Of a DNA stretch of 64,000 nt, positions 1 to 64,000 are shown one piece after another. Made by a program: the position numbers and the translations under genes. Under the pieces are notes generated by a model. It did no database searches, was not told where the DNA came from, and was given only the letters and a program-made list of their open reading frames with translations. The DNA lies in contig NZ_MLHN01000002.1 of the NCBI RefSeq assembly GCF_001999285.1, positions 1 to 64,000 of the forward strand. The letters run 5' to 3'. The DNA is from Rodentibacter genomosp. 1. Its GTDB lineage: Bacteria; Pseudomonadota; Gammaproteobacteria; Enterobacterales; Pasteurellaceae. Within the stretch, counting starts at the first letter, position 1; every line of letters begins with the position of its first letter.

Positions 1-20
1 CAAGCCTACAAGCCTACAAA
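1..20. repeat. Short direct repeat at window edge, (CAAGCCTA)x2
   Basis: Two perfect tandem copies of the 8-mer CAAGCCTA, followed by CAAAT, lie about 50 bases before the start of the restriction-modification gene. The window edge cuts the tract, so the true copy number is unknown. Octamer tracts upstream of genes can be phase-variable in Haemophilus, but two copies alone do not show that. Confidence 0.35.
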
Positions 21-71
21 TAGCTTATTATCTAAATATCAACCTTGCAAATTTATTTTGGGAGGTTGTTA

Positions 72-2305
72 ATGTCTAGAAGCAGTACAAAAGTAAGCGA
101 ATCTATCACTGAAAATATATTTAGAGAATTTTATTCTAAAGAAAATTTTATTGAAAAATCTGCAATTCCAAATGAATATGGATTTAAATCCAAGAATAAT
201 ACTGGGGAAGTAGGTTATCCTGATTTTTTTAAAGATTTAGATGAATATTGCATTGTCGTTGAAGCTAAATCTACGAAACACTCTGATGCAGAAAATGAAG
301 TTAAGTTCTATATGCTGGAAAACAACATTGATGTAGATATTATTGGCATTGCAATTTCAGGTCAATCAATAGAACAGTTAAAAGTAACTTATTTTTATAA
401 GCTTTATAATAAGAATGAAATATTCACATTAAAAGTAAAAGATTCTTTAATAAGTATAGATTCACTTCATAAAAAATTTATAAAACATAAATATGGTGAG
501 GTTATAACTGATGATGAGCTTATTACAGTAATTAAGTCCTTAAATGAAACATTCCACGCTGGAAACATTAGAGAAACAGAAAGAAGTTTATTCTTTTCTG
601 GATTAATGATTGCTCTAACTAATCCCACATTTAGAAATACATATAAATCGATACAAAAACCATCAAAAGAAGAATGTGCTAAAATAAAGGTAACTCTATT
701 ACAAGCTCATCACTTAAATGCTGCGATTGTTAAAGCTATAAACATACAATTAGAATCAAAAATAAATTCTTTATCTAAGGAATACAGTTGGGAGGATAAG
801 TTTTCTTTTATTAAAAATATTGATTTTGGATTAACAGAGTATAAGAATATAATTAAGAAAATAGAAAGTAAAATATATGCATCATATCTATTAGATGAAA
901 AACAAGATCTTTTAGGAAAAGCTTATAAAATTTTTCTTTCAAGAGCTGGAAGTGCAGAAAGTAAAAATATTATTCTCACCCCAGATCATATTAAAGAACT
1001 AATGATAAAATTAGCTAGACTGAATGTTGATGATGTAATAATTGATACTTGTATGGGAACAGGTGGCTTCTTAATGGAAGCAATGGAAAAGCTAATTAAC
1101 TTAGCCCAAGATAATGATGATAAAATATAAAAGAAAAGCAACTTATAGGATTTGAACTTGACTCTGTGTTATTTTCGCTTGCTTGCTCAAATATGTTTTT
1201 ACATGGCGATGGTAGATCTAATTTATTATTCAGATCTAGTTTGTTAGATAATAATAGCCAAGTCGCGAATAATTATGATTCTGTGCTTTTTGATTATATT
1301 AAAAGTTTAAAGCCTACTAAATGTATTATTAACCCTCCTTATGAGAAAAATCAATCAATAAAATTTACATTACAAGCTTTAAAGTTTATCGAACAAAACG
1401 GAAAACTTATTATAATAATGCCTACCCCAACTTTAAATAAGAATAAGGATGGATTATTAAAAGATATTCTAAAGATAGCAAAACTTGATTTTGTAATAAA
1501 AATGCCAATGAATCTTTTTTCAGAACAAAAGAGAACTGTTAATACATCTATCTTTGGCTTTACAAAAACACCACATCATGAAAATGATAATGTCTTATTT
1601 TATAACTTAGCTGATGATGGATTTGTAAGTATCCAACATAAAGGTAGAATAGATAAGAATAACCGTTGGAATGATATTGAGAGTGAAATTTTAGATCATA
1701 TAAGTGATTTCAAGGAAACAAAAGGATTATGCGAAAAAAGAAAAATATATGAAAAAAATATATTGAATCCAAATGGATACCAAAATGAACGAAACAGCAC
1801 CTATCCACTACTTAAATTAAGTGATCTTTTTTATGTTAATGATGGTAATTTAGCTAGTAGTGATGCTAATGATAGTGGTGAATTTGATTTTATAACCGCA
1901 TCGGAAGAATGGAAAAAACATGATGAATATACTCATGATTGTGAAGCTATTGTTTATGCAGCAAAAGCAGGTGGATCGTTAGGTAGAACTCATTATATTA
2001 ATGGAAAATTTATTGCAAGCAACCTTTGCTATATCCTAACATCAAAGAATAATGAAAAGTATCCTATAAATATGGAATTTTATAATATTTACTTTTCAAG
2101 AGAAACTATCGTATCTAACCTAGCTGATGGAACATCAAAATTAACAATAGATAAGATATCTTTATCCGAATATCTTATTGAATATATCCCTATCGATATT
2201 CAAAATTCCTATGTTATATCACATATGGAAAAATATAAGAAAGCAATGGATGAGTTAAAACAAATAAAATATAAAATGAATAATGATATTTTATCTATCT
2301 TATAA
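72..2305 (+). pseudogene. Type IIG-like restriction-modification protein (nuclease-methylase-specificity), frameshifted
   Basis: The ATG at 72 follows GGGAGG at a good distance. The N-terminal part has a PD-(D/E)xK-like nuclease pattern (PDFF near residue 50, then VVEAK near 62-66). An N6-adenine methylase follows, with motif I (TCMGTGGFLMEA, near residue 325) just before the first reading frame stops at 1130. The next frame continues the same domain without loss (IGFELDSVLFSLACSNM), including NPPY, and is open to 2305. Its last part (about residues 190-379 of the 1166-2305 fragment) resembles a type I S-subunit target-recognition domain. A one-base change in the A-rich stretch at 1121-1136 therefore breaks a single-chain enzyme of roughly 740 residues. 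GTG at 1166 could start the second half, but I see no good ribosome site. Specificity cannot be read from the sequence. Confidence 0.75.
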
Positions 2306-2327
2306 AGAATAACTTTCTATACACATA

Positions 2328-2354
2328 AGCAATCTCGAAAGAGGTTGCTTTTTT
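2328..2354 (+). terminator. Rho-independent terminator of the R-M gene
   Basis: AGCAATCTC and GAGGTTGCT form a 9-bp stem with one G-U pair and a GAAA tetraloop, followed by a run of six T. Confidence 0.9.
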
Positions 2355-2437
2355 CTTCTTGCAAATCGATCAAACTTTGATCTAAAATGCCACCCACTTT
2401 TGAGCAAATCTTCTCGTTTGCTTTTTTTCATATTTAA

Positions 2438-2521
2438 TTCGTTCAACCAATTTAGCAAGAGAAACATGATTTATTGGCTACAAAACAATAAGTTGAAAGT
2501 TGATTATGCACGTTGAACGAA
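2438..2521. repeat. 10-bp inverted repeat before the transposase gene
   Basis: TTCGTTCAAC at 2438-2447 is the reverse complement of GTTGAACGAA at 2512-2521, which ends just before the transposase ATG. No matching copy was seen downstream of the element, so this is not a convincing transposon end. It may be a leader structure or operator. Confidence 0.35.
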
Positions 2522-2525
2522 AAAA

Positions 2526-3617
2526 ATGAAAAATAACAAAAAAACATCACCGCTTTTACTTTCTGCACTTCGCAACCTCTCTGCGTTCGCTATTTACGAT
2601 TTATCTGATACCGAAATACTTATTCTTCTTAAAAATGCTCGTTGGGGAAATTCTCATTGTTTTCATACTGTTCAATGTCCTCGTTGCCAGATTGAGCATA
2701 AAGCCTATTTTATTTCTTCTCGTAAGCAATGGCAGTGCAAGCATTGCCAACATCGTTTTTCTGTAAAAAGTGGTACGATTTTTCAGCACACTAAACTTTC
2801 CCTAAAAAAGCTACTGTTATCGGTTTATTATTTCACTATCAATAGTAAAGGGATTTCTGCTCTTAACTTATCTCGTCATATTGGCGTGCAATATAAAACG
2901 TCATGGGCATTACTACATAAATTCCGTGAAGCAGTTGAAAAAACGCAAGATTACACACCACTCACGGGCATTATTCATATTGATGGTTGTTATGTGAATA
3001 ACTACCTTCGCCCAAAAAATTTTAAACATAAGCGAATTGATAGACGTAAGAGATGCCACCAACGTAAAGACAAATCCTGTGTTATGGTTTTCCGTCAACA
3101 AGCTGCAAATCAGGAAATAATAAAAGGAGCCGACCGCACACTCGTTGCGTTAGTTAAAGAGGAAAATGCTGATGATATGTTTGCTTTAACACATCGCTTA
3201 GTCGCACAAAAATCTACAATTTGTGCTGATGAAAATCCTGCTTATGATGGCTTGGCATTTCACTATGACTTATGTCGCGTAAATCATTCGCAAGAATATT
3301 GCTCGATTGACGGCACCACCAACAACCTAGCAGAATCCTTCTTTGCAAGATTTAGAAGAATGATTATGAGTGTGTATCATAAGATGGGAAATAATTACAT
3401 GATGCACTATGCGAATGAAACCGCATGGCGTGAGGATTTTCGTTACCAGTCAGATAAAGACAAATTCGACAACGTACTAAAACGCTGTTTGAAAGCTAGA
3501 CCTTCACGAGATTTAACTGGCTACTGGCAGGGAAATAAGAAACCTGCGGCAAAATTCGGATTGGAAAGTTTATGTTTGGAAGCCTCAAACGATAACCAAT
3601 ATTTAGCCGTAGCCTAA
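2526..3617 (+). CDS. IS1595-family transposase (ISXO2-like domain)
   Basis: This 363-residue protein begins with a zinc ribbon (CPRC near residues 51-54, CKHC near 71-74). An ISXO2-like catalytic domain follows, with acidic residues in HIDGCYV and ADENPAYDGL and a terminal NNLAESFFARFRRM block carrying the conserved Glu. This is the usual layout of full-length IS1595-family transposases; the IS1016 type common in Haemophilus is shorter and lacks the ribbon. The frame is intact, so the enzyme may be active. Terminal inverted repeats could not be found by eye, so the element's ends are not set. The next gene starts 25 bases downstream and may be a passenger. Confidence 0.88.
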   Translation: MKNNKKTSPLLLSALRNLSAFAIYDLSDTEILILLKNARWGNSHCFHTVQCPRCQIEHKAYFISSRKQWQCKHCQHRFSVKSGTIFQHTKLSLKKLLLSVYYFTINSKGISALNLSRHIGVQYKTSWALLHKFREAVEKTQDYTPLTGIIHIDGCYVNNYLRPKNFKHKRIDRRKRCHQRKDKSCVMVFRQQAANQEIIKGADRTLVALVKEENADDMFALTHRLVAQKSTICADENPAYDGLAFHYDLCRVNHSQEYCSIDGTTNNLAESFFARFRRMIMSVYHKMGNNYMMHYANETAWREDFRYQSDKDKFDNVLKRCLKARPSRDLTGYWQGNKKPAAKFGLESLCLEASNDNQYLAVA

Positions 3618-3642
3618 ATAATTTAAAACAACATAAGGAACA

Positions 3643-4128
3643 ATGATGGAAACTATGACACACACGCCACTTAATGTGGATTTAAAAAAGATGGACTATG
3701 AAACCTTCAAAACTTTTATGCGAGAACTGGCTCAGATGTATTCAAATGTAAAAGATGATGCCTATCTGTTGTTCTATCACAATTTGCGAGACCTTGCGAA
3801 AGAAGTCAGTACTTTACCCCGTAATCCATTGATATTTTATGGAGCCTATGAAATCGCTAATAATCAGGTAGTCGTGGCGATATTTGAAATGCAATTTACC
3901 GATGAAGTCTATGAAACTGAAGATGGGAAGCCTTATCAGATGCTTTCTATTATTAGTAGTTTTGCAGAAGATAAAATCTATCTACGTTGCCCGACTAAAA
4001 TTAGAGAACACCTCACCCAACCTGAATACGTTACTCTCTGCGAACAGGCTTATCCTACAATGATGGAACACATGTTGCTAGAGGAGCAACGAGAAAGACT
4101 GTTTAGAAGAAAACGGAAAAGTGAGTAA
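3643..4128 (+). CDS. Hypothetical protein next to transposase (possible IS passenger)
   Basis: This 161-residue soluble, charged protein is not recognised. The ATG at 3643 follows ATAAGGAACA. A second ATG lies at 3646 and a third at 3655, so the exact start is uncertain. It begins 25 bases after the transposase stop and is followed by a strong terminator, so the two genes look co-transcribed. The C-terminus is basic (RERLFRRKRK) and the middle is probably mixed alpha/beta. IS1595-family elements often carry passenger genes, which fits the position, but the element ends were not found. Confidence 0.6.
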   Translation: MMETMTHTPLNVDLKKMDYETFKTFMRELAQMYSNVKDDAYLLFYHNLRDLAKEVSTLPRNPLIFYGAYEIANNQVVVAIFEMQFTDEVYETEDGKPYQMLSIISSFAEDKIYLRCPTKIREHLTQPEYVTLCEQAYPTMMEHMLLEEQRERLFRRKRKSE

Positions 4129-4171
4129 TGGAAAAATAAGTAGAATTCTGTAAAATACATTTATTAAAAAT

Positions 4172-4200
4172 AATGCCCTTATCGAAATAAGGGCATTTTT
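4172..4200 (+). terminator. Terminator after transposase/passenger pair
   Basis: AATGCCCTTAT and ATAAGGGCATT form a perfect 11-bp stem around CGAA, followed by five T. Confidence 0.92.
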
Positions 4201-4226
4201 GTATGGTTTTGTTTAAATTTTCGGTC

Positions 4227-4258
4227 TTTGTGCAACTGCTACATAATACCGGAAATTC
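4227..4258. repeat. Solo tail of the dispersed double-hairpin repeat (copy D)
   Basis: The stretch reading TGTGCAACTGCTACATAATACC and on matches the tails of the repeats near 16914-16943 and 45990-46018 and the inverted one near 13063. Here it stands alone without the hairpins. It lies inside a short minus-strand reading frame whose ATG at 4267 has a good AGGAG site, possibly the broken start of a divergent gene. Confidence 0.5.
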
Positions 4259-4296
4259 ATATTTCATAGTGATTCTCCTATAAAAAATTTTATACA

Positions 4297-4312
4297 TTTG
4301 AAACGTTTCAAA
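4297..4312. promoter_or_regulatory. LacI/GalR-type operator 1
   Basis: TTTGAAACGTTTCAAA is a perfect 16-bp palindrome with the central CG typical of LacI-family operators. It is the first of two, with centres 33 bp (about three helical turns) apart. The likely ligand is the LacI-type regulator at 9234-11348, the only other regulatory gene in the cluster. This is inference. Confidence 0.8.
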
Positions 4313-4329
4313 TTCAATAATAAATCAAT

Positions 4330-4345
4330 AATGAAACGTTTCAAA
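4330..4345. promoter_or_regulatory. LacI/GalR-type operator 2
   Basis: The core TGAAACGTTTCA (4332-4343) repeats the palindrome of operator 1. Same-face spacing suggests cooperative binding or a short loop. Confidence 0.8.
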
Positions 4346-4362
4346 ATGTAAATTTTCAATAA

Positions 4363-4378
4363 TGAGAGAAAGATCACA
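4363..4378. promoter_or_regulatory. CRP-like site
   Basis: TGAGA-N6-TCACA differs by one base from the CRP consensus TGTGA-N6-TCACA. It lies 3' of the two operators and upstream of the sugar-phosphate genes, which would give catabolite control on top of specific repression. Confidence 0.6.
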
Positions 4379-4501
4379 AAATTTTACAAAATGATAAAAA
4401 GTATAGAGATAAATATGTTAGAACGATGGGGGGAGTAAATATTTATGATTTAATAATATAATTTTTAATTTTCCAATAAAAAAGAGCGGTCAACATTCCC
4501 T

Positions 4502-5397
4502 ATGCTAGAACCTTAGCGACAAGTTTATTATTAGCTCTTTCGTCTACAAGTTTTGCAGATAATGCAACAAAGAAAATTCTTGAGAATTTTGAAACTTATC
4601 CCTTCTCACCGATGACGGTGGCGCATCGTGCTCAAGCAGGTGTTGAGAGCCGAATTTTTCCGGAAAATTCCATTGCAGCGATCAACCTTTCGATTAACCG
4701 TGGTGTAGGTATTATTGAAGTTGATCCACGTTTAACTGCTGATGGACATTATGTTCTTGTTCACGACGAAACGTTGGATAGAACAACGAATGTACAGGAG
4801 GTTTTTCCTTATTTGGCTGAAAAAGAGGGCAAATTTGCGGGCAAAGTGCTCGTCTCTAAATTGACATTAGAACAAATTAAACAATTGAAATTAACCGATG
4901 GTTTTGATGGGCAAATTCATCGCGTCCCCACGTTAAAAGAAGCACTTGAAGTAGCAAAAGATCGGGTCTTTCTTGATTTGGATTTAAAAGAAATTGATGT
5001 TGAAAAGCTATCAACGTTAGTCAAAGAATTTGGTACTGACAACTTGTTAGCCTATAACAACAATGCTGAAAAACTCAAAGCTGTTACGGATAAAACAGGC
5101 ATTTTACCCCTGCCGATTAACCTTGCGATCACCAAAGGTGGAAACCCTGTTGCCGATTTTCATAAATTCCAACAAATGTGGGGGGAAAATTTCAAGATTA
5201 TGCACACCTTTATGTCTGACATTACTCCCGAACTTGTCGCACTTGCCGATAAGCATAAAGTTCGCCTATGGATAAACACTCTAAATGATGCAGACGGAGC
5301 TGCGGAGCGTTTTGACTATTCGCTTTGGAAAAGCTATCTCAATTCAGGAGCAAATGTTTTCCAATCCGATTTATTGATTTACGTAATGCTTGTTTGA
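4502..5397 (+). pseudogene. Periplasmic glycerophosphodiester phosphodiesterase (GlpQ/GDPD family), 5' end frameshifted
   Basis: A GDPD domain runs from the start of the long frame: VAHR, PENS, EVDPRLTADG and VLVHDETLDRTTN carry the usual His-Arg, Glu, Asp and His residues. It would hydrolyse glycerophosphodiesters outside the inner membrane. The first in-frame ATG (4612) falls within this domain, just before the catalytic HR. Upstream, the same frame encodes a good signal peptide (RTLATSLLLALSSTSFA, then DN) but has no start codon back to the stop at 4477. An ATG at 4502 lies one base out of frame; one extra base there would give MLRT and the complete signal. The reading frame thus seems broken within the first few codons. 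The C-terminus (DLLIYVMLV) is also atypical. From 4612 alone the product would lack export. Confidence 0.7.
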
Positions 5398-5463
5398 ATA
5401 TTAAACATGTTAAAGGTTGCGAAATATTCATTAACCAATAATTGACTTATATAGGAGCATCGT

Positions 5464-6884
5464 ATGTTGAGTTTCTTTGATATTAAAAAAATTCCACCCA
5501 TTGGTTTAACTACGGCAGAGCAACGTCGCCAATGGTTTAAACAGTTCTTAAAAGCCTTTATGGTAGTGTTTTTAGCTTATATGTGTATGTATTTGATCCG
5601 TAATAACTTTAAAGCGGCACAGCCGTTTTTAAAAGAAGAATACGGCATTTCTACTCTAGAATTAGGCTACATTGGTTTGGCATTTTCTATTGTGTACGGT
5701 ATCGGTAAAACTGTGCTGGGGTATTTTATTGATGGTAGGAATACCAAAAAGATCATTTCAGCATTACTCATTGCCTCGTCTATTGTTGTGATGGCTATGG
5801 GATTAGTATTAAGTTTCTTTGGCTCGGTCGTTGGTGTGTTTATCGTGCTTTGGGGATTAAACGGCGTATTCCAATCAGCTGGTGGCCCGGCTTCTTATAG
5901 TACGATTTACCGCTGGGTACCGAGAACCAAACGTGCAACTGCAATGGGGCTATGGAACAGCTCACACAATGTAGGGGGCGCAATTGCAGGTGCTATAGCC
6001 TTATGGGGGGCAAATACATTCTTTGGCGGAAATATTGCCGGTATGTTTATTTTTCCTGCTGTAATTGCCTTAATTATCGGTATTATCGGGCTCTATTGGG
6101 GGAAGATGATCCAGAAGAATTAGGCTGGAATCGCAGTGAGGAAATTTTTGAAGAGCCTATTGAAGAGGAAAATACTGCGGCAGAAACAATGACAAAATGG
6201 GAAATCTTCAAAAAATATCTGCTTTCTAACCCTTGGGTTTGGGTACTTTGCTGTGCCAACGTATTTGGCTATATTTTACGCATTGGGATCGATAACTGGG
6301 CACCGCTCTATGTGCGTGAGACATTACATTTCAATAACTATGATGCCGTAAATACAATTTTGTGGTTTGAGGCAGGGGCATTTATCGGTAGCCTTTTCTG
6401 GGGCACAATTGCCGATTTCTTTAAAGGACGAACCGCTGCTGTGGGTACAGTCTGTTTAGCCATTGTATTTTTTGTGATTGATTTTTACCGTGATGGGACG
6501 AGTGTTATGGCCGTAAACATTGCTTTATTTAGCTTAGGGGCAATGATTTTCGGTACACTTACTCTTATTCCTATTTCGATTATCAATCTTGCACCAAAAA
6601 GAGGCGTAAGTGTTGCAAATGGTATAGCGGGAACATTCGGGTACTTATTTGGCGATTCCACAGCAAAAGTCGGGCTTGCTTTAATTGCCGATCCAAAACG
6701 TGATGGTTTAACTGTTTTCGGTCATCATTTACACGGTTGGACAGATGTCTTCATCGTCTTTAATGTTGCTTGTATTATTGCTGTCATATTGCTTTTCCTG
6801 GTGGCAATCATTGAGGAACGTAAAATCCGAACTATTCAAAAAGCGAAAGAACTCGGGTTAAAAGTAGCTAAACTTGAAGAATAA
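5464..6884 (+). pseudogene. uhpT: Hexose-phosphate:phosphate antiporter (UhpT-like, MFS), frameshifted in poly-G
   Basis: The first half (5464-6123) matches the N-terminal bundle of organophosphate:Pi antiporters closely: MYLIRNNF, GIGKTVLGYFIDGRNTKK and YSTIYRW, as in UhpT. The second half resumes in another frame with EDDPEELGWNRSEEIFEE, then TMTKWEIF and the C-terminal helices up to EERKIR. The switch falls in the run of five G at 6098-6102; six G would restore a single protein of about 470 residues. The start follows TAGGAGCATCGT. UhpT exchanges sugar phosphates for inorganic phosphate. As read, the gene is off unless the G-run is variable or a sequencing error. It is the second gene of the cluster, 66 bases after the phosphodiesterase gene. 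Confidence 0.85.
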
Positions 6885-6896
6885 TTGCTCAATATC

Positions 6897-6925
6897 TCAC
6901 CGCTTGTATAAAACAAGCGGTGATT
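6897..6925 (+). terminator. Hairpin made of inverted ACAAGCGG uptake-type sequences
   Basis: TCACCGCTTGT and ACAAGCGGTGA form a perfect 11-bp stem with a 5-base loop between uhpT and galT. ACAAGCGGT is the core of the Actinobacillus pleuropneumoniae-type uptake sequence. A single Haemophilus-type core (ACCGCACTT) follows directly. The T-tract is weak, so termination may be partial. Confidence 0.6.
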
Positions 6926-6956
6926 TCTACCGCACTTTTTGTAAAAAGGATACACA

Positions 6957-8000
6957 ATGAAATTCAATCTCACCGATCACCCTCATAGACGTTACAACCC
7001 TTTAAAAAATGAATGGATTTTAGTTTCGCCGCATCGCGCTAAACGTCCTTGGAGTGGACAAGTCGATAAGTTACCTAATAATGATTTACCTGCTTACGAT
7101 CCTAATTGTTTACTTTGCCCCAATAATAATCGTATTTCGGGTGAAAAAAATCCGGACTATCAAGGCACTTTTGTTTTCGACAATGATTTTGCTGCATTGA
7201 TGCCGGATACCCCTAATCCCTCTCAATCTGATAACCCTCTGTTTCAAATAATGGGCGTACAAGGTTTAGCGAAGGTTATTTGCTATTCTCCCGATCATAA
7301 TAAAACCTTGCCAGAACTTACCATCACACAAATTCGAGGGATTATTGATACTTGGAATACTCAAATTGAAGCATTAGGCAAACACTATCTATGGGTTCAA
7401 GTATTTGAAAATAAAGGGGAAATGATGGGCTGTTCGCAACCTCACCCACACGGTCAAATTTGGGCAAATTCATTTTTACCGAACGAGATTGCCTGTAAAG
7501 ATAAAAACTTACATCACTATATGCAAAAATACGGCTCAAATTTACTGTTGGATTATGTGAATGCCGAATGTAAAGAGGGAAGAAGAAACGTGGTGGAAAC
7601 AGAATATTGGTTAGCCGTTGTACCTTATTGGGCGGCTTGGCCTTATGAAACGATGTTATTGCCAAAACGCCATATTCGCCGAATGCAAGAATTGACTGAA
7701 AATGAAAAAACGGATCTCGCTTTTGCTCTAAAACAGCTTACGACTCGCTACGATAATCTGTTTGAATGCCCTTTTCCTTACTCAATGGGGTGGCATTATG
7801 CACCATTTTTTCAAAATGGTGAAAATCTCGATCATTGGCAATTACACGCCACTTTTTATCCGCCATTATTACGCTCTGCAACAGTGCGTAAATTTATGGT
7901 CGGCTATGAAATGTTGGCAGAAACACAACGGGATTTAACACCGGAACAAGCGGCAGAACGTTTAATGAATGTCAGCGATATCCATTATAAATCAGCATAA
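6957..8000 (+). CDS. galT: Galactose-1-phosphate uridylyltransferase
   Basis: This 347-residue GalT is full length for the family. It transfers UMP between UDP-glucose and galactose-1-phosphate in the Leloir pathway. The active-site HPH triad is visible in [19 protein letters not shown] near residues 54-60 supplies the two cysteines of the metal site, and a [10 protein letters not shown] block lies near the C-terminus. The start has AAAAAGGA upstream. It is the only intact enzyme gene in a cluster of frameshifted neighbours. galK, galE and galM are not nearby, unlike the usual gal operon. Its pairing with a sugar-phosphate antiporter suggests direct use of imported galactose-1-phosphate, which is a guess. 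Confidence 0.93.
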
Positions 8001-8033
8001 TTTCTTGTTCTACCTGTGGGGTAATAAAGTACT

Positions 8034-9220
8034 ATGCAAAAAATGCTTACGATTAGATTGATGACAATGATGTTACTGCAATATTTTGTACAGGGTTCTT
8101 GGAGTATGATGATGGGGGCAGTATTATCGGGTTACGATATGAGAAATAGTATTGGCACAACCTACACACTACTTGGCTTAGCTACTATTATTTCCCCATT
8201 GTTTATCGGAATGATTGCAGATCGCTTTTTTGCCGCAGAAAAAGTACTTGGTACGTTACATTTACTGAATAGTCTAGTGCTTTATCAGGTCGCACTTGCA
8301 ATTTCTCATCAATATCATACTGTTTTTTTCGTGCTGATTTTCACTGTAGGTTTACTCTATTATCCGACTCTTGCCCTTTCCAACAGCATTGCTTTTCGAC
8401 ATTTGGAAGACAGCCGCCTTTTTCCGTTTATTCGGGTTGTGGGGAATATCGGTTTTATTCTCTCAGGTTTAGCAATGGGTTATTACGAAATTTTTAATCA
8501 CGTTGTCGTCTTTAAAATTGCCACATTTGCGTCGATTATTTATGGGATTTATTGTTTTAGTCTGCCCAATACACCGCCCATCACAACCTCTCTCAACTGG
8601 CGAACCTTATTTTGTTTAGATGCCTTTCAGCTATTTAAAGATCGTTATTTCAGTCTTTTTATGATGATAACCCTTTTAGTGATGATCAGCAAAACAGCTT
8701 ACAGCGCCTATATGCCTGTTTATCTTAAAGATTTCCAGCTAAATGCAGCAAATATGATGCAAATTGGTGTGGTATCGGAAGTACTGATAATGCTTTTTCT
8801 TAGTTTAATGATTAAGCGGTGGGGATTTAAACCGATTATGTTAATTGGTATCATCGCTTGGGCAGTGCGCTCTTTACTGCTTGCGATGTCCGCAATATCC
8901 ACAGAACCTTTACTCTATATTCTGACCAGTTTAGTTCTGCAAGGCATTTGCTGGACGTTTTTTTTCACCGTTGGCGATATGTATGTGAACAGCAAAGCAC
9001 AAAATCATATACGCACACAAGCCCAAAGTTTACGCCATATTTTTTCAAATGGTCTGGGAATACTCATCTCTCTCTGATTGGATTGATTTACAACCACACG
9101 CTCACTCACGATAAATTGCCGGAAATTGCAACACAATGGGCAACGTTTTGGTGGTATCCAACCCTGATAGCCTCCGTAAGTGCGGTCATCTTTTTGCTAT
9201 TTTTCAAAGAAAGATGTTAA
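8034..9220 (+). pseudogene. Nucleoside:H+ symporter-like MFS permease (NupG type), frameshifted near 3' end
   Basis: Up to 9077 the protein reads as a 12-helix MFS permease like NupG/XapB. Shared features include a QYFVQGSW opening, YYPTLALSNSIAF, PFIRVVGNIGF and LDAFQLFKDR. The frame stops at 9077, and the missing last two helices (IGLIYNHTL to LLFFKERC) continue in another frame to 9220. The break is in the (TC)4 tract at 9067-9074; three TC units would give an unbroken ILISLIGLIY. The gene starts 34 bases after galT, so it is the last of the operon. Substrate assignment (nucleosides) rests on family resemblance only; sugars are possible. Confidence 0.75.
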
Positions 9221-9233
9221 ATCCATTAGATGG

Positions 9234-11348
9234 TTAAAGAAGATCTATTTGTTGCTGTATAAATTCAGCGGTAGCGACTTCTGATCGATCCTTTAATAAA
9301 TAATCTTTTACTGCTTTACCAATAATGGTTTCGATCTGGCGTAAGTGAATAGCCTGATCACCCAATACATTTTCTCTAATGCCGTAGAATTTCGTCTGTT
9401 TTGCTAAAGCTAACCAAGGTAGAGATTGCGTAATACTTTGATTATCCATTAAATCATTTCTTGCCGATACACCACCTAGCTGGCTATATTGTTCTTGAAT
9501 AATATGTTGTAAAAACCAACTAATAAACCATTCGCAAGCGGTCTGATTTGGCGTTTGTTTTAAAATAGCCAAAGATCCTCCTCCCAATAATGGACGCTGA
9601 TTCGGAACAGAAGTAAATCCAACAGGGTAGAGCGAGTTATGATTGGAAATAGGCGAAAAGTGATTCATATAAACAAGAAGTAATGGAATTTCTCCTTGTT
9701 GAAAGAGTTCAGACTCATCTTTCCACCAGCTTTTTTCGAGTCGAATAGCATTTTCATATAAGGTTTTTAGTTGGCTTAAGCTCTCTTCTACGGCTTTCCG
9801 GTTAAATAAAATGTTTCCATTCTTAAAAATAGAAGGGAAATTAGCATAGTATCTAACAAAAAATTCGCTAGCGAGTGTGCCTTCATCATCAATAATTAAT
9901 GCTGAACCTTTTTTAATTTCAGGATAGTCGACAACTCCCGATTGAAAAAAGTGTAATAAAAGATTAAATTGTTCAAAATTTGTTGGTAATGTTAATTCTT
10001 TATTATATTTTTCATAAAACAAGCGTTTAATTTTCGCATCTTCAAATATATCTTTGCGATAAAAAAGCATTTGAATACTTGGATCAAAAGGAACAGCATA
10101 GATTTTTTGTTGAAATTGACAAAATTTTTGAATAATACTGGCTGAGAAATGAGCTTCTAATGTCTCAATTGTTAAAAAATCTAATGGCAATAAATAAGAT
10201 TGTGCAAAATAAGGCAAGCTCTCCATATCAATTCTTACCATATCATACTGATTTGTCCGAGTATTTTTTCCTAACTCATTAGGCATATCTGCAAACGTAC
10301 AGGTATCAATATGTACTTGAATATTTGTTAATTTGGTAAAGTGTGGAATAAGTTTCTTTAATGCGTCAATAGAGGGAGTGTTAACGGCTAGAATTTTGAT
10401 TATATTATTTTTATTTTGATCTCTATTTTGTGGAAGAAAATCTAAAAAACTAAAATGAAAAGGTTCAATGGCTGTATTTTCCTTTCTAATATAGGCTAAT
10501 ATTTTTTTACTTATATAGCCGTAGTCTAGCCCATATAACCTAAAGCGAGTATCATTATTAAAATTATTTCGATAAAACGTATAAATTTTAGGGAAAGGTT
10601 TATTTGAAAAATAGTACGCATTATGAATTAACTTTGCCGTTTCAAACGAAGTGGTAAATAGCATTGAGTGGTTTTCTGATTGAGCGAGTTCAAAAGCAAG
10701 TAAATGACTGTTTTTATGTTGTTCGATAAACTCTAGTTTAATATTTTCCTGTATTGCTTTTGTCATCAAATAGGCATAATCTTCTTGTGAAAAATCAGAA
10801 AATTCATCTTTAATAATAATTCCCTGTTTTATATCTTCTCTCACCCAGTGTTGAATGTAATGATCAATTACTGAAGTATAGTCGAACCGAATAATATTCT
10901 TGCCACCATCAATATTCCGATAAATAAATAAACACTTTTCTAATAGATTTCCATATTCTTTCGCATTATCTACACAAGAATCTGAAATAACAAAAAGATA
11001 ATTTTCCTCTTTGATTCTTTTAATTATTTCTCTTTCTTTTTCTTTTTTATTGTAAGAAAGATAAAGCTCTAAAATAAAATTATCTTCTTGAAAGTTTAAA
11101 TTTAAGTTTTCATATAAATAACTATATTTCATCTCGATAATATTAGGTAAAATAATCGCAATTTTATTACTGATACCACGCTTTAAATTTACCGCCTGTA
11201 TATTTCGCTGATAACCTAATTTATCAATCGCTCGTTGAACTTTTTCTATTTTATCTAAACTTACCCCATTTTTCCCATTGAGAACATTAGAAACTGTTCC
11301 CAAAGAGACTCCCGCCTCTTTTGCAAGATCTTTTATTGTCACGATCAT
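9234..11348 (-). CDS. LacI-type regulator fused to an ABC solute-binding domain
   Basis: This 704-residue protein is twice the length of a LacI regulator. Residues 1-60 are a LacI helix-turn-helix with hinge (TIKDLAKEAGVSLGTVSNVL, later KLGYQRNIQAVNLKRG). Residues about 65-310 look like a diverged sugar-binding core. Residues about 320-700 resemble family 1 extracellular solute-binding proteins (UgpB/MalE type): KILAVNTPSIDALKKLIPHF, YDMVRIDMESLPYF, YAVPFDPSIQMLFYRKDIF and a C-terminal helical lobe. No signal peptide or membrane segment is seen, so it should act in the cytoplasm and sense a ligand directly. It faces the sugar-phosphate operon with 13 bases between the stops. The twin GAAACGTTTC palindromes at 4297 and 4330 are its likely targets. 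Confidence 0.82.
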   Translation of the reverse strand: MIVTIKDLAKEAGVSLGTVSNVLNGKNGVSLDKIEKVQRAIDKLGYQRNIQAVNLKRGISNKIAIILPNIIEMKYSYLYENLNLNFQEDNFILELYLSYNKKEKEREIIKRIKEENYLFVISDSCVDNAKEYGNLLEKCLFIYRNIDGGKNIIRFDYTSVIDHYIQHWVREDIKQGIIIKDEFSDFSQEDYAYLMTKAIQENIKLEFIEQHKNSHLLAFELAQSENHSMLFTTSFETAKLIHNAYYFSNKPFPKIYTFYRNNFNNDTRFRLYGLDYGYISKKILAYIRKENTAIEPFHFSFLDFLPQNRDQNKNNIIKILAVNTPSIDALKKLIPHFTKLTNIQVHIDTCTFADMPNELGKNTRTNQYDMVRIDMESLPYFAQSYLLPLDFLTIETLEAHFSASIIQKFCQFQQKIYAVPFDPSIQMLFYRKDIFEDAKIKRLFYEKYNKELTLPTNFEQFNLLLHFFQSGVVDYPEIKKGSALIIDDEGTLASEFFVRYYANFPSIFKNGNILFNRKAVEESLSQLKTLYENAIRLEKSWWKDESELFQQGEIPLLLVYMNHFSPISNHNSLYPVGFTSVPNQRPLLGGGSLAILKQTPNQTACEWFISWFLQHIIQEQYSQLGGVSARNDLMDNQSITQSLPWLALAKQTKFYGIRENVLGDQAIHLRQIETIIGKAVKDYLLKDRSEVATAEFIQQQIDLL

Positions 11349-11461
11349 AAAATTATCCTAGAAAATATAAGTGAGATATTTATTCTCAATAAATCTTATT
11401 AGGGACGCTCCTATGCCGTACGTTTTTTAATTTCAAAAAACGACCGCACTTTTATCAAATA

Positions 11462-12409
11462 TCAAAAAATATTGTGATATCTCACTAAATCTTCTCGATT
11501 AATCGCAAAAACACCCAGCCCACCATTTTTAAGATCAACCCATTTAAATGGCACATCAGGATATTGTTCAATTAGGCTTACCATGCTATTTCCCACCTCA
11601 CAAATCAATAGGCCGTTTTCCGTTAAATAATCAGGTGCTTGTTTTAGAATTTGTTTGGTGATGTCTAAACCGTCTTTACCTGATCCCAAAGCGAGTTCAG
11701 GTTCAAAGTGAAATTCTTCCGGCATATCAGCAAGATCGTCTTCATCTACATAAGGTGGATTTGTCACAATAAGATCGTATTTTTGACCAAGAATATTCTC
11801 AAATAAATTTGATTGAATAGGGAAGACACGGTGTTCCAATTGGTGACGGGCAATATTGATTTCTGCAACATTTAAGGCATCAGCGGATAAATCCACGGCA
11901 TCTACTTCCGCTTCAGGGAAAGCATACGCACAGGCAATTGCAATACAAGCACTACCGGTACAAAGATCAAGAATGTGTTGTGGCGATTGTTTCACTAATC
12001 CGTCAAAGTGATCCTGAATGAGTGCGCTAATTGGCGAACGAGGAATAATCGTGCGTTCATCCACATAAAACTCATGGCCACAAAACCACGCACTGTTTGT
12101 TAGGTAGGCAACCGGTACACGTTGTTCGATACGGGTTAAAACCAGTTGGACGAGGCTTTCTTTTTCTGAGGGGGTTAAACGGCTGTGGAATAATTCGGTC
12201 GGTAGATCAATAGGTAATTGTAAACCGGCAAGCACGAGCTGAAGGCTTTCATCCCAAGCATTATCATATCCCTGCCCATAGTAAATATCAGAACGGTTAA
12301 ATACGCTATATGTCCAACGGAGAAAATCTTGAATGGTATAAAGTTCATGAGCAACATTATCTTCTAAAATTGTTGCCACTAATTCTTGGTTATATGTGGT
12401 TTCCATCAT
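11462..12409 (-). CDS. prmB: Ribosomal protein uL3 glutamine N5-methyltransferase
   Basis: This 315-residue enzyme is of the HemK/PrmB family and methylates the Gln of ribosomal protein L3. The class I methyltransferase motif I is [14 protein letters not shown] and the catalytic NPPY is in [11 protein letters not shown]. The N-terminal 100 residues form the PrmB-type substrate domain. It is divergent from smrB, an order also found in Escherichia coli. The ATG follows AAGGAAAAT on the minus strand; a second ATG one codon in is possible. Confidence 0.93.
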
Positions 12410-12501
12410 ATTTTCCTTATAAAAAAATTTGCGTAGTTATACCACATAAGGCGGTTTATAACTATGATATGATACGCAAAATTTGAAATGAGTGAGAAAA
12501 A

Positions 12502-13005
12502 ATGAAAGACGAATTTGAGTTATTTCGTGCTGAAACGAAAGGTATTAAGCCCATTAAACAAGATACTTTTATCGCTCTGCGTCAAAAGAGCGGTCAAAAA
12601 AAATCCCATTTGCGTGATATTCGTGAAAAAGAGGATACCTTATTTTATTTTTCCGATGAATATGAACCTCTGCTTAATGAAAATGATGGTATGGTAAAGT
12701 ACCTTCGTGAAGGTGAGGATTCTCATTTACTGAAACGATTACGCCGAGGGGATTTTTCTCCCGAATTATTTTTAGATTTACACGGTTTAACCCGTGAACA
12801 GGCAAAAATGGAATTAGCGGCTTTATTGCTTGCCTGCGAAAATGAACGTGTAGATTGTGCGAGCATTATGACCGGTTACGGGAGTTTTACGTTGAAAAAA
12901 CAAATTCCCCGTTGGCTTGTTCAACATCCCAAAGTACGTGCGTTGCATCAAGCTCCGAGAGAATGGGGCGGTGAGGCGGCAATTTTGATTTTAATTGAGG
13001 TGTAA
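12502..13005 (+). CDS. smrB: Smr-domain endonuclease, ribosome rescue factor
   Basis: This 167-residue protein ends in an Smr domain with LDLHGLTREQAK and a closing block (HQAPREWGGEAAILILIEV) like that of SmrB/YfcN. SmrB cuts mRNA at collided ribosomes. The usual HGKG motif reads TGYG here (MTGYGSFTLKKQIP), which changes two residues of the glycine loop. It is divergent from prmB with 92 bases between. A variant uptake core AGAGCGGTC lies inside the gene. Confidence 0.88.
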   Translation: MKDEFELFRAETKGIKPIKQDTFIALRQKSGQKKSHLRDIREKEDTLFYFSDEYEPLLNENDGMVKYLREGEDSHLLKRLRRGDFSPELFLDLHGLTREQAKMELAALLLACENERVDCASIMTGYGSFTLKKQIPRWLVQHPKVRALHQAPREWGGEAAILILIEV

Positions 13006-13062
13006 TTCACCACGAAAAAATGTTTCAAACTGATGAAAAAGTGCGGTCAATTTTGATTGCGT

Positions 13063-13137
13063 TTTTCGGTATTATTCGCTAAAAGCAAATATAAAAATAA
13101 CTTGAACCATAGGGACACACTGCGTGTGTCCGCTTAA
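13063..13137 (-). repeat. Dispersed double-hairpin repeat, half copy A (inverted)
   Basis: The inverted tail (TTTTCGGTATTATTCGCTAA) is followed by one hairpin, TAGGGACACAC-TGC-GTGTGTCC, and then the copy ends. It sits between smrB and the LysR gene. Copies B (16819-16943) and C (45908-46018) have both hairpins. Confidence 0.75.
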
Positions 13138-13150
13138 CACGCCATTTATC

Positions 13151-14044
13151 CTAGGTTTCTGAACACAGCCCTAAACTCGCCAAAAACTCAATAAATGCCC
13201 GTACTTTTGCCGGTAAGTGTCGGCGGTTTGGGTACACCACGTGAATTTCCAATTCTTGCTGTTTGTATTCCGGTAAAATTTCCACTAATTCGCCACTTTC
13301 AAAGGCATCACCGAGAATAAAGCGGGGTAAATTCACAATCCCAAGTCCTGCTTTTGCCATATCCAATAGGGCTAATCCATTATTGCTCACAACTTTTGAT
13401 TTGATTTTAAAACGTTGTGTTTGATTTGGCCGTACGCTTTGCCAGTTCACCTGATTTAATGTACTTTTATAAAGTAGCCCTTCATGCTGTTCTAAATCAT
13501 TAGGTGTTTTTGGAACACCGTATTGATCAAGATAACGGGGAGAGGCGGCAAAGTGAATAGTAGAGGTGCTAATTTTACGGGCCACTAAAGAACTATCTTG
13601 CATATAGCCAATGCGTAAAGCAAGGTCGTAGCCTTCAGCAAGGAGATCGATCTTTTTATCATTAAATTCTACTTCAATATGTAAATTAGGATGTGCCGCA
13701 ATAAACATAGGTAGGTTAGGGGAAATAAATAACAAGCCAAAATCACGTGGTACAGAAATAAGAAGATTGCCTTGCAAACTTGTGGTCATATTGCTAATAC
13801 TGGCATCTGCTTCATCTAAATCCTGTAAAATCCCTTGGCAACGTTGGTAATACATCATACCGGCTTCGGTGGGCATAATTTTTCTTGTGGTACGCTGTAA
13901 CAAACGGGTTTTGAGATGTTCTTCAAGTTGAGAAACCAATTTACTTGCCATTGCGACAGAAATATTTTGTTGTAATGCTGCTTGAGTAAAACTCTGGGTT
14001 TCAATGACCTTACAAAAAATGGAAATCGCATTGAGTTTGTCCAT
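13151..14044 (-). CDS. LysR-family transcriptional regulator
   Basis: This 297-residue protein has the LysR helix-turn-helix at the N-terminus (AISIFCKVIETQSFTQAALQ) and a substrate-binding domain in the rest. It is divergent from topA, 97 bases away. Residues such as LQRTTRKIMPTEAG and YYQRC are typical of the large AaeR/DsdC-like group. Its target and ligand cannot be inferred, though divergent neighbours are common targets of LysR proteins. Confidence 0.9.
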   Translation of the reverse strand: MDKLNAISIFCKVIETQSFTQAALQQNISVAMASKLVSQLEEHLKTRLLQRTTRKIMPTEAGMMYYQRCQGILQDLDEADASISNMTTSLQGNLLISVPRDFGLLFISPNLPMFIAAHPNLHIEVEFNDKKIDLLAEGYDLALRIGYMQDSSLVARKISTSTIHFAASPRYLDQYGVPKTPNDLEQHEGLLYKSTLNQVNWQSVRPNQTQRFKIKSKVVSNNGLALLDMAKAGLGIVNLPRFILGDAFESGELVEILPEYKQQELEIHVVYPNRRHLPAKVRAFIEFLASLGLCSET

Positions 14045-14141
14045 TTATATCCCTTTATTTCAAAAAAAACTTGATTTTGCTACCGTAAGTTTGCACTATA
14101 CCGCCAATTTTACAAAATGCTAGCAAAAATTGGGTAATAAA

Positions 14142-16748
14142 ATGAGTAAATCTTTGGTGATAGTCGAGTCACCGGCAAAAGCGAAGACCATTAATAAATA
14201 TTTAGGCAGCCAATATGTGGTGAAATCTAGTGTTGGACATATTCGTGATTTACCCACAGTGGGGACAAGTAGCGGCGAAAAAGCTAAGCCTATTTCCACA
14301 AAAGGGATGAGTGCGGAAGAGAAAGCAAACATAAAAGCAGAAAAAGAACGTAGCGCTTTAGTTAAACGCATGGGGATTGATCCCTACCACGAGTGGAAAG
14401 CCAATTATCAAATTTTGCCGGGGAAAGAAAAAGTCGTAGCAGAATTAAAAAATCTCGCTAAAAAAGCTGACCATGTTTATCTTGCCACCGATTTGGATAG
14501 AGAAGGGGAAGCCATTGCATGGCATTTACGTGAAGTCATTGGCGGTGATGATGATCGTTTTAGCCGTGTAGTATTTAATGAAATCACTAAAAATGCGATT
14601 AAACAAGCCTTTGAAAAACCTGAACAATTGAATATGGATCGGGTGAATGCTCAACAAACACGCCGTTTTTTAGACCGAGTGGTGGGCTTTATGGTATCAC
14701 CGCTACTCTGGAAAAAGGTTGCACGAGGTTTATCTGCCGGACGTGTACAATCTGTTGCAGTCAAATTATTAGTGGAACGTGAGCGTGAAATTAAGGCATT
14801 TCAACCGGAAGAATATTGGGAAGTAGGCGTTCTCACCCAAACTTTAGGCAAAGAAAATATCCGTTTGGATGTGACAGACTATCAAGGAAAAACATTTGAT
14901 CCTAAAAATCAGAGAGAGGCTCAAAGTGCGGTCGATTTTTTGAAAGTTTCTGATTACGTTGTCACAGATTTAGAAACTAAACCGACCAGTTCACGCCCGA
15001 GAGCTCCTTTTATCACATCAACATTACAACAAACAGCCAGTACCCGTTTGAGCTTTGGTGTGAAAAAAACCATGATGCTTGCACAACGTCTTTATGAAGC
15101 AGGCTATATCACTTATATGCGTACGGACTCGACTAATTTGAGTCAAGATGCGCTCAATATGGCTCGGAGTTATATTGAAAATCGTTTTGGTGCACAATAT
15201 TTACCGACAAAACCGAATTTTTATTCCAGTAAAGAAAATGCGCAAGAAGCCCATGAAGCTATTCGTCCATCAGATGTCAACACGTTACCGGAACATTTAG
15301 AAGGAATGGATAAAGATGCTGTGCGTCTTTATGATTTAATTTGGCGTCAATTTTTAGCCTGTCAAATGCCACCGGCACAATATGATAGTAGCACGCTTAC
15401 TGTTACTGCGGGTGATTATACGTTAAAAGCCAAAGGGAGAATTTTACGTTTTGATGGTTGGACGAAAGTCTTACCGCAAATGGGGAAAAATCCTGAAGAT
15501 CAAGAGTTGCCTGAAGTGGCGGTTGCCGAAAAATTAAATTTAAAAGAAGTGCAACCAAGCCAACATTTTACTAAACCGCCAGCCCGTTTTACTGAAGCAG
15601 CATTAGTAAAAGAATTAGAAAAACGGGGAATCGGTCGTCCTTCTACTTATGCGGCGATCATTTCTACAATTCAAGAACGTGGTTATGTAAGAACAGAAAA
15701 CCGCCGTTTTTATGCCGAGAAAATGGGGGAAATTGTCACGGATCGCCTCAATGAATCTTTTGGTGATTTGATGAATTATGACTTCACAGCCAATATGGAA
15801 AATGTGCTTGACCAAATCGCTTCAGGCTCCGTAAATTGGAAAACGGAATTAAATCAATTTTTTAAAGATTTTTCTAATCAGTTATCAAAAGCAGAGTTAG
15901 ACGAACTGGAAGGCGGCATGCGTCCGAATAGCTTGGTTGAAACGGATATTCAATGTCCGACTTGTGGCAGAAATATGGCTATTCGTACGGCAAGCACTGG
16001 GGTATTCTTGGGCTGTACAGGCTATGCTTTACCACCTAAAGAGCGTTGCAAAACGACGATTAATTTAATTCCAGAAGCAGAATTATTAAACGTATTAGAT
16101 GAATCTTCCGAAACAAAAGCATTGATGGAGCGTAAACGTTGTCCAAAATGTGATACTGCAATGGATAGCTATGTTATTGATACTGAACGTAAAATCCATA
16201 TTTGTGGTAATAATCCAAATTGTGACGGCTATTTGATTGAAGAAGGTTCTTTCAAAATTAAAGGTTATGATGGGCCTGTTGTTGAGTGTGATAAATGTGG
16301 TTCGGATATGCACCTAAAATTAGGTCGTTTCGGCAAATATATGGCTTGCACAAAGTGTGATAATACACGCAAAATTTTAAAAAATGGAGAAGTTGCACCA
16401 CCAAAAGAAGAACCGGTACATTTCCCTGAATTGAAATGTGAAAAATCCGATGCTTATTTTGTATTACGTGATGGGGCAAGTGGGGTCTTTATGTCAGCCC
16501 ATAATTTCCCTAAATCCCGAGAAACACGCCCGGCAAAAGTCGCTGAGTTAGCATTATATCGGGATCGTCTGCCGGAAAAATTGGCTTATCTTGCTGATGC
16601 GCCACAAAAAGATCCGGAAGGGAATGAAGCCATTATCCGTTTTAGCCGTAAAGAGAAAAAACAGTATGTGACTTCAGAAAAAGACGGCAAGGCAACAAAA
16701 TGGATTGTTGATTTTATTGATGGAAAATGGATTGAACGAAAAAAATAG
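14142..16748 (+). CDS. topA: DNA topoisomerase I
   Basis: This 868-residue type IA topoisomerase relaxes negative supercoils. It opens with the Toprim fold ([13 protein letters not shown]) and has [11 protein letters not shown]. The catalytic Tyr is in YITYMRTDS near residue 324. Three C-terminal zinc ribbons follow (CPTC...C, CPKC...C, CDKC...CTKC). ATG 14142 is chosen over the upstream TTG at 14130 because it gives the standard N-terminus [10 protein letters not shown]. Length matches the family. A terminator built on an inverted uptake sequence follows. Confidence 0.96.
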
Positions 16749-16753
16749 AAGAT

Positions 16754-16790
16754 AAAAAGTACGGTTAATTTTAACCGCACTTTTTGTTTT
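16754..16790 (+). terminator. topA terminator with inverted uptake sequence
   Basis: AAAAAGTACGGTTAA and TTAACCGCACTTTTT form a 15-bp arm pair with one G-U. The right arm holds a Haemophilus-type uptake core, followed by T-rich sequence. Confidence 0.85.
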
Positions 16791-16818
16791 TAGCGGGTAT
16801 TATAAATTTCAACGACAT

Positions 16819-16943
16819 GTAGGGACACACTGAGTGTGTCCGATGAAATGATTTGATTCTATAATGAACACATGCAATGTGTCTCTACTATATATCATTG
16901 AAATTTCTACTTTTGTGCATTTGCTATATAATACCGAAATTTA
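16819..16943 (+). repeat. Dispersed double-hairpin repeat, full copy B
   Basis: From GTAGGGACACAC (16819) to GTCTCTAC (16888) two hairpins of the GGACACAC/GTGTGTCC type flank an AT-rich spacer (ATGATTTGATT). The ends are inverted copies of each other. The shared tail follows (TTGTGCATTTGCTATATAAT). It lies between the convergent topA and ppc genes. Confidence 0.8.
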
Positions 16944-16982
16944 TCTCAGCTTTGACCGCACTTTATTTCATTTATTTATTAC

Positions 16983-19622
16983 CTAACCTGTGTTACGCAT
17001 TCCGGCAGCGATACCGGTAATAGTGATCATCAATGCCTGTTCTACATCAGGATTTGCTTGATCCGGATTTTCACGGAAACGGTGGAGTAGCTCCACTTGG
17101 AGAAGATTAAGTGGATCTGTGTAGATATTGCGTAGCGCAATAGACTCGGCAATCCATGGCAAATCAGACATTAATTCATTACGGTGAGAGAGGGAAAGTA
17201 CCGTTTGAATATCTGCTTTCAATTGTTGGCGTAGATTTTCGCCTAAATACCAAAGCTCTTTTTTCACCAAACGTTGATCATATTGTTGTGAAAGCCAAAG
17301 GTCTGCTTTGCTGAATACCATTTCTAGCATACCGATTCGGGTAGAGAAAAATGGCCATGTTTGACACATTTCTTCAATCACATCACCTTTTCCACTTTCA
17401 ATCACTTGACGTACTGCTGCACCGGCGCCTAGCCATGCCGGTAACATGAGTCGATTTTGCATCCAAGCGAAAATCCAAGGAATGGCTCGAAGACTTTCTA
17501 CCCCCCCGTTTGGATTACGTTTTGCCGGGCGTGAACCTAGGGGTAATTTAGAGAGTTCTTGTTCCGGTGTCGCACTGCGGAAGTAAGGCACAAAGTCTTT
17601 ATCACCACGCACCACGTCACGGTAGATTTTACAAGAAATCGTGGAAAGTTCATCCATGATGGCACGCCATTCTGCTTTGGGCTCTGGTGGGGGTAAAAGG
17701 TTGGCTTCTAAAATTGCACTCGCGTAAAGGTCGAAGGTTTCCACTGCGACAGCCGGTAAACCGAGTTTAAAGCGGATCATTTCACCTTGTTCTGTGACAC
17801 GCAAGCCATTTTTCAATGAGCGTGGTGGTTGAGAAAGTAGAGCAGCATGAGCCGGCGCGCCACCTCGACCGATTGTGCCGCCACGTCCGTGGAATAAGGT
17901 GAGTTCAATCCCTAGTTTTTCAGTTAAATTCACGAGAGCTTCTTGTGCACGATATTGTGCCCATGAGGCAGCCATCATACCGGCATCTTTTGCGGAATCA
18001 GAATAGCCTATCATCACCATTTGGCGGTTGTTAATTACGCCTCGATACCAACCAATGTTGAAAAGCTGAGTCATTACATCTTCGGCTGCATTTAAGTCAT
18101 CTAGCGTTTCAAAGAGGGGGACAACAGGAATATGATAAGGAACGCCTGCTTCTTTCAATAACAAATGAACAGCGAGTACATCAGAGGCATTTTGAGCCAT
18201 AGAAATAACGTAACAGGCAATGACCCCTTGTTTTTGTGAGGCAACTACTCGACAGGTATCAAGAATCTCTTGTGTTTCTGCTGATGGTGTCCAATTTTGT
18301 GGAATTAACGGGCGACGTGAACTTAATTCTCGAATAAGGAAAGCTTGTTTGTCTTCTTCTGTCCATTGGGAATAATCACCTAAACCGATATAACCTGTGA
18401 TTTCCGCAATGGCATTGGTATGACGTGTACTTTCTTGACGAATATCCATTTGTGACAAGGTGACGCCAAAGCAACGGATACGATGTAAAATATCAAGCAA
18501 TGAGCCGTTTGCAATAATACGCATACCGCATGCCATAAGAGATTGATAACAATCGTAAAGTGGTTCCCAAAGTTGGTTATCCTCTAAAATAATGTCATTT
18601 TCTGTGACACGAGGCAGACGATCCGCAAGGAGATCATCAAAGTAGGCGAGGGTCGTGGTGAGTTTTGTACGTAATTCTTTTACCACGGCACGATAAGGCT
18701 CTAAATGATCGCCATATTTTGCTCGAAATTCATCAGTACATTTCACCATAGAAAGTTCATCGGCAAGTTTGCTGATATCTTGAAGGAATAAATCCGCTGC
18801 TTTCCAACGGGCAAAATTCAGCACTTTTTGAGTAATTTTAGCGGTAACAAATGGGTTGCCATCACGGTCTCCGCCCATCCAAGAAGAAATGCGAACGGGT
18901 TTTAACCCCACCGGCAAATCATAACCTAAGAATTCACGTGCATTTTCATTTAATTGACGTAGAAATTCCGGTACGGCTTGCCAAAGGCTGTTTTCTAACA
19001 TCGCAAAACCCCATTTCGCTTCGTCAAACGGGGTAGGACGAACTGTGCGGATTTCATTGGTATGCCAAGCTTCGGCGATTAAACGAAGGAGCAGACGTTC
19101 AATCACGCTTCGTTCTTTTGGAGTGAGATCACCGTGTTCTAATTTGCTTAAGCATTTATTGATTTCAACATGTTTATGGATGAGTGAACGGCGTGTTGTT
19201 TCTGTCGGGTGTGCCGTTAAGACGAGTTCAATTAATAGTTTTTCAATGGTTTTATAGACGTCCTCTTTTGAGGCATTTTCCGCCTTTAAACGCGTGAATA
19301 GGGCGTGTAAAGAGCGTTCTGAAGGGGCTTTTTGTGAATGTTCACGAGAGATAGTTTGATATTGTTCCGCAATATTGGTTAGGTTCAAAAATTGGCTGAA
19401 TGCTCGTGCTACGGGGATGATATTATCCGTTGAAATATTCGCGAGCGTGTCGAGCAGTGCTTGGCGTGCATTGTCATCTCCTGCACGAGAATCACGAGAT
19501 AGTTTGCGGATATTTTCGATAAGTTCAAGAATATCGGCACCTTGTGCATCGTTAATGGTTTCTCCGAGAAAACGCCCTAACATATTGATGTTATTGCGTA
19601 GAGTTGCATACTCTTGTGTCAT
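16983..19622 (-). CDS. ppc: Phosphoenolpyruvate carboxylase
   Basis: This 879-residue enzyme carboxylates phosphoenolpyruvate to oxaloacetate. The catalytic His region ([13 protein letters not shown]), GGDRDGNP, and [12 protein letters not shown] are all present, as is the C-terminal MRNTG. The start is set at 19622, preceded by AGGAGTTTTT; an upstream in-frame extension would add a false hydrophobic leader. The ppc-purR-dapD order is the same as in Haemophilus influenzae. Confidence 0.96.
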
Positions 19623-19743
19623 AAAAACTCCTAAAATAAGGTAAAAAAATAAAACTGCGGTAGATATAACTAAAAATAGGTGTTCGGTCAAACCCTATAA
19701 GAAAAAAGATTGATAAAAAACAAGAAAATTAAATATTCCAAAA

Positions 19744-19782
19744 AAGAACCGCACTTTCTATATGTTTAAAGTGCGGTCATTT
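19744..19782 (-). terminator. purR terminator from paired uptake sequences
   Basis: ACCGCACTTT (19749) and AAAGTGCGGT (19769) form a perfect 10-bp stem. On the minus strand a TTCTTTTTT run follows. Inverted uptake pairs serving as terminators are common in this family. Confidence 0.8.
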
Positions 19783-19792
19783 TTAGTGAATT

Positions 19793-20809
19793 TTATGAAA
19801 TAGTTTTAACGGATTTTCTGACCACTAGTTCCGGATGAATATCAATTCGGCTTTGGGGGTGTGATAAATCGTCTTTGTCTTTTTGTGCAATACGTTCAAA
19901 TAATAAATTCACGGCTTGTGCACCTAATCGAGATTTAGATTGGTGAATAGTGGTTAATGGCGGCGCATAGAAACGTGATGAATGAATGTTGTCATAACCT
20001 ATCACTGAAATATCATCGGGGACATGCAATCCTTTTTCTGTAATTGCGGAAATGGCGCCTAATGCCATGACATCATTACAGCAGAACACGGCGGTGGGTA
20101 AGTCTGCTTGAGCGAGGATTTTATTCATGCATTCATAACCGTCTTCAGGTTCAAAATAGCCTTCCATGACCCAGTTTTTATTGATCCGTAGATCGGCTTC
20201 TTTCATGGCTTTTTCAAAACCTTCATAGCGGGTTTTGGCTGTAGTTTTACTGAGTTCACCGGCGATAATCCCAATTTTTTTATGACCACAATCAATCAAA
20301 TATTTTGTCGCTAAATAACCACCGCTGAAGCTGTTATCATCAATGATATCGGTGTCGCCATTTGGTCCCCAATCCATAACAACCATTGGGACAGTAGAGA
20401 AATTAGCAAGTAAATTGAGGGAGGTTTGAGTATATTCGGAACACATCACAAGTAAGCCATCCACCCGTTTTTTTGCTAACATTTCTAAGTGATTTTTAAT
20501 TTTTTCAGGATCATTTTGCGTGTTACACAAAAAAAGTGAATAACCTTGACGATAGCAATGTTCTTCTACTGCATGGATAATTTCAGCAAAGTAAGGCGCT
20601 TCACTGGTGGTGACGATCATGCCTACTGACTTAGTCGTGTTGACTTTTAAGCTTCTTGCCACAGCACTTGGGGAATATTTTAAGGTTTTAATCGCATGCT
20701 GAACGGCTTCTTCCGTTTCTTTTGCAACAAATCGGGTTTTATTAATTACATGGGAAACCGTGGTTGTGGATACCCCAGCCATCTTTGCCACATCTTTAAT
20801 CGTTGCCAT
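19793..20809 (-). CDS. purR: Purine repressor
   Basis: This 338-residue LacI-family repressor is collinear with E. coli Pur[39 protein letters not shown] and the corepressor core including MVVMDWG and CCNDVMA. It would repress purine synthesis genes when hypoxanthine or guanine is bound. No clear PurR operator is visible in its own promoter. It is divergent from a tiny YnhF-like gene, as in E. coli. Confidence 0.95.
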
Positions 20810-20957
20810 AGGTTGATTTTCCTTAAAAAAATTTTTCCCATTATAGGGATTGTTTAGGAATAGTTAAGTGGATAACAAAAATTTTTTAAAAAAAGGTCGT
20901 TTTTTTTCTTTTTCTTGTTAGAATGGCGAGGATTTAACATCAATTTAAGGAGAAAAT

Positions 20958-21038
20958 ATGAGTGATTTAGGTTATGCCGTTGTTGCAGCAGTGTTAAGTA
21001 TGTCTTTTCTTGTTGGCTTAGCACTGGCTATCTTTTAA
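20958..21038 (+). CDS. Small YnhF-like membrane peptide (26 residues)
   Basis: A short reading frame with a strong site (AAGGAGAAAAT then ATG) encodes 26 residues: MSDLGYAVVAA followed by a single hydrophobic helix ending LVGLALAIF. In E. coli the 29-residue membrane peptide gene ynhF is likewise adjacent to and divergent from purR. Position, size and hydropathy support the same family, although sequence identity is too short to prove it. A good terminator follows at 21064. The function is unknown. Confidence 0.75.
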   Translation: MSDLGYAVVAAVLSMSFLVGLALAIF

Positions 21039-21063
21039 TTAAGCCAATAGGATAGCTTTCTCA

Positions 21064-21102
21064 TCACCGTACTTTGGATTGACAAAGTGCGGTGATTTTT
21101 TT
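21064..21102 (+). terminator. Terminator of the small membrane-peptide gene
   Basis: TCACCGTACTTTG and CAAAGTGCGGTGA form a 13-bp stem with one G-U around GATTGA, followed by seven T. The right arm contains an uptake core. This confirms that the short gene upstream is a separate transcription unit. Confidence 0.92.
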
Positions 21103-21177
21103 CGGTGTTTTTTGCTTGAATATTAAAAATATGGTACAACTAACGCCGTTTTATTCATTAACTAAATAGGAAGTAGA

Positions 21178-22005
21178 ATGTCAAATTTACAAGCAATTAT
21201 TGAATCTGCCTTTGAAAAACGTGCGGATATCACGCCAAAAACCGTAGATGCAGAAACCCGTGCAGCGATCGAGGAAGTGATCGAAGGGTTAGATAGCGGC
21301 AAATATCGTGTGGCAGAAAAAATTGATGGTGAGTGGGTTACTCACCAATGGTTAAAAAAAGCGGTATTGCTTTCATTCCGTATTAACGATAATGAAATGA
21401 TTGATGGTGCGGAAACAAAATATTATGACAAAGTCGCATTAAAATTCGCTGACTATACGGAAGCACGTTTCCAACAAGAAGGATTCCGTGTGGTACCGTC
21501 TGCCACTGTACGCAAAGGGGCATATATTTCTAAAAACTGTGTTTTAATGCCATCTTATGTCAATATCGGTGCTTATGTGGGCGAAGGTACAATGGTAGAT
21601 ACTTGGGCAACGGTGGGGTCTTGTGCGCAAATCGGTAAAAATGTTCACTTATCCGGCGGCGTGGGCATCGGTGGCGTATTAGAGCCATTGCAAGCTAATC
21701 CGACCATTATTGGTGATAACTGTTTTATCGGTGCACGCTCCGAAGTGGTTGAAGGGGTGATTGTTGAAGATGGCTGTGTGATTTCAATGGGCGTATTCAT
21801 TGGTCAATCTACCAAAATTTATGATCGTGAAACCGGTGAAATTCATTACGGTCGTGTACCGGCAGGCTCGGTGGTGGTGTCAGGTAGCCTTCCATCAAAA
21901 TGTGGTAAATACAACCTTTACTGTGCTGTGATCGTGAAAAAAGTGGATGCAAAAACCTTAGGTAAAGTTGGTATTAACGAATTATTACGTTCTATTGAAG
22001 AATAA
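21178..22005 (+). CDS. dapD: 2,3,4,5-tetrahydropyridine-2,6-dicarboxylate N-succinyltransferase
   Basis: This 275-residue enzyme performs the succinyl-transfer step of diaminopimelate/lysine synthesis. The C-terminal left-handed beta-helix of hexapeptide repeats runs from about residue 100 ([30 protein letters not shown]). It matches DapD over its full length. ATAGGAAGTAGA precedes the ATG. A terminator from an imperfect uptake pair follows. Confidence 0.96.
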
Positions 22006-22021
22006 TTAAAAATTCTCGCAA

Positions 22022-22060
22022 AAAAAACCGCACTTTGTTATCACAAAATGCGGTTTTTTC
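22022..22060 (+). terminator. dapD terminator
   Basis: AAAAAACCGCACTTTG and CAAAATGCGGTTTTTT form a 16-bp stem with one mismatch, followed by more T. Confidence 0.9.
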
Positions 22061-22076
22061 TTTTATAATCAGATGA

Positions 22077-22937
22077 TTATTGCTTTCTAGCTAACATTGT
22101 CACAAATTTCATTTTAATGCGATTGCCATTTTCATCGGTTTTGTGCAATTCACCCATTTCTTCATTGTATTTAATCAACTCCCAGCCTTGGTAATAATTT
22201 TTCAATTCATTTTCTTTGAAGGTAAAAGAGAAAGGCATAGGACAAGGCACGTCATCTGTGGACATAGCTGCAACAATTAAATTGTATCCGCCTGTATTGG
22301 TATGTTCCTGCATATTTTTGATAATTGCGGGTATGCGTTCTTGGTTTAAAAACATAAATACGACAGTAGAAAGAATGAAATCATAGTTTTCCTGAATATT
22401 GGCGGTATTGATATCGTAAAGAGCGGTGGAAATTGTCAGATTTTCTTTTTCTTTCACTTCATTTAAAAATGCCAAACTGTTTTCATTATGATCCCAAGAC
22501 GTGACATCAAAACCAAGCAAACTCAAGAAAAGAGAATTTCGCCCTTGACCACAGCCAAGATCTAAAGTTTTACAAGGTTTGATGATATTGATCGCACTTT
22601 TCACTTCGGAATGGGTTGCCGTCATATTGTATTTTTTGCTGAAATAATCTTCTTTTTTACAATAAAACCCAAGGGTACATTCCAAATCGTCGGTTAAGGC
22701 TTCTACTCGATGCCAAGCTTGAGGTTCAACGAATGGTGTATCTGTTTCAGGTGTAAAGATATGTTCGGCAATAATATTGTTTTCTTTTGTTAATTCATAA
22801 AATTTGAGCTGACCTTTTAACACGCTGATTTTTCCCCAAGTGCCGACTTTGGTATTGTGTTTTTCTTGAAACATTTGGGGAAGTTTATCCTTTGTCCAAA
22901 TAGGCATTTGTTTATAGCAGATTAATTCATTTTTCAT
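22077..22937 (-). CDS. tehB: Tellurite-resistance SAM-dependent methyltransferase
   Basis: The 286-residue product has the two-domain layout of Haemophilus TehB: an N-terminal DUF1971-type cupin domain (about 1-110) and a C-terminal class I methyltransferase with LDLGCGQGRNS near residues 127-137. In H. influenzae TehB adds tellurite and oxidant resistance and affects haem use. The start at 22937 (MKNELICYKQ, after GGAGATCACA) matches that protein; an in-frame extension upstream has no support. tehA is not adjacent. Confidence 0.94.
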   Translation of the reverse strand: MKNELICYKQMPIWTKDKLPQMFQEKHNTKVGTWGKISVLKGQLKFYELTKENNIIAEHIFTPETDTPFVEPQAWHRVEALTDDLECTLGFYCKKEDYFSKKYNMTATHSEVKSAINIIKPCKTLDLGCGQGRNSLFLSLLGFDVTSWDHNENSLAFLNEVKEKENLTISTALYDINTANIQENYDFILSTVVFMFLNQERIPAIIKNMQEHTNTGGYNLIVAAMSTDDVPCPMPFSFTFKENELKNYYQGWELIKYNEEMGELHKTDENGNRIKMKFVTMLARKQ

Positions 22938-23004
22938 TGTGATCTCCAATAGGTTAAATAGTTGAGCTTGATAGTAGGTTATATGTTTTAAATTTTCAAT
23001 GGAA

Positions 23005-23032
23005 AAATAAAAAAGGCGACCGAAGCCGCCTG
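23005..23032 (-). terminator. metG terminator with UUCG loop
   Basis: On the minus strand AGGCGGC-TTCG-GTCGCCT forms a 7-bp stem with the very stable UUCG tetraloop, followed by a TTTTTTATTTTT tract. Confidence 0.92.
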
Positions 23033-23049
23033 AATAAATACTCAATTGA

Positions 23050-25098
23050 TTATTTCACCTGCATACCGGCTGTGACACCACTATCTGCAGAAAGCAAGAA
23101 TAAATCACTGCCACCACTGCCAGCGGAAAGAATCATTCCTTCCGATACGCCGAATTTCATTTTGCGTGGCGCAAGATTTGCCACCATAATCACGAACCGA
23201 CCTTCTAATTCTTCCGGTTTGTTATACGCGGCTTTAATGCCTGAGAATACCTGGCGGGTATGGTCGCCAAGATCTAATTTAAAACGTAAAAGTTTGTTGG
23301 ACTCCGGCACCGCTTCGCATTTTAATACTTTCGCCACACGCAGATCCAGTTTGGCAAAATCATCAATGCTGATGGTGTCGGCAATGGGTTCTACATTAGA
23401 AAGTGCGGTCGATTTTGTTGCAGTTTTTTCCGCAGACTTATTTGATTCCGCAAACAATTTCTTCGTTTCTTCCACCACTGCGTCAATTTGTTTTTTCTCT
23501 AAACGGGAGAAAAGGGCTTTGAACGGTGAAAGGGTATGCCCAAGCAAAGGTTGGTGAAGGTTATCCCAACGCAATTCACTTTGTAAGAAACCTTCTGAGC
23601 GTTCAGCCAGTTTTGGTAATACCGGTTTTAAGTAAGTCATCAAGACACGGAATAATTCAATGCCCATTGAGCAAACCGCTTGGAGTTCAGCTTCTTTACC
23701 TTCCTCTTTTGCGATCACCCATGGGGCTTTATCGTCAATATATTTATTGGCTTTATCTGCCAATGTCATAATTTCACGAATCGCTTTGTTAAATTCTCGG
23801 GTTTCATAATAGTTGGCGATTTGTTCTGCTTGAGCGATAAATTCTAAAAATAACGCTTCATCTTCTAATTTATCGGCTAATTTTCCGTTAAAGCGTTTTG
23901 TGATAAAGCTTGCATTGCGAGAGGCTAAATTCACCAGTTTATTAACGATATCCGTGTTCACACGTTGCACAAAATCATCAAGATTGAAATCAAGATCTTC
24001 AATGCGGTTATTCAGTTTCGCCGCATAGTAATAACGTAAACATTCAGGGTCAATGTGATTTAAATAGGTACTGGCTTGAATAAATGTGCCACGGGATTTT
24101 GACATTTTCGCTCCGTCCACCGTTACATAGCCGTGAGCAAAAACATTAGTCGGTTTACGGTAGCCACTGCCTTCTAACATAGCGGGCCAAAATAGACTAT
24201 GGAAATAGACGATATCTTTCCCAATAAAATGATAAAGTTCCGTCTCGCTGTTTTCTGCCCAAAACGCATTGAAATCAATGCTTTCACGATCACAAAGATT
24301 TTTGAATGATGCCATATAACCAATCGGCGCATCTAACCAGACATAGAAAAATTTGCCTTTTTCCCCTGGAATTTCAAAACCAAAGTAAGGTGCATCACGG
24401 GAAATATCCCATTGTTGCAAACCGCTTTCAAACCATTCTTGCATTTTGTTGGCGATTTCAGGTTGAAGTGAACCGGAACGTGTCCAGTCTTGCAACATAT
24501 TTTCAAATGCCGGCAAATCAAAGAAAAAGTGTTCGGACTCTTTGATAACAGGTGTCGCACCGGATACGGCAGAACGTGGATTAATTAAATCCATCGGGCT
24601 ATAAGTGGAAGCACAGACTTCACAGTTATCGCCATATTGATCTTCCGCTTTACATTTAGGGCAAGTGCCTTTGACAAAGCGATCCGGCAAAAACATATTT
24701 TTCTCAGGATCATAAAGTTGCGCAATCACTTTGCTTTTGATGAAACCCTTTGATTTTAACTTGTTATAAATTTCAGCCGTGATTTGTTTATTTTCTTCGC
24801 TGTGTGTGGAGTGGTAATTATCGAAACTAATATTAAAACTGGCAAAATCACGAATATGATCCGCTTTCGCCTTCTCGATTAATTCTTCCGGTGTGATACC
24901 TAATTTATCAGCATTTAACATGATTGGTGTACCATGGGCATCATCGGCACACACAAAATAAATTTTGTTACCACGCATACGTTGAAAACGCACCCAAATA
25001 TCCGCTTGAATATGTTCTAACATGTGGCCTAAATGGATTGCACCATTGGCATAAGGCAGAGCGCAGGTGACTAAAATTTTACGGGATGGAGATGTCAT
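23050..25098 (-). CDS. metG: Methionyl-tRNA synthetase
   Basis: This 682-residue class I synthetase charges tRNA-Met. The signatures HLGH (residues 22-25) and KMSKS (near 333) are present. There is a zinc knuckle (CPKC...CEVC near 146-160) and a C-terminal tRNA-binding OB domain ([20 protein letters not shown]), which marks the dimeric long form. It is divergent from mrp, as in many gammaproteobacteria. Confidence 0.97.
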
Positions 25099-25251
25099 TT
25101 TTATTCTCTTTTATTACACAAAATTGTCGCTATCTTACCTGAGAAAGGGTATTTTTTCTAGCTTGAAAAACTTTAGCTTAACAGACCGCACTTTCCGTGA
25201 TTAAATATCCCGACTAATTTACTCACCTTAGTATTTTTAACAGGATATATT

Positions 25252-26364
25252 ATGACAGCCTATTTTTCCGACAATCTAACTGCTGAACAGAAAATTCAAA
25301 TTCAACAAATTTTCCAACAATTTCAACATCCTAGCTTACAAAAAGATCTTATCGCACTGAATACCCTAAAAAAAGTAGAAAAAGGGGGAGACACATTACG
25401 TATTGCATTACAATTCCCTTTTGCTTGGAATAGCGGTGTGGCGCAACTTAAGCAAGCAATCTCTGATGAACTGTTAGAAGTAGCAGATTGCAAAGCAATC
25501 AAATGGGACGTGAATTATCAAATTGCTACCTTAAAACGTGCGAATAATCAACCTGCTGTTAAGGGCGTGAAAAACATCATTGCGGTGACATCAGGCAAGG
25601 GGGGAGTAGGAAAATCCAGTGTTTCTGTTAATCTTGCTCTCGCACTGCAAGCTCAAGGAGCACGAGTAGGGATTTTAGATGCGGATATTTATGGACCTTC
25701 TGTGCCTCATATGCTCGGCGCACCACATCAACGCCCAACATCGCCGGACAATCAACATATTACACCGATTAAAGCCCATGGTTTATCAGCGAACTCCATC
25801 GGTTTTTTAATGGATGAAAATAGTGCAACTATTTGGCGAGGCCCGATGGCAAGTAGCGCATTGAGCCAATTATTGAACGAAACCTTATGGGATAGCTTAG
25901 ATTATTTGGTGATAGATATGCCACCAGGTACCGGCGATATTCAACTTACCCTGTCACAACAAATTCCGGTAACCGGCGCTGTAGTGGTCACAACGCCTCA
26001 AGATATCGCATTACTTGATGCCGTAAAAGGGGTCTCTATGTTTGAACGGGTCTCTGTGCCGGTACTAGGTATTGTGGAAAATATGTCAATGCATATTTGC
26101 AGTAAGTGCGGTCATCTCGAAGCCATTTTTGGCACGGGCGGTGCGGAAAAAATGGCTGAAAAATACGAGGTGAAAGTGTTGGCACAGTTACCATTACATA
26201 TTCGGATTCGTGAAGATTTAGATGCCGGTAATCCAACCGTTGTTTCTGCACCGGAAAGTGAAATCACTCAAGCCTTTCTACAACTAGCAGAAAAAATTTC
26301 CACAGAACTCTATTGGCAAGGTTCGGTGATTCCAAGTGAGATTTTATTTAGAGAAGTGAAGTAA
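25252..26364 (+). CDS. apbC: Iron-sulfur carrier P-loop ATPase (Mrp/ApbC)
   Basis: This 370-residue Mrp-family ATPase binds and transfers Fe-S clusters. The deviant Walker A is TSGKGGVGKSS near residue 113. DIYGPSVPHMLG and the CxxC pair in MHICSKCGH are present; the pair binds the bridging cluster in the dimer. An N-terminal MIP18-like domain of about 90 residues precedes. It is divergent from metG, which is a conserved pairing. Confidence 0.95.
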   Translation: MTAYFSDNLTAEQKIQIQQIFQQFQHPSLQKDLIALNTLKKVEKGGDTLRIALQFPFAWNSGVAQLKQAISDELLEVADCKAIKWDVNYQIATLKRANNQPAVKGVKNIIAVTSGKGGVGKSSVSVNLALALQAQGARVGILDADIYGPSVPHMLGAPHQRPTSPDNQHITPIKAHGLSANSIGFLMDENSATIWRGPMASSALSQLLNETLWDSLDYLVIDMPPGTGDIQLTLSQQIPVTGAVVVTTPQDIALLDAVKGVSMFERVSVPVLGIVENMSMHICSKCGHLEAIFGTGGAEKMAEKYEVKVLAQLPLHIRIREDLDAGNPTVVSAPESEITQAFLQLAEKISTELYWQGSVIPSEILFREVK

Positions 26365-26370
26365 AAAGTA

Positions 26371-26405
26371 AAGAAAGGGCTGGATTGACAGCCCTTTCTT
26401 GTTCT
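26371..26405 (+). terminator. apbC terminator
   Basis: AAGAAAGGGCT and AGCCCTTTCTT form a perfect 11-bp stem with an 8-base loop, followed by a short T-rich tail. Confidence 0.85.
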
Positions 26406-26450
26406 CCTTCCATTTTGAGATTAAAATGCCGTGCAATTTTTTTCTAAATA

Positions 26451-27503
26451 ATGAGTAGAACAATGAAAAATTTTGCCAAATACAGCCTGATTGATTTACA
26501 TCTCCACCTAGATGGCTCACTTTCCCCACAATGGATGATTGAATGGGCGGAAAAACAGAATATCGCTTTACCCGCCCAAAATGTTGAACAGCTTCTTTCT
26601 TTTGTTTCCGCACCCCAAGATTGCACCGATCTTAATCAATATCTTAACTGTTTTGCGATTCCCGTTTCTTTACTGCAAAGTCCGGAGGCGATCACCTCTG
26701 CGGTTTCTAATTTATTAAAACGTTTAGATCAACAAGGGCTAGCTTATGTTGAAATTCGTTTTGCTCCACAACTTCACACACAAAAAGGTTTAACCCAATC
26801 ACAGGTGGTGGAAGCGGCTTTAGCCGGTTTAGAAGAAGGATTAAGGGGAAGTCGATTATTTAAAGCCAATTTAATTCTCTGCTGTCTGCGTGGTATAGGC
26901 TCGCAAGAAGGGAATTTAGAAACCTTACGAATGGCAAAAAAATATCTTTCAACAGGAAAAGCGGGAGTGGTTGCAGTGGATTTAGCCGGCCCTGAATCTG
27001 GTTATCCTACCATAAATTTTGCAAAAGAATTCGAGCTTGCGAAATCTCTTGATGTACCTTTTACCATTCACGCCGGTGAAGCAGCGGGGGCGGAGAATGT
27101 TCAACAAGCGATTAATCTTGGTGCAAGCCGTATCGGACATGGTATTCGTGCGGCAGAATCTGAATTAGTGATGCAATCTTTAGCCGATCGTCAAATTGCT
27201 GTGGAAATGTGTCCTTGCAGTAATTTACAAACCAAAGCTATCGATCACTTAAAGCATTATCCGCTTAGAGCATTCCTTGTGAAAGGAATTATTGCCACAT
27301 TAAATACCGACAATATGACCGTTTCTCAAACGAATATTCAGCAAGAATTTAATTTATTGGCACGAGAATACCAATTAAATGAAAATGAAGCCAAACAATT
27401 GCTTGAAAACGCCATCCGTGCCGCTTTTCTTAGTGATGAAGAAAAATATGAGTTGAAAAGCCATATTGAAAAACGGATAAATTCTTCTGAAGTGGGGAGA
27501 TGA
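26451..27503 (+). CDS. add: Adenosine deaminase family protein
   Basis: This 350-residue protein has the amidohydrolase signatures of adenosine deaminase: HLHLDGS for the first zinc ligands, HAGEAAG with catalytic Glu, GHGIRA and TLNTDN for the last zinc Asp. It would deaminate adenosine to inosine. The usual TDDP is TDNM, a form I recall in many bacterial members. ATG 26451 or 26463 could be the start; neither has a strong site. It follows apbC after a terminator and is followed by a degenerate stretch. Confidence 0.85.
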   Translation: MSRTMKNFAKYSLIDLHLHLDGSLSPQWMIEWAEKQNIALPAQNVEQLLSFVSAPQDCTDLNQYLNCFAIPVSLLQSPEAITSAVSNLLKRLDQQGLAYVEIRFAPQLHTQKGLTQSQVVEAALAGLEEGLRGSRLFKANLILCCLRGIGSQEGNLETLRMAKKYLSTGKAGVVAVDLAGPESGYPTINFAKEFELAKSLDVPFTIHAGEAAGAENVQQAINLGASRIGHGIRAAESELVMQSLADRQIAVEMCPCSNLQTKAIDHLKHYPLRAFLVKGIIATLNTDNMTVSQTNIQQEFNLLAREYQLNENEAKQLLENAIRAAFLSDEEKYELKSHIEKRINSSEVGR

Positions 27504-28000
27504 TGTCTCAAACAAACTATTTACAATCAAATCTTATTCCAAAACAGGGGGAATTACGGCAGCAGAAGCACAGACAAAAAGAAAGACCTTGGGATTCAAT
27601 GTGATATTCGTACTATTTTACAATAATCGCTAACTTGAAGGGGATTATCTAATCAATCAGGTGTAGAACATCAGGCTGAAATCAAACTTCTTGCTCGGTA
27701 CAACAAGAGCTGGCTCATGATTAATGGTGCAATATGAAAATGATAAAATTAAACATCTTGCGGAGATAGAAGAAATTAGTCGGGAAATGGCTTGAAGATG
27801 ATTGTGAAAAATGGGACGCCAAAATTCTAAGTAAAATTCCTAGTGGTGCGCTTGCAAGCTATATTTTTGAATTATGGAAACCATTGTTAGATATCATTTC
27901 TGATAACTTAGAAGAAATTAAGAATGCCTAATGACACCAAATGTCGCTTAGCCATAAAAGTTTAATTATGAGTATAAAAGCCTTTTGAAAAAAGTCCCCC
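27504..28000. other. Degenerate intergenic stretch with coding remnants
   Basis: No intact gene is seen. A 33-codon frame (MSQTNYLQSNLIPKQGEL...) starts at 27503 and ends at once. Near 27770-27931 a 53-codon open frame without a start ends in SGALASYIFELWKPLLDIIS. Frames switch several times between. It looks like one or two decayed small genes. I do not recognise them. Confidence 0.45.
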
Positions 28001-28003
28001 TTT

Positions 28004-28038
28004 CTTAACTTTTTCTTAAGATTTATGTTATTTAATAT
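28004..28038 (+). promoter_or_regulatory. QseB-type box and promoter of ygiW-qseBC
   Basis: CTTAA-N6-CTTAA (28004-28019) matches the QseB/PmrA-type direct repeat exactly. The second half-site sits at the -35 position of a TAATAT -10 (28033-28038), the layout of an activator that contacts RNA polymerase at -35. This implies autoregulation of the operon by QseB. Confidence 0.85.
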
Positions 28039-28103
28039 ATCTCAACAAAGCAGAGATGTTTTAAACGATGAGTTATTTAACCATAATCTAAGAGGAAAAC
28101 TTT

Positions 28104-28475
28104 ATGAAAAAATTAACATTAGCAGCTCTTTTAACCATTGCAACTTCGACTGCATTTGCAGGTTTCAGTGGTAATGCCAACACTGCACAAGGCGGATTTC
28201 AACAAGGTGCGGTACAGGTAATTAGCGTGAAACAAGCGCTTTCTGCAAGAGATAATAGTATTGTGACATTAGTAGGGAATATTTCCCAACAGATTGATGA
28301 TGATGAATATCTTTTCACTGATGGTACAGCACGTATTAAAGTAGAAATTAAAAATCGCGTATGGAACGGTTTAAATGTTGGCCCACAAGATAAAATTCGT
28401 ATCACGGGTAAACTGGATAATGAAGCTTTTGAAAAAGCGGAAGTTGAAGTGTTCAGCGTAGAAAAAGCAAATTAA
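28104..28475 (+). CDS. ygiW: Periplasmic OB-fold protein YgiW (BOF family)
   Basis: The 123-residue product has a signal peptide (MKKLTLAALLTIATSTAFA) and then a bacterial OB-fold domain (ISVKQALSARDNSIVTLVGN, later RIKVEIKNRVWNG). In Haemophilus and Aggregatibacter this gene heads the ygiW-qseBC operon and its protein may modulate QseC sensing. TCTAAGAGGAAAACTTT precedes the ATG. A strong hairpin separates it from qseB, so downstream expression may be reduced. Confidence 0.92.
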   Translation: MKKLTLAALLTIATSTAFAGFSGNANTAQGGFQQGAVQVISVKQALSARDNSIVTLVGNISQQIDDDEYLFTDGTARIKVEIKNRVWNGLNVGPQDKIRITGKLDNEAFEKAEVEVFSVEKAN

Positions 28476-28482
28476 TAATGAG

Positions 28483-28515
28483 AAAATGGTGAGTATCTTA
28501 CTCACCATTTTGTTT
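28483..28515 (+). terminator. Strong hairpin between ygiW and qseB (attenuating terminator)
   Basis: AAAATGGTGAGTA and TACTCACCATTTT form a perfect 13-bp stem with a 3-base loop, followed by GTTTT. It probably ends most transcripts after ygiW, leaving a fraction to read into qseBC. Confidence 0.85.
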
Positions 28516-28550
28516 TAAAAGTGCGGTCACAAAAAACAATGTTTTTTGAA

Positions 28551-28600
28551 CGTTGGCTTTGCCAACGGCCTCGTGAGAGGTGAACACTCGAGTGAACGAG
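28551..28600 (+). promoter_or_regulatory. Hairpin-rich leader of qseB
   Basis: CGTTGGC-TTT-GCCAACG (28551-28567) is a perfect hairpin. CACTCGAGTG (28585-28594) is a 10-bp palindrome enclosed by CTCGT...ACGAG. The second structure ends 16 bases before the qseB ATG, which has only a poor ribosome site, so the leader may control translation. No protein or ligand is suggested by the sequence. Confidence 0.45.
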
Positions 28601-28615
28601 TTTGTGAATAAATTT

Positions 28616-29284
28616 ATGCGAATTTTATTAATTGAAGATGATGCGTTAATCGGCAATGGGTTGCAAATCGGGCTATCAAAATCCGGATTTATTGTGGATT
28701 GGTTCACGGATGGCAAAACCGGCTTAAATGCACTGGATTCTGCTCCTTATGATGCCGTCGTGTTGGATCTTACTTTACCCAAGATGGACGGGTTAGATAT
28801 TCTGCAACAATGGCGGAGGGATCATCAGTCTGTTCCTGTTCTTATTTTGACGGCTAGAGATACCTTAGATGAACGCATAAAAGGGCTACAAAAAGGGGCG
28901 GATGATTATCTTTGTAAACCTTTTGCATTGGCTGAGGTTGTTGCACGTTTGCAAGCGTTAATTCGCCGTAGCTATGGACATACCACGCCTGTTCTAACAC
29001 ACTTGAATGTGGCACTCGATCCCCATCAACGAACGGTTCGGTTTAACGGAGAACCACTTTCTCTCACAACACGGGAATATAAGTTATTGGAACTTTTTAT
29101 GTTTAACAAAGATCGTGTCCTTTCCCGTTCAATGATTGAAGAAAAATTATCAACGTGGGAAGAAGAAATTAGTAGCGCAGCATTAGATGTTCATATTTAC
29201 AATTTACGCCAAAAATTGGGTAAACAGTTTATCCGTACTGTTCACGGAGTGGGCTATGCATTAGGACAAGGTGATGTCAAATAA
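28616..29284 (+). CDS. qseB: Response regulator QseB
   Basis: This 222-residue OmpR-type regulator begins MRILLIEDD, the acidic pocket of the receiver. The phospho-acceptor Asp is in [13 protein letters not shown] and Lys in YLCKPF. A winged-helix output domain follows. The start at 28616 is preferred to one 12 codons upstream because it gives the family N-terminus. It overlaps qseC by 11 bases. It is thought to respond to iron or catecholamines in this family. Confidence 0.93.
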
Positions 29285-30626
29285 AAGTTTGAAATTCCGC
29301 TTAATGAGCGGATTATTTTTTACTGCGTTGTTGGTTTGGCTCATTTCAACAGCCGTGGCGTGGTTTATGGCTAAAAAGGAAGCTTATGATGTTTTTGATG
29401 CGCAGCAAATTTTATTTGCAGAACGTCTCGCTACTTCCGATTTACAAAATATTTTGCTTGATCATACAAACTTTAATCGTGGTGGATTTAAACCGTTAAA
29501 ACGGAAATACGATGACGATGCCCTTGCTTTTGCGATATTTTCCAAAACAGGGGAGCGGCTATTAAGTGATGGTGATAACGGAGATAATTTTATCTTTAGC
29601 AATAAGGAGGGATTTACTTCCGCCTATATTGAAAACGATGATGATAAATGGCGTATTTATTGGTTACCAGTTGCACAAGGGGAGTTGCGAATTGCAGTCG
29701 GACAAGAAATAGAATATCGTGAAGAATTAGTGAATAAAATGGTGTTTGGGCAAACCGCTATTTGGTTTGGGAGTTTACCTATTTTATTGACGGTGGTTTT
29801 CTATTTAATTCATCAAGCATTAAAACCGATTAGCCAATTAAGCCGTGAACTATTACGAAGAAAACCGGGTGATGTGTCACTTCTTGAGACCTCAAATGTC
29901 CCGACAGAGATTTTGCCGTTGGTGAAAAATTTAAATCAATTTTTTGACCGCACTTCAGTGACGTTAAAAAGAGAGCGTCGCTTTACTTCCGATGCAGCCC
30001 ATGAATTACGTAGCCCATTAGCTGCATTACGTATTCAAACCGAAGTAGCCCAGCTTGCCGGTGATGACAAAACCATTCGGGATCAAGCATTAAGTCATTT
30101 AACAGCGGGGATTGATCGTGCGAGTCAGTTAATTGAGCAACTTTTGACCTTATCCCGTTTGGATAATTTGAAAGAGCTTGATGAATTACACCCTATTAAA
30201 TGGCAAGAAATCATTCCTTCATTAATTAGTGAACTTTATATTAATGCACAAAAACGACATATTGAGTTATCTTTTGAGGAAAATTCCATTCCTTTCGAAA
30301 AGAACGGACAACCTATTTTGGCTTCGCTGATGTTGAGAAATCTTATTGATAATGCCGTTAAGTATGCAAAATCAGGGGCTTTGGTGAAAATCATTTTATC
30401 TAAAGACAAAATTATTGTGGAGGATAATGGCGGTGGAGTGAATGAAAACGATTTAGCCCGGTTAGGGCAACGTTTTTATCGTCCGGCAGGGCAAAATGAA
30501 AAAGGAAGCGGTTTAGGTTTATCCATTGTATTTCGTATTGCAGAACTTCATCACTACAAAGTGCGGTTAGAAAATGTGATAGATTTTGGAAAAATCAGTG
30601 GTTTTAGGGTGATCATTGAATTCTAG
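29274..30626 (+). CDS. qseC: Sensor histidine kinase QseC
   Basis: This 450-residue membrane kinase has two transmembrane helices (about residues 12-32 and 160-182) around a periplasmic sensor. The phospho-accepting His is in [14 protein letters not shown]. The ATPase has N ([10 protein letters not shown]), G1 (VEDNGGGV) and G2 (GSGLGLSI) boxes. It is translationally coupled to qseB, with ATG 29274 inside the end of qseB. In H. influenzae the same pair has been named for ferrous-iron response. Confidence 0.94.
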
Positions 30627-30736
30627 TAAATATTTGAGGTAGTTGGTATAGGGCAACTGTTCATCTATCTTTAACCGTTTTAAAATTTCATCTTCTCTCT
30701 TACAATAAGTGCCTAAGTTCTTATCTAGGATATTAA

Positions 30737-31573
30737 ATGTCTCATATTTACATTGGTACAGGCGGTTACGCTGATAGCGATCTCCTCGGCACGGTTTATC
30801 CTTTAGGCACGGCAAAAGAGGATTTTTTAACTCACTATTGCCGCCATTATGACACCGTAGAAATTAATAGTAGTTTTCACGCCCCAATCGGGGAAAAAGC
30901 ACTGAAAGGCATGCTGGAAAAATCTGATGGTAAATTGAAATTTTCAATTAAATTGCATCAAGATTTTAGCCACAATCGTACGGCAACAGGGGAAAATGCC
31001 AAACTATTTCTAAACGCTTTACAACCGCTGATTCAACAACAAGCACTTGGCACTTTATTTTTACAATTTCCTCATCGTTTTGAGAGAAACACCCCAAATC
31101 GCCGTTATTTAGCGGAATTGACCCAATGGTTTATGGATTATCCAATGGCAGTTGAATTCCGTCATCCTAGTTGGCATTGTGAGGCGGTATTTGAGGCATT
31201 TTGCCGGCAACCCCATTTAATTTGGGGAAATGTTGATTATCCACCCAATATCGGATTGCCGACCTTTCAATTAAAAATCAATCAAAGTACGGGTTATTTA
31301 CGCCTACATGGTCGTAATGCAAACTGGTGGCGTGAAAACTCAGCTCAGGCACGGCATAACTATCGTTATACCGAAGATGAACTTACCGAAATTGCAAATT
31401 TGATTGTTCAACAAAAAGAGCGGTTCGAAAAATTGTTTATTTATTTCCAAAATACTACGCAAAGTCATTCTTTTTATAATATTGTGATGCTCAAGAATTT
31501 ACTGATACCTTTTGGCTTTGAAATGAAAACCCAAGTTGATGAGATTCCTCATCAACAATGGGATTTGTTTTGA
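30737..31573 (+). CDS. DUF72 family protein (YecE-like)
   Basis: This 278-residue TIM-barrel-like protein is of the DUF72/YecE family: IYIGTGGYA, VEINSSFH, KFSIKLHQDFSH and AVEFRHPSW are conserved blocks. The biochemical role is unknown. It lies after qseC on the same strand but with about 110 bases between. It is convergent with the DUF1439 gene with 6 bases between stops. Confidence 0.88.
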   Translation: MSHIYIGTGGYADSDLLGTVYPLGTAKEDFLTHYCRHYDTVEINSSFHAPIGEKALKGMLEKSDGKLKFSIKLHQDFSHNRTATGENAKLFLNALQPLIQQQALGTLFLQFPHRFERNTPNRRYLAELTQWFMDYPMAVEFRHPSWHCEAVFEAFCRQPHLIWGNVDYPPNIGLPTFQLKINQSTGYLRLHGRNANWWRENSAQARHNYRYTEDELTEIANLIVQQKERFEKLFIYFQNTTQSHSFYNIVMLKNLLIPFGFEMKTQVDEIPHQQWDLF

Positions 31574-31579
31574 AAAGTT

Positions 31580-32140
31580 TTATAGGATATTGGTCTCAAG
31601 TTCCAAAACACCCGGCTCAATTTTAATTCCCTTGGCAAATTTTTTGATTAAAACATCCCGAATATTAGTTTCATCAAGGGTATAAATTGGGATGGAAGAA
31701 AGTAATGCGGAAATACTTTCACTTAAAAATGGCATAGCGATTTGTAATTGTTCCATATATTCATTAGGTTCACCAGACCAACGTAGGATTCGTAAATTTC
31801 GTAGATAAACTGCGCCTTTTTCCGGTTCATAGTAGGGTATCGTATCAAATGTCAGATTTAATTTAGCCGGAAATTGTTTATTTCCCAGTTTGAATAATCC
31901 TTCGGCTGTGCCGTTTATTTCAACACGTTTTTCGATGTCTCGTCCGATTTTAGTTGTGAGATCTTTTAACTGATAATCAAGTGAAAATAATCCTGGAAAA
32001 CTGAATTTATCCGCGATTGAACTTTTTTCAGCAAGATATTGATTAACTTGATCTTCGCTAATTTTAAAAGGAGAAGCCTGTGTAGTTGATAAAATGGAAA
32101 GTCCCAATAATAACGTTAAACAAGTGGTAAGATTTTTCAT
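31580..32140 (-). CDS. DUF1439 periplasmic protein (YceB-like)
   Basis: This 186-residue exported protein has a signal peptide ending LSTTQA-SP and a DUF1439 domain (ISEDQVNQYLAEK at the N-terminus). E. coli YceB is a lipoprotein, but there is no lipobox Cys here, so this should be soluble in the periplasm. The start at 32140 (MKNLTTCLTL) has AGGTG upstream; a longer frame would bury the signal. The family has a tubular lipid-binding-like fold, and its function is not settled. Confidence 0.85.
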   Translation of the reverse strand: MKNLTTCLTLLLGLSILSTTQASPFKISEDQVNQYLAEKSSIADKFSFPGLFSLDYQLKDLTTKIGRDIEKRVEINGTAEGLFKLGNKQFPAKLNLTFDTIPYYEPEKGAVYLRNLRILRWSGEPNEYMEQLQIAMPFLSESISALLSSIPIYTLDETNIRDVLIKKFAKGIKIEPGVLELETNIL

Positions 32141-32336
32141 AAAACACCTGTAAATTGAAAGGATTTGAACAAAAGTGTAAAACTTGAGGTCTTTACATCG
32201 TGGCACTATACCATAGAATAAATCACTTGGCGTGAGGTTAGGATGAATTCCGGCATAAATGCCGAATTTTATGCAAATATAAAAAATCTTGTTGGAATTT
32301 ACCGTTTGTTTGAACTGTTATATTAAAGGAAAAATA

Positions 32337-32471
32337 ATGAAAAGAATTTTCTTAGTTTTAATATTTTCTATCTTTGTTATTGCTTGCTCTGTTGGAGGAG
32401 GCATTGGTGTCGGTGGCGGTGGTAACGGTGTTGAAATGGGGATCGGACTTGGTACAGGGTTTGGTTTTTAA
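32337..32471 (+). CDS. Small glycine-rich lipoprotein (44 residues)
   Basis: MKRIFLVLIFSIFVIAC is a lipoprotein signal with a lipobox cysteine at residue 17. The remaining 27 residues are nearly half Gly (SVGGGIGVGGGGNG, then MGIGLGTGFGF). AAAGGAAAAATA precedes the ATG. Proteins of this size are often missed. It resembles short glycine-rich lipoproteins of Pasteurellaceae, but no function is known to me. Confidence 0.75.
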   Translation: MKRIFLVLIFSIFVIACSVGGGIGVGGGGNGVEMGIGLGTGFGF

Positions 32472-32523
32472 TATTAAAGTGCGGTTAATATTTTAGGATT
32501 TTTGAAGATTTGTAAGAAAATGC

Positions 32524-32551
32524 TTGATCTTTCAAGATAGCTCACTATAAT
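32524..32551 (+). promoter_or_regulatory. Promoter of initiator tRNA
   Basis: TTGATC (32524) and TATAAT (32546) are separated by 16 bases. The tRNA begins 18 bases after the -10, with a GC-rich stretch between. Confidence 0.8.
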
Positions 32552-32568
32552 ACGCCACATCTTTCGGA

Positions 32569-32645
32569 CGCGGGGTGGAGCAGCTTGGTAGCTCGTCGGG
32601 CTCATAACCCGAAGGCCGTCGGTTCAAATCCGGCCCCCGCAACCA
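32569..32645 (+). tRNA. metY: Initiator tRNA-fMet (CAT)
   Basis: This 77-base tRNA has encoded CCA. The anticodon is CAT. The unpaired C1-A72 end and the three G-C pairs of the anticodon stem (TCGGGCTCATAACCCGA) mark it as the initiator. It heads the rimP-nusA-infB cluster, as metY does in E. coli. Confidence 0.98.
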
Positions 32646-32663
32646 ATAACAAGTTCAGTAAAA

Positions 32664-32688
32664 AGAACCCCAAATTTGGGGTTTTTTT
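32664..32688 (+). terminator. Terminator after initiator tRNA
   Basis: AACCCCAAA-TTTGGGGTT with seven T after it. A second hairpin follows at 32709. Confidence 0.9.
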
Positions 32689-32708
32689 GTACGAGAAATT
32701 TAAAAACT

Positions 32709-32741
32709 GGGCTTAGGTTCAATGAACCTAACCCTTTTTTT
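32709..32741 (+). terminator. Second terminator before rimP
   Basis: GGG-(C)-TTAGGTTCA pairs with TGAACCTAA-CCC, one C bulged, followed by T6-7. Tandem terminators suggest that rimP-nusA-infB mostly uses its own promoter. Confidence 0.8.
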
Positions 32742-32826
32742 ACGCCTAAAATTTAATGATGTAGTGTGCCTCGTTCACACATACCACAGTGACGGTGAAT
32801 TATCTCACCTGTAAATAGGAGTAGAA

Positions 32827-33282
32827 ATGGCTACATTAGAACAAAATTTAAAAGAGATGCTTGAAGGGGCAGTCGAAGACCTCGGCTGTGAGCTTTGGGG
32901 AATTGAATGTCAGCGTGCCGGTCGTTTTATGACGGTACGTTTATTTATTGATAAAGAAGGGGGCGTAACCGTTGATGATTGCGCAGATGTCAGTCGTCAA
33001 GTTAGTGCAATTTTGGATGTCGAAGATCCAATCACAGATAAATACAATCTTGAGGTGTCTTCACCCGGCTTAGATCGTCCCTTGTTTACTTTGGAACAAT
33101 ATGAACGCTATATCAGTCAAGATATTGCAATCCACTTGCGTATTCCTGTGATGGATCGCCGAAAATGGCAAGGTAAATTGGAACGAATTGAAAATGATAT
33201 GTTGATATTGACTGTTGATGGTCAAGAGCAGGTTTTTGTATTTGGTAACATTCAAAAAGCGAATGTTGTTTCAAAATTCTAA
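32827..33282 (+). CDS. rimP: Ribosome maturation factor RimP
   Basis: This 151-residue protein is needed for 30S subunit assembly. It is collinear with RimP: an N-terminal alpha/beta domain ([21 protein letters not shown]), the conserved [11 protein letters not shown], and a C-terminal SH3-like domain. AATAGGAGTAGA precedes the ATG. It is the first gene of the rimP-nusA-infB operon, 18 bases before nusA. Confidence 0.96.
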
Positions 33283-33300
33283 AAAGGAGGAAAATAAAAA

Positions 33301-34788
33301 ATGAGTAAAGAAATTTTATTAGCAGCGGAGGCGGTTTCTAATGAAAAATTACTACCACGTGAGAAAATTTTTGAAGCTTTAGAAAGTGCATTAGCTCTTT
33401 CAACGAAGAAAAAATATGAATATGAAACGGATATTCGTGTTTCAATTAATCCAAAGACAGGGGAATTTGATACTTTCCGCCGTTGGTTAGTGGTGGATGA
33501 AGTTAAAGTACCAACAAAAGAAATGACTTTAGAAGCGGCACAGTTTGATGATCCAAATATTCAATTAGGGGACTATGTCGAAGATCAAATTGAATCCATC
33601 ATTTTTGACCGCATTGCGATGCAAACAGCACGTCAAGTGATTAGTGCCAAGATCCGAGAAGCTGAGCGGGCAAAAGTGATTGAACAGTTCCGTTCCGAGG
33701 AAGGAAAAATTGTGACCGGTACGGTGAAGAAAGTCAGTCGCGATAACATTATTTTAGATTTAGGTCATAAAGCAGAAGCGGTAATGGCTCGTGAAGATAT
33801 GCTTCCTCGTGAAAATTTCCGACCGGGCGATCGAGTTCGTGGTGTGCTTTATAAAGTCATTCCGGAAAATAAAACATCACAATTGTTTGTAACACGTGCA
33901 AAACCGGAAATGCTTGTGGAATTATTCCGTATTGAAGTACCGGAAATTGGTGAGGAAATGATCGAAATTCGTGGGGCAGCACGTGATCCGGGTTCTCGAG
34001 CAAAAATTGCCGTGAAATCCAATGATAAACGTATTGATCCTGTTGGAGCCTGCGTTGGTATGCGTGGCGCTCGAGTTCAAGCGATTACCAATGAATTAGG
34101 CGGTGAACGTGTTGATATTGTGCTTTGGGATGACAATCCGGCTCAATTTGTGATTAATGCGATGGCACCGGCGGATGTTACGTCAATTATTGTAGATGAA
34201 GATAATCATTCAATGGATATAGCGGTAGATGAAGCAAACCTTGCACAAGCAATAGGGCGTAATGGCCAAAATGTTCGTTTAGCTACCCAATTGACCGGTT
34301 GGTCACTCAATGTTATGAGTAGTGATGAACTTAATGCAAAACATCAAGCAGAAGATAATAAGGCCTTGAATTTATTTATGAATACCTTGGAACTTGATGA
34401 GGAATTTGCACAAATCCTTGTAGAAGAAGGGTTTACCAACTTAGAAGAAATTGCTTATGTACCGGTGAGTGAATTAACCGCTATTGATGGCTTAGAAGAC
34501 GAAGATCTTATTGAAGAACTTCAAACCCGAGCAAAAAATGCGATTACAGCCGCAGCAGTCGCTGAGGAAGAAGCATTGAAAAAAGCGAATATTGAAGAAG
34601 CGCTACTCAACTTAGAGGGAATGAACCGCCACATCGCATTTAAGCTAGCGGAAAAACACATTACGACCCTTGAAGAGCTCGCTGAGCAAGGGGTTGATGA
34701 TTTAGCGGATATTGAAGAGTTAACTTCTGAACAAGCTGCAGATTTGATCATGGCTGCACGTAATATTTGTTGGTTCAGCGAAGAGTAA
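33301..34788 (+). CDS. nusA: Transcription termination/antitermination factor NusA
   Basis: This 495-residue protein has the NusA order: N-terminal RNA polymerase-binding domain (1-125), S1 domain ([16 protein letters not shown]), two KH domains ([17 protein letters not shown] and [12 protein letters not shown]) and two acidic C-terminal repeats. A very strong AAAAGGAGG precedes it. It is followed by infB after 12 bases. Confidence 0.97.
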
Positions 34789-34800
34789 GGAGAATTAATC

Positions 34801-37314
34801 ATGACAGATGAAGTAAAAAAATCGGATAGTGAAGCACCGAAAAAATTAAGTATTCAACGCAGAACGAAAACAACAGTGAGTGGAACAACTACCACGGGTA
34901 AGAGTAAGGCTGTTCAAGTAGAAGTGCGTAAAAAAAGAACGGTAAAAACCGATGCGGCACAAAAAGCGGAAGAAGCCGCAAAATTAAAAGCTCAGCAAGA
35001 ATTAGAGGCTAAAAAAGCAGCAGAAAAGAAAGCCGCAGAAGAAAAAGCACGCTTAGAAGCGGAAAAAGCGAAAGCCGAGAAAGAAAAAACGGCAAATGCA
35101 GCCCAAAGTGCGGTCGATTCCAAACCTAAATCTGTAGATGTGGAAAAAGAAAAACGTAAAGCGGAAGAAGCCGAACTTCGCCGTAAAGCGGAAGAAGTTG
35201 CCCGTCAAAAAGCAGAAGAGCAAGCCCGTAAAGCGGCGGAAGAAGCAAAACGTTATGCTGAGATAGATGATGAGGATCACGAATCATCTTCAGAAGATTA
35301 TTCTGACTATAATTTAAGCTCTAAATATGCCCTTGAAGCGGAAGATGAAGAAGAACGCCGTAATGAAAGCCGTGGCCGTGGAAAAAATAAAGTCGCAAAA
35401 GCGAAAAAAGGCGGTCGTGATGATGATAATAGCAAGAATAGTCGAAATGAGCGTGAATCTAACCGTAAAAACCAAAAAGAGGGTAAATTCGGTAAAGGTA
35501 AAAATGCTAAGAAAGGGGCTGCATTACAGCAGGCTTTCACAAAACCGGTTCAAGTTGCTAAAGCCGATGTGGTGATTGGTGAAACCATTACCGTTGCAGA
35601 ACTTGCCAATAAAATGGCAGTTAAAGCGACTGAAATCATCAAAATGATGATGAAAATGGGCGAAATGGTGACAATTAACCAAGTGCTTGATCAAGAAACT
35701 GCACAATTAGTGGCGGAAGAACTGGGGCACAAAGTGATTCTTCGCAATGAAAATGAACTTGAAGAGGCGGTACTTGGCGATCGTGATGTGAATGCGGAAA
35801 AAGTCACCCGTGCACCGGTAGTCACGATTATGGGTCACGTTGACCATGGTAAAACATCCTTACTTGACTATATTCGTAAAGCGAAAGTTGCCGCCGGAGA
35901 AGCGGGGGGAATTACCCAACACATTGGTGCGTACCATGTAGAAATGGATGATGGCAAGATGATTACTTTCCTTGATACACCGGGACACGCCGCCTTTACC
36001 TCTATGCGTGCTCGTGGTGCGAAAGCAACGGATATTGTGGTTCTTGTGGTGGCCGCTGATGATGGGGTGATGCCTCAAACCATTGAAGCGATTCAACACG
36101 CAAAAGCCGCAGGTGCGCCATTAGTGGTTGCGGTAAACAAAATTGATAAACCGGAAGCCAATCCTGATCGTGTTGAGCAAGAATTGCTCCAGTATGAAGT
36201 GATTTCAGAAAAATTCGGTGGCGAAGTTCAATTTGTGCCGGTTTCTGCAAAACAGGGACTTGGTATTGATGAGTTACTTGATGCGATTCTTCTTCAATCC
36301 GAAGTGCTTGAATTAACCGCTGTGAAAGAAGGCATGGCAAGTGGTGTAGTGATTGAATCTTACCTTGATAAAGGCCGTGGCCCTGTGGCAACAATCTTAG
36401 TTCAATCCGGGACTTTACGTAAAGGCGACATCGTACTTTGTGGTTTCGAGTATGGTCGTGTAAGAGCGATGCGTGATGAAAATGGTAAAGAAATTGACGA
36501 AGCCGGCCCATCTATTCCGGTAGAAGTGCTTGGGCTTTCCGGTGTGCCGGCGGCAGGTGATGAAGCAACAGTCGTGCGTGATGAGAAAAAAGCGCGTGAG
36601 GTAGCATTATATCGCCAAGGTAAATTCCGTGAAGTCAAACTTGCCCGTCAGCAAAAAGCGAAACTTGAGAATATGTTTAGCAATATGACGGAAGGTGATG
36701 TAGCAGAATTAAACGTGATCGTCAAAGCAGACGTGCAGGGTTCTGTGGAAGCGATTGTTCAAGCCTTACACGAACTTTCAACGGACGAAGTAAAAGTGAA
36801 AGTAGTCGGTTCGGGCGTAGGCGGTATTACAGAAACCGATGCGACATTAGCCGCAGCGTCCAATGCGATTATGGTTGGTTTCAACGTTCGTGCTGATGCT
36901 TCGGCCCGTCGTGTGATTGAAAGTGAAAATATTGATTTACGTTATTATTCAATCATTTATGAACTGCTTAACGAAATCAAAGCGGCAATGAGCGGTATGT
37001 TACAGCCTGAATTCAAACAAGAAATCATCGGCTTGGCAGAAGTGCGTGATGTGTTCCGTCATCCGAAGTTCGGTGCGATTGCCGGTTGTATGGTGACAGA
37101 AGGGATTGTTAAGCGTAATAACCCAATCCGTGTGTTACGTGACAACGTCGTGATTTTTGAAGGCGAATTGGAATCCCTCCGTCGTTTCAAAGATGACGTG
37201 GCAGAAGTGCGTAGCAATATGGAGTGTGGTATCGGTGTGAAAAACTACAACGATGTTAAAGTGGGCGACCAAATCGAGGTATTCGAAGTGGTGGAGGTTA
37301 AACGTTCAATTTAA
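34801..37314 (+). CDS. infB: Translation initiation factor IF-2
   Basis: This 837-residue GTPase brings initiator tRNA to the ribosome. A long Lys/Glu/Ala-rich coiled stretch (about 40-165) precedes the IF2 N-terminal domain. The GTPase motifs are GHVDHGKTS (G1), DTPGH (G3) and NKID (G4), followed by domains II-IV. It is the last gene of the conserved operon here. rbfA, its usual follower, is 8.8 kb away. Confidence 0.98.
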
Positions 37315-37486
37315 TTATTAAGTTGTAACCTGTCGAAATGTTAAAAGTTGCGGTGAGATTCTCCTAGATTTTAAAAACACTAGAAAATTTGACCGCACTT
37401 TTTTATATCGAGTTTAGTTGTCGCTATATTTGTATAGCCTGTTCATATTCAAAAATGTAAAAGCAGTTATCTTTTGGAGTATTAAA

Positions 37487-37897
37487 ATGCTGGATTATTT
37501 AGCATTATTTTTTCTATTATTTGCAAGTATTGTTATTTTTTATGCAGTCATTGCCATTCACGATATCCCCTATGAAATAGCCAAAAAACGGAATCATCCC
37601 CACCTAGAGGCGATTCATTATGCCGGATGGGTGAGTTTATTTACCCTACACGTAATTTGGCCTTTCCTTTGGATTTGGGCAACCTTATGGCATAAGGAAA
37701 ACGGCTGGGGAAATGGCAATCGTCAAAAAGAACAGGCACTTTTTTCAAGCGTAGAACATATCACGCAACAGTTCCCTGAATTGGAAAAGCAAAATCTAAA
37801 ATTAGAAGTGGAATTGGCAACATTACGTCAAGAATTGAATATTTTGACACAAAAATTAAACCAATTAGAAAATAAGCAAAATAAAACCGAGGTGTAG
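37487..37897 (+). CDS. DUF3302 inner-membrane protein (YiaW/YibI-like)
   Basis: This 136-residue protein has two membrane helices (about 4-24 and 45-68) and a C-terminal coiled coil (about 85-132). IHDIPYEIAKKRNHPH and AGWVSLFTLHVIWPFLWIWA are nearly identical to E. coli YiaW. It pairs with a HlyD-like gene 3 bases downstream, as yiaW-yiaV and yibI-yibH do. The ATG at 37487 after TTGGAGTATTAAA is chosen over upstream codons. The role is unknown, perhaps envelope maintenance. Confidence 0.9.
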   Translation: MLDYLALFFLLFASIVIFYAVIAIHDIPYEIAKKRNHPHLEAIHYAGWVSLFTLHVIWPFLWIWATLWHKENGWGNGNRQKEQALFSSVEHITQQFPELEKQNLKLEVELATLRQELNILTQKLNQLENKQNKTEV

Positions 37898-37900
37898 GTT

Positions 37901-39034
37901 ATGGAGTTAATGATTTTAATTATTTATGCTTCGCTTTGTGTGGGAATTTTTAAACTCTTTAAAATTCCTTTAAACAAATGGTCGGTTCCAACGGCTATTT
38001 TAGGTGGAGTAGTATTGCTGGTTTCAATGTTATTATTTATGAATTATAACCATCCACATACCAAATTAGCGACACAATATTATGTTTCCACACCCATTGT
38101 GCCACAGGTTCGTGGTCGTGTGATTGAAGTCAATCAATTTACACCGAACCAACGGATCAAAAAAGGTGAGGTGCTATTTCGTATTGATCCTACACCTTAT
38201 CAAGCCGATGTCGATGCGAAAAAAGCGGAACTGGCGAGTGCAATTCAAACGGCAACAACATTGCAACTTGATGTGAATGCCGCTAAAGCCCGCTTAGAAG
38301 AAGCAAAATTGACGATGTACCAAAAACAAAAAGAAGCAGAACGTTACAAAAAACTCGTGGTGACACAAGGAGTGAGCCACCTAGAGGCGGAAATTAAAAT
38401 CCGCGAAGCCTTGAGTGCAAAAGCGACCTATGAAACCCGCATTGCCGAGCTTGAAAAAGCAGAGAAATTGCTAGATTCTAACATTAAGGGGGAAAATACC
38501 ACCGTTGCAGCCAAACGTGCCGCCCTTGAACGTGCTGAATTCGATTTGGAATCAACGATTGTGCGTGCACCGTCTGACGGTTATATTTCACAGCAATTTT
38601 TACAAGAAGGTATGATGGCAGGACGTTTAGCTATTCGCCCGGTGATGACCTTTATTGGTGAACAAAAACGTCAGTTTGTTGCAGCATTTCGTCAAAATTC
38701 TCTATTACGTTTAAAAGCCGGTGATGAGGCAGAATTAGCCTTTCCTGCTATTCCTGGAAAAGTTTTCTCTGCCAAAGTGAAAGCAATTTTACCGGCTATC
38801 GGTGAAAGTGAAGTACAAGCAAACGGCACAACATATACCCGTAAATTCATTGATGAACAAGCCATGCCTCTTGTATTACTTGAACTCACTGAAGAGATGG
38901 AGGAATATCAACTTCCTTTTGGTGCAACCGCAGAAGCGGCAGTTTACACCGAACACGCTCACCATCTCGCTATGATGCGTAAAATTTTATTGAGAATGAA
39001 TAGTTGGAAAAATTACCTCTATTTGGATCACTAA
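37901..39034 (+). CDS. HlyD-family membrane fusion protein (YiaV/YibH-like)
   Basis: This 377-residue protein has two N-terminal membrane helices, then the biotinyl-lipoyl-like VRGRVIEVNQFTPNQRIKKGE block, a long helical hairpin (about 105-200) and the beta-barrel with FRIDPTPYQADV. It is built like adaptor proteins of efflux pumps, but no pump gene lies next to it. It follows the DUF3302 gene by 3 bases and ends at a terminator. Confidence 0.9.
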   Translation: MELMILIIYASLCVGIFKLFKIPLNKWSVPTAILGGVVLLVSMLLFMNYNHPHTKLATQYYVSTPIVPQVRGRVIEVNQFTPNQRIKKGEVLFRIDPTPYQADVDAKKAELASAIQTATTLQLDVNAAKARLEEAKLTMYQKQKEAERYKKLVVTQGVSHLEAEIKIREALSAKATYETRIAELEKAEKLLDSNIKGENTTVAAKRAALERAEFDLESTIVRAPSDGYISQQFLQEGMMAGRLAIRPVMTFIGEQKRQFVAAFRQNSLLRLKAGDEAELAFPAIPGKVFSAKVKAILPAIGESEVQANGTTYTRKFIDEQAMPLVLLELTEEMEEYQLPFGATAEAAVYTEHAHHLAMMRKILLRMNSWKNYLYLDH

Positions 39035-39061
39035 AATAGATAAATATTCTGCTGAATACTA

Positions 39062-39100
39062 AAAACGGTTCTATTCTCTATGGGATAGAATCGTTTTATT
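39062..39100 (+). terminator. Terminator of the yiaWV-like pair
   Basis: AAAACGGTTCTAT and ATAGAATCGTTTT form a 13-bp stem with one G-U and a 10-base loop, followed by ATTTC. Confidence 0.8.
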
Positions 39101-39260
39101 TCATCTAAATTTAGAATTTGTTATACCTAGGCAAGCTCTTGTTATTTTGGTATCTTAGCCCGAATATGTTTAGTTGCTTGTTAAAATTCTGGCTCAGAAA
39201 TGAGTCTGATAGCTTTAAAAGATACATTGATATTAATTTGTAATAAGGTAGTAAATTTTT

Positions 39261-40754
39261 ATGGATAATCTATTAAATAAGTGTAGTCGTGCGAGTGCCA
39301 TACCTTCATTATTATGTGATTTTTACAAAACCTCTCACCGAATAATGTATCCTGAAGGTTCACAAATTCTTTATAGTACATTTACACCCCGTAGCAACAA
39401 ACATGCCCCTTATTTAATAAGAGTAGTCTCCTTTGGTTTCCAAGCATTTATTACTAAATATTTAATTCATTATTTTAATGACAACTTCTTTTCTCGGGAT
39501 AAAGATGAAATTGTTTCCGAATATTCAGATTTTATTAAAAAAACGTTGCAGTTAGATGATAAAGGGGAACACATTAAACAACTACACGAACTAGGTTACT
39601 TACCCATTCGGATTAAAGCCATTCCTGAAGGAAAAACCGTAGCAATTAAAGTTCCCGTGATGACGATTGAGAATACCCATCCCGATTTCTTTTGGCTGAC
39701 AAACTATTTAGAAACACTTATTAATGTATCCCTTTGGCAGCCGATGACCTCAGCTTCCATTGCTTTTGCCTGTCGAACACTATTAGCTAAGTTTGCAAAT
39801 GAAACCTGTGATAACCAAGATCACGTGCCATTTCAATCTCACGATTTTTCAATGAGAGGTATGAGTTCTTTAGAATCGGCGGAAACTTCGGGGGCGGCTC
39901 ATTTAACCTCTTTTTTAGGTACAGATACGATTCCGGCGATCGCTTTCATTGAAGCCTACTATGGCTCTAAGGATTTAATTGGCACTTCAATACCGGCTTC
40001 AGAACACTCAGTGATGAGCTCACATGGTATTGATGAATTGCCTACATTTCGTTATTTAATGGCAAAATTCCCGAATAGTATGTTGTCAATTGTGTCGGAT
40101 ACCACTGATTTTTGGCATAACATTACGATTAATTTACCTTTATTGAAGCAGGAAATTATGACAAGACCTGAAAATGCCCGTTTAGTTATTCGGCCTGATA
40201 GCGGTGATTTTTTTGCGATTATTTGTGGCGATCCTACGGCAAATACTGAACATGAACGTAAAGGGCTGATTGAGTGCTTATGGGATATTTTTGGTGGCAC
40301 AGTTAATCAGAAAGGTTATAAAGTTCTTGATCCCCATATTGGTGCTATTTATGGCGATGGCGTAACTTATGAAAAAATGGTGAAGATTTTAGAGGGGCTA
40401 AAAACCAAAGGCTTTGCCTCAAGTAATATTGTGTTTGGTGTTGGTGCACAAACTTATCAGCGTAATACACGTGATACATTAGGATTTGCTATTAAAGCCA
40501 CCTCTATCACGATTAATGGTGAAGAAAAAGCGATCTTTAAAAACCCTAAAACCGATAAAGGTCTAAAAAAATCCCAAAAAGGCCGGGTTAAAGTCCTTTC
40601 TTATGATACCTATCTTGATGGACTAACCGCAAAAGATGACTTTAGTGATGATTTATTAGAACTACTCTTTGAAGACGGCAAACTGCTACGTCGAACTGGT
40701 TTTGATCAAATTAGACAAAATTTATTTGCCGATTATAACCCACCATCAAATTAA
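39261..40754 (+). CDS. nadV: Nicotinamide phosphoribosyltransferase NadV
   Basis: This 497-residue enzyme converts nicotinamide and PRPP to NMN. It is very close to the NadV of Haemophilus ducreyi as I recall it (SRASAIPSLLCDFYKTSHRI, GFQAFITKYLIHYFNDNFFS, QSHDFSMRGMSSLE, VIRPDSGDFF). Possession of nadV frees Pasteurellaceae from the V-factor requirement. It lies in the infB-rbfA island with its own promoter region, and hairpin-forming sequence follows. In other species it is also found on plasmids. Confidence 0.96.
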   Translation: MDNLLNKCSRASAIPSLLCDFYKTSHRIMYPEGSQILYSTFTPRSNKHAPYLIRVVSFGFQAFITKYLIHYFNDNFFSRDKDEIVSEYSDFIKKTLQLDDKGEHIKQLHELGYLPIRIKAIPEGKTVAIKVPVMTIENTHPDFFWLTNYLETLINVSLWQPMTSASIAFACRTLLAKFANETCDNQDHVPFQSHDFSMRGMSSLESAETSGAAHLTSFLGTDTIPAIAFIEAYYGSKDLIGTSIPASEHSVMSSHGIDELPTFRYLMAKFPNSMLSIVSDTTDFWHNITINLPLLKQEIMTRPENARLVIRPDSGDFFAIICGDPTANTEHERKGLIECLWDIFGGTVNQKGYKVLDPHIGAIYGDGVTYEKMVKILEGLKTKGFASSNIVFGVGAQTYQRNTRDTLGFAIKATSITINGEEKAIFKNPKTDKGLKKSQKGRVKVLSYDTYLDGLTAKDDFSDDLLELLFEDGKLLRRTGFDQIRQNLFADYNPPSN

Positions 40755-40784
40755 TAAGTTGCTTTTAGGGTATTATAACCAAAA

Positions 40785-40815
40785 GAGCGGTTAACTATTA
40801 TCACGTTTACCGCTC
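40785..40815 (+). terminator. Weak hairpin after nadV
   Basis: GAGCGGTTAAC and GTTTACCGCTC form an 11-bp stem with one mismatch. The T-tract is weak. The arms carry the GAGCGGT variant of the uptake core. Confidence 0.5.
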
Positions 40816-40906
40816 CTTTACCTAACCTCTGACTCGGGCTACCTTTCTTTCATAAAATAAAAAAATTTTTCTCACGACACAACCTGTCGCAGTGCATTAT
40901 GAGAAA

Positions 40907-40939
40907 TGCTTTATACTCCGGTGTGATTTAATTATCACA
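40907..40939 (+). promoter_or_regulatory. Promoter and palindromic site of the LRV/AAA operon
   Basis: TGCTTTATACT gives a -10-like TATACT at 40912 with no clear -35. Just downstream TGTGAT-TTAATT-ATCACA (40922-40939) is an inverted repeat with 6-bp arms, directly before the GAGGAG ribosome site and ATG 40953. A protein bound there would block transcription or translation. The arms resemble CRP half-sites, but the spacing (8 bases between TGTGA and TCACA) is two bases too long for CRP. Confidence 0.5.
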
Positions 40940-40952
40940 GAGGAGAAAATCT

Positions 40953-41666
40953 ATGCGTAGACTTACCGTTAATTCAAATCCTGAAAATATCAATCAACAA
41001 ATCCCTTCAAATTTAGCGGAGCAACCGACAGACTCCAAAGATAAAAGTGAAGCGGAACAGCAGATAAAAAGATTATTGGAGATTGAGGAACGCGATAATG
41101 AATATTGTGGTGAAGAGCTGGAAAATGCCGATAGCCCGCTAAGAAAAATGTTGCGCGAGGAACTTTCTGTTGAAACTCAAATGCTTTTGGCAAAATCCAA
41201 TACTTGGCGTGTACGAGAAATCCTTGCAGCAAATCCTTATCTCTCGGTACAAGCCCAACTAATTTTGGCGGAAGATGAGTATGACGATATAATTGAGATA
41301 CTTGCTGACAATCCGGCGCTTGGCGAAGCAACTCAATTAGTTTTGGCAAAAGGTCATAGCTGTTTGGCAAAAAGAACACTTGCTGAGAAGAATAATCTTC
41401 CCGAAAATGTGCAGTTGCTTTTAGCTCAAGATGAAGAGCGTTGGGTACGAAAAACGCTCTCAATGAATCCAAATGTTTCACCAAACGCACAAATACTTTT
41501 ATTGCAAAGTAGCGGTACAAGAATAGGGCTTGCCGGTAATCCGAATCTTTCTGAAGAAGTGCGGTTGGTTTTAGCTAAAGAAGGAAATAGGGAAGTAAAA
41601 GAAGCACTTAGAATTCACACTGAGCAAACAAAATTTACAAATAGTCAATGGTTTCGTTTTTTATAA
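40953..41666 (+). CDS. LRV (leucine-rich variant) repeat protein
   Basis: This 237-residue protein has a polar, charged N-terminus (1-70) and then about seven repeats of 26 residues of the type LAxNPxLSxxxQLxLAxDExxxVRxx (LAANPYLSVQAQLILAED, LAEKNNLPENVQLLLAQD, LAGNPNLSEEVRLVLAKE). These are alternating-helix LRV/HEAT-like repeats, usually binding surfaces. No Cys cluster for the 4Fe-4S centre of classical LRV proteins is present. It is the first of three genes; the third carries the same repeats at its C-terminus. The function is unknown. Confidence 0.85.
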   Translation: MRRLTVNSNPENINQQIPSNLAEQPTDSKDKSEAEQQIKRLLEIEERDNEYCGEELENADSPLRKMLREELSVETQMLLAKSNTWRVREILAANPYLSVQAQLILAEDEYDDIIEILADNPALGEATQLVLAKGHSCLAKRTLAEKNNLPENVQLLLAQDEERWVRKTLSMNPNVSPNAQILLLQSSGTRIGLAGNPNLSEEVRLVLAKEGNREVKEALRIHTEQTKFTNSQWFRFL

Positions 41667-41686
41667 TTGATTAAGAGGAAAACACC

Positions 41687-42994
41687 ATGAACAATGGATT
41701 AGACCCTAATATTATTGAGGCACAATTTGAACGACTTAAAACGGATGAATATCAAAGTGAACTTATTGAGCAAGCAGAAAATGCCCTTTTTGCCGATCAA
41801 GAAAGTGGCGAAAAAGCGATGCGAACCATCAACGATTTCGTTAGCGACTATCTTGAAAATGGCCGTCATCAACCTATTGACGAATGGTTGATTGGACGTT
41901 TTAACTTTTATCCTGATATTTGGGAAAATGAACAAGAGAAAATTGATACGGCAAATGTGATTATTTCTACCATTGATTCCTTGGTTAAAAATCAGATTGA
42001 CGTTGAAAAAGCCCTCAATAAAGGTAAGACTCTTGCCAATGTTTTAAACACAAAACTGACAGATATTGCGAACCAAAATGGTTTTGATCCTACTGATACA
42101 TTGAAAGCAATAGATGAGGGATTGGAAAATGCCAACCTTGCCAGTACGGAAATGTATTTAGGGCAAGCTATTCCTTTAACGCCAAAAAGCGAAAGTACAA
42201 CGCCTTTGGATATCGCCCGAAATATCACGACTAAGGCAAAAATCAACGCAAATTTACATTTAATGGCGTATGGTGTGAGAACCATAGGCGAACGGCTATA
42301 CAATGCGGTTAAAGGCAAAGAAAACCGTAGCCAAAGCGAAGAATTGCTCCATATTTTACGTTCTTCTATTGAAACGGCTGAAAATAAAGGTGTTCAAGTA
42401 GCCATGTCGGGTGGGGTGGTGGTCTCTGCTAAAAAAGGGTGGATTAAAGCTGGTTTTGACACACTTAATAAAATTGAAAATGTAATAGAGATAACCCGCC
42501 AAAAATTGGATCGTGTGACGGATTTAGTATTGAGTGTGGGTGAAGGCTGGAACGATACCCGTATTCTCGATAAGGTTGAACAAGGCATTCTCAAAACCGT
42601 TGATGTTGCAGCAGAAAAAGCAAAATTTGTTGTATCAAAGGTGATTACCAAAGTTGAAAAAACCTGTGAAAACTGGTTAAAAACTAAAGGTAGGATGATT
42701 GGAACAAAAATTGGCGCAGTAATTGGTTCTGTCACTAAAGTTGGTCCGATCGCTACAGTAATTAGCGCTACGATAGGCGGCTATGTTGGCGAAAAAGTGG
42801 GGAAATTCGTTGCCGATAAAGTGGTTAAACCTGTCGCAAAGACAGTTAAAAAAATCACGTATGGTGCCATTGATGTTGTTAAAGATACGGCTAAAACGGT
42901 GGTTTCTACAGTAAGTGAGGGAGTGAAGAGAGTGGGTAAATTTGTATCATCTGGGGTAAGTAAAGTAAAAGATTTTTTTTCTTCTTTGTTGTAA
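41687..42994 (+). CDS. Unknown protein with amphipathic, glycine-zipper-like tail
   Basis: This 435-residue protein is almost wholly helical. Residues 1-260 are acidic and soluble in character. From about 340 there is a hydrophobic Gly-rich stretch (IGTKIGAVIGSVTK, ATVISATIGGYVGEKVGKFV) and then repeated Val/Lys amphipathic segments (VVKPVAKTVKK, VVKDTAKTVVSTVSEGVKRV) to the end. Such tails occur in membrane-inserting or lipid-binding proteins. There is no signal peptide. It lies 20 bases after the LRV gene and 51 before the AAA gene, so co-expression is likely. I do not recognise the family. Confidence 0.8.
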   Translation: MNNGLDPNIIEAQFERLKTDEYQSELIEQAENALFADQESGEKAMRTINDFVSDYLENGRHQPIDEWLIGRFNFYPDIWENEQEKIDTANVIISTIDSLVKNQIDVEKALNKGKTLANVLNTKLTDIANQNGFDPTDTLKAIDEGLENANLASTEMYLGQAIPLTPKSESTTPLDIARNITTKAKINANLHLMAYGVRTIGERLYNAVKGKENRSQSEELLHILRSSIETAENKGVQVAMSGGVVVSAKKGWIKAGFDTLNKIENVIEITRQKLDRVTDLVLSVGEGWNDTRILDKVEQGILKTVDVAAEKAKFVVSKVITKVEKTCENWLKTKGRMIGTKIGAVIGSVTKVGPIATVISATIGGYVGEKVGKFVADKVVKPVAKTVKKITYGAIDVVKDTAKTVVSTVSEGVKRVGKFVSSGVSKVKDFFSSLL

Positions 42995-43045
42995 ATCGAT
43001 TTTCATCAAATACCGTTAATTACATATTTATAAAAAGGATCAAAA

Positions 43046-45499
43046 ATGAAACTAAACCAACAACTTATTGAATTGATTAAAGCAGGGTATTCCACATTTT
43101 ATCTTCACACGGCTGAAACGGCTCGGGCAGAAAATCTCGTGGAGGAAGTGGCAAAAGAACTTGGTTTTAATGTCCACGAGATTAACCTCGCGCAAGGAAA
43201 AATCGATTTTTCCAACAAATCCCAAATTAAAGAAAATCACGGACGCATTGAACAAACCTTAAATGATCTTTTGGATGAAGATTTAGAACAAAACCTCTTT
43301 TTCATCAAAAATGCCAAACTTGCCTTAGAAAATAACCCGGTTACCGTAGCACGTTTGCAATATCTTATCGAAAAAATTGAACGCCATTACACCGGCGAAT
43401 GTGCCGTGATTTTACAATCTTCGGAAGTCTATATTCCTGCTGATATTGAACCTTTTATCACACTTTTGGAAATGCCTTTGCCAAAAGAAAGCGACATCAA
43501 AGCCATTATGGATGATCTCAATATTGAAGCAGAAAAACAAAGTAAATTTATCACCGCACTTTCCGGCTTGAATGAGTTAGAAATCAAAAAAGTGCTGACG
43601 CTGATCAAACAACGTTTTAATGGTTTTAATGAAAGCGATCTAGACAAAATGCTCAATGAAATTCGCCAACAAAAAGAGCAAATTATCGCCAAAAGTGGTG
43701 TGTTGGAAATGGTGAAAGTGGATAATCAGATCGGCGATATTGGTGGCTTAGAAAATCTCAAAAAATGGTTGCAAGAGCAAGCCTATATTGTCGGAAATTT
43801 AGAAAAAGCAAAAGCCTTTGGCGTAAAAGCACCGAAAGGTGCATTGATTGCCGGAATGCCAGGTTGTGGTAAATCACTCACTGCCAAAGCCGCTGCCGCT
43901 TTGTTTCAACAACCTTTAGTTCGATTGGATATCGGCTCACTACTGGGCAAATATGTGGGTGAAAGCGAAACTAATATGCGTAAAGCCCTCGCCATGGCAG
44001 AAAGTATCAGCCCCTGTGTGCTTTGGGTGGATGAGTTGGAAAAAGCCTTTGTTGGAATGTCAGGCAATAATGCCTCGGAAGTCAGTTCTCGTCTTTTGGG
44101 CTATTTTTTAACCTGGATGCAAGAAAAAACACAGCCTGTATTTATTATCGCCACTGCTAACGACATCACTGCTTTACCACCGGAATTGCTCCGTAAAGGA
44201 CGTTTTGATGAAATTTTTTATGTGGGTTTTCCAAACTATACGGAACGTAAAAAAATTCTAGAAATTCATCTCAATAAAGCGAAACAAAAAGTCGATTCCT
44301 TGGATTTAGAAGAAACTGCTCGCCAATGCCGAGATTATTCCGGTGCAGATATTGAAAATGCGGTGTATGACGGTGTGAAACAAGCATTTCTTGCCAATGC
44401 CGGACACCTTAACCAAACTACATTAATTGAAGCGATTAACCGCACTGTGCCACTGCGTAAAACCTTGAGAGAGAAAGTGGGTGAGTATGAGAAAAAATTT
44501 GAGGAACTTTACCTCACCCCGGCTTCTCACTCTGACGGATTAAGCATTGCGGAAATGAATAAATTGGCAAATAGCACCAACTATCTTGACCGCTTAAAAG
44601 TAGCGGAAGATCCTGAAGTAACCGAAGATATTTTGGAAAAATTAGTAAAAGATGAAAATGTTGAGGTGAAAAAAGCCGCATTTAGAAATTCTAATTGTCC
44701 GAAAAAAGTGCTTGATGAACAGATTTCAATTAAAGATGAGGAGCCACGTTTTAATAAGGAAATTCGGGATATTATTGTGGAGCATAGAAATGTTTCAGCT
44801 GAATTGGTGATTGAGCTGTATAAAGAGGATAATTATGAGTATGAGCAAATTAGAGAAAATGTATTGGTTAATAAATATCTATCGGAAAATGAAAAATTAA
44901 AATTTGCAACACATAAAATAGACAGCGTTCGAGAAATGATTGCTAGAAGAGATGATCTATCTGAAGATGTCCAGCTCATTCTAGCGAAGGATAGCAACGA
45001 TGATGTAAAAGAACTACTATCTGCTCATAAAAACTTATACGAAAAAGCACAGATTATTCTAGCTGAAAGCAATTATAGTAGAGTTCGAGAATCGTTAGCT
45101 AGAAGAGATGATCTATCTGAAGATGTCCAGCTCATTCTAGCGAAGGATAGATATAATTATATAAAAGAGCTACTATCTGCTCATAAAAACTTATATGAAA
45201 AAGCACAGATTATTCTAGCTGAAAGCAATGATAGTAGAGTTCGAGCATCGTTAGCTAGGAATGAAAATCTTTGTGAAGAGGCTCAAATTATTTTGGCTAA
45301 AATAGCTGAGCATCCTGAGTCTAGTCCTATGACTTTTCGGTCGTGGTATGCTTTAGGGCTTACAAGAGAAGCAGAGGTCTTTGATAATCTACGCAATAAT
45401 AAAAATTTATGCGAAAAAGCGAGGGCTATTTTAAGACAAAAGGATATTGAGGCTATCCGTCAATCAAACACAGGAAATAATAGTACAAAAACTCAGTGA
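43046..45499 (+). CDS. AAA+ ATPase (Ycf46/FtsH-like) with C-terminal LRV repeats
   Basis: The 817-residue protein has three parts. Residues 1-230 are a Ycf46-like N-terminal domain ([20 protein letters not shown]). The AAA+ module has Walker A GMPGCGKS near 271, Walker [13 protein letters not shown] near 324, sensor ATANDI and the arginine-finger region RKGRFDEIF. From about 510 to 800 come 26-residue LRV repeats matching those of the first gene. Residues 633-736 are two near-identical 52-residue units. The TGA at 45497 is followed in the same frame by 56 more sense codons of repeat sequence, so the protein may be shortened. It would remodel a protein chosen by the repeats. Confidence 0.88.
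44942..45253 (+). repeat. 156-bp tandem duplication inside the AAA-LRV gene
   Basis: Two direct copies (44942-45097 and 45098-45253) are almost identical at the DNA level; long blocks such as GATGATCTATCTGAAGATGT are unchanged. Each unit codes two 26-residue repeats. A third, diverged unit starts at 45254. Conservation at silent sites points to recent duplication, so unit number could change by recombination. Confidence 0.88.
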
Positions 45500-45670
45500 A
45501 AATCCGCTTTTTCCCCTGAAGAACAGCTTAAAATGGTAAAAAGCAGAGATGTTTTTGTAAGACGGAAGTTAGCTGAAAGTCCAAATTTACTTCGCGATGT
45601 TATTGAGCAATTAGGAAAGGATCAAAATTTTAGTGTAAGAAAAAGTTTAGAAGAAAATACGCTTAAATAG
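45500..45670 (+). pseudogene. In-frame continuation of LRV repeats after the AAA gene stop
   Basis: After the TGA at 45497-45499 the same frame stays open for 56 codons to TAG at 45668. It reads SAFSPEEQLKMVKSRDVFVR and on, with RKLAESPNL and VRKSLEEN, which are clear LRV repeats. Either a nonsense mutation removed the last two repeats, or this is a residue of repeat exchange. An ATG at 45534 has no good ribosome site. Confidence 0.75.
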
Positions 45671-45907
45671 TATTTTAAACGTTAGTTAGATATTATTTAG
45701 GGGATATTTATATCTAATTTGATAGATTATCCAAAATAAAGAGGGGCAATTCCCTCTTTTTATTGCTTTCAAAAAATCCCGATATTAGGTTGCAAACACA
45801 CAAATCGGGACTTTCAATGGAATGTAGATTCCATAGGCACAGCAAATTTATTTTACCAATATCGCTAAATTAAACTAATATCCTCCCAATATTAAATAAC
45901 GTGACCG

Positions 45908-46018
45908 GTAGGGACACACTGCGTGTGTCCGCTTAATGATTTGATTTTATAACGGACACACGCAGTCTGTCCCTACCATTTCATTAAATTGTACATTTGC
46001 GACATAAGGCCGAAAAAT
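45908..46018 (+). repeat. Dispersed double-hairpin repeat, full copy C
   Basis: GTAGGGACACAC (45908) to GTCCCTAC (45976) forms two GGACACAC/GTGTGTCC-type hairpins around TTAATGATTTGATTTTATAA. The tail follows (TGTACATTTGCGACATAAGG). It lies upstream of the rbfA promoter, at the end of the infB-rbfA island. Confidence 0.8.
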
Positions 46019-46062
46019 TCCCTCGAAACAGACCGCACTTTTCACTTTTGGACGATAAATTT

Positions 46063-46071
46063 TGCTATAAT
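46063..46071 (+). promoter_or_regulatory. Extended -10 promoter of rbfA-truB
   Basis: TGC-TATAAT is a perfect extended -10 element 41 bases before the rbfA ATG, with no good -35. It gives rbfA-truB independent transcription although infB is 8.8 kb upstream. Confidence 0.75.
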
Positions 46072-46111
46072 CCCTCGCCTTAAAAAAGAATTTTGACAAT
46101 AGGAAAAGAAA

Positions 46112-46498
46112 ATGGCTCGAGAATTTAAACGTAGCGACCGTGTTGCGCAAGAAATCCAGAAAGAAATTGCGGTGATTTTACAGCGTGAGGTGAAAGATCC
46201 CCGTGTTGGTATGGTAACCGTATCCGATGTGGAGGTGTCGAGTGATTTGGCGTATGCCAAAATTTTTGTCACTTTCTTGTTCGATCACGATGAAACGGCA
46301 ATTGAACAAGGGATGAAAGGGTTGGAAAAAGCCGCACCTTATATTCGCACTTTGCTTGGTAAAGCGATGCGTTTACGCATTGTGCCGGAAATTCGTTTTA
46401 TCTACGATCAATCCCTCGTGGAAGGGATGAGAATGTCCAATTTGGTGACGAACGTGGTGCGTGAAGATGAACGCAAACATGTTGAGGACGAGCAATAA
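46112..46498 (+). CDS. rbfA: Ribosome-binding factor A
   Basis: This 128-residue KH-like protein is needed for 16S rRNA 5' processing and cold adaptation. [20 protein letters not shown] and [20 protein letters not shown] are the usual blocks. ATAGGAAAAGAAA precedes the ATG. Its stop overlaps the truB start (TAATG). In most relatives it follows infB at once; here an island intervenes. Confidence 0.96.
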
Positions 46499-47418
46499 TG
46501 TCCAGACCACGCAAACGGGGACGGGATATTGATGGCGTGTTTTTGTTGGATAAACCGCAGGGAATGTCTTCCAATGAGATTATGCAAAAAGTCAAGCGCC
46601 TTTTCCAAGCCAATAAAGCAGGGCATACGGGGGCGTTAGATCCCTTGGCAACAGGAATGTTGCCGATTTGTTTGGGTGAGGCAACGAAGTTTTCGCAATT
46701 TTTATTGGATGCGGATAAACGGTATTTAGTGACCGCGAAATTGGGGGAGCGCACCGATACTTCCGATGCTGATGGGCAGATTGTGGAAACTCGTGCGGTG
46801 GGGGTAGAAACGCCGCAAATTTTGACCGCACTTGAGCAATTTCGGGGCGATATTTTGCAAGTGCCGACCATGTTTTCAGCCTTAAAACATCAAGGTAAAC
46901 CTTTGTATGAATATGCCCGTCAAGGTATTACCGTAGAGCGTGAAGCCCGCCCAATCACCATCTTTGAACTCAACTTTATTGAATATCAAGCCCCTTATTT
47001 AACCTTGGAAGTACATTGCTCTAAAGGCACTTATATTCGCACTTTGGTAGATGATTTAGGGGAAGTGTTAGGCTGTGGCGCACACGTCACTATGTTACGC
47101 CGACTTGCCGTGGCGGATTATCCCATTGAAGCGATGATGAGTTGGGAAGAATTACAATATCTTGCGGAAAAGCAAAATTTGGCGTTACTTGATCAACATT
47201 TATTACCAACAGACACGGCAGTGAGCAGATTACCAGCGTTGCATTTGAATGAGTCACAAAGCCGTACCATTGGTTTTGGTCAGCGTGTAAAATTTGCTAA
47301 CGAGCAACAATGGCAAGGGCAAGTGCGGTTGTTTTCAGCGGAGAATTTGTTTTTGGGTGTTGCTCGTATTGAAGGGCATATCATTCATCCGCAACGATTA
47401 ATCACACAAACTCTATAA
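46498..47418 (+). CDS. truB: tRNA pseudouridine-55 synthase
   Basis: This 306-residue enzyme makes pseudouridine 55 in the T-loop of tRNAs. The catalytic Asp is in [14 protein letters not shown], and the family blocks [11 protein letters not shown] and [15 protein letters not shown] are present. It has a C-terminal PUA-like domain. It is coupled to rbfA by the overlapping TAATG. Confidence 0.96.
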
Positions 47419-47457
47419 TTTCAGTTGCCTTTCCGACTAAATTCCAGTAATCTCACC

Positions 47458-47498
47458 TGTAATTAATTTCTTACAAATGGTGTAAATAAAATATTACA
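47458..47498. promoter_or_regulatory. Tandem TyrR-like boxes upstream of tyrA
   Basis: TGTAAA-N6-ATTACA (47481-47498) differs by one base from the TyrR consensus TGTAAA-N6-TTTACA. TGTAAT-N6-CTTACA (47458-47475) differs by two. Centres are 23 bp apart. The strong box abuts the AGGTGG ribosome site, a position suited to repression. Outer CACCTGTAAT/ATTACAGGTG halves also form a long inverted repeat. Confidence 0.8.
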
Positions 47499-47506
47499 GG
47501 TGGATT

Positions 47507-48631
47507 ATGGAAGCGCTTAATGATTTACGTTCCGAAATTGATTCGCTCGATCGCGAACTCATTCAACTTTTTTCTAAACGCCTCAAACTGGTTTCACAGG
47601 TGGGCAAAGTCAAACATCAACACGGTCTCCCTATCTATGCACCCGATCGTGAAATTGCTATGTTAAAAGCACGCCGTTTGGAAGCGGAGAAAGCCGGGAT
47701 TTCACCGGATTTAATCGAAGATGTGCTACGCCGTTTTATGCGGGAATCTTATACCAATGAAAACCGGTTTGGTTTTAAAACCGTGAATCCCAACATTCAA
47801 AAAATTGTGATTGTAGGCGGTTATGGAAAATTGGGCGGATTATTTGCCCGTTATTTGAGAGCTTCCGGTTATCCGATTTCTGTTTTAGAACGTGATGATT
47901 GGGATGTAGCCGAGAGAATTCTTGCTAATGCAGATGCGGTAATTATTTCCGTCCCCATTTCCAATACACTTGAAACCATTGAACGCTTAAAACCTTATTT
48001 AACAGAAAATATGCTACTGGCGGATCTCACTTCCGTGAAACGTGAGCCTTTGGCGAAAATGTTGGAAATACACCAAGGGGCCGTGGTGGGATTGCATCCG
48101 ATGTTTGGCCCGGATATTGCCAGTATGGCAAAACAAGTGGTCGTCCGCTGTGATGGGCGTTTTCCTGAACGCTATGAATGGTTGCTTGAACAAATTCAAA
48201 TTTGGGGCGCTAAAATTCATCAAACTGATGCTATTGAGCACGATCATAATATGACTTATGTGCAAGCCTTACGTCATTTTTCGACTTTTGCCAATGGCTT
48301 GCACCTTTCCAAGCAACCGGTAAATCTTGCTAATTTATTGGCGCTTTCTTCCCCAATTTATCGTTTAGAATTGGCGATGATCGGGCGTTTGTTTGCACAA
48401 GATGCCGAGCTTTATGCAGATATTATTATGGATAAAGCGGAAAACCTAGAGGTGATTGAAAGTTTAAAACAAACTTATGAAGAAGCATTAGCATTTTTTG
48501 AAAACCATGATCGCAAGGGATTCATTGATGCCTTTCATCAAGTACGGGAATGGTTCGGCGACTATTCCGAACAATTTTTAAAAGAAAGCCATCAATTGCT
48601 GCAACAAGCAAATGATTTAAAACAAGGGTAA
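47507..48631 (+). CDS. tyrA: Bifunctional chorismate mutase/prephenate dehydrogenase
   Basis: This 374-residue fusion makes 4-hydroxyphenylpyruvate for tyrosine. The N-terminal 90 residues are an AroQ mutase (LRSEIDSLDRELIQLFSKRL). The NAD-binding dehydrogenase starts with IVIVGGYGKLGGLFARYLR. GLHPMFGPD is the substrate block. It is full length for the enteric type. The promoter carries two TyrR-like boxes. Confidence 0.97.
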   Translation: MEALNDLRSEIDSLDRELIQLFSKRLKLVSQVGKVKHQHGLPIYAPDREIAMLKARRLEAEKAGISPDLIEDVLRRFMRESYTNENRFGFKTVNPNIQKIVIVGGYGKLGGLFARYLRASGYPISVLERDDWDVAERILANADAVIISVPISNTLETIERLKPYLTENMLLADLTSVKREPLAKMLEIHQGAVVGLHPMFGPDIASMAKQVVVRCDGRFPERYEWLLEQIQIWGAKIHQTDAIEHDHNMTYVQALRHFSTFANGLHLSKQPVNLANLLALSSPIYRLELAMIGRLFAQDAELYADIIMDKAENLEVIESLKQTYEEALAFFENHDRKGFIDAFHQVREWFGDYSEQFLKESHQLLQQANDLKQG

Positions 48632-48716
48632 ATAGAAAGTGCGGTTGAGAATAACCGCACAATTGTCAGTTCTTTTCCTATTTAAAAATAATGGATATAT
48701 TCGATTATAATAATCC

Positions 48717-49556
48717 TTACTGTCTGGCTAACCGTAAATTTTCAGGTAGAGGCTCAAAGTTAGAACGGAAGGGATTTATATCCAAGCCGCCACGGCGGGT
48801 ATAGCGAGCATAAACCGTGAGTTTTTCCGGTTTGGCATAGTGCATTAAATCGCAAAAAATACGCTCCACACATTGCTCGTGAAATTCGTTGTGCTGACGG
48901 AAAGAGACAACGTAACGTAATAATTTTTCCCGATCAATTTTTTTGCCAATATAGTGAATTTGAAGGGAGCCCCAATCAGGCTGATTGGTGATTAAACAAT
49001 TTGATTTTAATAAATGACTGACTAAATATTCTTCTACCACTTCATCAGATACGCAATTTTCTAGCCAACCGGTATTAAATTGATAGTCAGTAATTTCAAT
49101 GTCTTGCTCATCAATACATTCACCTTGTAACCTATCAATTTGTTGTGTTTGATAAAACGCAAGCGGATTTAACCGCACTTTCACTTCGCCTTGGGCACAT
49201 TCTGCTAAATCTTGCTGCATAATGTGTGCCACCTGACTAAAATCGGCAAATTTGGTTTGGTTAAAGCTGTTTAAATAGAGTTTAAAACTTTTAGATTCAA
49301 TTAAATTTTTGCTTTGATGATCCAAATAAATATCCGCAATCGCCACCTGTGGCACACCTTTTTCATTCAGCCATGAAATTTCATAAGCTGTCCAAATATC
49401 AGCACCTATTGTAAAGGGTTGGGCTTTGGTGATGCCTAAATCATCACGGTTCAATGCTCTAGGAACGGGCTGCAATAACGTGCGGTCATATTCATTGGCA
49501 TAATCGGTTTTTTGTCCGAGTTTAAGGGCGTCTAGCCCGTAATTTTGCTTGTTCAT
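48717..49556 (-). CDS. queF: NADPH-dependent 7-cyano-7-deazaguanine reductase
   Basis: This 279-residue bimodular (long form) QueF reduces preQ0 to preQ1 in queuosine synthesis. The catalytic Cys is in [16 protein letters not shown] near residues 182-197. [17 protein letters not shown] is the QueF motif. It is convergent with tyrA, as in H. influenzae. The next gene upstream on this strand ends 12 bases before it. Confidence 0.95.
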
Positions 49557-49568
49557 TGTTTTTCCTTG

Positions 49569-50354
49569 CTATAAAAAATTCCACGAAATATTTGAGATCA
49601 ATCGGCATTGATCACATTTAAAATGAAATACCTCAAAAATAGGTTCGCTTAATGCCCAGTTACCACCACATTCGGGGCATTGTCGATGTTGCTCCTTTTC
49701 AAGGGATTCACCACCCACACGATAAAGATAATAGTAGGTAGGAATATGACTTATTTTTTCGATTTCTTGGGCTAAATAGCGACCATGTTTTGCCAATCTG
49801 CTTTGATGATCAGTGATTTCTTTTAAGGCTTGATGTTCTAAAATTACGCCATTCATTTGAAGTTGATCGCAGGCTTGCCAGTTTTCTTGCCATTTAATCA
49901 CATCTTGGCTCAAGTCCGGTTGGGTTTTCAGTTGTTTATAAAGAGGAATGGGAGAAAAATTCTCGCCACTATGAAGAGGCGAGCAACTTTGTAAATGGGT
50001 CGTATAAAGTATTTGCCACGTAGGATAAGAATTCAAGGCGGTTTGATCGCTATTGAGATCATCACCAATCAATTGAAAACCCTCAAAAATCAGACCGTAC
50101 TTTTTGGCCTTTTCTAATGCGTGATTGACCTCTACATTATTATTTTTGGGGAAAAGGCTGTCTTGTTCAGGGCAAATGACACGCATAGCAAAGCCTTGTT
50201 GCCCGTTTTCCTCCGCTAAATAGAGCGGAATTTCACGCCCGATAATCTGACCGTTATAACGCCATTGATCAATGAGCGTATTCAGCAAACGGCTTTGTTC
50301 CGCAATGTCATTTTCAAGTGCGGTCAATTTGAAGAAAGTTTCGATTAAGTACAT
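49569..50354 (-). CDS. DUF2310 zinc-ribbon protein
   Basis: This 261-residue protein is of the DUF2310 family found next to queF and csdE in Pasteurellaceae. A C-terminal zinc ribbon is visible (CPECGG...CDQC near residues 231-252). The rest is not characterised. It overlaps the end of the SufE-like gene by 10 bases, so translation is coupled. A nucleic-acid or protein-binding role is only a guess. Confidence 0.82.
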   Translation of the reverse strand: MYLIETFFKLTALENDIAEQSRLLNTLIDQWRYNGQIIGREIPLYLAEENGQQGFAMRVICPEQDSLFPKNNNVEVNHALEKAKKYGLIFEGFQLIGDDLNSDQTALNSYPTWQILYTTHLQSCSPLHSGENFSPIPLYKQLKTQPDLSQDVIKWQENWQACDQLQMNGVILEHQALKEITDHQSRLAKHGRYLAQEIEKISHIPTYYYLYRVGGESLEKEQHRQCPECGGNWALSEPIFEVFHFKCDQCRLISNISWNFL

Positions 50355-50725
50355 TGTTGTTTTAATTGTTCTCTAATTTGGTTTAAGCCGTTTAAGCGGG
50401 TTTCACTTAGTCGTTGTGCAATGCCGAGTTCGGTAAAAAAAGCGGTGAGATCAAATTTGCTTAATTCCTCACCATTTTTACCATTGATTTCTTCCAGTAA
50501 AAGCCAAAGTAAACCGTTCATAATGCGTGCTTCACTGAAGGCGCTGAATTGAAAAGTGCGGTCATTTTGAGGGAGAATTTGAAACCACATTTGTGCTTCA
50601 CAACCCGTAATTGGTTGCATATTGGCAAGTTCATCATCACTTGGGCGAGGCAAATTTTTGCCAGCTTGAATAATCAGGCGGTAACGTTCTTCCCAGTTTT
50701 TGGCAAGTTTTAATTGGTCGATCAT
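50345..50725 (-). CDS. csdE: SufE/CsdE-family sulfur acceptor
   Basis: This 126-residue protein accepts sulfane sulfur from a cysteine desulfurase. The reactive Cys is in PITGCEAQMWF near residue 42, and ARIMNGLLWLLL is the usual helix. Its start overlaps the stop of the desulfurase gene upstream by 4 bases (ATGA type), so the two make a CsdA-CsdE pair. Confidence 0.9.
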   Translation of the reverse strand: MIDQLKLAKNWEERYRLIIQAGKNLPRPSDDELANMQPITGCEAQMWFQILPQNDRTFQFSAFSEARIMNGLLWLLLEEINGKNGEELSKFDLTAFFTELGIAQRLSETRLNGLNQIREQLKQQCT

Positions 50726-51921
50726 TGTAAAAGCTCCAAAGCTTTATCCAGTGCAGCGAAGAATTGTGCCACATCCTCAGGCGTATTGTAAGGGGCAAAA
50801 GAGAGGCGTAAGGTGGTTCGCTCTCCGATCCTTGCTAAATAGGGTTGAGCGCAATGTTCCCCCACCCGCAAAGCAATATTTTGTTCACTGAGCAAGGTGG
50901 AAAGATCTGAGCTATCAATCCCATCAAAGACAAAACACACAATGCTACTTGGTTGTGGAGAATTGAATAATCGACAATTTATATAATTTTTTAACCGCAC
51001 TTTTACCAATTCTGCCAATGCCAGCACGTGTTGTTCTGCTGATTCAAAATCCCATTGTTGTAACCAATCTAATACGGCATTAAAGCCAATTACGCCAGCG
51101 ATATTTGGTGTGCCGGCTTCAAGGCGATAGGGTAATTCGGCAAAGGTGATATTTTCTGATGACACACGATCGACCATTTTGCCACCGAAAAAAAGTGGTT
51201 GGAGTGATGAAAGTGCGGTCAATTTTCCGCTTAAAACCCCGATTCCATTTGGGCCGTAAATTTTATGGGCGGAAAAGACGAGAAAATCCGCATCAAGATC
51301 TTGCAGATCAATCTTAATATGGCTGATTGCTTGGGCAGCATCCACTAAAACAAGGGCATTGCTATGTTGTCGGATCATTTGAATTAAGCGTTTAACGGGC
51401 TGTTCCGTGCCGGTGATGTTTGAAACAAAGTTTAATGCCACCAGTTTTATGCGTTCATTGAGCGTATTTTTTAGTGCGGTTTCGTCAATAAGCCAATTAT
51501 CCAAAAGAGGCAAAATCCGAATTTTTGCACCGCACTTTTTGGCAGTTTCATGCCAAGTGACAAAATTCGCATGGTGATCTGCTTGACTGATCAGAATTTC
51601 ATCGCCGGTTTTCAAATGGGGTAATAACCCGTTCGCCACTAAATTAATCGAATGGGTTGTGCCGGACGTCCAAATCACCGCTTTTTCATCTTCCGCATTA
51701 ATCAGCTGTTTCACTCGTGTGCGGGCTTGTTCATATTGGGCGGTTTGCTTCGCATCATATTGGCTACGATGCACCGAACCGGCTGAGGCATAAAATTCAG
51801 CGGTGCGTTCAATTAATACCTGAGGTTTTAATGCCGTAGCGGCATTATCTAAATACACGGTGGCATTAGGGTTTTTAAAATAAGGAAAATGTTCTTTAAA
51901 TGATTGATAATCAAAAGCCAT
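50722..51921 (-). CDS. csdA: Cysteine desulfurase (CsdA/SufS family)
   Basis: This 399-residue PLP enzyme strips sulfur from cysteine. YLDNAATALKP opens the fold, the PLP Lys is in FSAHKIYGPNGIG, and the active-site Cys is in RVGEHCAQPYL. The start is set at 51921 after AGGAGAAAAAGT; upstream codons would extend into the nuclease gene. It overlaps the thermonuclease gene by 11 bases and csdE by 4. Confidence 0.93.
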   Translation of the reverse strand: MAFDYQSFKEHFPYFKNPNATVYLDNAATALKPQVLIERTAEFYASAGSVHRSQYDAKQTAQYEQARTRVKQLINAEDEKAVIWTSGTTHSINLVANGLLPHLKTGDEILISQADHHANFVTWHETAKKCGAKIRILPLLDNWLIDETALKNTLNERIKLVALNFVSNITGTEQPVKRLIQMIRQHSNALVLVDAAQAISHIKIDLQDLDADFLVFSAHKIYGPNGIGVLSGKLTALSSLQPLFFGGKMVDRVSSENITFAELPYRLEAGTPNIAGVIGFNAVLDWLQQWDFESAEQHVLALAELVKVRLKNYINCRLFNSPQPSSIVCFVFDGIDSSDLSTLLSEQNIALRVGEHCAQPYLARIGERTTLRLSFAPYNTPEDVAQFFAALDKALELLQ

Positions 51922-52396
51922 ACTTTTTCTCCTGTTTGCGCCATTCATGGGGAGGAATGGGGGAACGTTCAGCCCATAAGCCTAATCGTTGTGATTGCGC
52001 TTTTTGTTGAGCGTATAAATAAATGGGCCGGCGAAGATATTGACGATATGCCCAAGCCATACCGGATTTCACCATCTCAAGATTAATGTTTTTACCGTTG
52101 TAATAAACCGTTGCCAGTGTACGTTTATAGCGATCTTGGCCGCTTATTTTTAAGGTGACCCTCCGTTTATAAATCAGCTTTGAAAGCTGCTGTTTGGATT
52201 TCTTGCCAAAAGGTTGATTCCTTTCCGGTGCATCAATTTCTTCTAAACGCACTTTGAGCGGTTTATTTCCTATCATCAGGCAGGTGATCGTATCGCCATC
52301 ACTGATTCCTATCACAAGACAAGTGTTGGAAGGGCGGGAATGGGCTGAAAGTGCGGTTAAAAAAACAAATAAAATTAAAAAGATATTTTTAATCAT
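51911..52396 (-). CDS. Secreted thermonuclease-family nuclease
   Basis: This 161-residue product has a signal peptide (MIKNIFLILFVFLTALSAHS) and a staphylococcal-nuclease-like domain: GDTITCL, VRLEEIDAPERNQPFG and SGQDRYKRTLATVYYNG. The catalytic Arg/Glu pattern is present. It should cleave DNA or RNA in the periplasm or outside. It leads the csdA-csdE-DUF2310-queF run on this strand. Confidence 0.9.
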   Translation of the reverse strand: MIKNIFLILFVFLTALSAHSRPSNTCLVIGISDGDTITCLMIGNKPLKVRLEEIDAPERNQPFGKKSKQQLSKLIYKRRVTLKISGQDRYKRTLATVYYNGKNINLEMVKSGMAWAYRQYLRRPIYLYAQQKAQSQRLGLWAERSPIPPHEWRKQEKKYGF

Positions 52397-52622
52397 TGGG
52401 TTAGTGAACGATAAATGGTTTTATTTCGGTGAATTATTGAAAATTTTCTACTTTGGAAAATGAATCAGCATTGTAGCAAATTACAACCCTAATGAACCAG
52501 TGTTATGATTTTTGATCAAACGCATAAATTCTTGTATTTTTCAAGAAAAAGAGTAGTAAAGGGCGGAAAAATAGGCGTAAAATATTTTTTAAATTTTATT
52601 GAAAAAGTTGAAAAGGAAAAAG

Positions 52623-53048
52623 ATGTTATACAAGCTGTTTCTTTTGGTTCGTTCCTTATTGATTCTTTACATTATGCTTTATCTCGGCAATCAAGTTGCG
52701 CATTTTATCCCTGTTGGCGTACCCGGTAGTATTTGGGGATTATTGCTACTTTTTATTGGTTTGACGACAAAAATCATTGCTTTGGAATGGGTTTATTTGA
52801 GTGCAAGTTTGTTGATTCGTTTCATGGCAGTGCTGTTTGTCCCTGTGAGTGTAGGGATTATTAAGTATTCTGACTTATTGTGGGCGCAAATGAATATTTT
52901 GATTATCCCTAATGTTGTCAGCACTTGTGCTACGCTCGTTTTTATCGGTATTGTGGCGAATATGATGTTTGAACGCCAATCCTTTCGCCATAAACGCAAA
53001 AAAGTTTTAGCCAAACGCAAGGTGCAAGAAGAAAAACAAAGTCATTAA
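52623..53048 (+). CDS. lrgA: CidA/LrgA-family holin-like membrane protein
   Basis: This 141-residue protein has four predicted membrane helices and a basic C-terminus ([14 protein letters not shown]). [20 protein letters not shown] is the CidA/LrgA signature. The family influences autolysis and pyruvate-type metabolite export. The ATG at 52623 follows AAAAGGAAAAAG; upstream in-frame ATG 52599 is less likely. It is 13 bases before lrgB. Confidence 0.88.
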
Positions 53049-53061
53049 ATAGAGTGATATT

Positions 53062-53754
53062 ATGAATTACAGCATTTATCTTTATAGTTTATTAACGATT
53101 TTCGGATTTTGGCTTGCCCTCCAAATTAATAAGCGTTGGAAATCTATTATTTTCAACTCATTTATTCTTACCGTGCTGATTTTGGTTGTAATTTTAGTGA
53201 TGGGGAAAATTCCTTATGATGACTATATGCAAGGCAATACTCCCATTAATCATTTATTGAGCCTGAGTATTGTGGCACTTGCCTTACCGCTCTATGAACA
53301 ATTAAGACAAATTGCCAAACAGTGGCGTATTATTTTTTCTGTTGTTGTCCTTGCTTCTGTCTTCTCAATGTTTACCGGTGCAATTCTCGCATTAATTTTA
53401 GGTGCTACACCGGATATGGTGGCTACTGTGTTGCCCAAATCCATTACTACACCCATTGCGATGGAGGTGTCAGCCCATTTAGGGGGGATTCCTGCGGTTA
53501 CCGCAGTAGGCGTTGTACTGGCAGGGTTGCAAGGTTCAATTTTTGGTTATTTGATTTTGAAAAAAATAGGGCTACGTCACCAAGAGGCGATAGGTTTATC
53601 GGTCGGGTCGATTTCTCACGCATTGGGTACAGTAAGCTGTATGGAAATTAATCCAAAAGCGGGGAGTTACAGTTCGATTTCTTTGGTTCTTTGTGGCATT
53701 ATCAGCGCTATTCTTGCACCATTGGTGTTTAAAATGATTTATCTGTTTGTGTAA
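53062..53754 (+). CDS. lrgB: LrgB-family membrane protein
   Basis: This 230-residue protein has about seven helices. [18 protein letters not shown] and [20 protein letters not shown] are the family motifs. It is always paired with a LrgA-type protein. It is followed after 5 bases by the dGTPase-like gene, so the three may be co-transcribed. Confidence 0.92.
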
Positions 53755-53759
53755 ACCTT

Positions 53760-55112
53760 ATGAAAAATACCTTATCAGCCAGTTGGATCGAACGCTTTAT
53801 TCCTGATCCGCCAAGAGAAAAAGATCATCGCCCGCCATTTCGTCGAGATCGTGGGAGAATTTTACATTCTGCCGCTTTTCGTTGTTTGCAAGCGAAAACA
53901 CAAATTCACGCTATTGGCGAAAATGACTTTTATCGAACCCGTTTAACACACTCTCTAGAAGTGGCTCAAATTGGAAGTAGTTTGGTCGCACAACTGAAAT
54001 ATGTTGAGGCATTTAATCATTTATCCGAACAATTAAATTGGGAACAAACGGCACTACAAAAACAACTTAAAGGCTTGTTACCCAGCAATGATTTAATCGA
54101 AAGCCTTTGCTTTTCCCATGATATTGGCCATCCACCTTTTGGGCATGGTGGGGAAGTCGCTTTAAATTTTATGATGCATCAAAATGGTGGGTTTGAAGGG
54201 AATGCACAAACATTTAGGATTCTGACGAAACTGGAACCTTACACGGAAAATGCGGGGATGAATTTAACACGTCGCACACTTCTAGGCGTGATTAAATATC
54301 CTACGATTTTGGATATGGCTTCACCGCAATATGCCAATTTGCCTCATTTAATTCATCGAGATGCCCGTTTTATTAAAATCAGCGATTGGAAACCGGGGAA
54401 AGGTATTTTTCGTGATGATTTAGCGATGTTTCATTGGTTGTTACAAAACCTTTCTGAAAATGACCGCACTTTATTCACTTCAGTACAACAAGAGCGGTCA
54501 AATTCTGCCGAGTTTTTAAAAACCAGTTTTAAATCTCTTGATTGTAGCATTATGGAATTGGCGGATGATATTGCTTATGCGGTGCATGATTTAGAAGACG
54601 CCATTGTGACTAAAATGGTGAATCAACATCAATGGCAGGAAGCGCATATGGCATTAGAGCAAATTCCTTATCCATGGTTACAAAAAAATCTCCAAAGCAT
54701 TAGTCAAGGGCTTTTTTCTGACAAACATTTTGAGCGAAAAAATGCCATTGGGGCATTGGTGAACTTTTTTATTACCAATGTACGTTGGACACTCACCGAG
54801 AATTTTGATGAGCCTTTGTTACGTTATAACGCAGAATTCCCAAAATCGGTGGTGATGGCGCTTGACGTATTCAAAAAATTCGTTTGGAAATATGTTATTC
54901 GTGGTGTTGATACGCAGAGAATTGAATACAAAGGGCAAAGAATGTTGACGGAAATGTTTCAAATTTTTGAATCCGATCCTATTCGTCTTTTGCCGCGTCA
55001 TACAGCTGAAGAGTGGCAAAATGCTCCGGACAACCAGAAAAAACGTGTGATTTGTGATTATATTGCGAGTATGTCGGATGCTCATGCGATGAGGGTTTAT
55101 CAGCAGTTATAA
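53760..55112 (+). CDS. dGTP triphosphohydrolase-like HD protein
   Basis: This 450-residue HD-domain protein is of the dGTPase family: [14 protein letters not shown] carries the first His, [16 protein letters not shown] the HD pair, and [17 protein letters not shown] the last Asp. It would hydrolyse dNTP to nucleoside and triphosphate. It is shorter than E. coli Dgt (505) and belongs to the dGTPase-like subgroup. Some members act in phage defence by draining dNTPs. Confidence 0.92.
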
Positions 55113-55332
55113 TACGTCCTTAGTTTATTCGGTTGAATTTTAAACCTCTTCGAAAAAAAACCGCTACTCATTTGAATAGCGGTGGAGGTCTTAAAATAAG
55201 AAACTGAGAAAACTGCATTCGCAGTGCACTAGCAATTTGTCAGACCAAAACTTCGTGAGTTAGTTCACGCTTTACTAGATAATTTTAGGTAAGTTTAGTT
55301 GAGTTGTCGTTTTAAATAGAGAAAATTTTTAT

Positions 55333-55380
55333 AAAAAAGGGCGGTCAATAAAACTTATGTTTTGATGACCGCTCTTTTTT
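55333..55380. terminator. Bidirectional terminator between dGTPase gene and uspE
   Basis: AAAAGGGCGGTCA... and ...TGACCGCTCTTTT pair over about 20 bases with three mismatches. T-tracts lie at both ends, serving the two convergent genes. The arms carry the GAGCGGTCA variant of the uptake core. Confidence 0.8.
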
Positions 55381-55388
55381 AATTCAAT

Positions 55389-56318
55389 TTAATCCTCTTT
55401 TTTAGATGGTTTGATAGCAAGTAAATTACAGTTAAGCTTACTAATCACGTGTTCAGCGGTGTTACCTAACAATGCGGCAGATAAACCGGTTCTACCTACT
55501 GTACCAAGAATCACAAGCTCTGCCTCAATTTCTTTTGCTACCTCAGGAATCACATCTTCGGGGAAACCTTCTCGTACATGGGTATGATCTTCATCAATAC
55601 TAAATTTTTGACGTAAGGTTTTCATATTAATTAAGTGTTGCCCCCGAATACCATTTTCGTAGCCTGAAGTGTTAAATTCCGGTAAATCAATCGCCATATT
55701 GATTGGCGTAACAGGGTAGGCGGTGACAAGATGTACATTGCCACGATTTAAATTTTCTGCAAGCGACATACCTGTAGCGACAAGCTCTTGATTAAATTCA
55801 TCTTGATAATCTTGTTCACCGGAGACATTTACTGCAATTAAAATACGACGTTGATGCTTCCAATTCCCATCACGAACAATTAAAACAGGGATAGGGCATT
55901 TACGTAACAATTGCCAATCAACAGGTGTGAAAATGAGGGAGGTTAAACTTTCCTCATCTTTTGTATATTTCACGACTAAATCATATTGGTTTTTCTCGAC
56001 TTCTTCACGGATCCCCTCAGCTTCATTACTGTTCCAAACGATATGAGATTCAAACTCAATTTGTGGATCTGCATATTTATCAAGATAAAACTGAACAGCT
56101 TGACGATGTTGTTCAATCGCCGTTTTATGCATTTCCTCTCTTTCCTCAGAAGAGAGCAAAGCAGACATTTCATAAGATAAATCATAAACCGCTAATAATG
56201 TTGTAATTTTTACTTTCTCAACATTTTCTTGTTCTTTTACAAGACGAACTGCACGTGCGAGGGCATATTGTTTTTCATTATCAGGATTGAGAACAACTAA
56301 GATATTTTTAAATTTCAT
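55389..56318 (-). CDS. uspE: Universal stress protein E
   Basis: This 309-residue protein has two tandem Usp domains. The first begins KFKNILVVLNPD; the second begins RILIAVNVSG and ends with the ATP-type loop GTVGRTGLSAALLGNTAEHV. The start is fixed at 56318 by GGAGGTTGTT. It lies next to fnr, as in E. coli, with its own terminator and promoter between. Confidence 0.93.
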   Translation of the reverse strand: MKFKNILVVLNPDNEKQYALARAVRLVKEQENVEKVKITTLLAVYDLSYEMSALLSSEEREEMHKTAIEQHRQAVQFYLDKYADPQIEFESHIVWNSNEAEGIREEVEKNQYDLVVKYTKDEESLTSLIFTPVDWQLLRKCPIPVLIVRDGNWKHQRRILIAVNVSGEQDYQDEFNQELVATGMSLAENLNRGNVHLVTAYPVTPINMAIDLPEFNTSGYENGIRGQHLINMKTLRQKFSIDEDHTHVREGFPEDVIPEVAKEIEAELVILGTVGRTGLSAALLGNTAEHVISKLNCNLLAIKPSKKED

Positions 56319-56421
56319 AACAACCTCCGTGATCATTGTTCATAGCATAAAAAAGAATTTGTAACATGACAAGAAAAGATCACTGAAAAACTGATCTGAT
56401 ACAACTTTTCTATAAATAACG

Positions 56422-56446
56422 AAAAGGCGTGAAAAAATATCACGCC
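56422..56446 (-). terminator. fnr terminator
   Basis: On the minus strand GGCGTGA and TCACGCC form a 7-bp stem with a 7-base loop, followed by TTTTC. Confidence 0.85.
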
Positions 56447-56451
56447 CCGTT

Positions 56452-57225
56452 TTATTCTGTCATCGTAATTTTTGTTTTGTTTGAACCTGTTAGTTCAATT
56501 AAGGCATTAATATCATTGATCGTAATGTATTTACCCTGCACTGAAAGTACGCCTAGTTTTTGGAAGCGTCCTAAGAGACGGCTGATTGTTTCAACTGTTA
56601 AACCAAGATAATTACCAATATCACCACGAGTCATTGTTAAACGAAACTCTCTCGCAGAGAACCCTCGGGCGGAGTAGCGTCTTGAAAGGTTATGAATAAA
56701 AGCAGCGAGACGTTCTTCCGCATTCATTTTTGAAAGTAATAAAATCATTTCTTGATCACTTTTTATTTCGCTACTCATTAAGCGAATAATTTGTTGACGA
56801 AGTTTAGGCATTTTGCCTGAAAGGTCATCTAAAATATCAAAAGGAATTTCACACACCATCGCGGTTTCTAAGGCTTGAGCAAAGCTTGGATGTTGCATAT
56901 TATTGATTGCATCAAAGCCCACAAGATCCCCGGGTAAATGAAATGAGGTAATTTGTTCTTCACCGGCTTCACTGATTGTATAGCTTTTAATAGTGCCGGA
57001 ACGGATTGCATAAATAGAATTAAGAGGATCACCTGCTTTAAATAATACCTGCGATTTTTGGATAGGTTTTTTACGTTCAATGATGTTGTCGAGTTGATCA
57101 AGTTCGTGTTCATTTAATGTGAAAGGAATACAAAGCTGGCTAATACTACAATCCTGACAGTGAATCGCACAACCACCTGACTGAATTCGGCGCCCAACCT
57201 TAGTTTCTGAAACGAAGTTTTTCAT
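56452..57225 (-). CDS. fnr: Fnr, oxygen-responsive regulator
   Basis: This 257-residue CRP-family regulator has the Fnr cysteine cluster [17 protein letters not shown]23, C26 and C32, with C125 in MVCEIPFD, would hold the 4Fe-4S sensor. A cNMP-like domain and helix-turn-helix ([16 protein letters not shown]) with the Fnr recognition residues follow. It switches genes on and off when oxygen is absent. An FNR-like box lies upstream. Confidence 0.96.
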
Positions 57226-57260
57226 TTAATCCTCAGATATTTTTTAAAGATAGTGTAAAA

Positions 57261-57274
57261 TTGATCTAACTCAA
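57261..57274. promoter_or_regulatory. FNR-like box upstream of fnr
   Basis: TTGAT-CTAA-CTCAA differs by one base from TTGAT-N4-ATCAA. It lies between fnr and the small gene at 57306 and suggests autoregulation. Confidence 0.65.
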
Positions 57275-57305
57275 GATTTTAACACTAAATAGGCATTTTA
57301 AGAAG

Positions 57306-57404
57306 ATGGCTGCAGAAAAATTAACAAGGAAAAGATTGATTCAAATTTTTGTTGTGTTGTGTATTTTAATTACCGCATTTGTTTGGCGATATTTATTTTC
57401 TTAA
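57306..57404 (+). CDS. Small membrane peptide (32 residues)
   Basis: A 33-codon frame starts MAAEKLTRKRL and then has one membrane helix (IQIFVVLCILITAFVW) ending RYLFS. The positive-inside end predicts the N-terminus in the cytoplasm. The ribosome site (TAAGAAG) is modest. It is divergent from fnr and shares its control region with the FNR-like box. I do not recognise it; small basic one-helix proteins of this kind are often unannotated. Confidence 0.5.
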   Translation: MAAEKLTRKRLIQIFVVLCILITAFVWRYLFS

Positions 57405-57474
57405 AGGATTTATTAATTAATAATTTGGGTTTGTTTAATTTTAAATCAAATAAGTAAAATCTCGAATTTTTTAC

Positions 57475-57502
57475 TTGCTACAAATCTAGATATGCGTATA
57501 AT
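57475..57502 (+). promoter_or_regulatory. Promoter of tRNA-Leu
   Basis: TTGCTA (57475) and a perfect TATAAT (57497) are separated by 16 bases. The tRNA starts 15 bases after the -10. Confidence 0.75.
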
Positions 57503-57517
57503 CCCTCTCGTTCCCAA

Positions 57518-57603
57518 GCCTGGGTGGCGAAATTGGTAGACGCAGCGGATTCAAAATCCGCCGGTGAATAACCGTGTCGGTTCGAGTCCGACCCTAGGCA
57601 CCA
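57518..57603 (+). tRNA. tRNA-Leu (CAA), probable prophage attachment site
   Basis: This 86-base tRNA has a long variable arm, encoded CCA and anticodon CAA (loop TTCAAAA). The acceptor stem has one G-U pair. A tyrosine integrase starts 223 bases downstream, so the 3' half probably serves as attL. The right attachment copy is outside the window. Confidence 0.95.
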
Positions 57604-57621
57604 AACAGAATTTAAACATAG

Positions 57622-57647
57622 AAAGCCGCTTTTACAGCGGCTTTTTT
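57622..57647 (+). terminator. Terminator after tRNA-Leu
   Basis: AAAGCCGCT and AGCGGCTTT form a 9-bp stem with loop TTTAC, followed by T3-4. Confidence 0.88.
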
Positions 57648-57700
57648 GTTGCCTAAAAATCCTTTATTTTCATTGAGTTGCAAATAAAATCAAAACTATT

Positions 57701-57720
57701 TACTGTATATAAAATCAGTG
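57701..57720. promoter_or_regulatory. LexA/SOS box upstream of prophage integrase
   Basis: TACTGTATATAAAATCAGTG contains the exact CTG-N10-CAG pattern with an AT-rich core. It lies 107 bases before the integrase start, so integrase (or an antisense transcript) would be induced by DNA damage. Confidence 0.75.
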
Positions 57721-57826
57721 TTTAAATTTGCTAAAGATATGTATCAATGATCAGGAATGATCCTCATTCTGCAATATTTGCACCGAATGTGTCCGGTATT
57801 GCACCCAAGAATTTAAAGGAAAAAAT

Positions 57827-58831
57827 ATGGCATCAATAACAAAAAGAAATGGCAAATGGCGGGTACAAATTCGTCGAAAAGGCGTGTCAAAGTCTGAACA
57901 ATTCCGTACCAAAGCAGAAGCTATCGCATGGGCGGATGAAATTGAAACAAAAATCAAAAACGGTAGCTACAACACAGGCATTCCCTACATGACATTTGCC
58001 GAGGTTATCGACAAATACATTAAAGAGGTGAGCCGGCATAAAAAGAGTTATCGCGAAGAGCGACTACGCCTTATTCGTCTCATGGATATGCCTCTTGGCA
58101 GAGTATTACTACAAGATTTATCAGAAAATGACTTCATTTTATGGCGCGACGAACGATTAGCAAAAGTCAGTGTTGCCAGTGTTTTAAGGGAATGGAACAC
58201 GCTATCACACATCATGACAATGTCATGTGGTGAATGGAAATTTTTAAAAGAAAACCCACTCAAAAACGTGCGAAAACCCAAAACACCAAAAGAACGCTCT
58301 CGCCGCTATTCGGATCAAGAAATTGAACGCCTTGTGTTTGTTTCCGGTTATGATTTATCACACGCCCCCATAACCAAACAAAGCAGAGCGGCAGCGGCAA
58401 TGCTTTTTGCCATTGAAACCGCTATGCGTGCCGGTGAAATTTGTGGTGCAAAATGGGAACATTTGAATGCACAAAATCGAATTTTGCATATCCCTACAAG
58501 TAAAAATGGCCATCCTCGCAATGTTCCGTTATCTTCTAAAGCAATAGAAATTATCAAACATCTTGCTTTAATCAAAACGCAAGATTGTGACTTAATTTTT
58601 CAATTAAATGCGAGATCCCTTGATGCGAATTTCAGAATATTAAAAGAAAGAGCAGGGCTTGCAGAGGCAGATTTACATTTTCACGATACACGGAGAGAGG
58701 CATTGAGCCGCTTATCTGAAAAAGTGGATGTGATGACTTTGGCAAAAATTTCAGGGCATAGAGACATCAAGATTTTATTGAATACCTACTATGCCCCGAA
58801 AATGGAAGATGTGGTGAAACTGCTAGACTAA
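57827..58831 (+). CDS. int: Prophage tyrosine recombinase (integrase)
   Basis: This 334-residue integrase has an AP2-like arm-binding N-terminus (ITKRNGKWRVQIRRKGVSKS), a core-binding region and the catalytic domain. The catalytic residues are Arg in AMRAGEICG, HDTRREALSRL, GHRDI and the nucleophile Tyr in LLNTYYAPK near residue 325. The H-x-x-R box has Arg in place of the second His, as in P2-type integrases. It would insert the phage at the tRNA-Leu end. It ends 4 bases into the convergent excisionase-like gene. Confidence 0.94.
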   Translation: MASITKRNGKWRVQIRRKGVSKSEQFRTKAEAIAWADEIETKIKNGSYNTGIPYMTFAEVIDKYIKEVSRHKKSYREERLRLIRLMDMPLGRVLLQDLSENDFILWRDERLAKVSVASVLREWNTLSHIMTMSCGEWKFLKENPLKNVRKPKTPKERSRRYSDQEIERLVFVSGYDLSHAPITKQSRAAAAMLFAIETAMRAGEICGAKWEHLNAQNRILHIPTSKNGHPRNVPLSSKAIEIIKHLALIKTQDCDLIFQLNARSLDANFRILKERAGLAEADLHFHDTRREALSRLSEKVDVMTLAKISGHRDIKILLNTYYAPKMEDVVKLLD

Positions 58832-59121
58832 AACATCTTTCTGCGTTGTTGGCGATGTTTCGCATATTGCACAATCTCGCCAACAAAATAGCGCACTTGG
58901 TTTGTGGGTTGGTTTAAGTCACGTTGTGATGGAACTTGAACCGGACGAGGAAAAAAAGGATCAGCCGCCACTTCACGCATATGCCTTACCGTATAACCAA
59001 AGTATTCAGCCACCTGATTAATATCCCACAATTCCTTACTATTTTCATGAATAGCTTGACGGGCCAACAAGCCCTCAAGCTCCACTAATTTTTCCATCAC
59101 TTGTTCATTTGTTACCATCAC
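58828..59121 (-). CDS. AlpA/excisionase-like DNA-binding protein
   Basis: This 97-residue protein carries a MerR/AlpA-like helix-turn-helix (LWDINQVAEYFGYTVRHMREVA) preceded by a helical N-terminus. PFFPRPVQV resembles the AlpA wing. Position next to and overlapping int suggests a recombination directionality factor. Its start overlaps the next gene's stop by 4 bases (ATGG/TGA region). Confidence 0.75.
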   Translation of the reverse strand: MMVTNEQVMEKLVELEGLLARQAIHENSKELWDINQVAEYFGYTVRHMREVAADPFFPRPVQVPSQRDLNQPTNQVRYFVGEIVQYAKHRQQRRKMF

Positions 59122-59627
59122 AAATCCCCCTCTTTCACAAACACCCCGTCAATCATTTTTCCCTTACGGTCTTTGATTTCTTCCCATGCAGACTGTACGC
59201 AATCATCAAAATTAAGATGGAAATAATCCGTAACTTCAACTAAACCTAGCACACTAAATGCAAAAAACTTCATCACATTTTCATGCTCTTTGATTTGTTG
59301 AGCGTAAAGAAATGAATGAATAGATGCGCTAGTATCAATCAAACTTTCTTCAATTTTGCCGTTAAATGGTGGGTGATGTTCAATGTATCCCATATCATCA
59401 AGCAAATCATTTCGGTTGAACTGTCTCGCCAAAATCACCATCACCACAAAACAATCCCCAATACTATCTTTCACTACATCAGGTTTGTTTTTAGACACAC
59501 CGGAACAAAGCTCACCAAATTCTTCCATCAATTTAATAAATTGTTTTTGTGGAGTAGATCCTTCAATTAAATTTCTATCTTCCGCCCATAGCTCAATGTT
59601 TTTAATAAGTTGTTGTAAATCTACCAT
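59118..59627 (-). CDS. MazG-like nucleotide pyrophosphohydrolase
   Basis: This 169-residue protein has the all-alpha MazG pattern: KLMEEFGELCSGVSKN followed by VKDSIGDCFVVMVILARQ, giving the EExxE-like and D-type metal residues. Such phage enzymes hydrolyse NTPs or dNTPs or counter stringent alarmones. The C-terminal half is less conserved. It lies between the AlpA-like gene and an unknown gene. Confidence 0.8.
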   Translation of the reverse strand: MVDLQQLIKNIELWAEDRNLIEGSTPQKQFIKLMEEFGELCSGVSKNKPDVVKDSIGDCFVVMVILARQFNRNDLLDDMGYIEHHPPFNGKIEESLIDTSASIHSFLYAQQIKEHENVMKFFAFSVLGLVEVTDYFHLNFDDCVQSAWEEIKDRKGKMIDGVFVKEGDL

Positions 59628-59645
59628 TGTTACGTTTCTCCATTA

Positions 59646-60017
59646 TTATTCAAATACAAGACTACTTCTGCTGTATTCTGATGGATTAGCATATCCACGC
59701 TGAATTTTGTATTTTTTGGCTAATGTTCTACGATATTCAGGTAAATAGCCCAATACTCTTGCGGTTTTAAGGCTTCCTCCGCAAAAATCGCTACTCAAAC
59801 ACTGAACAAAATCAGAAAATCTTATTCCTGCGGAACAAGCACCTTTTTGGTAATATTGACCTAGAGCAAGGCGAATACCATAAGTTATTTTGTTTTTAGG
59901 ATCATTCCATTCTTCTAGTGGAAACGGTAGCTGATAATGGTATTTCAAATGCTCTAAGAATTTATATTCAAGTTCATTTGCTTTTATACATGCAGATTCT
60001 TGTTTAGATAAAGACAT
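59646..60017 (-). CDS. Unknown prophage protein (123 residues)
   Basis: This basic protein with a Tyr-rich middle and Ser/Arg-rich end is not recognised. It has no membrane segment. ACTTTTCATTAATT-free spacing of 8 bases separates it from the replication gene upstream, with an AGGTGAATT ribosome site. It probably belongs to the early operon. Confidence 0.7.
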   Translation of the reverse strand: MSLSKQESACIKANELEYKFLEHLKYHYQLPFPLEEWNDPKNKITYGIRLALGQYYQKGACSAGIRFSDFVQCLSSDFCGGSLKTARVLGYLPEYRRTLAKKYKIQRGYANPSEYSRSSLVFE

Positions 60018-60025
60018 AATTCACC

Positions 60026-62245
60026 TCACTTTTCATTAATTAACCTAAAATCCCCTAAACTCTCGCCCCAACCAAAGGCTTGAGCCAACGGAATTTTCAC
60101 TTCTTCTAAATAAACATGGTCGTTTTCACAACAAATCCACCGATAGTCATTAAGCCGTAACCGCCCATATTTCATCAACATATCAATTTGACGTGGTTTT
60201 AATGGAAAACCGATAGGCAACATCAATTCATTAGCCTGTTGTTCGATTTTTGAACGGTTACAGTTACTGACACAAGTCCAAGTCCAAGTCCAAGTCCAAG
60301 TCCAAGTCCAAGCGGCGCGCTGCGCCTTGTTTGTTTCGGTGGACTCCGAATCGGCAGACGTGGAAACCACACCGCCTTTCTTAATCACCCAATTTTTCAC
60401 TTTGGTGATAATGGTTTTTAAACTAAATCTGTTTTTCACCCCCACAATTTTCTTTCTGGTTTCGCCGTATTTATTCGGCTCGGTTTCTTCATACTCAATG
60501 CAAATCGGCTGATCGCAACGTTTCACCATTGCCCCGCCTTGCACATTCAAATAACTGCCAAAACAGCCCACATCAGCCACCGCACGTCCGGTGTCTAATA
60601 CATCATCATCGGCATAAGATGCCATGGCATCATCAATCTTGCGTAACTCACGCCATGTCGAAATTGGCGGTGTGCCGTAGAATTGAAATTGACGAATGCC
60701 CCAAAGATTCGCCCATGCACTCACACGCATCACGTTTTCACGCAAGGTTAAATCTTCCACTTCATCTGATTTTTCGTTTGCCTGTTTGCCGGCATAGATA
60801 TTTTTTGCGATATATTTCGCAATGTAGCCAATGGCAGAACCTTTTTCAGGATCGATTTCATCCACCTTACAACGGTGTTTTTTCGCCCCAAATTCTTCTC
60901 CATCAAGCTCCAATGCTTTTTTCTTGAATAACTTAATCACCGTTTCTTTGTGTTCCGGTGCGACATAAATCAGTAAATGCCAGTGTGGTGTGCCGTCATG
61001 GTGCGGCTCTACACCACGAAAACCGAAAAAGCCAATATCTCGTTTGGCAAATTGCGCACGCAACTGTGCCCACACTTTGTTTAAATAACGTTGGGTATCT
61101 CGTGGGCTTGCCCCTTGCCATTTCTTATTATTTGTCCCATTGCTATGCACTGCATGGAAAGAAGAGGGTGCAGTCAAGGTTAAAAACAACGAAACATAGT
61201 GGTTTTCCTCTGCCCATTCATCAATGCCACGCAAGCGGTTCATCATCTCGTTAAAACGAATGGCGGGATTGCCCGAAGAACGTTTCCACATATCAATCAA
61301 CGGCATTTGTTCCGTTGCATCTTCAAGATTCTCAAGCACCATCTGTTCAAGAAATGCCATGGTTTCCGCACGTTGTGCACGGTAATCACTCAACGCACTT
61401 TGCGAAACATAAGGGCTGACTTTTGCCGAAACTGCACCACAACCAATTTCCACATGCTCTTTTAATCGTTTTTGTGCCGTTTTTAGCCGGCGAAACCAAT
61501 GTTTTTCACAGACGGATTTTTGCAAATCAATGTCAATTTTGTTCACATCTAAAAAAGGGTTCTCAAGAAACGCGTGCCAGTTTTTAAACGGAAAACCAAT
61601 ATCCGCACAGACTTCACCGCACAATCGATACATCTCATGCACAAGATCGCCAAAATCATCAACAGTGATTTCCCCTTTTGCCTTGCGTTCTGCTTGCTCA
61701 TTGACAAAATCAGATTGCAAACGGGAAAACAACATAGCCAGTTTGTATGCCATTTCTTTTAACTGGTGTTCAGCCAACAAATAAAAGGGCAACTGAGGAA
61801 TGTGTTTACCCTTTGAAAGTGCAACTGCACGAGAGTGAGTATCCCGTTCCGCTAGCCAATCAAGGCTAATGTGATAATGTTGAAAAACTGCTTGTAATCG
61901 TTTGGTTAAAATCTCACGCAAATAACTGTTGGCATAAGCTGATTGTTTGTTGCCGAATTTAAACCCAATAGAGCCATCATCAGCGACAGACTCGAAAGCG
62001 CGCAACCAAACATTACGAAAATGCTCTCGTTGACGTTTGCGAGGCAGAACAGCAAGCAGTTTTTCGACATAATCAAATTGATGCGGAGCAGCAGCAAATA
62101 ACGCCATTTGTGCGCTTGTTGCCTGCGCATTGTCTAAAGTGCGGTTGATTTTGACCGCACTCTCCACCATTAACGCCCGTGCTTCTGCCATTGCCTGTTC
62201 GCGCTTGGCAAGATTAAGATCACGTTCAGCTACCCAGTTCATCAT
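60026..62245 (-). CDS. P2 gpA-like rolling-circle replication endonuclease
   Basis: This 739-residue initiator has the metal-binding motif HWHLLIYV near residue 422 and the paired catalytic tyrosines in GYIAKYIAKNIY near 470-475, spaced as in P2 gpA. It nicks the phage origin and starts rolling-circle synthesis. Near residue 645-657 is a (Thr-Trp)6 run from a hexanucleotide repeat. AAAGGATTCA precedes the ATG. An inverted pair of uptake cores lies within codons near the N-terminus (62138-62160). An origin is likely inside the gene, but I could not place it. Confidence 0.93.
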   Translation of the reverse strand: MMNWVAERDLNLAKREQAMAEARALMVESAVKINRTLDNAQATSAQMALFAAAPHQFDYVEKLLAVLPRKRQREHFRNVWLRAFESVADDGSIGFKFGNKQSAYANSYLREILTKRLQAVFQHYHISLDWLAERDTHSRAVALSKGKHIPQLPFYLLAEHQLKEMAYKLAMLFSRLQSDFVNEQAERKAKGEITVDDFGDLVHEMYRLCGEVCADIGFPFKNWHAFLENPFLDVNKIDIDLQKSVCEKHWFRRLKTAQKRLKEHVEIGCGAVSAKVSPYVSQSALSDYRAQRAETMAFLEQMVLENLEDATEQMPLIDMWKRSSGNPAIRFNEMMNRLRGIDEWAEENHYVSLFLTLTAPSSFHAVHSNGTNNKKWQGASPRDTQRYLNKVWAQLRAQFAKRDIGFFGFRGVEPHHDGTPHWHLLIYVAPEHKETVIKLFKKKALELDGEEFGAKKHRCKVDEIDPEKGSAIGYIAKYIAKNIYAGKQANEKSDEVEDLTLRENVMRVSAWANLWGIRQFQFYGTPPISTWRELRKIDDAMASYADDDVLDTGRAVADVGCFGSYLNVQGGAMVKRCDQPICIEYEETEPNKYGETRKKIVGVKNRFSLKTIITKVKNWVIKKGGVVSTSADSESTETNKAQRAAWTWTWTWTWTWTCVSNCNRSKIEQQANELMLPIGFPLKPRQIDMLMKYGRLRLNDYRWICCENDHVYLEEVKIPLAQAFGWGESLGDFRLINEK
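60274..60312. repeat. (AAGTCC)6 hexanucleotide tract inside gpA-like gene
   Basis: Six perfect tandem copies plus AAG, coding for alternating Thr-Trp on the minus strand. A change in copy number keeps the frame and would only lengthen or shorten the TW run, which links the nuclease to the C-terminal domain. Confidence 0.95.
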
Positions 62246-62254
62246 TGAATCCTT

Positions 62255-62566
62255 TTACATCGCCGTATTGGCTAAATATTCACTATGCAATTCAAAGTAT
62301 TCTTTAATTTTGGCGTTGGTCGAATTCACCGCACTAAGTAAATCTTCCAAACTCAACACTTCATATTGCGCCAAGTCATAACGGCGGACTTCTTCAATCG
62401 CACCCCAAACCGTGCTATGCAAACCACCAATGGCACGGGTTTTTTGTTTGCCATGCCAACTATCTTGATCGCCCAAAATTTCCAACACCTGAAAGCGAGT
62501 GCCAATTGGCATAATTTCTAACGTCGCCCCACAATCTAATGCGATACAAATATTTGTTTCTGCCAT
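62255..62566 (-). CDS. Unknown prophage protein (103 residues)
   Basis: This acidic protein has a predicted beta-rich first half (CGATLEIMPIGTRFQVLEIL) and helical second half. It is not recognised. A full TAGGAGGAAAA ribosome site precedes its ATG and overlaps the stop of the 37-residue gene. It is 9 bases before gpA. Confidence 0.75.
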   Translation of the reverse strand: MAETNICIALDCGATLEIMPIGTRFQVLEILGDQDSWHGKQKTRAIGGLHSTVWGAIEEVRRYDLAQYEVLSLEDLLSAVNSTNAKIKEYFELHSEYLANTAM

Positions 62567-62574
62567 TTTTCCTC

Positions 62575-62688
62575 CTAAAAATATTGACTAAGCCAATCCG
62601 CTAACAATCCCAACACGACATTCAACACCGCAGCCAAAAGCATTAAGCCCAACACCGCTACAATGAATCCCACAATTACATCAATCAT
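62575..62688 (-). CDS. Small prophage membrane protein (37 residues)
   Basis: MIDVIVGFIVAVLGLML starts a single long hydrophobic helix; the end is LLADWLSQYF. Its ATG overlaps the TGA of the 80-residue gene upstream (ATGA), and its stop touches the ribosome site of the next gene, so it is firmly part of the operon. Too short for usual gene finding. The role is unknown; a holin-like or superinfection protein is possible. Confidence 0.8.
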   Translation of the reverse strand: MIDVIVGFIVAVLGLMLLAAVLNVVLGLLADWLSQYF

Positions 62689-62927
62689 CTTCTATTCGCT
62701 CTCCACATTGCCCAATCTGCCCGTTTTTTTAATAACTCACGCTTCGCCTTAACCGCCTCATCGCCTTTATCTAAAAATTCTTGAAAGGCAACATTGGCGG
62801 ATTCATCATCGCCTTTGTCCAAGTGGTAAAAGTAGGCAAACAGCTTTTCTTGCGCCTCGTCCATTTTTTTGTATAAATCTTTGGCGGCAAAGGCGAGAGC
62901 GCCACGACTTAAAATAATGGTTGCCAT
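62685..62927 (-). CDS. Unknown prophage protein (80 residues)
   Basis: This charged helical protein (KDLYKKMDEAQEKLFAYFYH, KAKRELLKKRADWAMWRANR) is not recognised. It starts at 62927, directly after the stop of the 120-residue gene. Its stop overlaps the start of the 37-residue membrane gene by ATGA, so translation is coupled. Confidence 0.78.
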   Translation of the reverse strand: MATIILSRGALAFAAKDLYKKMDEAQEKLFAYFYHLDKGDDESANVAFQEFLDKGDEAVKAKRELLKKRADWAMWRANRR

Positions 62928-63290
62928 TTATTTACCTCTTCTGTCTATTCGCAAAAATTCCCGCTCGGTAATACTTTGCGGAAATGCCTTTGAAAGTAAC
63001 CGCACTTTGCGAAAGGCTCTGGCTATCTTGAGTTGCCCTTGTTGGGTATAGTGGTGTAGTTTGTAACCGCTATAATGACGGCTTTTTAAATCGCTCAAAT
63101 CCACTTCGGCGATTGTTAATAAAAATTCGCGAAAACCTTGTTGTAAACGGTCAAAACTCCGTTCAACACGGTAACGGCTCTCACCTTTTAAATAATGCAA
63201 AGACTCATCAATACTGGTGAGCTGTGGTACTGCCACTTGATGTTCTCTACAAAATTTTTCTGCTGCACTTTCTGTTTCTAAAACGTACAC
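62928..63290 (-). CDS. Unknown prophage protein (120 residues)
   Basis: This basic, helical protein has RYRVERSFDRLQQGFREFL in the middle and RREG-like basic residues at the end (FLRIDRRGK). It is not recognised. It sits between the coiled-coil gene and the 80-residue gene with no gap on the downstream side. An uptake core lies in its 3' part. Confidence 0.75.
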   Translation of the reverse strand: MYVLETESAAEKFCREHQVAVPQLTSIDESLHYLKGESRYRVERSFDRLQQGFREFLLTIAEVDLSDLKSRHYSGYKLHHYTQQGQLKIARAFRKVRLLSKAFPQSITEREFLRIDRRGK

Positions 63291-63305
63291 CGTACACCCC
63301 CTCGC

Positions 63306-63575
63306 TTATTTCCCCGTAACGACATCAACCCATTTCTTAAACCAACGTTTCACAGGGTTGTGCCATTTTGCTGTTTCTAGTTCCGCTACACGGTCGTGCA
63401 GCGATTCATTCAGTAAAACCTGTTGGGCGTTTAACCCAACTTGGTGTGCCACATGGCGTTCCAACACCTTCACTTTCAGCTCCAATGCTTTTACCGTTTT
63501 ATTTAACTGCCACACATTCACTCGTTCAGGTTTACATGTATTTCGGCTGTCGTAGGTATATTTTTTGCTTGCCAT
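63306..63575 (-). CDS. Coiled-coil prophage protein (89 residues)
   Basis: A basic N-terminus (MASKKYTYDSRNTCKPERV) precedes a coiled coil with heptad leucines (KALELKVKVLERHVAHQVGL, then RVAELETAK), ending WFKKWVDVVTGK. It is not recognised. It ends 15 bases before the 120-residue gene begins. Confidence 0.75.
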   Translation of the reverse strand: MASKKYTYDSRNTCKPERVNVWQLNKTVKALELKVKVLERHVAHQVGLNAQQVLLNESLHDRVAELETAKWHNPVKRWFKKWVDVVTGK

Positions 63576-63603
63576 TTGCTCAAACTCCTAAATTTTGGTT
63601 GCA

Positions 63604-63639
63604 AAAATCCTGTCGATTGATTTTTATCAAACGACAAGG
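63604..63639 (-). terminator. Terminator after the Ogr-like gene
   Basis: On the minus strand CTTGTCG-T-TTGAT and ATCAA-T-CGACAGG pair with one mismatch and one G-U, followed by ATTTTTG. Confidence 0.7.
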
Positions 63640-63666
63640 GTTAAAAATTAAAGGGAAAATTAAAGA

Positions 63667-63912
63667 TTAATCGGTGTCGATTTCTAACTGACGTTCATCA
63701 ATCTGTCTTAACGGCTTATTCGCCATTAACGCTTCAGGGCGTTCGTTATAAGTTGGTGTTCTCACCCGCGTGATTTGGCTGGTGACTTTCAACTCCGTCC
63801 CGCAATTGTTGCAATAAGCAATCACATCAATCACCAACAACCCGATTTTTTCGGAAGTCCGAACCCGAATATTATTGCTTCCGCAGTTCGTACATTTATG
63901 ATCTACATTCAT
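63667..63912 (-). CDS. Ogr/Delta-like zinc-finger protein
   Basis: This 81-residue protein has CTNC and CNNC pairs (residues 7-10 and 34-37) spaced as in the P2 Ogr/P4 Delta late-gene activators, but with a longer tail. In P2-like phages such proteins turn on the late structural operons. It is separated by a terminator from the early genes to its left. Confidence 0.82.
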   Translation of the reverse strand: MNVDHKCTNCGSNNIRVRTSEKIGLLVIDVIAYCNNCGTELKVTSQITRVRTPTYNERPEALMANKPLRQIDERQLEIDTD

Positions 63913-63969
63913 TCACACACCTTTGTTATACTCAAAACCATTTATCAATATAAAAAACAGGAGTCACCC

Positions 63970-64000
63970 ATGTTTAATAACGAAGACGAAGTGGAAGCCC
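63970..64000 (+). CDS. Start of a plus-strand prophage gene (cut by window end)
   Basis: ATG at 63970 follows CAGGAGTCACCC. Only ten residues are visible (MFNNEDEVEA). The acidic start and divergent orientation from the Ogr-like gene suggest a new transcription unit. The product cannot be named. Confidence 0.5.
   Translation, partial: MFNNEDEVEA

Follow-up and report, generated by a model that had tools for sequence, protein, structure and literature searches.

The window analysed here, a 64,000-nucleotide stretch of DNA from Rodentibacter genomosp. 1, carries between nadV and rbfA three adjacent open reading frames, all on the forward strand and separated by gaps of only 20 nt (LRV gene to MID) and 51 nt (MID to ATPase), in keeping with the adjacent genes and short gaps of the first-pass annotation. 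They encode a stand-alone LRV protein, a Gly-zipper protein that we call MID, and an AAA-LRV ATPase, and their coordinates are collected in Table 1 with those of the features discussed below.

Table 1. Features of the nadV-rbfA locus in window coordinates, with the evidence on which each row rests.
Feature	Position	Strand	Basis
HlyD-type gene	37901..39034		
nadV	39261..40754		
Variable site bearing the module, nadV to rbfA	40755..46111	.	Comparison with other Rodentibacter genomes
Palindrome TGTGAT-N6-ATCACA, just 5' of the LRV gene	40922..40939	+	Palindrome scan
Stand-alone LRV protein, 237 aa	40953..41666	+	ORF call, Pfam, 26-residue period
MID, 435-aa Gly-zipper partner, short form	41687..42994	+	ORF call, Pfam, alignment of members
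Gly-zipper hairpin of MID, residues about 331-376	42677..42814	+	Pfam, motif score, invariant glycines in alignment A3
Basic amphipathic C-terminal tail of MID, last part replaced between sister species	42815..42991	+	Tail comparison, hydropathy/charge
AAA-LRV ATPase, 817 aa	43046..45499	+	ORF call, Pfam, motifs, predicted structure
Predicted LRV/HEAT-like alpha-solenoid tail of the ATPase, residues about 500-810, hypervariable	44543..45475	+	Period, structure prediction, tail comparison
Tandem duplication of 156 nt, each copy spanning two 26-aa repeats, copies 91% identical	44924..45235	+	Repeat comparison
In-frame TGA stop of the ATPase frame	45497..45499		
LRV-like coding in frame past the TGA stop	45500..45670	+	Frame reading
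Terminator-like hairpin 3' of the operon	45738..45759	+	Hairpin scan
rbfA	46112..46498		

We first consider the LRV gene, which the first-pass annotation had counted as one of three components of a candidate system, with a 26-residue repeat common to the first and third genes. The repeat itself is well supported, a 26-residue period being the strongest lag both in gene 1, where 3 of 1000 shuffles reached the same strength, and in the tail of the ATPase, where none of 1000 did. The Pfam LRV model (PF01816) passes its gathering cut-off in gene 1 (26.1 versus 21.6 bits), and the stand-alone protein shares 36% identity with the tail of the ATPase. In the other 139 Pasteurellaceae genomes, however, a search for the stand-alone gene (E ≤ 1e-5) returned ATPase tails only. 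Because no stand-alone copy occurs elsewhere in the 140 genomes, the LRV gene is accessory as judged by sequence comparison and not a conserved third component. The palindrome TGTGATTTAATTATCACA, presumably operator- or CRP-like, had a similar fate. It is present as annotated, is the only one in the window and had no equal in 100 shuffles, but it is missing at the MID genes of six other Pasteurellaceae loci (of which L015 covers only about 100 nt upstream), ruling it out as a conserved operator of the module.

The core unit is two genes, MID and the AAA-LRV ATPase. Matches to MID were found in 8 of 140 Pasteurellaceae genomes (E ≤ 1e-3) and matches to the ATPase in 7 of 140 (E ≤ 1e-30). One MID match (G026, E 2e-6), a 1014-aa protein among phage-like genes, covers the zipper part only and was left out, so that the carriers number seven rather than eight: the same seven genomes, from 4 of 43 genera, hold both genes. 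In all seven the two genes share a strand, with MID as the upstream one, and the pair is damaged in two carriers, by an IS between the genes in L016 and by breaks in both genes in L019.

To place the pairing in a wider context, we searched for the ATPase in 369 class-level, 394 order-level and 398 phylum-level genomes, as well as in plasmids, phages and viral contigs. Related ATPases match in 68 of the 369 class genomes (E ≤ 1e-40), and most of the surroundings read lacked MID; these comprised 40 of 70 class matches, 18 of 70 order matches (the best-scoring), 2 of 3 phylum matches, all 29 viral loci, 6 of 860 plasmid or phage records and E. coli ZF34. From 104 loci considered, 93 gave 94 different AAA cores (96 before duplicate removal). 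The 11 loci without a row either repeat others (L028, L124), lack such an ATPase (L104) or have no core within the length and E-value limits (L073, L085, L101, L126, L131, L132, L134, L184). A MID-family neighbour, defined as a match to the A3 profile (E ≤ 1e-3) on the same strand within 2.5 kb of the ATPase, lies beside 19 of the 94 cores; as this profile derives from known pairs, it could miss partners of other types, whereas the motif score for the partners does not depend on it. In the AAA-core tree, one branch (support 100/92) sets off 21 rows that contain all 19 MID-linked cores, compared to 0 of the 73 rows outside, and the MID label requires 3 changes on the tree versus 17.5 in shuffles, none of 500 shuffles needing so few. 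For the two remaining clade members, L171 and L174, the stretch read contains no MID. Besides Pasteurellaceae, the clade takes in further families of that order, E. coli, plasmids of enterobacteria and one plasmid each from Microcystis and Exiguobacterium, and gene order varies within it, MID lying 3' of the ATPase in L170, L172 and L173. The repeated pairing in the same 7 of 140 genomes and the restriction of MID-linked ATPases to one clade leave virtually no probability that the two are chance neighbours, which we regard as ruled out. The earlier suggestion of a linked system is thereby upheld for two genes; of the three families whose co-occurrence it had proposed to check, MID and the ATPase recur, in some cases near defence genes, and the LRV gene does not recur among the 140 Pasteurellaceae genomes.

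Comparison with 12 other Rodentibacter genomes confirmed the annotated variable island. In five sister genomes (L195, L197, L198, L200, L202) nadV adjoins rbfA with no insert, while in L196 the site holds two genes of a type III restriction system, a methylase (PADLOC MTase_III, 492 bits) and a restriction enzyme (REase_III, 720 bits). In L204 the interval from infB to rbfA holds a PDC-S01-like gene (353 bits); at the sites of L199, L203, L205 and L206 nadV is missing and no large insert is present; and L201 is too short to judge. The pair itself lies between nadV and rbfA in R. ratti. In R. rarus the contig breaks off at MID, but the ATPase is followed by rbfA, just as in the window. The MID-ATPase pair is shown by these comparisons to be a mobile module at a variable site.

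We next turned to the ATPase, whose Walker A, Walker B and arginine-finger region and assignment as an AAA+ remodeller had been called correctly. The motifs are GMPGCGKS (residue 270), VLWVDE (325), ATAN (369) and RKGRFD (383), with a Pfam AAA score of 110 bits. The full set lies at residues 270-388, and no P-loop pattern occurs in residues 1-225; an AAA fold is not evident in the N-terminal region at the low pLDDT of its model. In the AlphaFold2 prediction, the tail (residues 501-750) forms paired short helices with block pLDDT values of 77-95 and one block at 62, the rest being poor. VIA-align matches of the model included HEAT-type solenoids and 1LRV (Z 10.6, 201 residues, rmsd 5.6), although Z values up to about 13 can arise by chance among helical repeats and the AAA part was barely tested by this comparison; Foldseek of the whole protein returned HEAT proteins at low TM. 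The tail is predicted on this basis to be a solenoid. The LRV-like coding that continues in the same frame beyond the TGA to a TAG at 45670 probably reflects a shortened ATPase tail.

Among known ATPases, IetA of the IetAS system is the best PADLOC match (85 bits); the protein nevertheless scores 86.3 against an NCBIfam cut-off of 510 bits, and no subtilase (IetS) adjoins it. The nearest solved chains to the AAA+ domain by sequence are those of p97/CDC48 (E 1.4e-61), from which it differs in bearing motifs in one domain only and in scoring 122 against the CDC48 model cut-off of 803 bits. The solo AAA ATPases of the comparison set, which we take to be Ycf46/SpoVK-like, have AAA+ cores about 40-46% identical to that of the window, but are mostly about 500 aa long, lack a MID neighbour and occupy a separate 36-row clade. 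Taken together, the ATPase is most likely a p97/SpoVK-like remodeller with one AAA+ domain bearing all catalytic motifs, plus a repeat tail. The proximity to p97/CDC48, and the abundance of related ATPases mostly read without MID, would also suit accessory protein quality control or membrane-protein remodelling of an Msp1/p97-like kind, with MID as an adaptor or membrane anchor rather than an effector. We consider this improbable, given that the module is mobile and patchy, its tail hypervariable and its neighbours partly defence genes, and that MID-linked ATPases form a clade of their own.

MID exists in two forms. The long one, of about 508-538 aa, carries an insert of about 120 residues that the short one lacks, and the N-terminal region and C-terminal Gly-zipper can be aligned across both. 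The nuclease-like insert is absent from the four Pasteurellaceae rows of alignment A3, including the window. The long form occurs in 16 plasmid records, whereas the window MID matched no plasmid (E ≤ 1e-3), and neither MID nor the window AAA domain has relatives in the viral contigs; more distant partners lie in L030 (E about 1e-23) and L032 (E about 1e-22). The Gly-zipper seen at first pass is there, albeit borderline in Pfam (24.7 versus a cut-off of 25 bits), and we agree with the membrane-active look ascribed to the protein, based on the zipper hairpin and the basic amphipathic tail. The best 19-residue hydropathy is only 1.51, a low value that weighs against the leading model; the last 60 residues carry a net charge of +7, and an amphipathic stretch lies near the C-terminus; for these reasons MID should fit a cue-dependent inserter better than a constitutive membrane protein. 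We infer that MID is mostly helical, with no obvious permanent transmembrane segment, and a latent membrane-inserting effector as expected from hairpin and tail. PADLOC returned no family for MID, and an AlphaFold2 model from 3 sequences was unusable (pLDDT 39.9).

Against solved structures, the A3 profile matched only a tape-measure protein, over the Gly-zipper, and in the profile scan six loci matched over this part only; the occurrence of similar Gly-zippers in a tape-measure protein counts against reading the pair as a defence module.

A role in bacteriocin-like or contact-dependent competition, in which MID would be exported and the ATPase would drive its secretion or loading, could draw on the HlyD-type gene near the module, on the variable C-terminal tails and on the Gly-zipper having been called bacteriocin-like in a published analysis (PMC11090510). 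The HlyD-type gene is, however, not part of the module, because it is also present at the L199 site without the pair, and MID has no signal-like N-terminus by eye, making this explanation very unlikely.

The closest published precedent is a SpoVK AAA+/Gly-zipper cassette predicted inside type III-A CoCoNuT operons (Bell et al., eLife 2024, PMC11090510). As described there, the cassette comprises an AAA+ protein with only its second domain active, C-terminal leucine-rich repeats and a biotin-carrier-like barrel at the C-terminus, and an adjoining protein with a C-terminal Gly-zipper, the insert of which the authors read as an inactivated PD-(D/E)xK fold; L027, L063 and L103 fit this description. 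The window resembles the cassette in that its AAA+ gene is next to one whose product has a Gly-zipper at the C-terminus, its MID aligns with the long partner form of L027 and L103, and its ATPase ends in a leucine-rich repeat element (26-aa period, solenoid model). In contrast, its tail is LRV-only and different from the published one, its MID lacks the nuclease-like insert, and no biotin-carrier-like barrel was found, with no Biotin_lipoyl match in the window but matches in L016 and L027. Nor are there flanking TerY-like VWA genes as in type III-A CoCoNuTs, the flanks being nadV and rbfA. For the CnuB/CnuC core of McrBC homologues, CnuB of L103 used as a query found no match in any of the 7 Pasteurellaceae carriers, compared to E 1e-141 for the control G195, ruling out type III-A CoCoNuT membership of the window locus. 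The label "undescribed" given at first pass therefore needs qualification: the ATPase-Gly-zipper pair had already been predicted in print, and it is the free-standing form that differs, a form we did not find in the open-licence literature. By sequence, the window pair looks like a free-standing variant of the already predicted cassette.

What is new here is the replacement of the C-terminal tails of both MID and the ATPase while the core has been conserved. The ATPases of R. ratti and R. rarus are identical at 193 of 200 positions in residues 1-200 and at 279 of 280 in residues 201-480, compared to 43 of 129 beyond residue 600, with 189 gapped positions. In a 100-nt profile of the two species, identity is 90-100 along MID as far as about nt 1200 and then sinks to 52 and 17; across the ATPase core it is back at 92-100, and from about position 3000 onwards it is 65 or lower. 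Because identity collapses at the MID end and the ATPase end only, both ends must have been replaced between the sister species while the core (96-100% identical) was kept.

The window shares its MID tail with R. rarus, yet the ATPase cores group R. rarus with R. ratti; from residue 490 the ATPase tails are 53% identical for window and R. rarus (276 columns), 46% for window and R. ratti and 44% for R. rarus and R. ratti. Across 7 systems, a partial Mantel analysis of tail against tail given the core yielded a modest correlation (r 0.46; 193 of 5040 permutations as high), and the uncorrected value was r 0.36 (413 of 5040). Window and R. rarus are the one clear case of tail pairing. A second pair, G087 and G070, shares the MID tail KLNP[FL]NWF, but gives no support for pairing because the ATPase ends do not align (z 0.0) and a Pfam biotinyl-type domain is present in G087 only; the impression by eye that both ATPases end in the same barrel was not confirmed. 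Tentatively, and as a possibility to which we give limited weight, the LRV solenoid and the effector tail may be specificity modules that match one another, can be exchanged and recombine jointly while the ATPase core stays frozen, in the manner of an NLR-like immune switch. Tail pairing, or phage factors attacking it, would then decide when the effector is let loose.

The surroundings of the pair offer a further indication of its role. In E. coli ZF34, a 523-aa MID and its ATPase lie downstream of BREX-1 genes, from which IS elements, a vWA gene and a short thermonuclease gene separate them. Beyond the pair come a Card1-like nuclease, then VWA, phosphatase, kinase and helicase genes, one for a protein annotated as ParA, and DUF2357; the DNA of this pair was matched in only 3 of 5426 E. 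coli genomes. Elsewhere, the pair is followed by a PtuA-like ATPase (L018, 123 bits) or a PDC-S01-like gene (L017, 360 bits), lies between a WYL gene and a cytosine methylase (L169), or adjoins McrC (L032). PADLOC matches (E ≤ 1e-5) were obtained for 5 of 11 flanking genes of pairs (L017, L018, L027 downstream, L169 on both sides; none for L027 upstream, L032, L167, L170 and L172, the last with two), or 5 of 12 if the small ATPase-side gene of L170 is counted, versus 1 of 10 flanking genes of solo AAAs, a small comparison in which pair flanks were hand-picked and control flanks random. The excess of defence neighbours beside the pair is thin.

The tight two-gene linkage, the patchy distribution (7 of 140), the plasmid copies of the long form and the replacement of both tails between sister species are also compatible with a toxin-antitoxin-like or addiction pair, in which MID would be a membrane toxin, the ATPase a continuous disassembly factor, and stabilisation of an island or plasmid the main outcome. 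We think this unlikely, since in E. coli and L063 the two genes sit within large defence operons, and an ATPase of 500-1400 aa would be atypical as an antitoxin. Instead, we give somewhat better than even credence to a two-gene, free-standing cassette, most likely an anti-phage module of abortive-infection type, in which the ATPase governs a latent membrane effector; no phage assay of it turned up in the open-licence literature. The ATPase would bind its partner, a trigger or both via the variable solenoid tail, ATP-driven remodelling would either hold MID soluble or release it, and infection would end in membrane damage by MID. From the evidence above we infer the defence role and abortive infection, as well as the membrane activity, the trigger, an ATPase hexamer and MID-ATPase binding.

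The cassette was predicted as an add-on to a very large defence superoperon, a setting in which it is difficult to tell what the cassette itself does. In its free-standing form it has only two genes in about 4 kb, so that a single cloning step would be enough to put the prediction to the test. The frozen core and the replaced tails in both proteins point to where recognition would sit and, if the ATPase gates a membrane effector, a p97-like remodeller would stand at the centre of a bacterial immune switch.

Between the operon and rbfA lies an 80-bp palindromic element that recurs at about 41 genomic places, a count taken from the 80 two-strand matches listed, and is a member of a hairpin or MITE-like repeat family. 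On the other side of the operon, nadV varies among Rodentibacter genomes at this site (window; L199 and L203–L206), being present in some and absent from others.

The pair formed by the ATPase and its Gly-zipper partner, MID, was also encountered in other arrangements. It is present twice, in tandem, in genome G790 (L172, 4611–12885), and is in decay at L019 (6518–10483), where MID is broken into two ORFs and the ATPase is interrupted by an internal TAG. At L016 (5025–8770), two transposase ORFs of equal length (216 aa) bracket the ATPase gene, one of them separating it from MID. A Cronobacter plasmid locus (L104, 4885–10467) carries, in order, a WYL gene, a protein that has the insert and later part in common with the long form of MID (E 2e-24), and a 1068-aa protein of no recognised kind.

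Another operon type, common to six genomes in the same order (L175–L180), encodes an AAA protein (~530–550 aa), a protein of ~1150 aa (in L175 an MkoA-like helicase), another of 520–590 aa and a further large protein with a weak PLD match in L175; its AAA proteins form a separate, starred clade of the AAA tree.

Coordinates of individual features
Feature	Locus	Coordinates
nadV	window	39261-40754
80-bp palindromic element	window	45903-45982
300-350 aa protein preceding ATPase	L032	2612-3652
300-350 aa protein preceding ATPase	L170	5614-6513
300-350 aa protein preceding ATPase	L172	7869-8924
300-350 aa protein preceding ATPase	L174	8632-9621

Finally, ATPases without an LRV tail were preceded at four loci by a 300–350 aa protein. 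These proteins are similar by eye (approximately ‘KFNL...GLLKRWLEVRG’), and a Pfam scan of two of the four returned no matches. Perhaps the protein beside such tail-less ATPases serves as an adaptor in trans.
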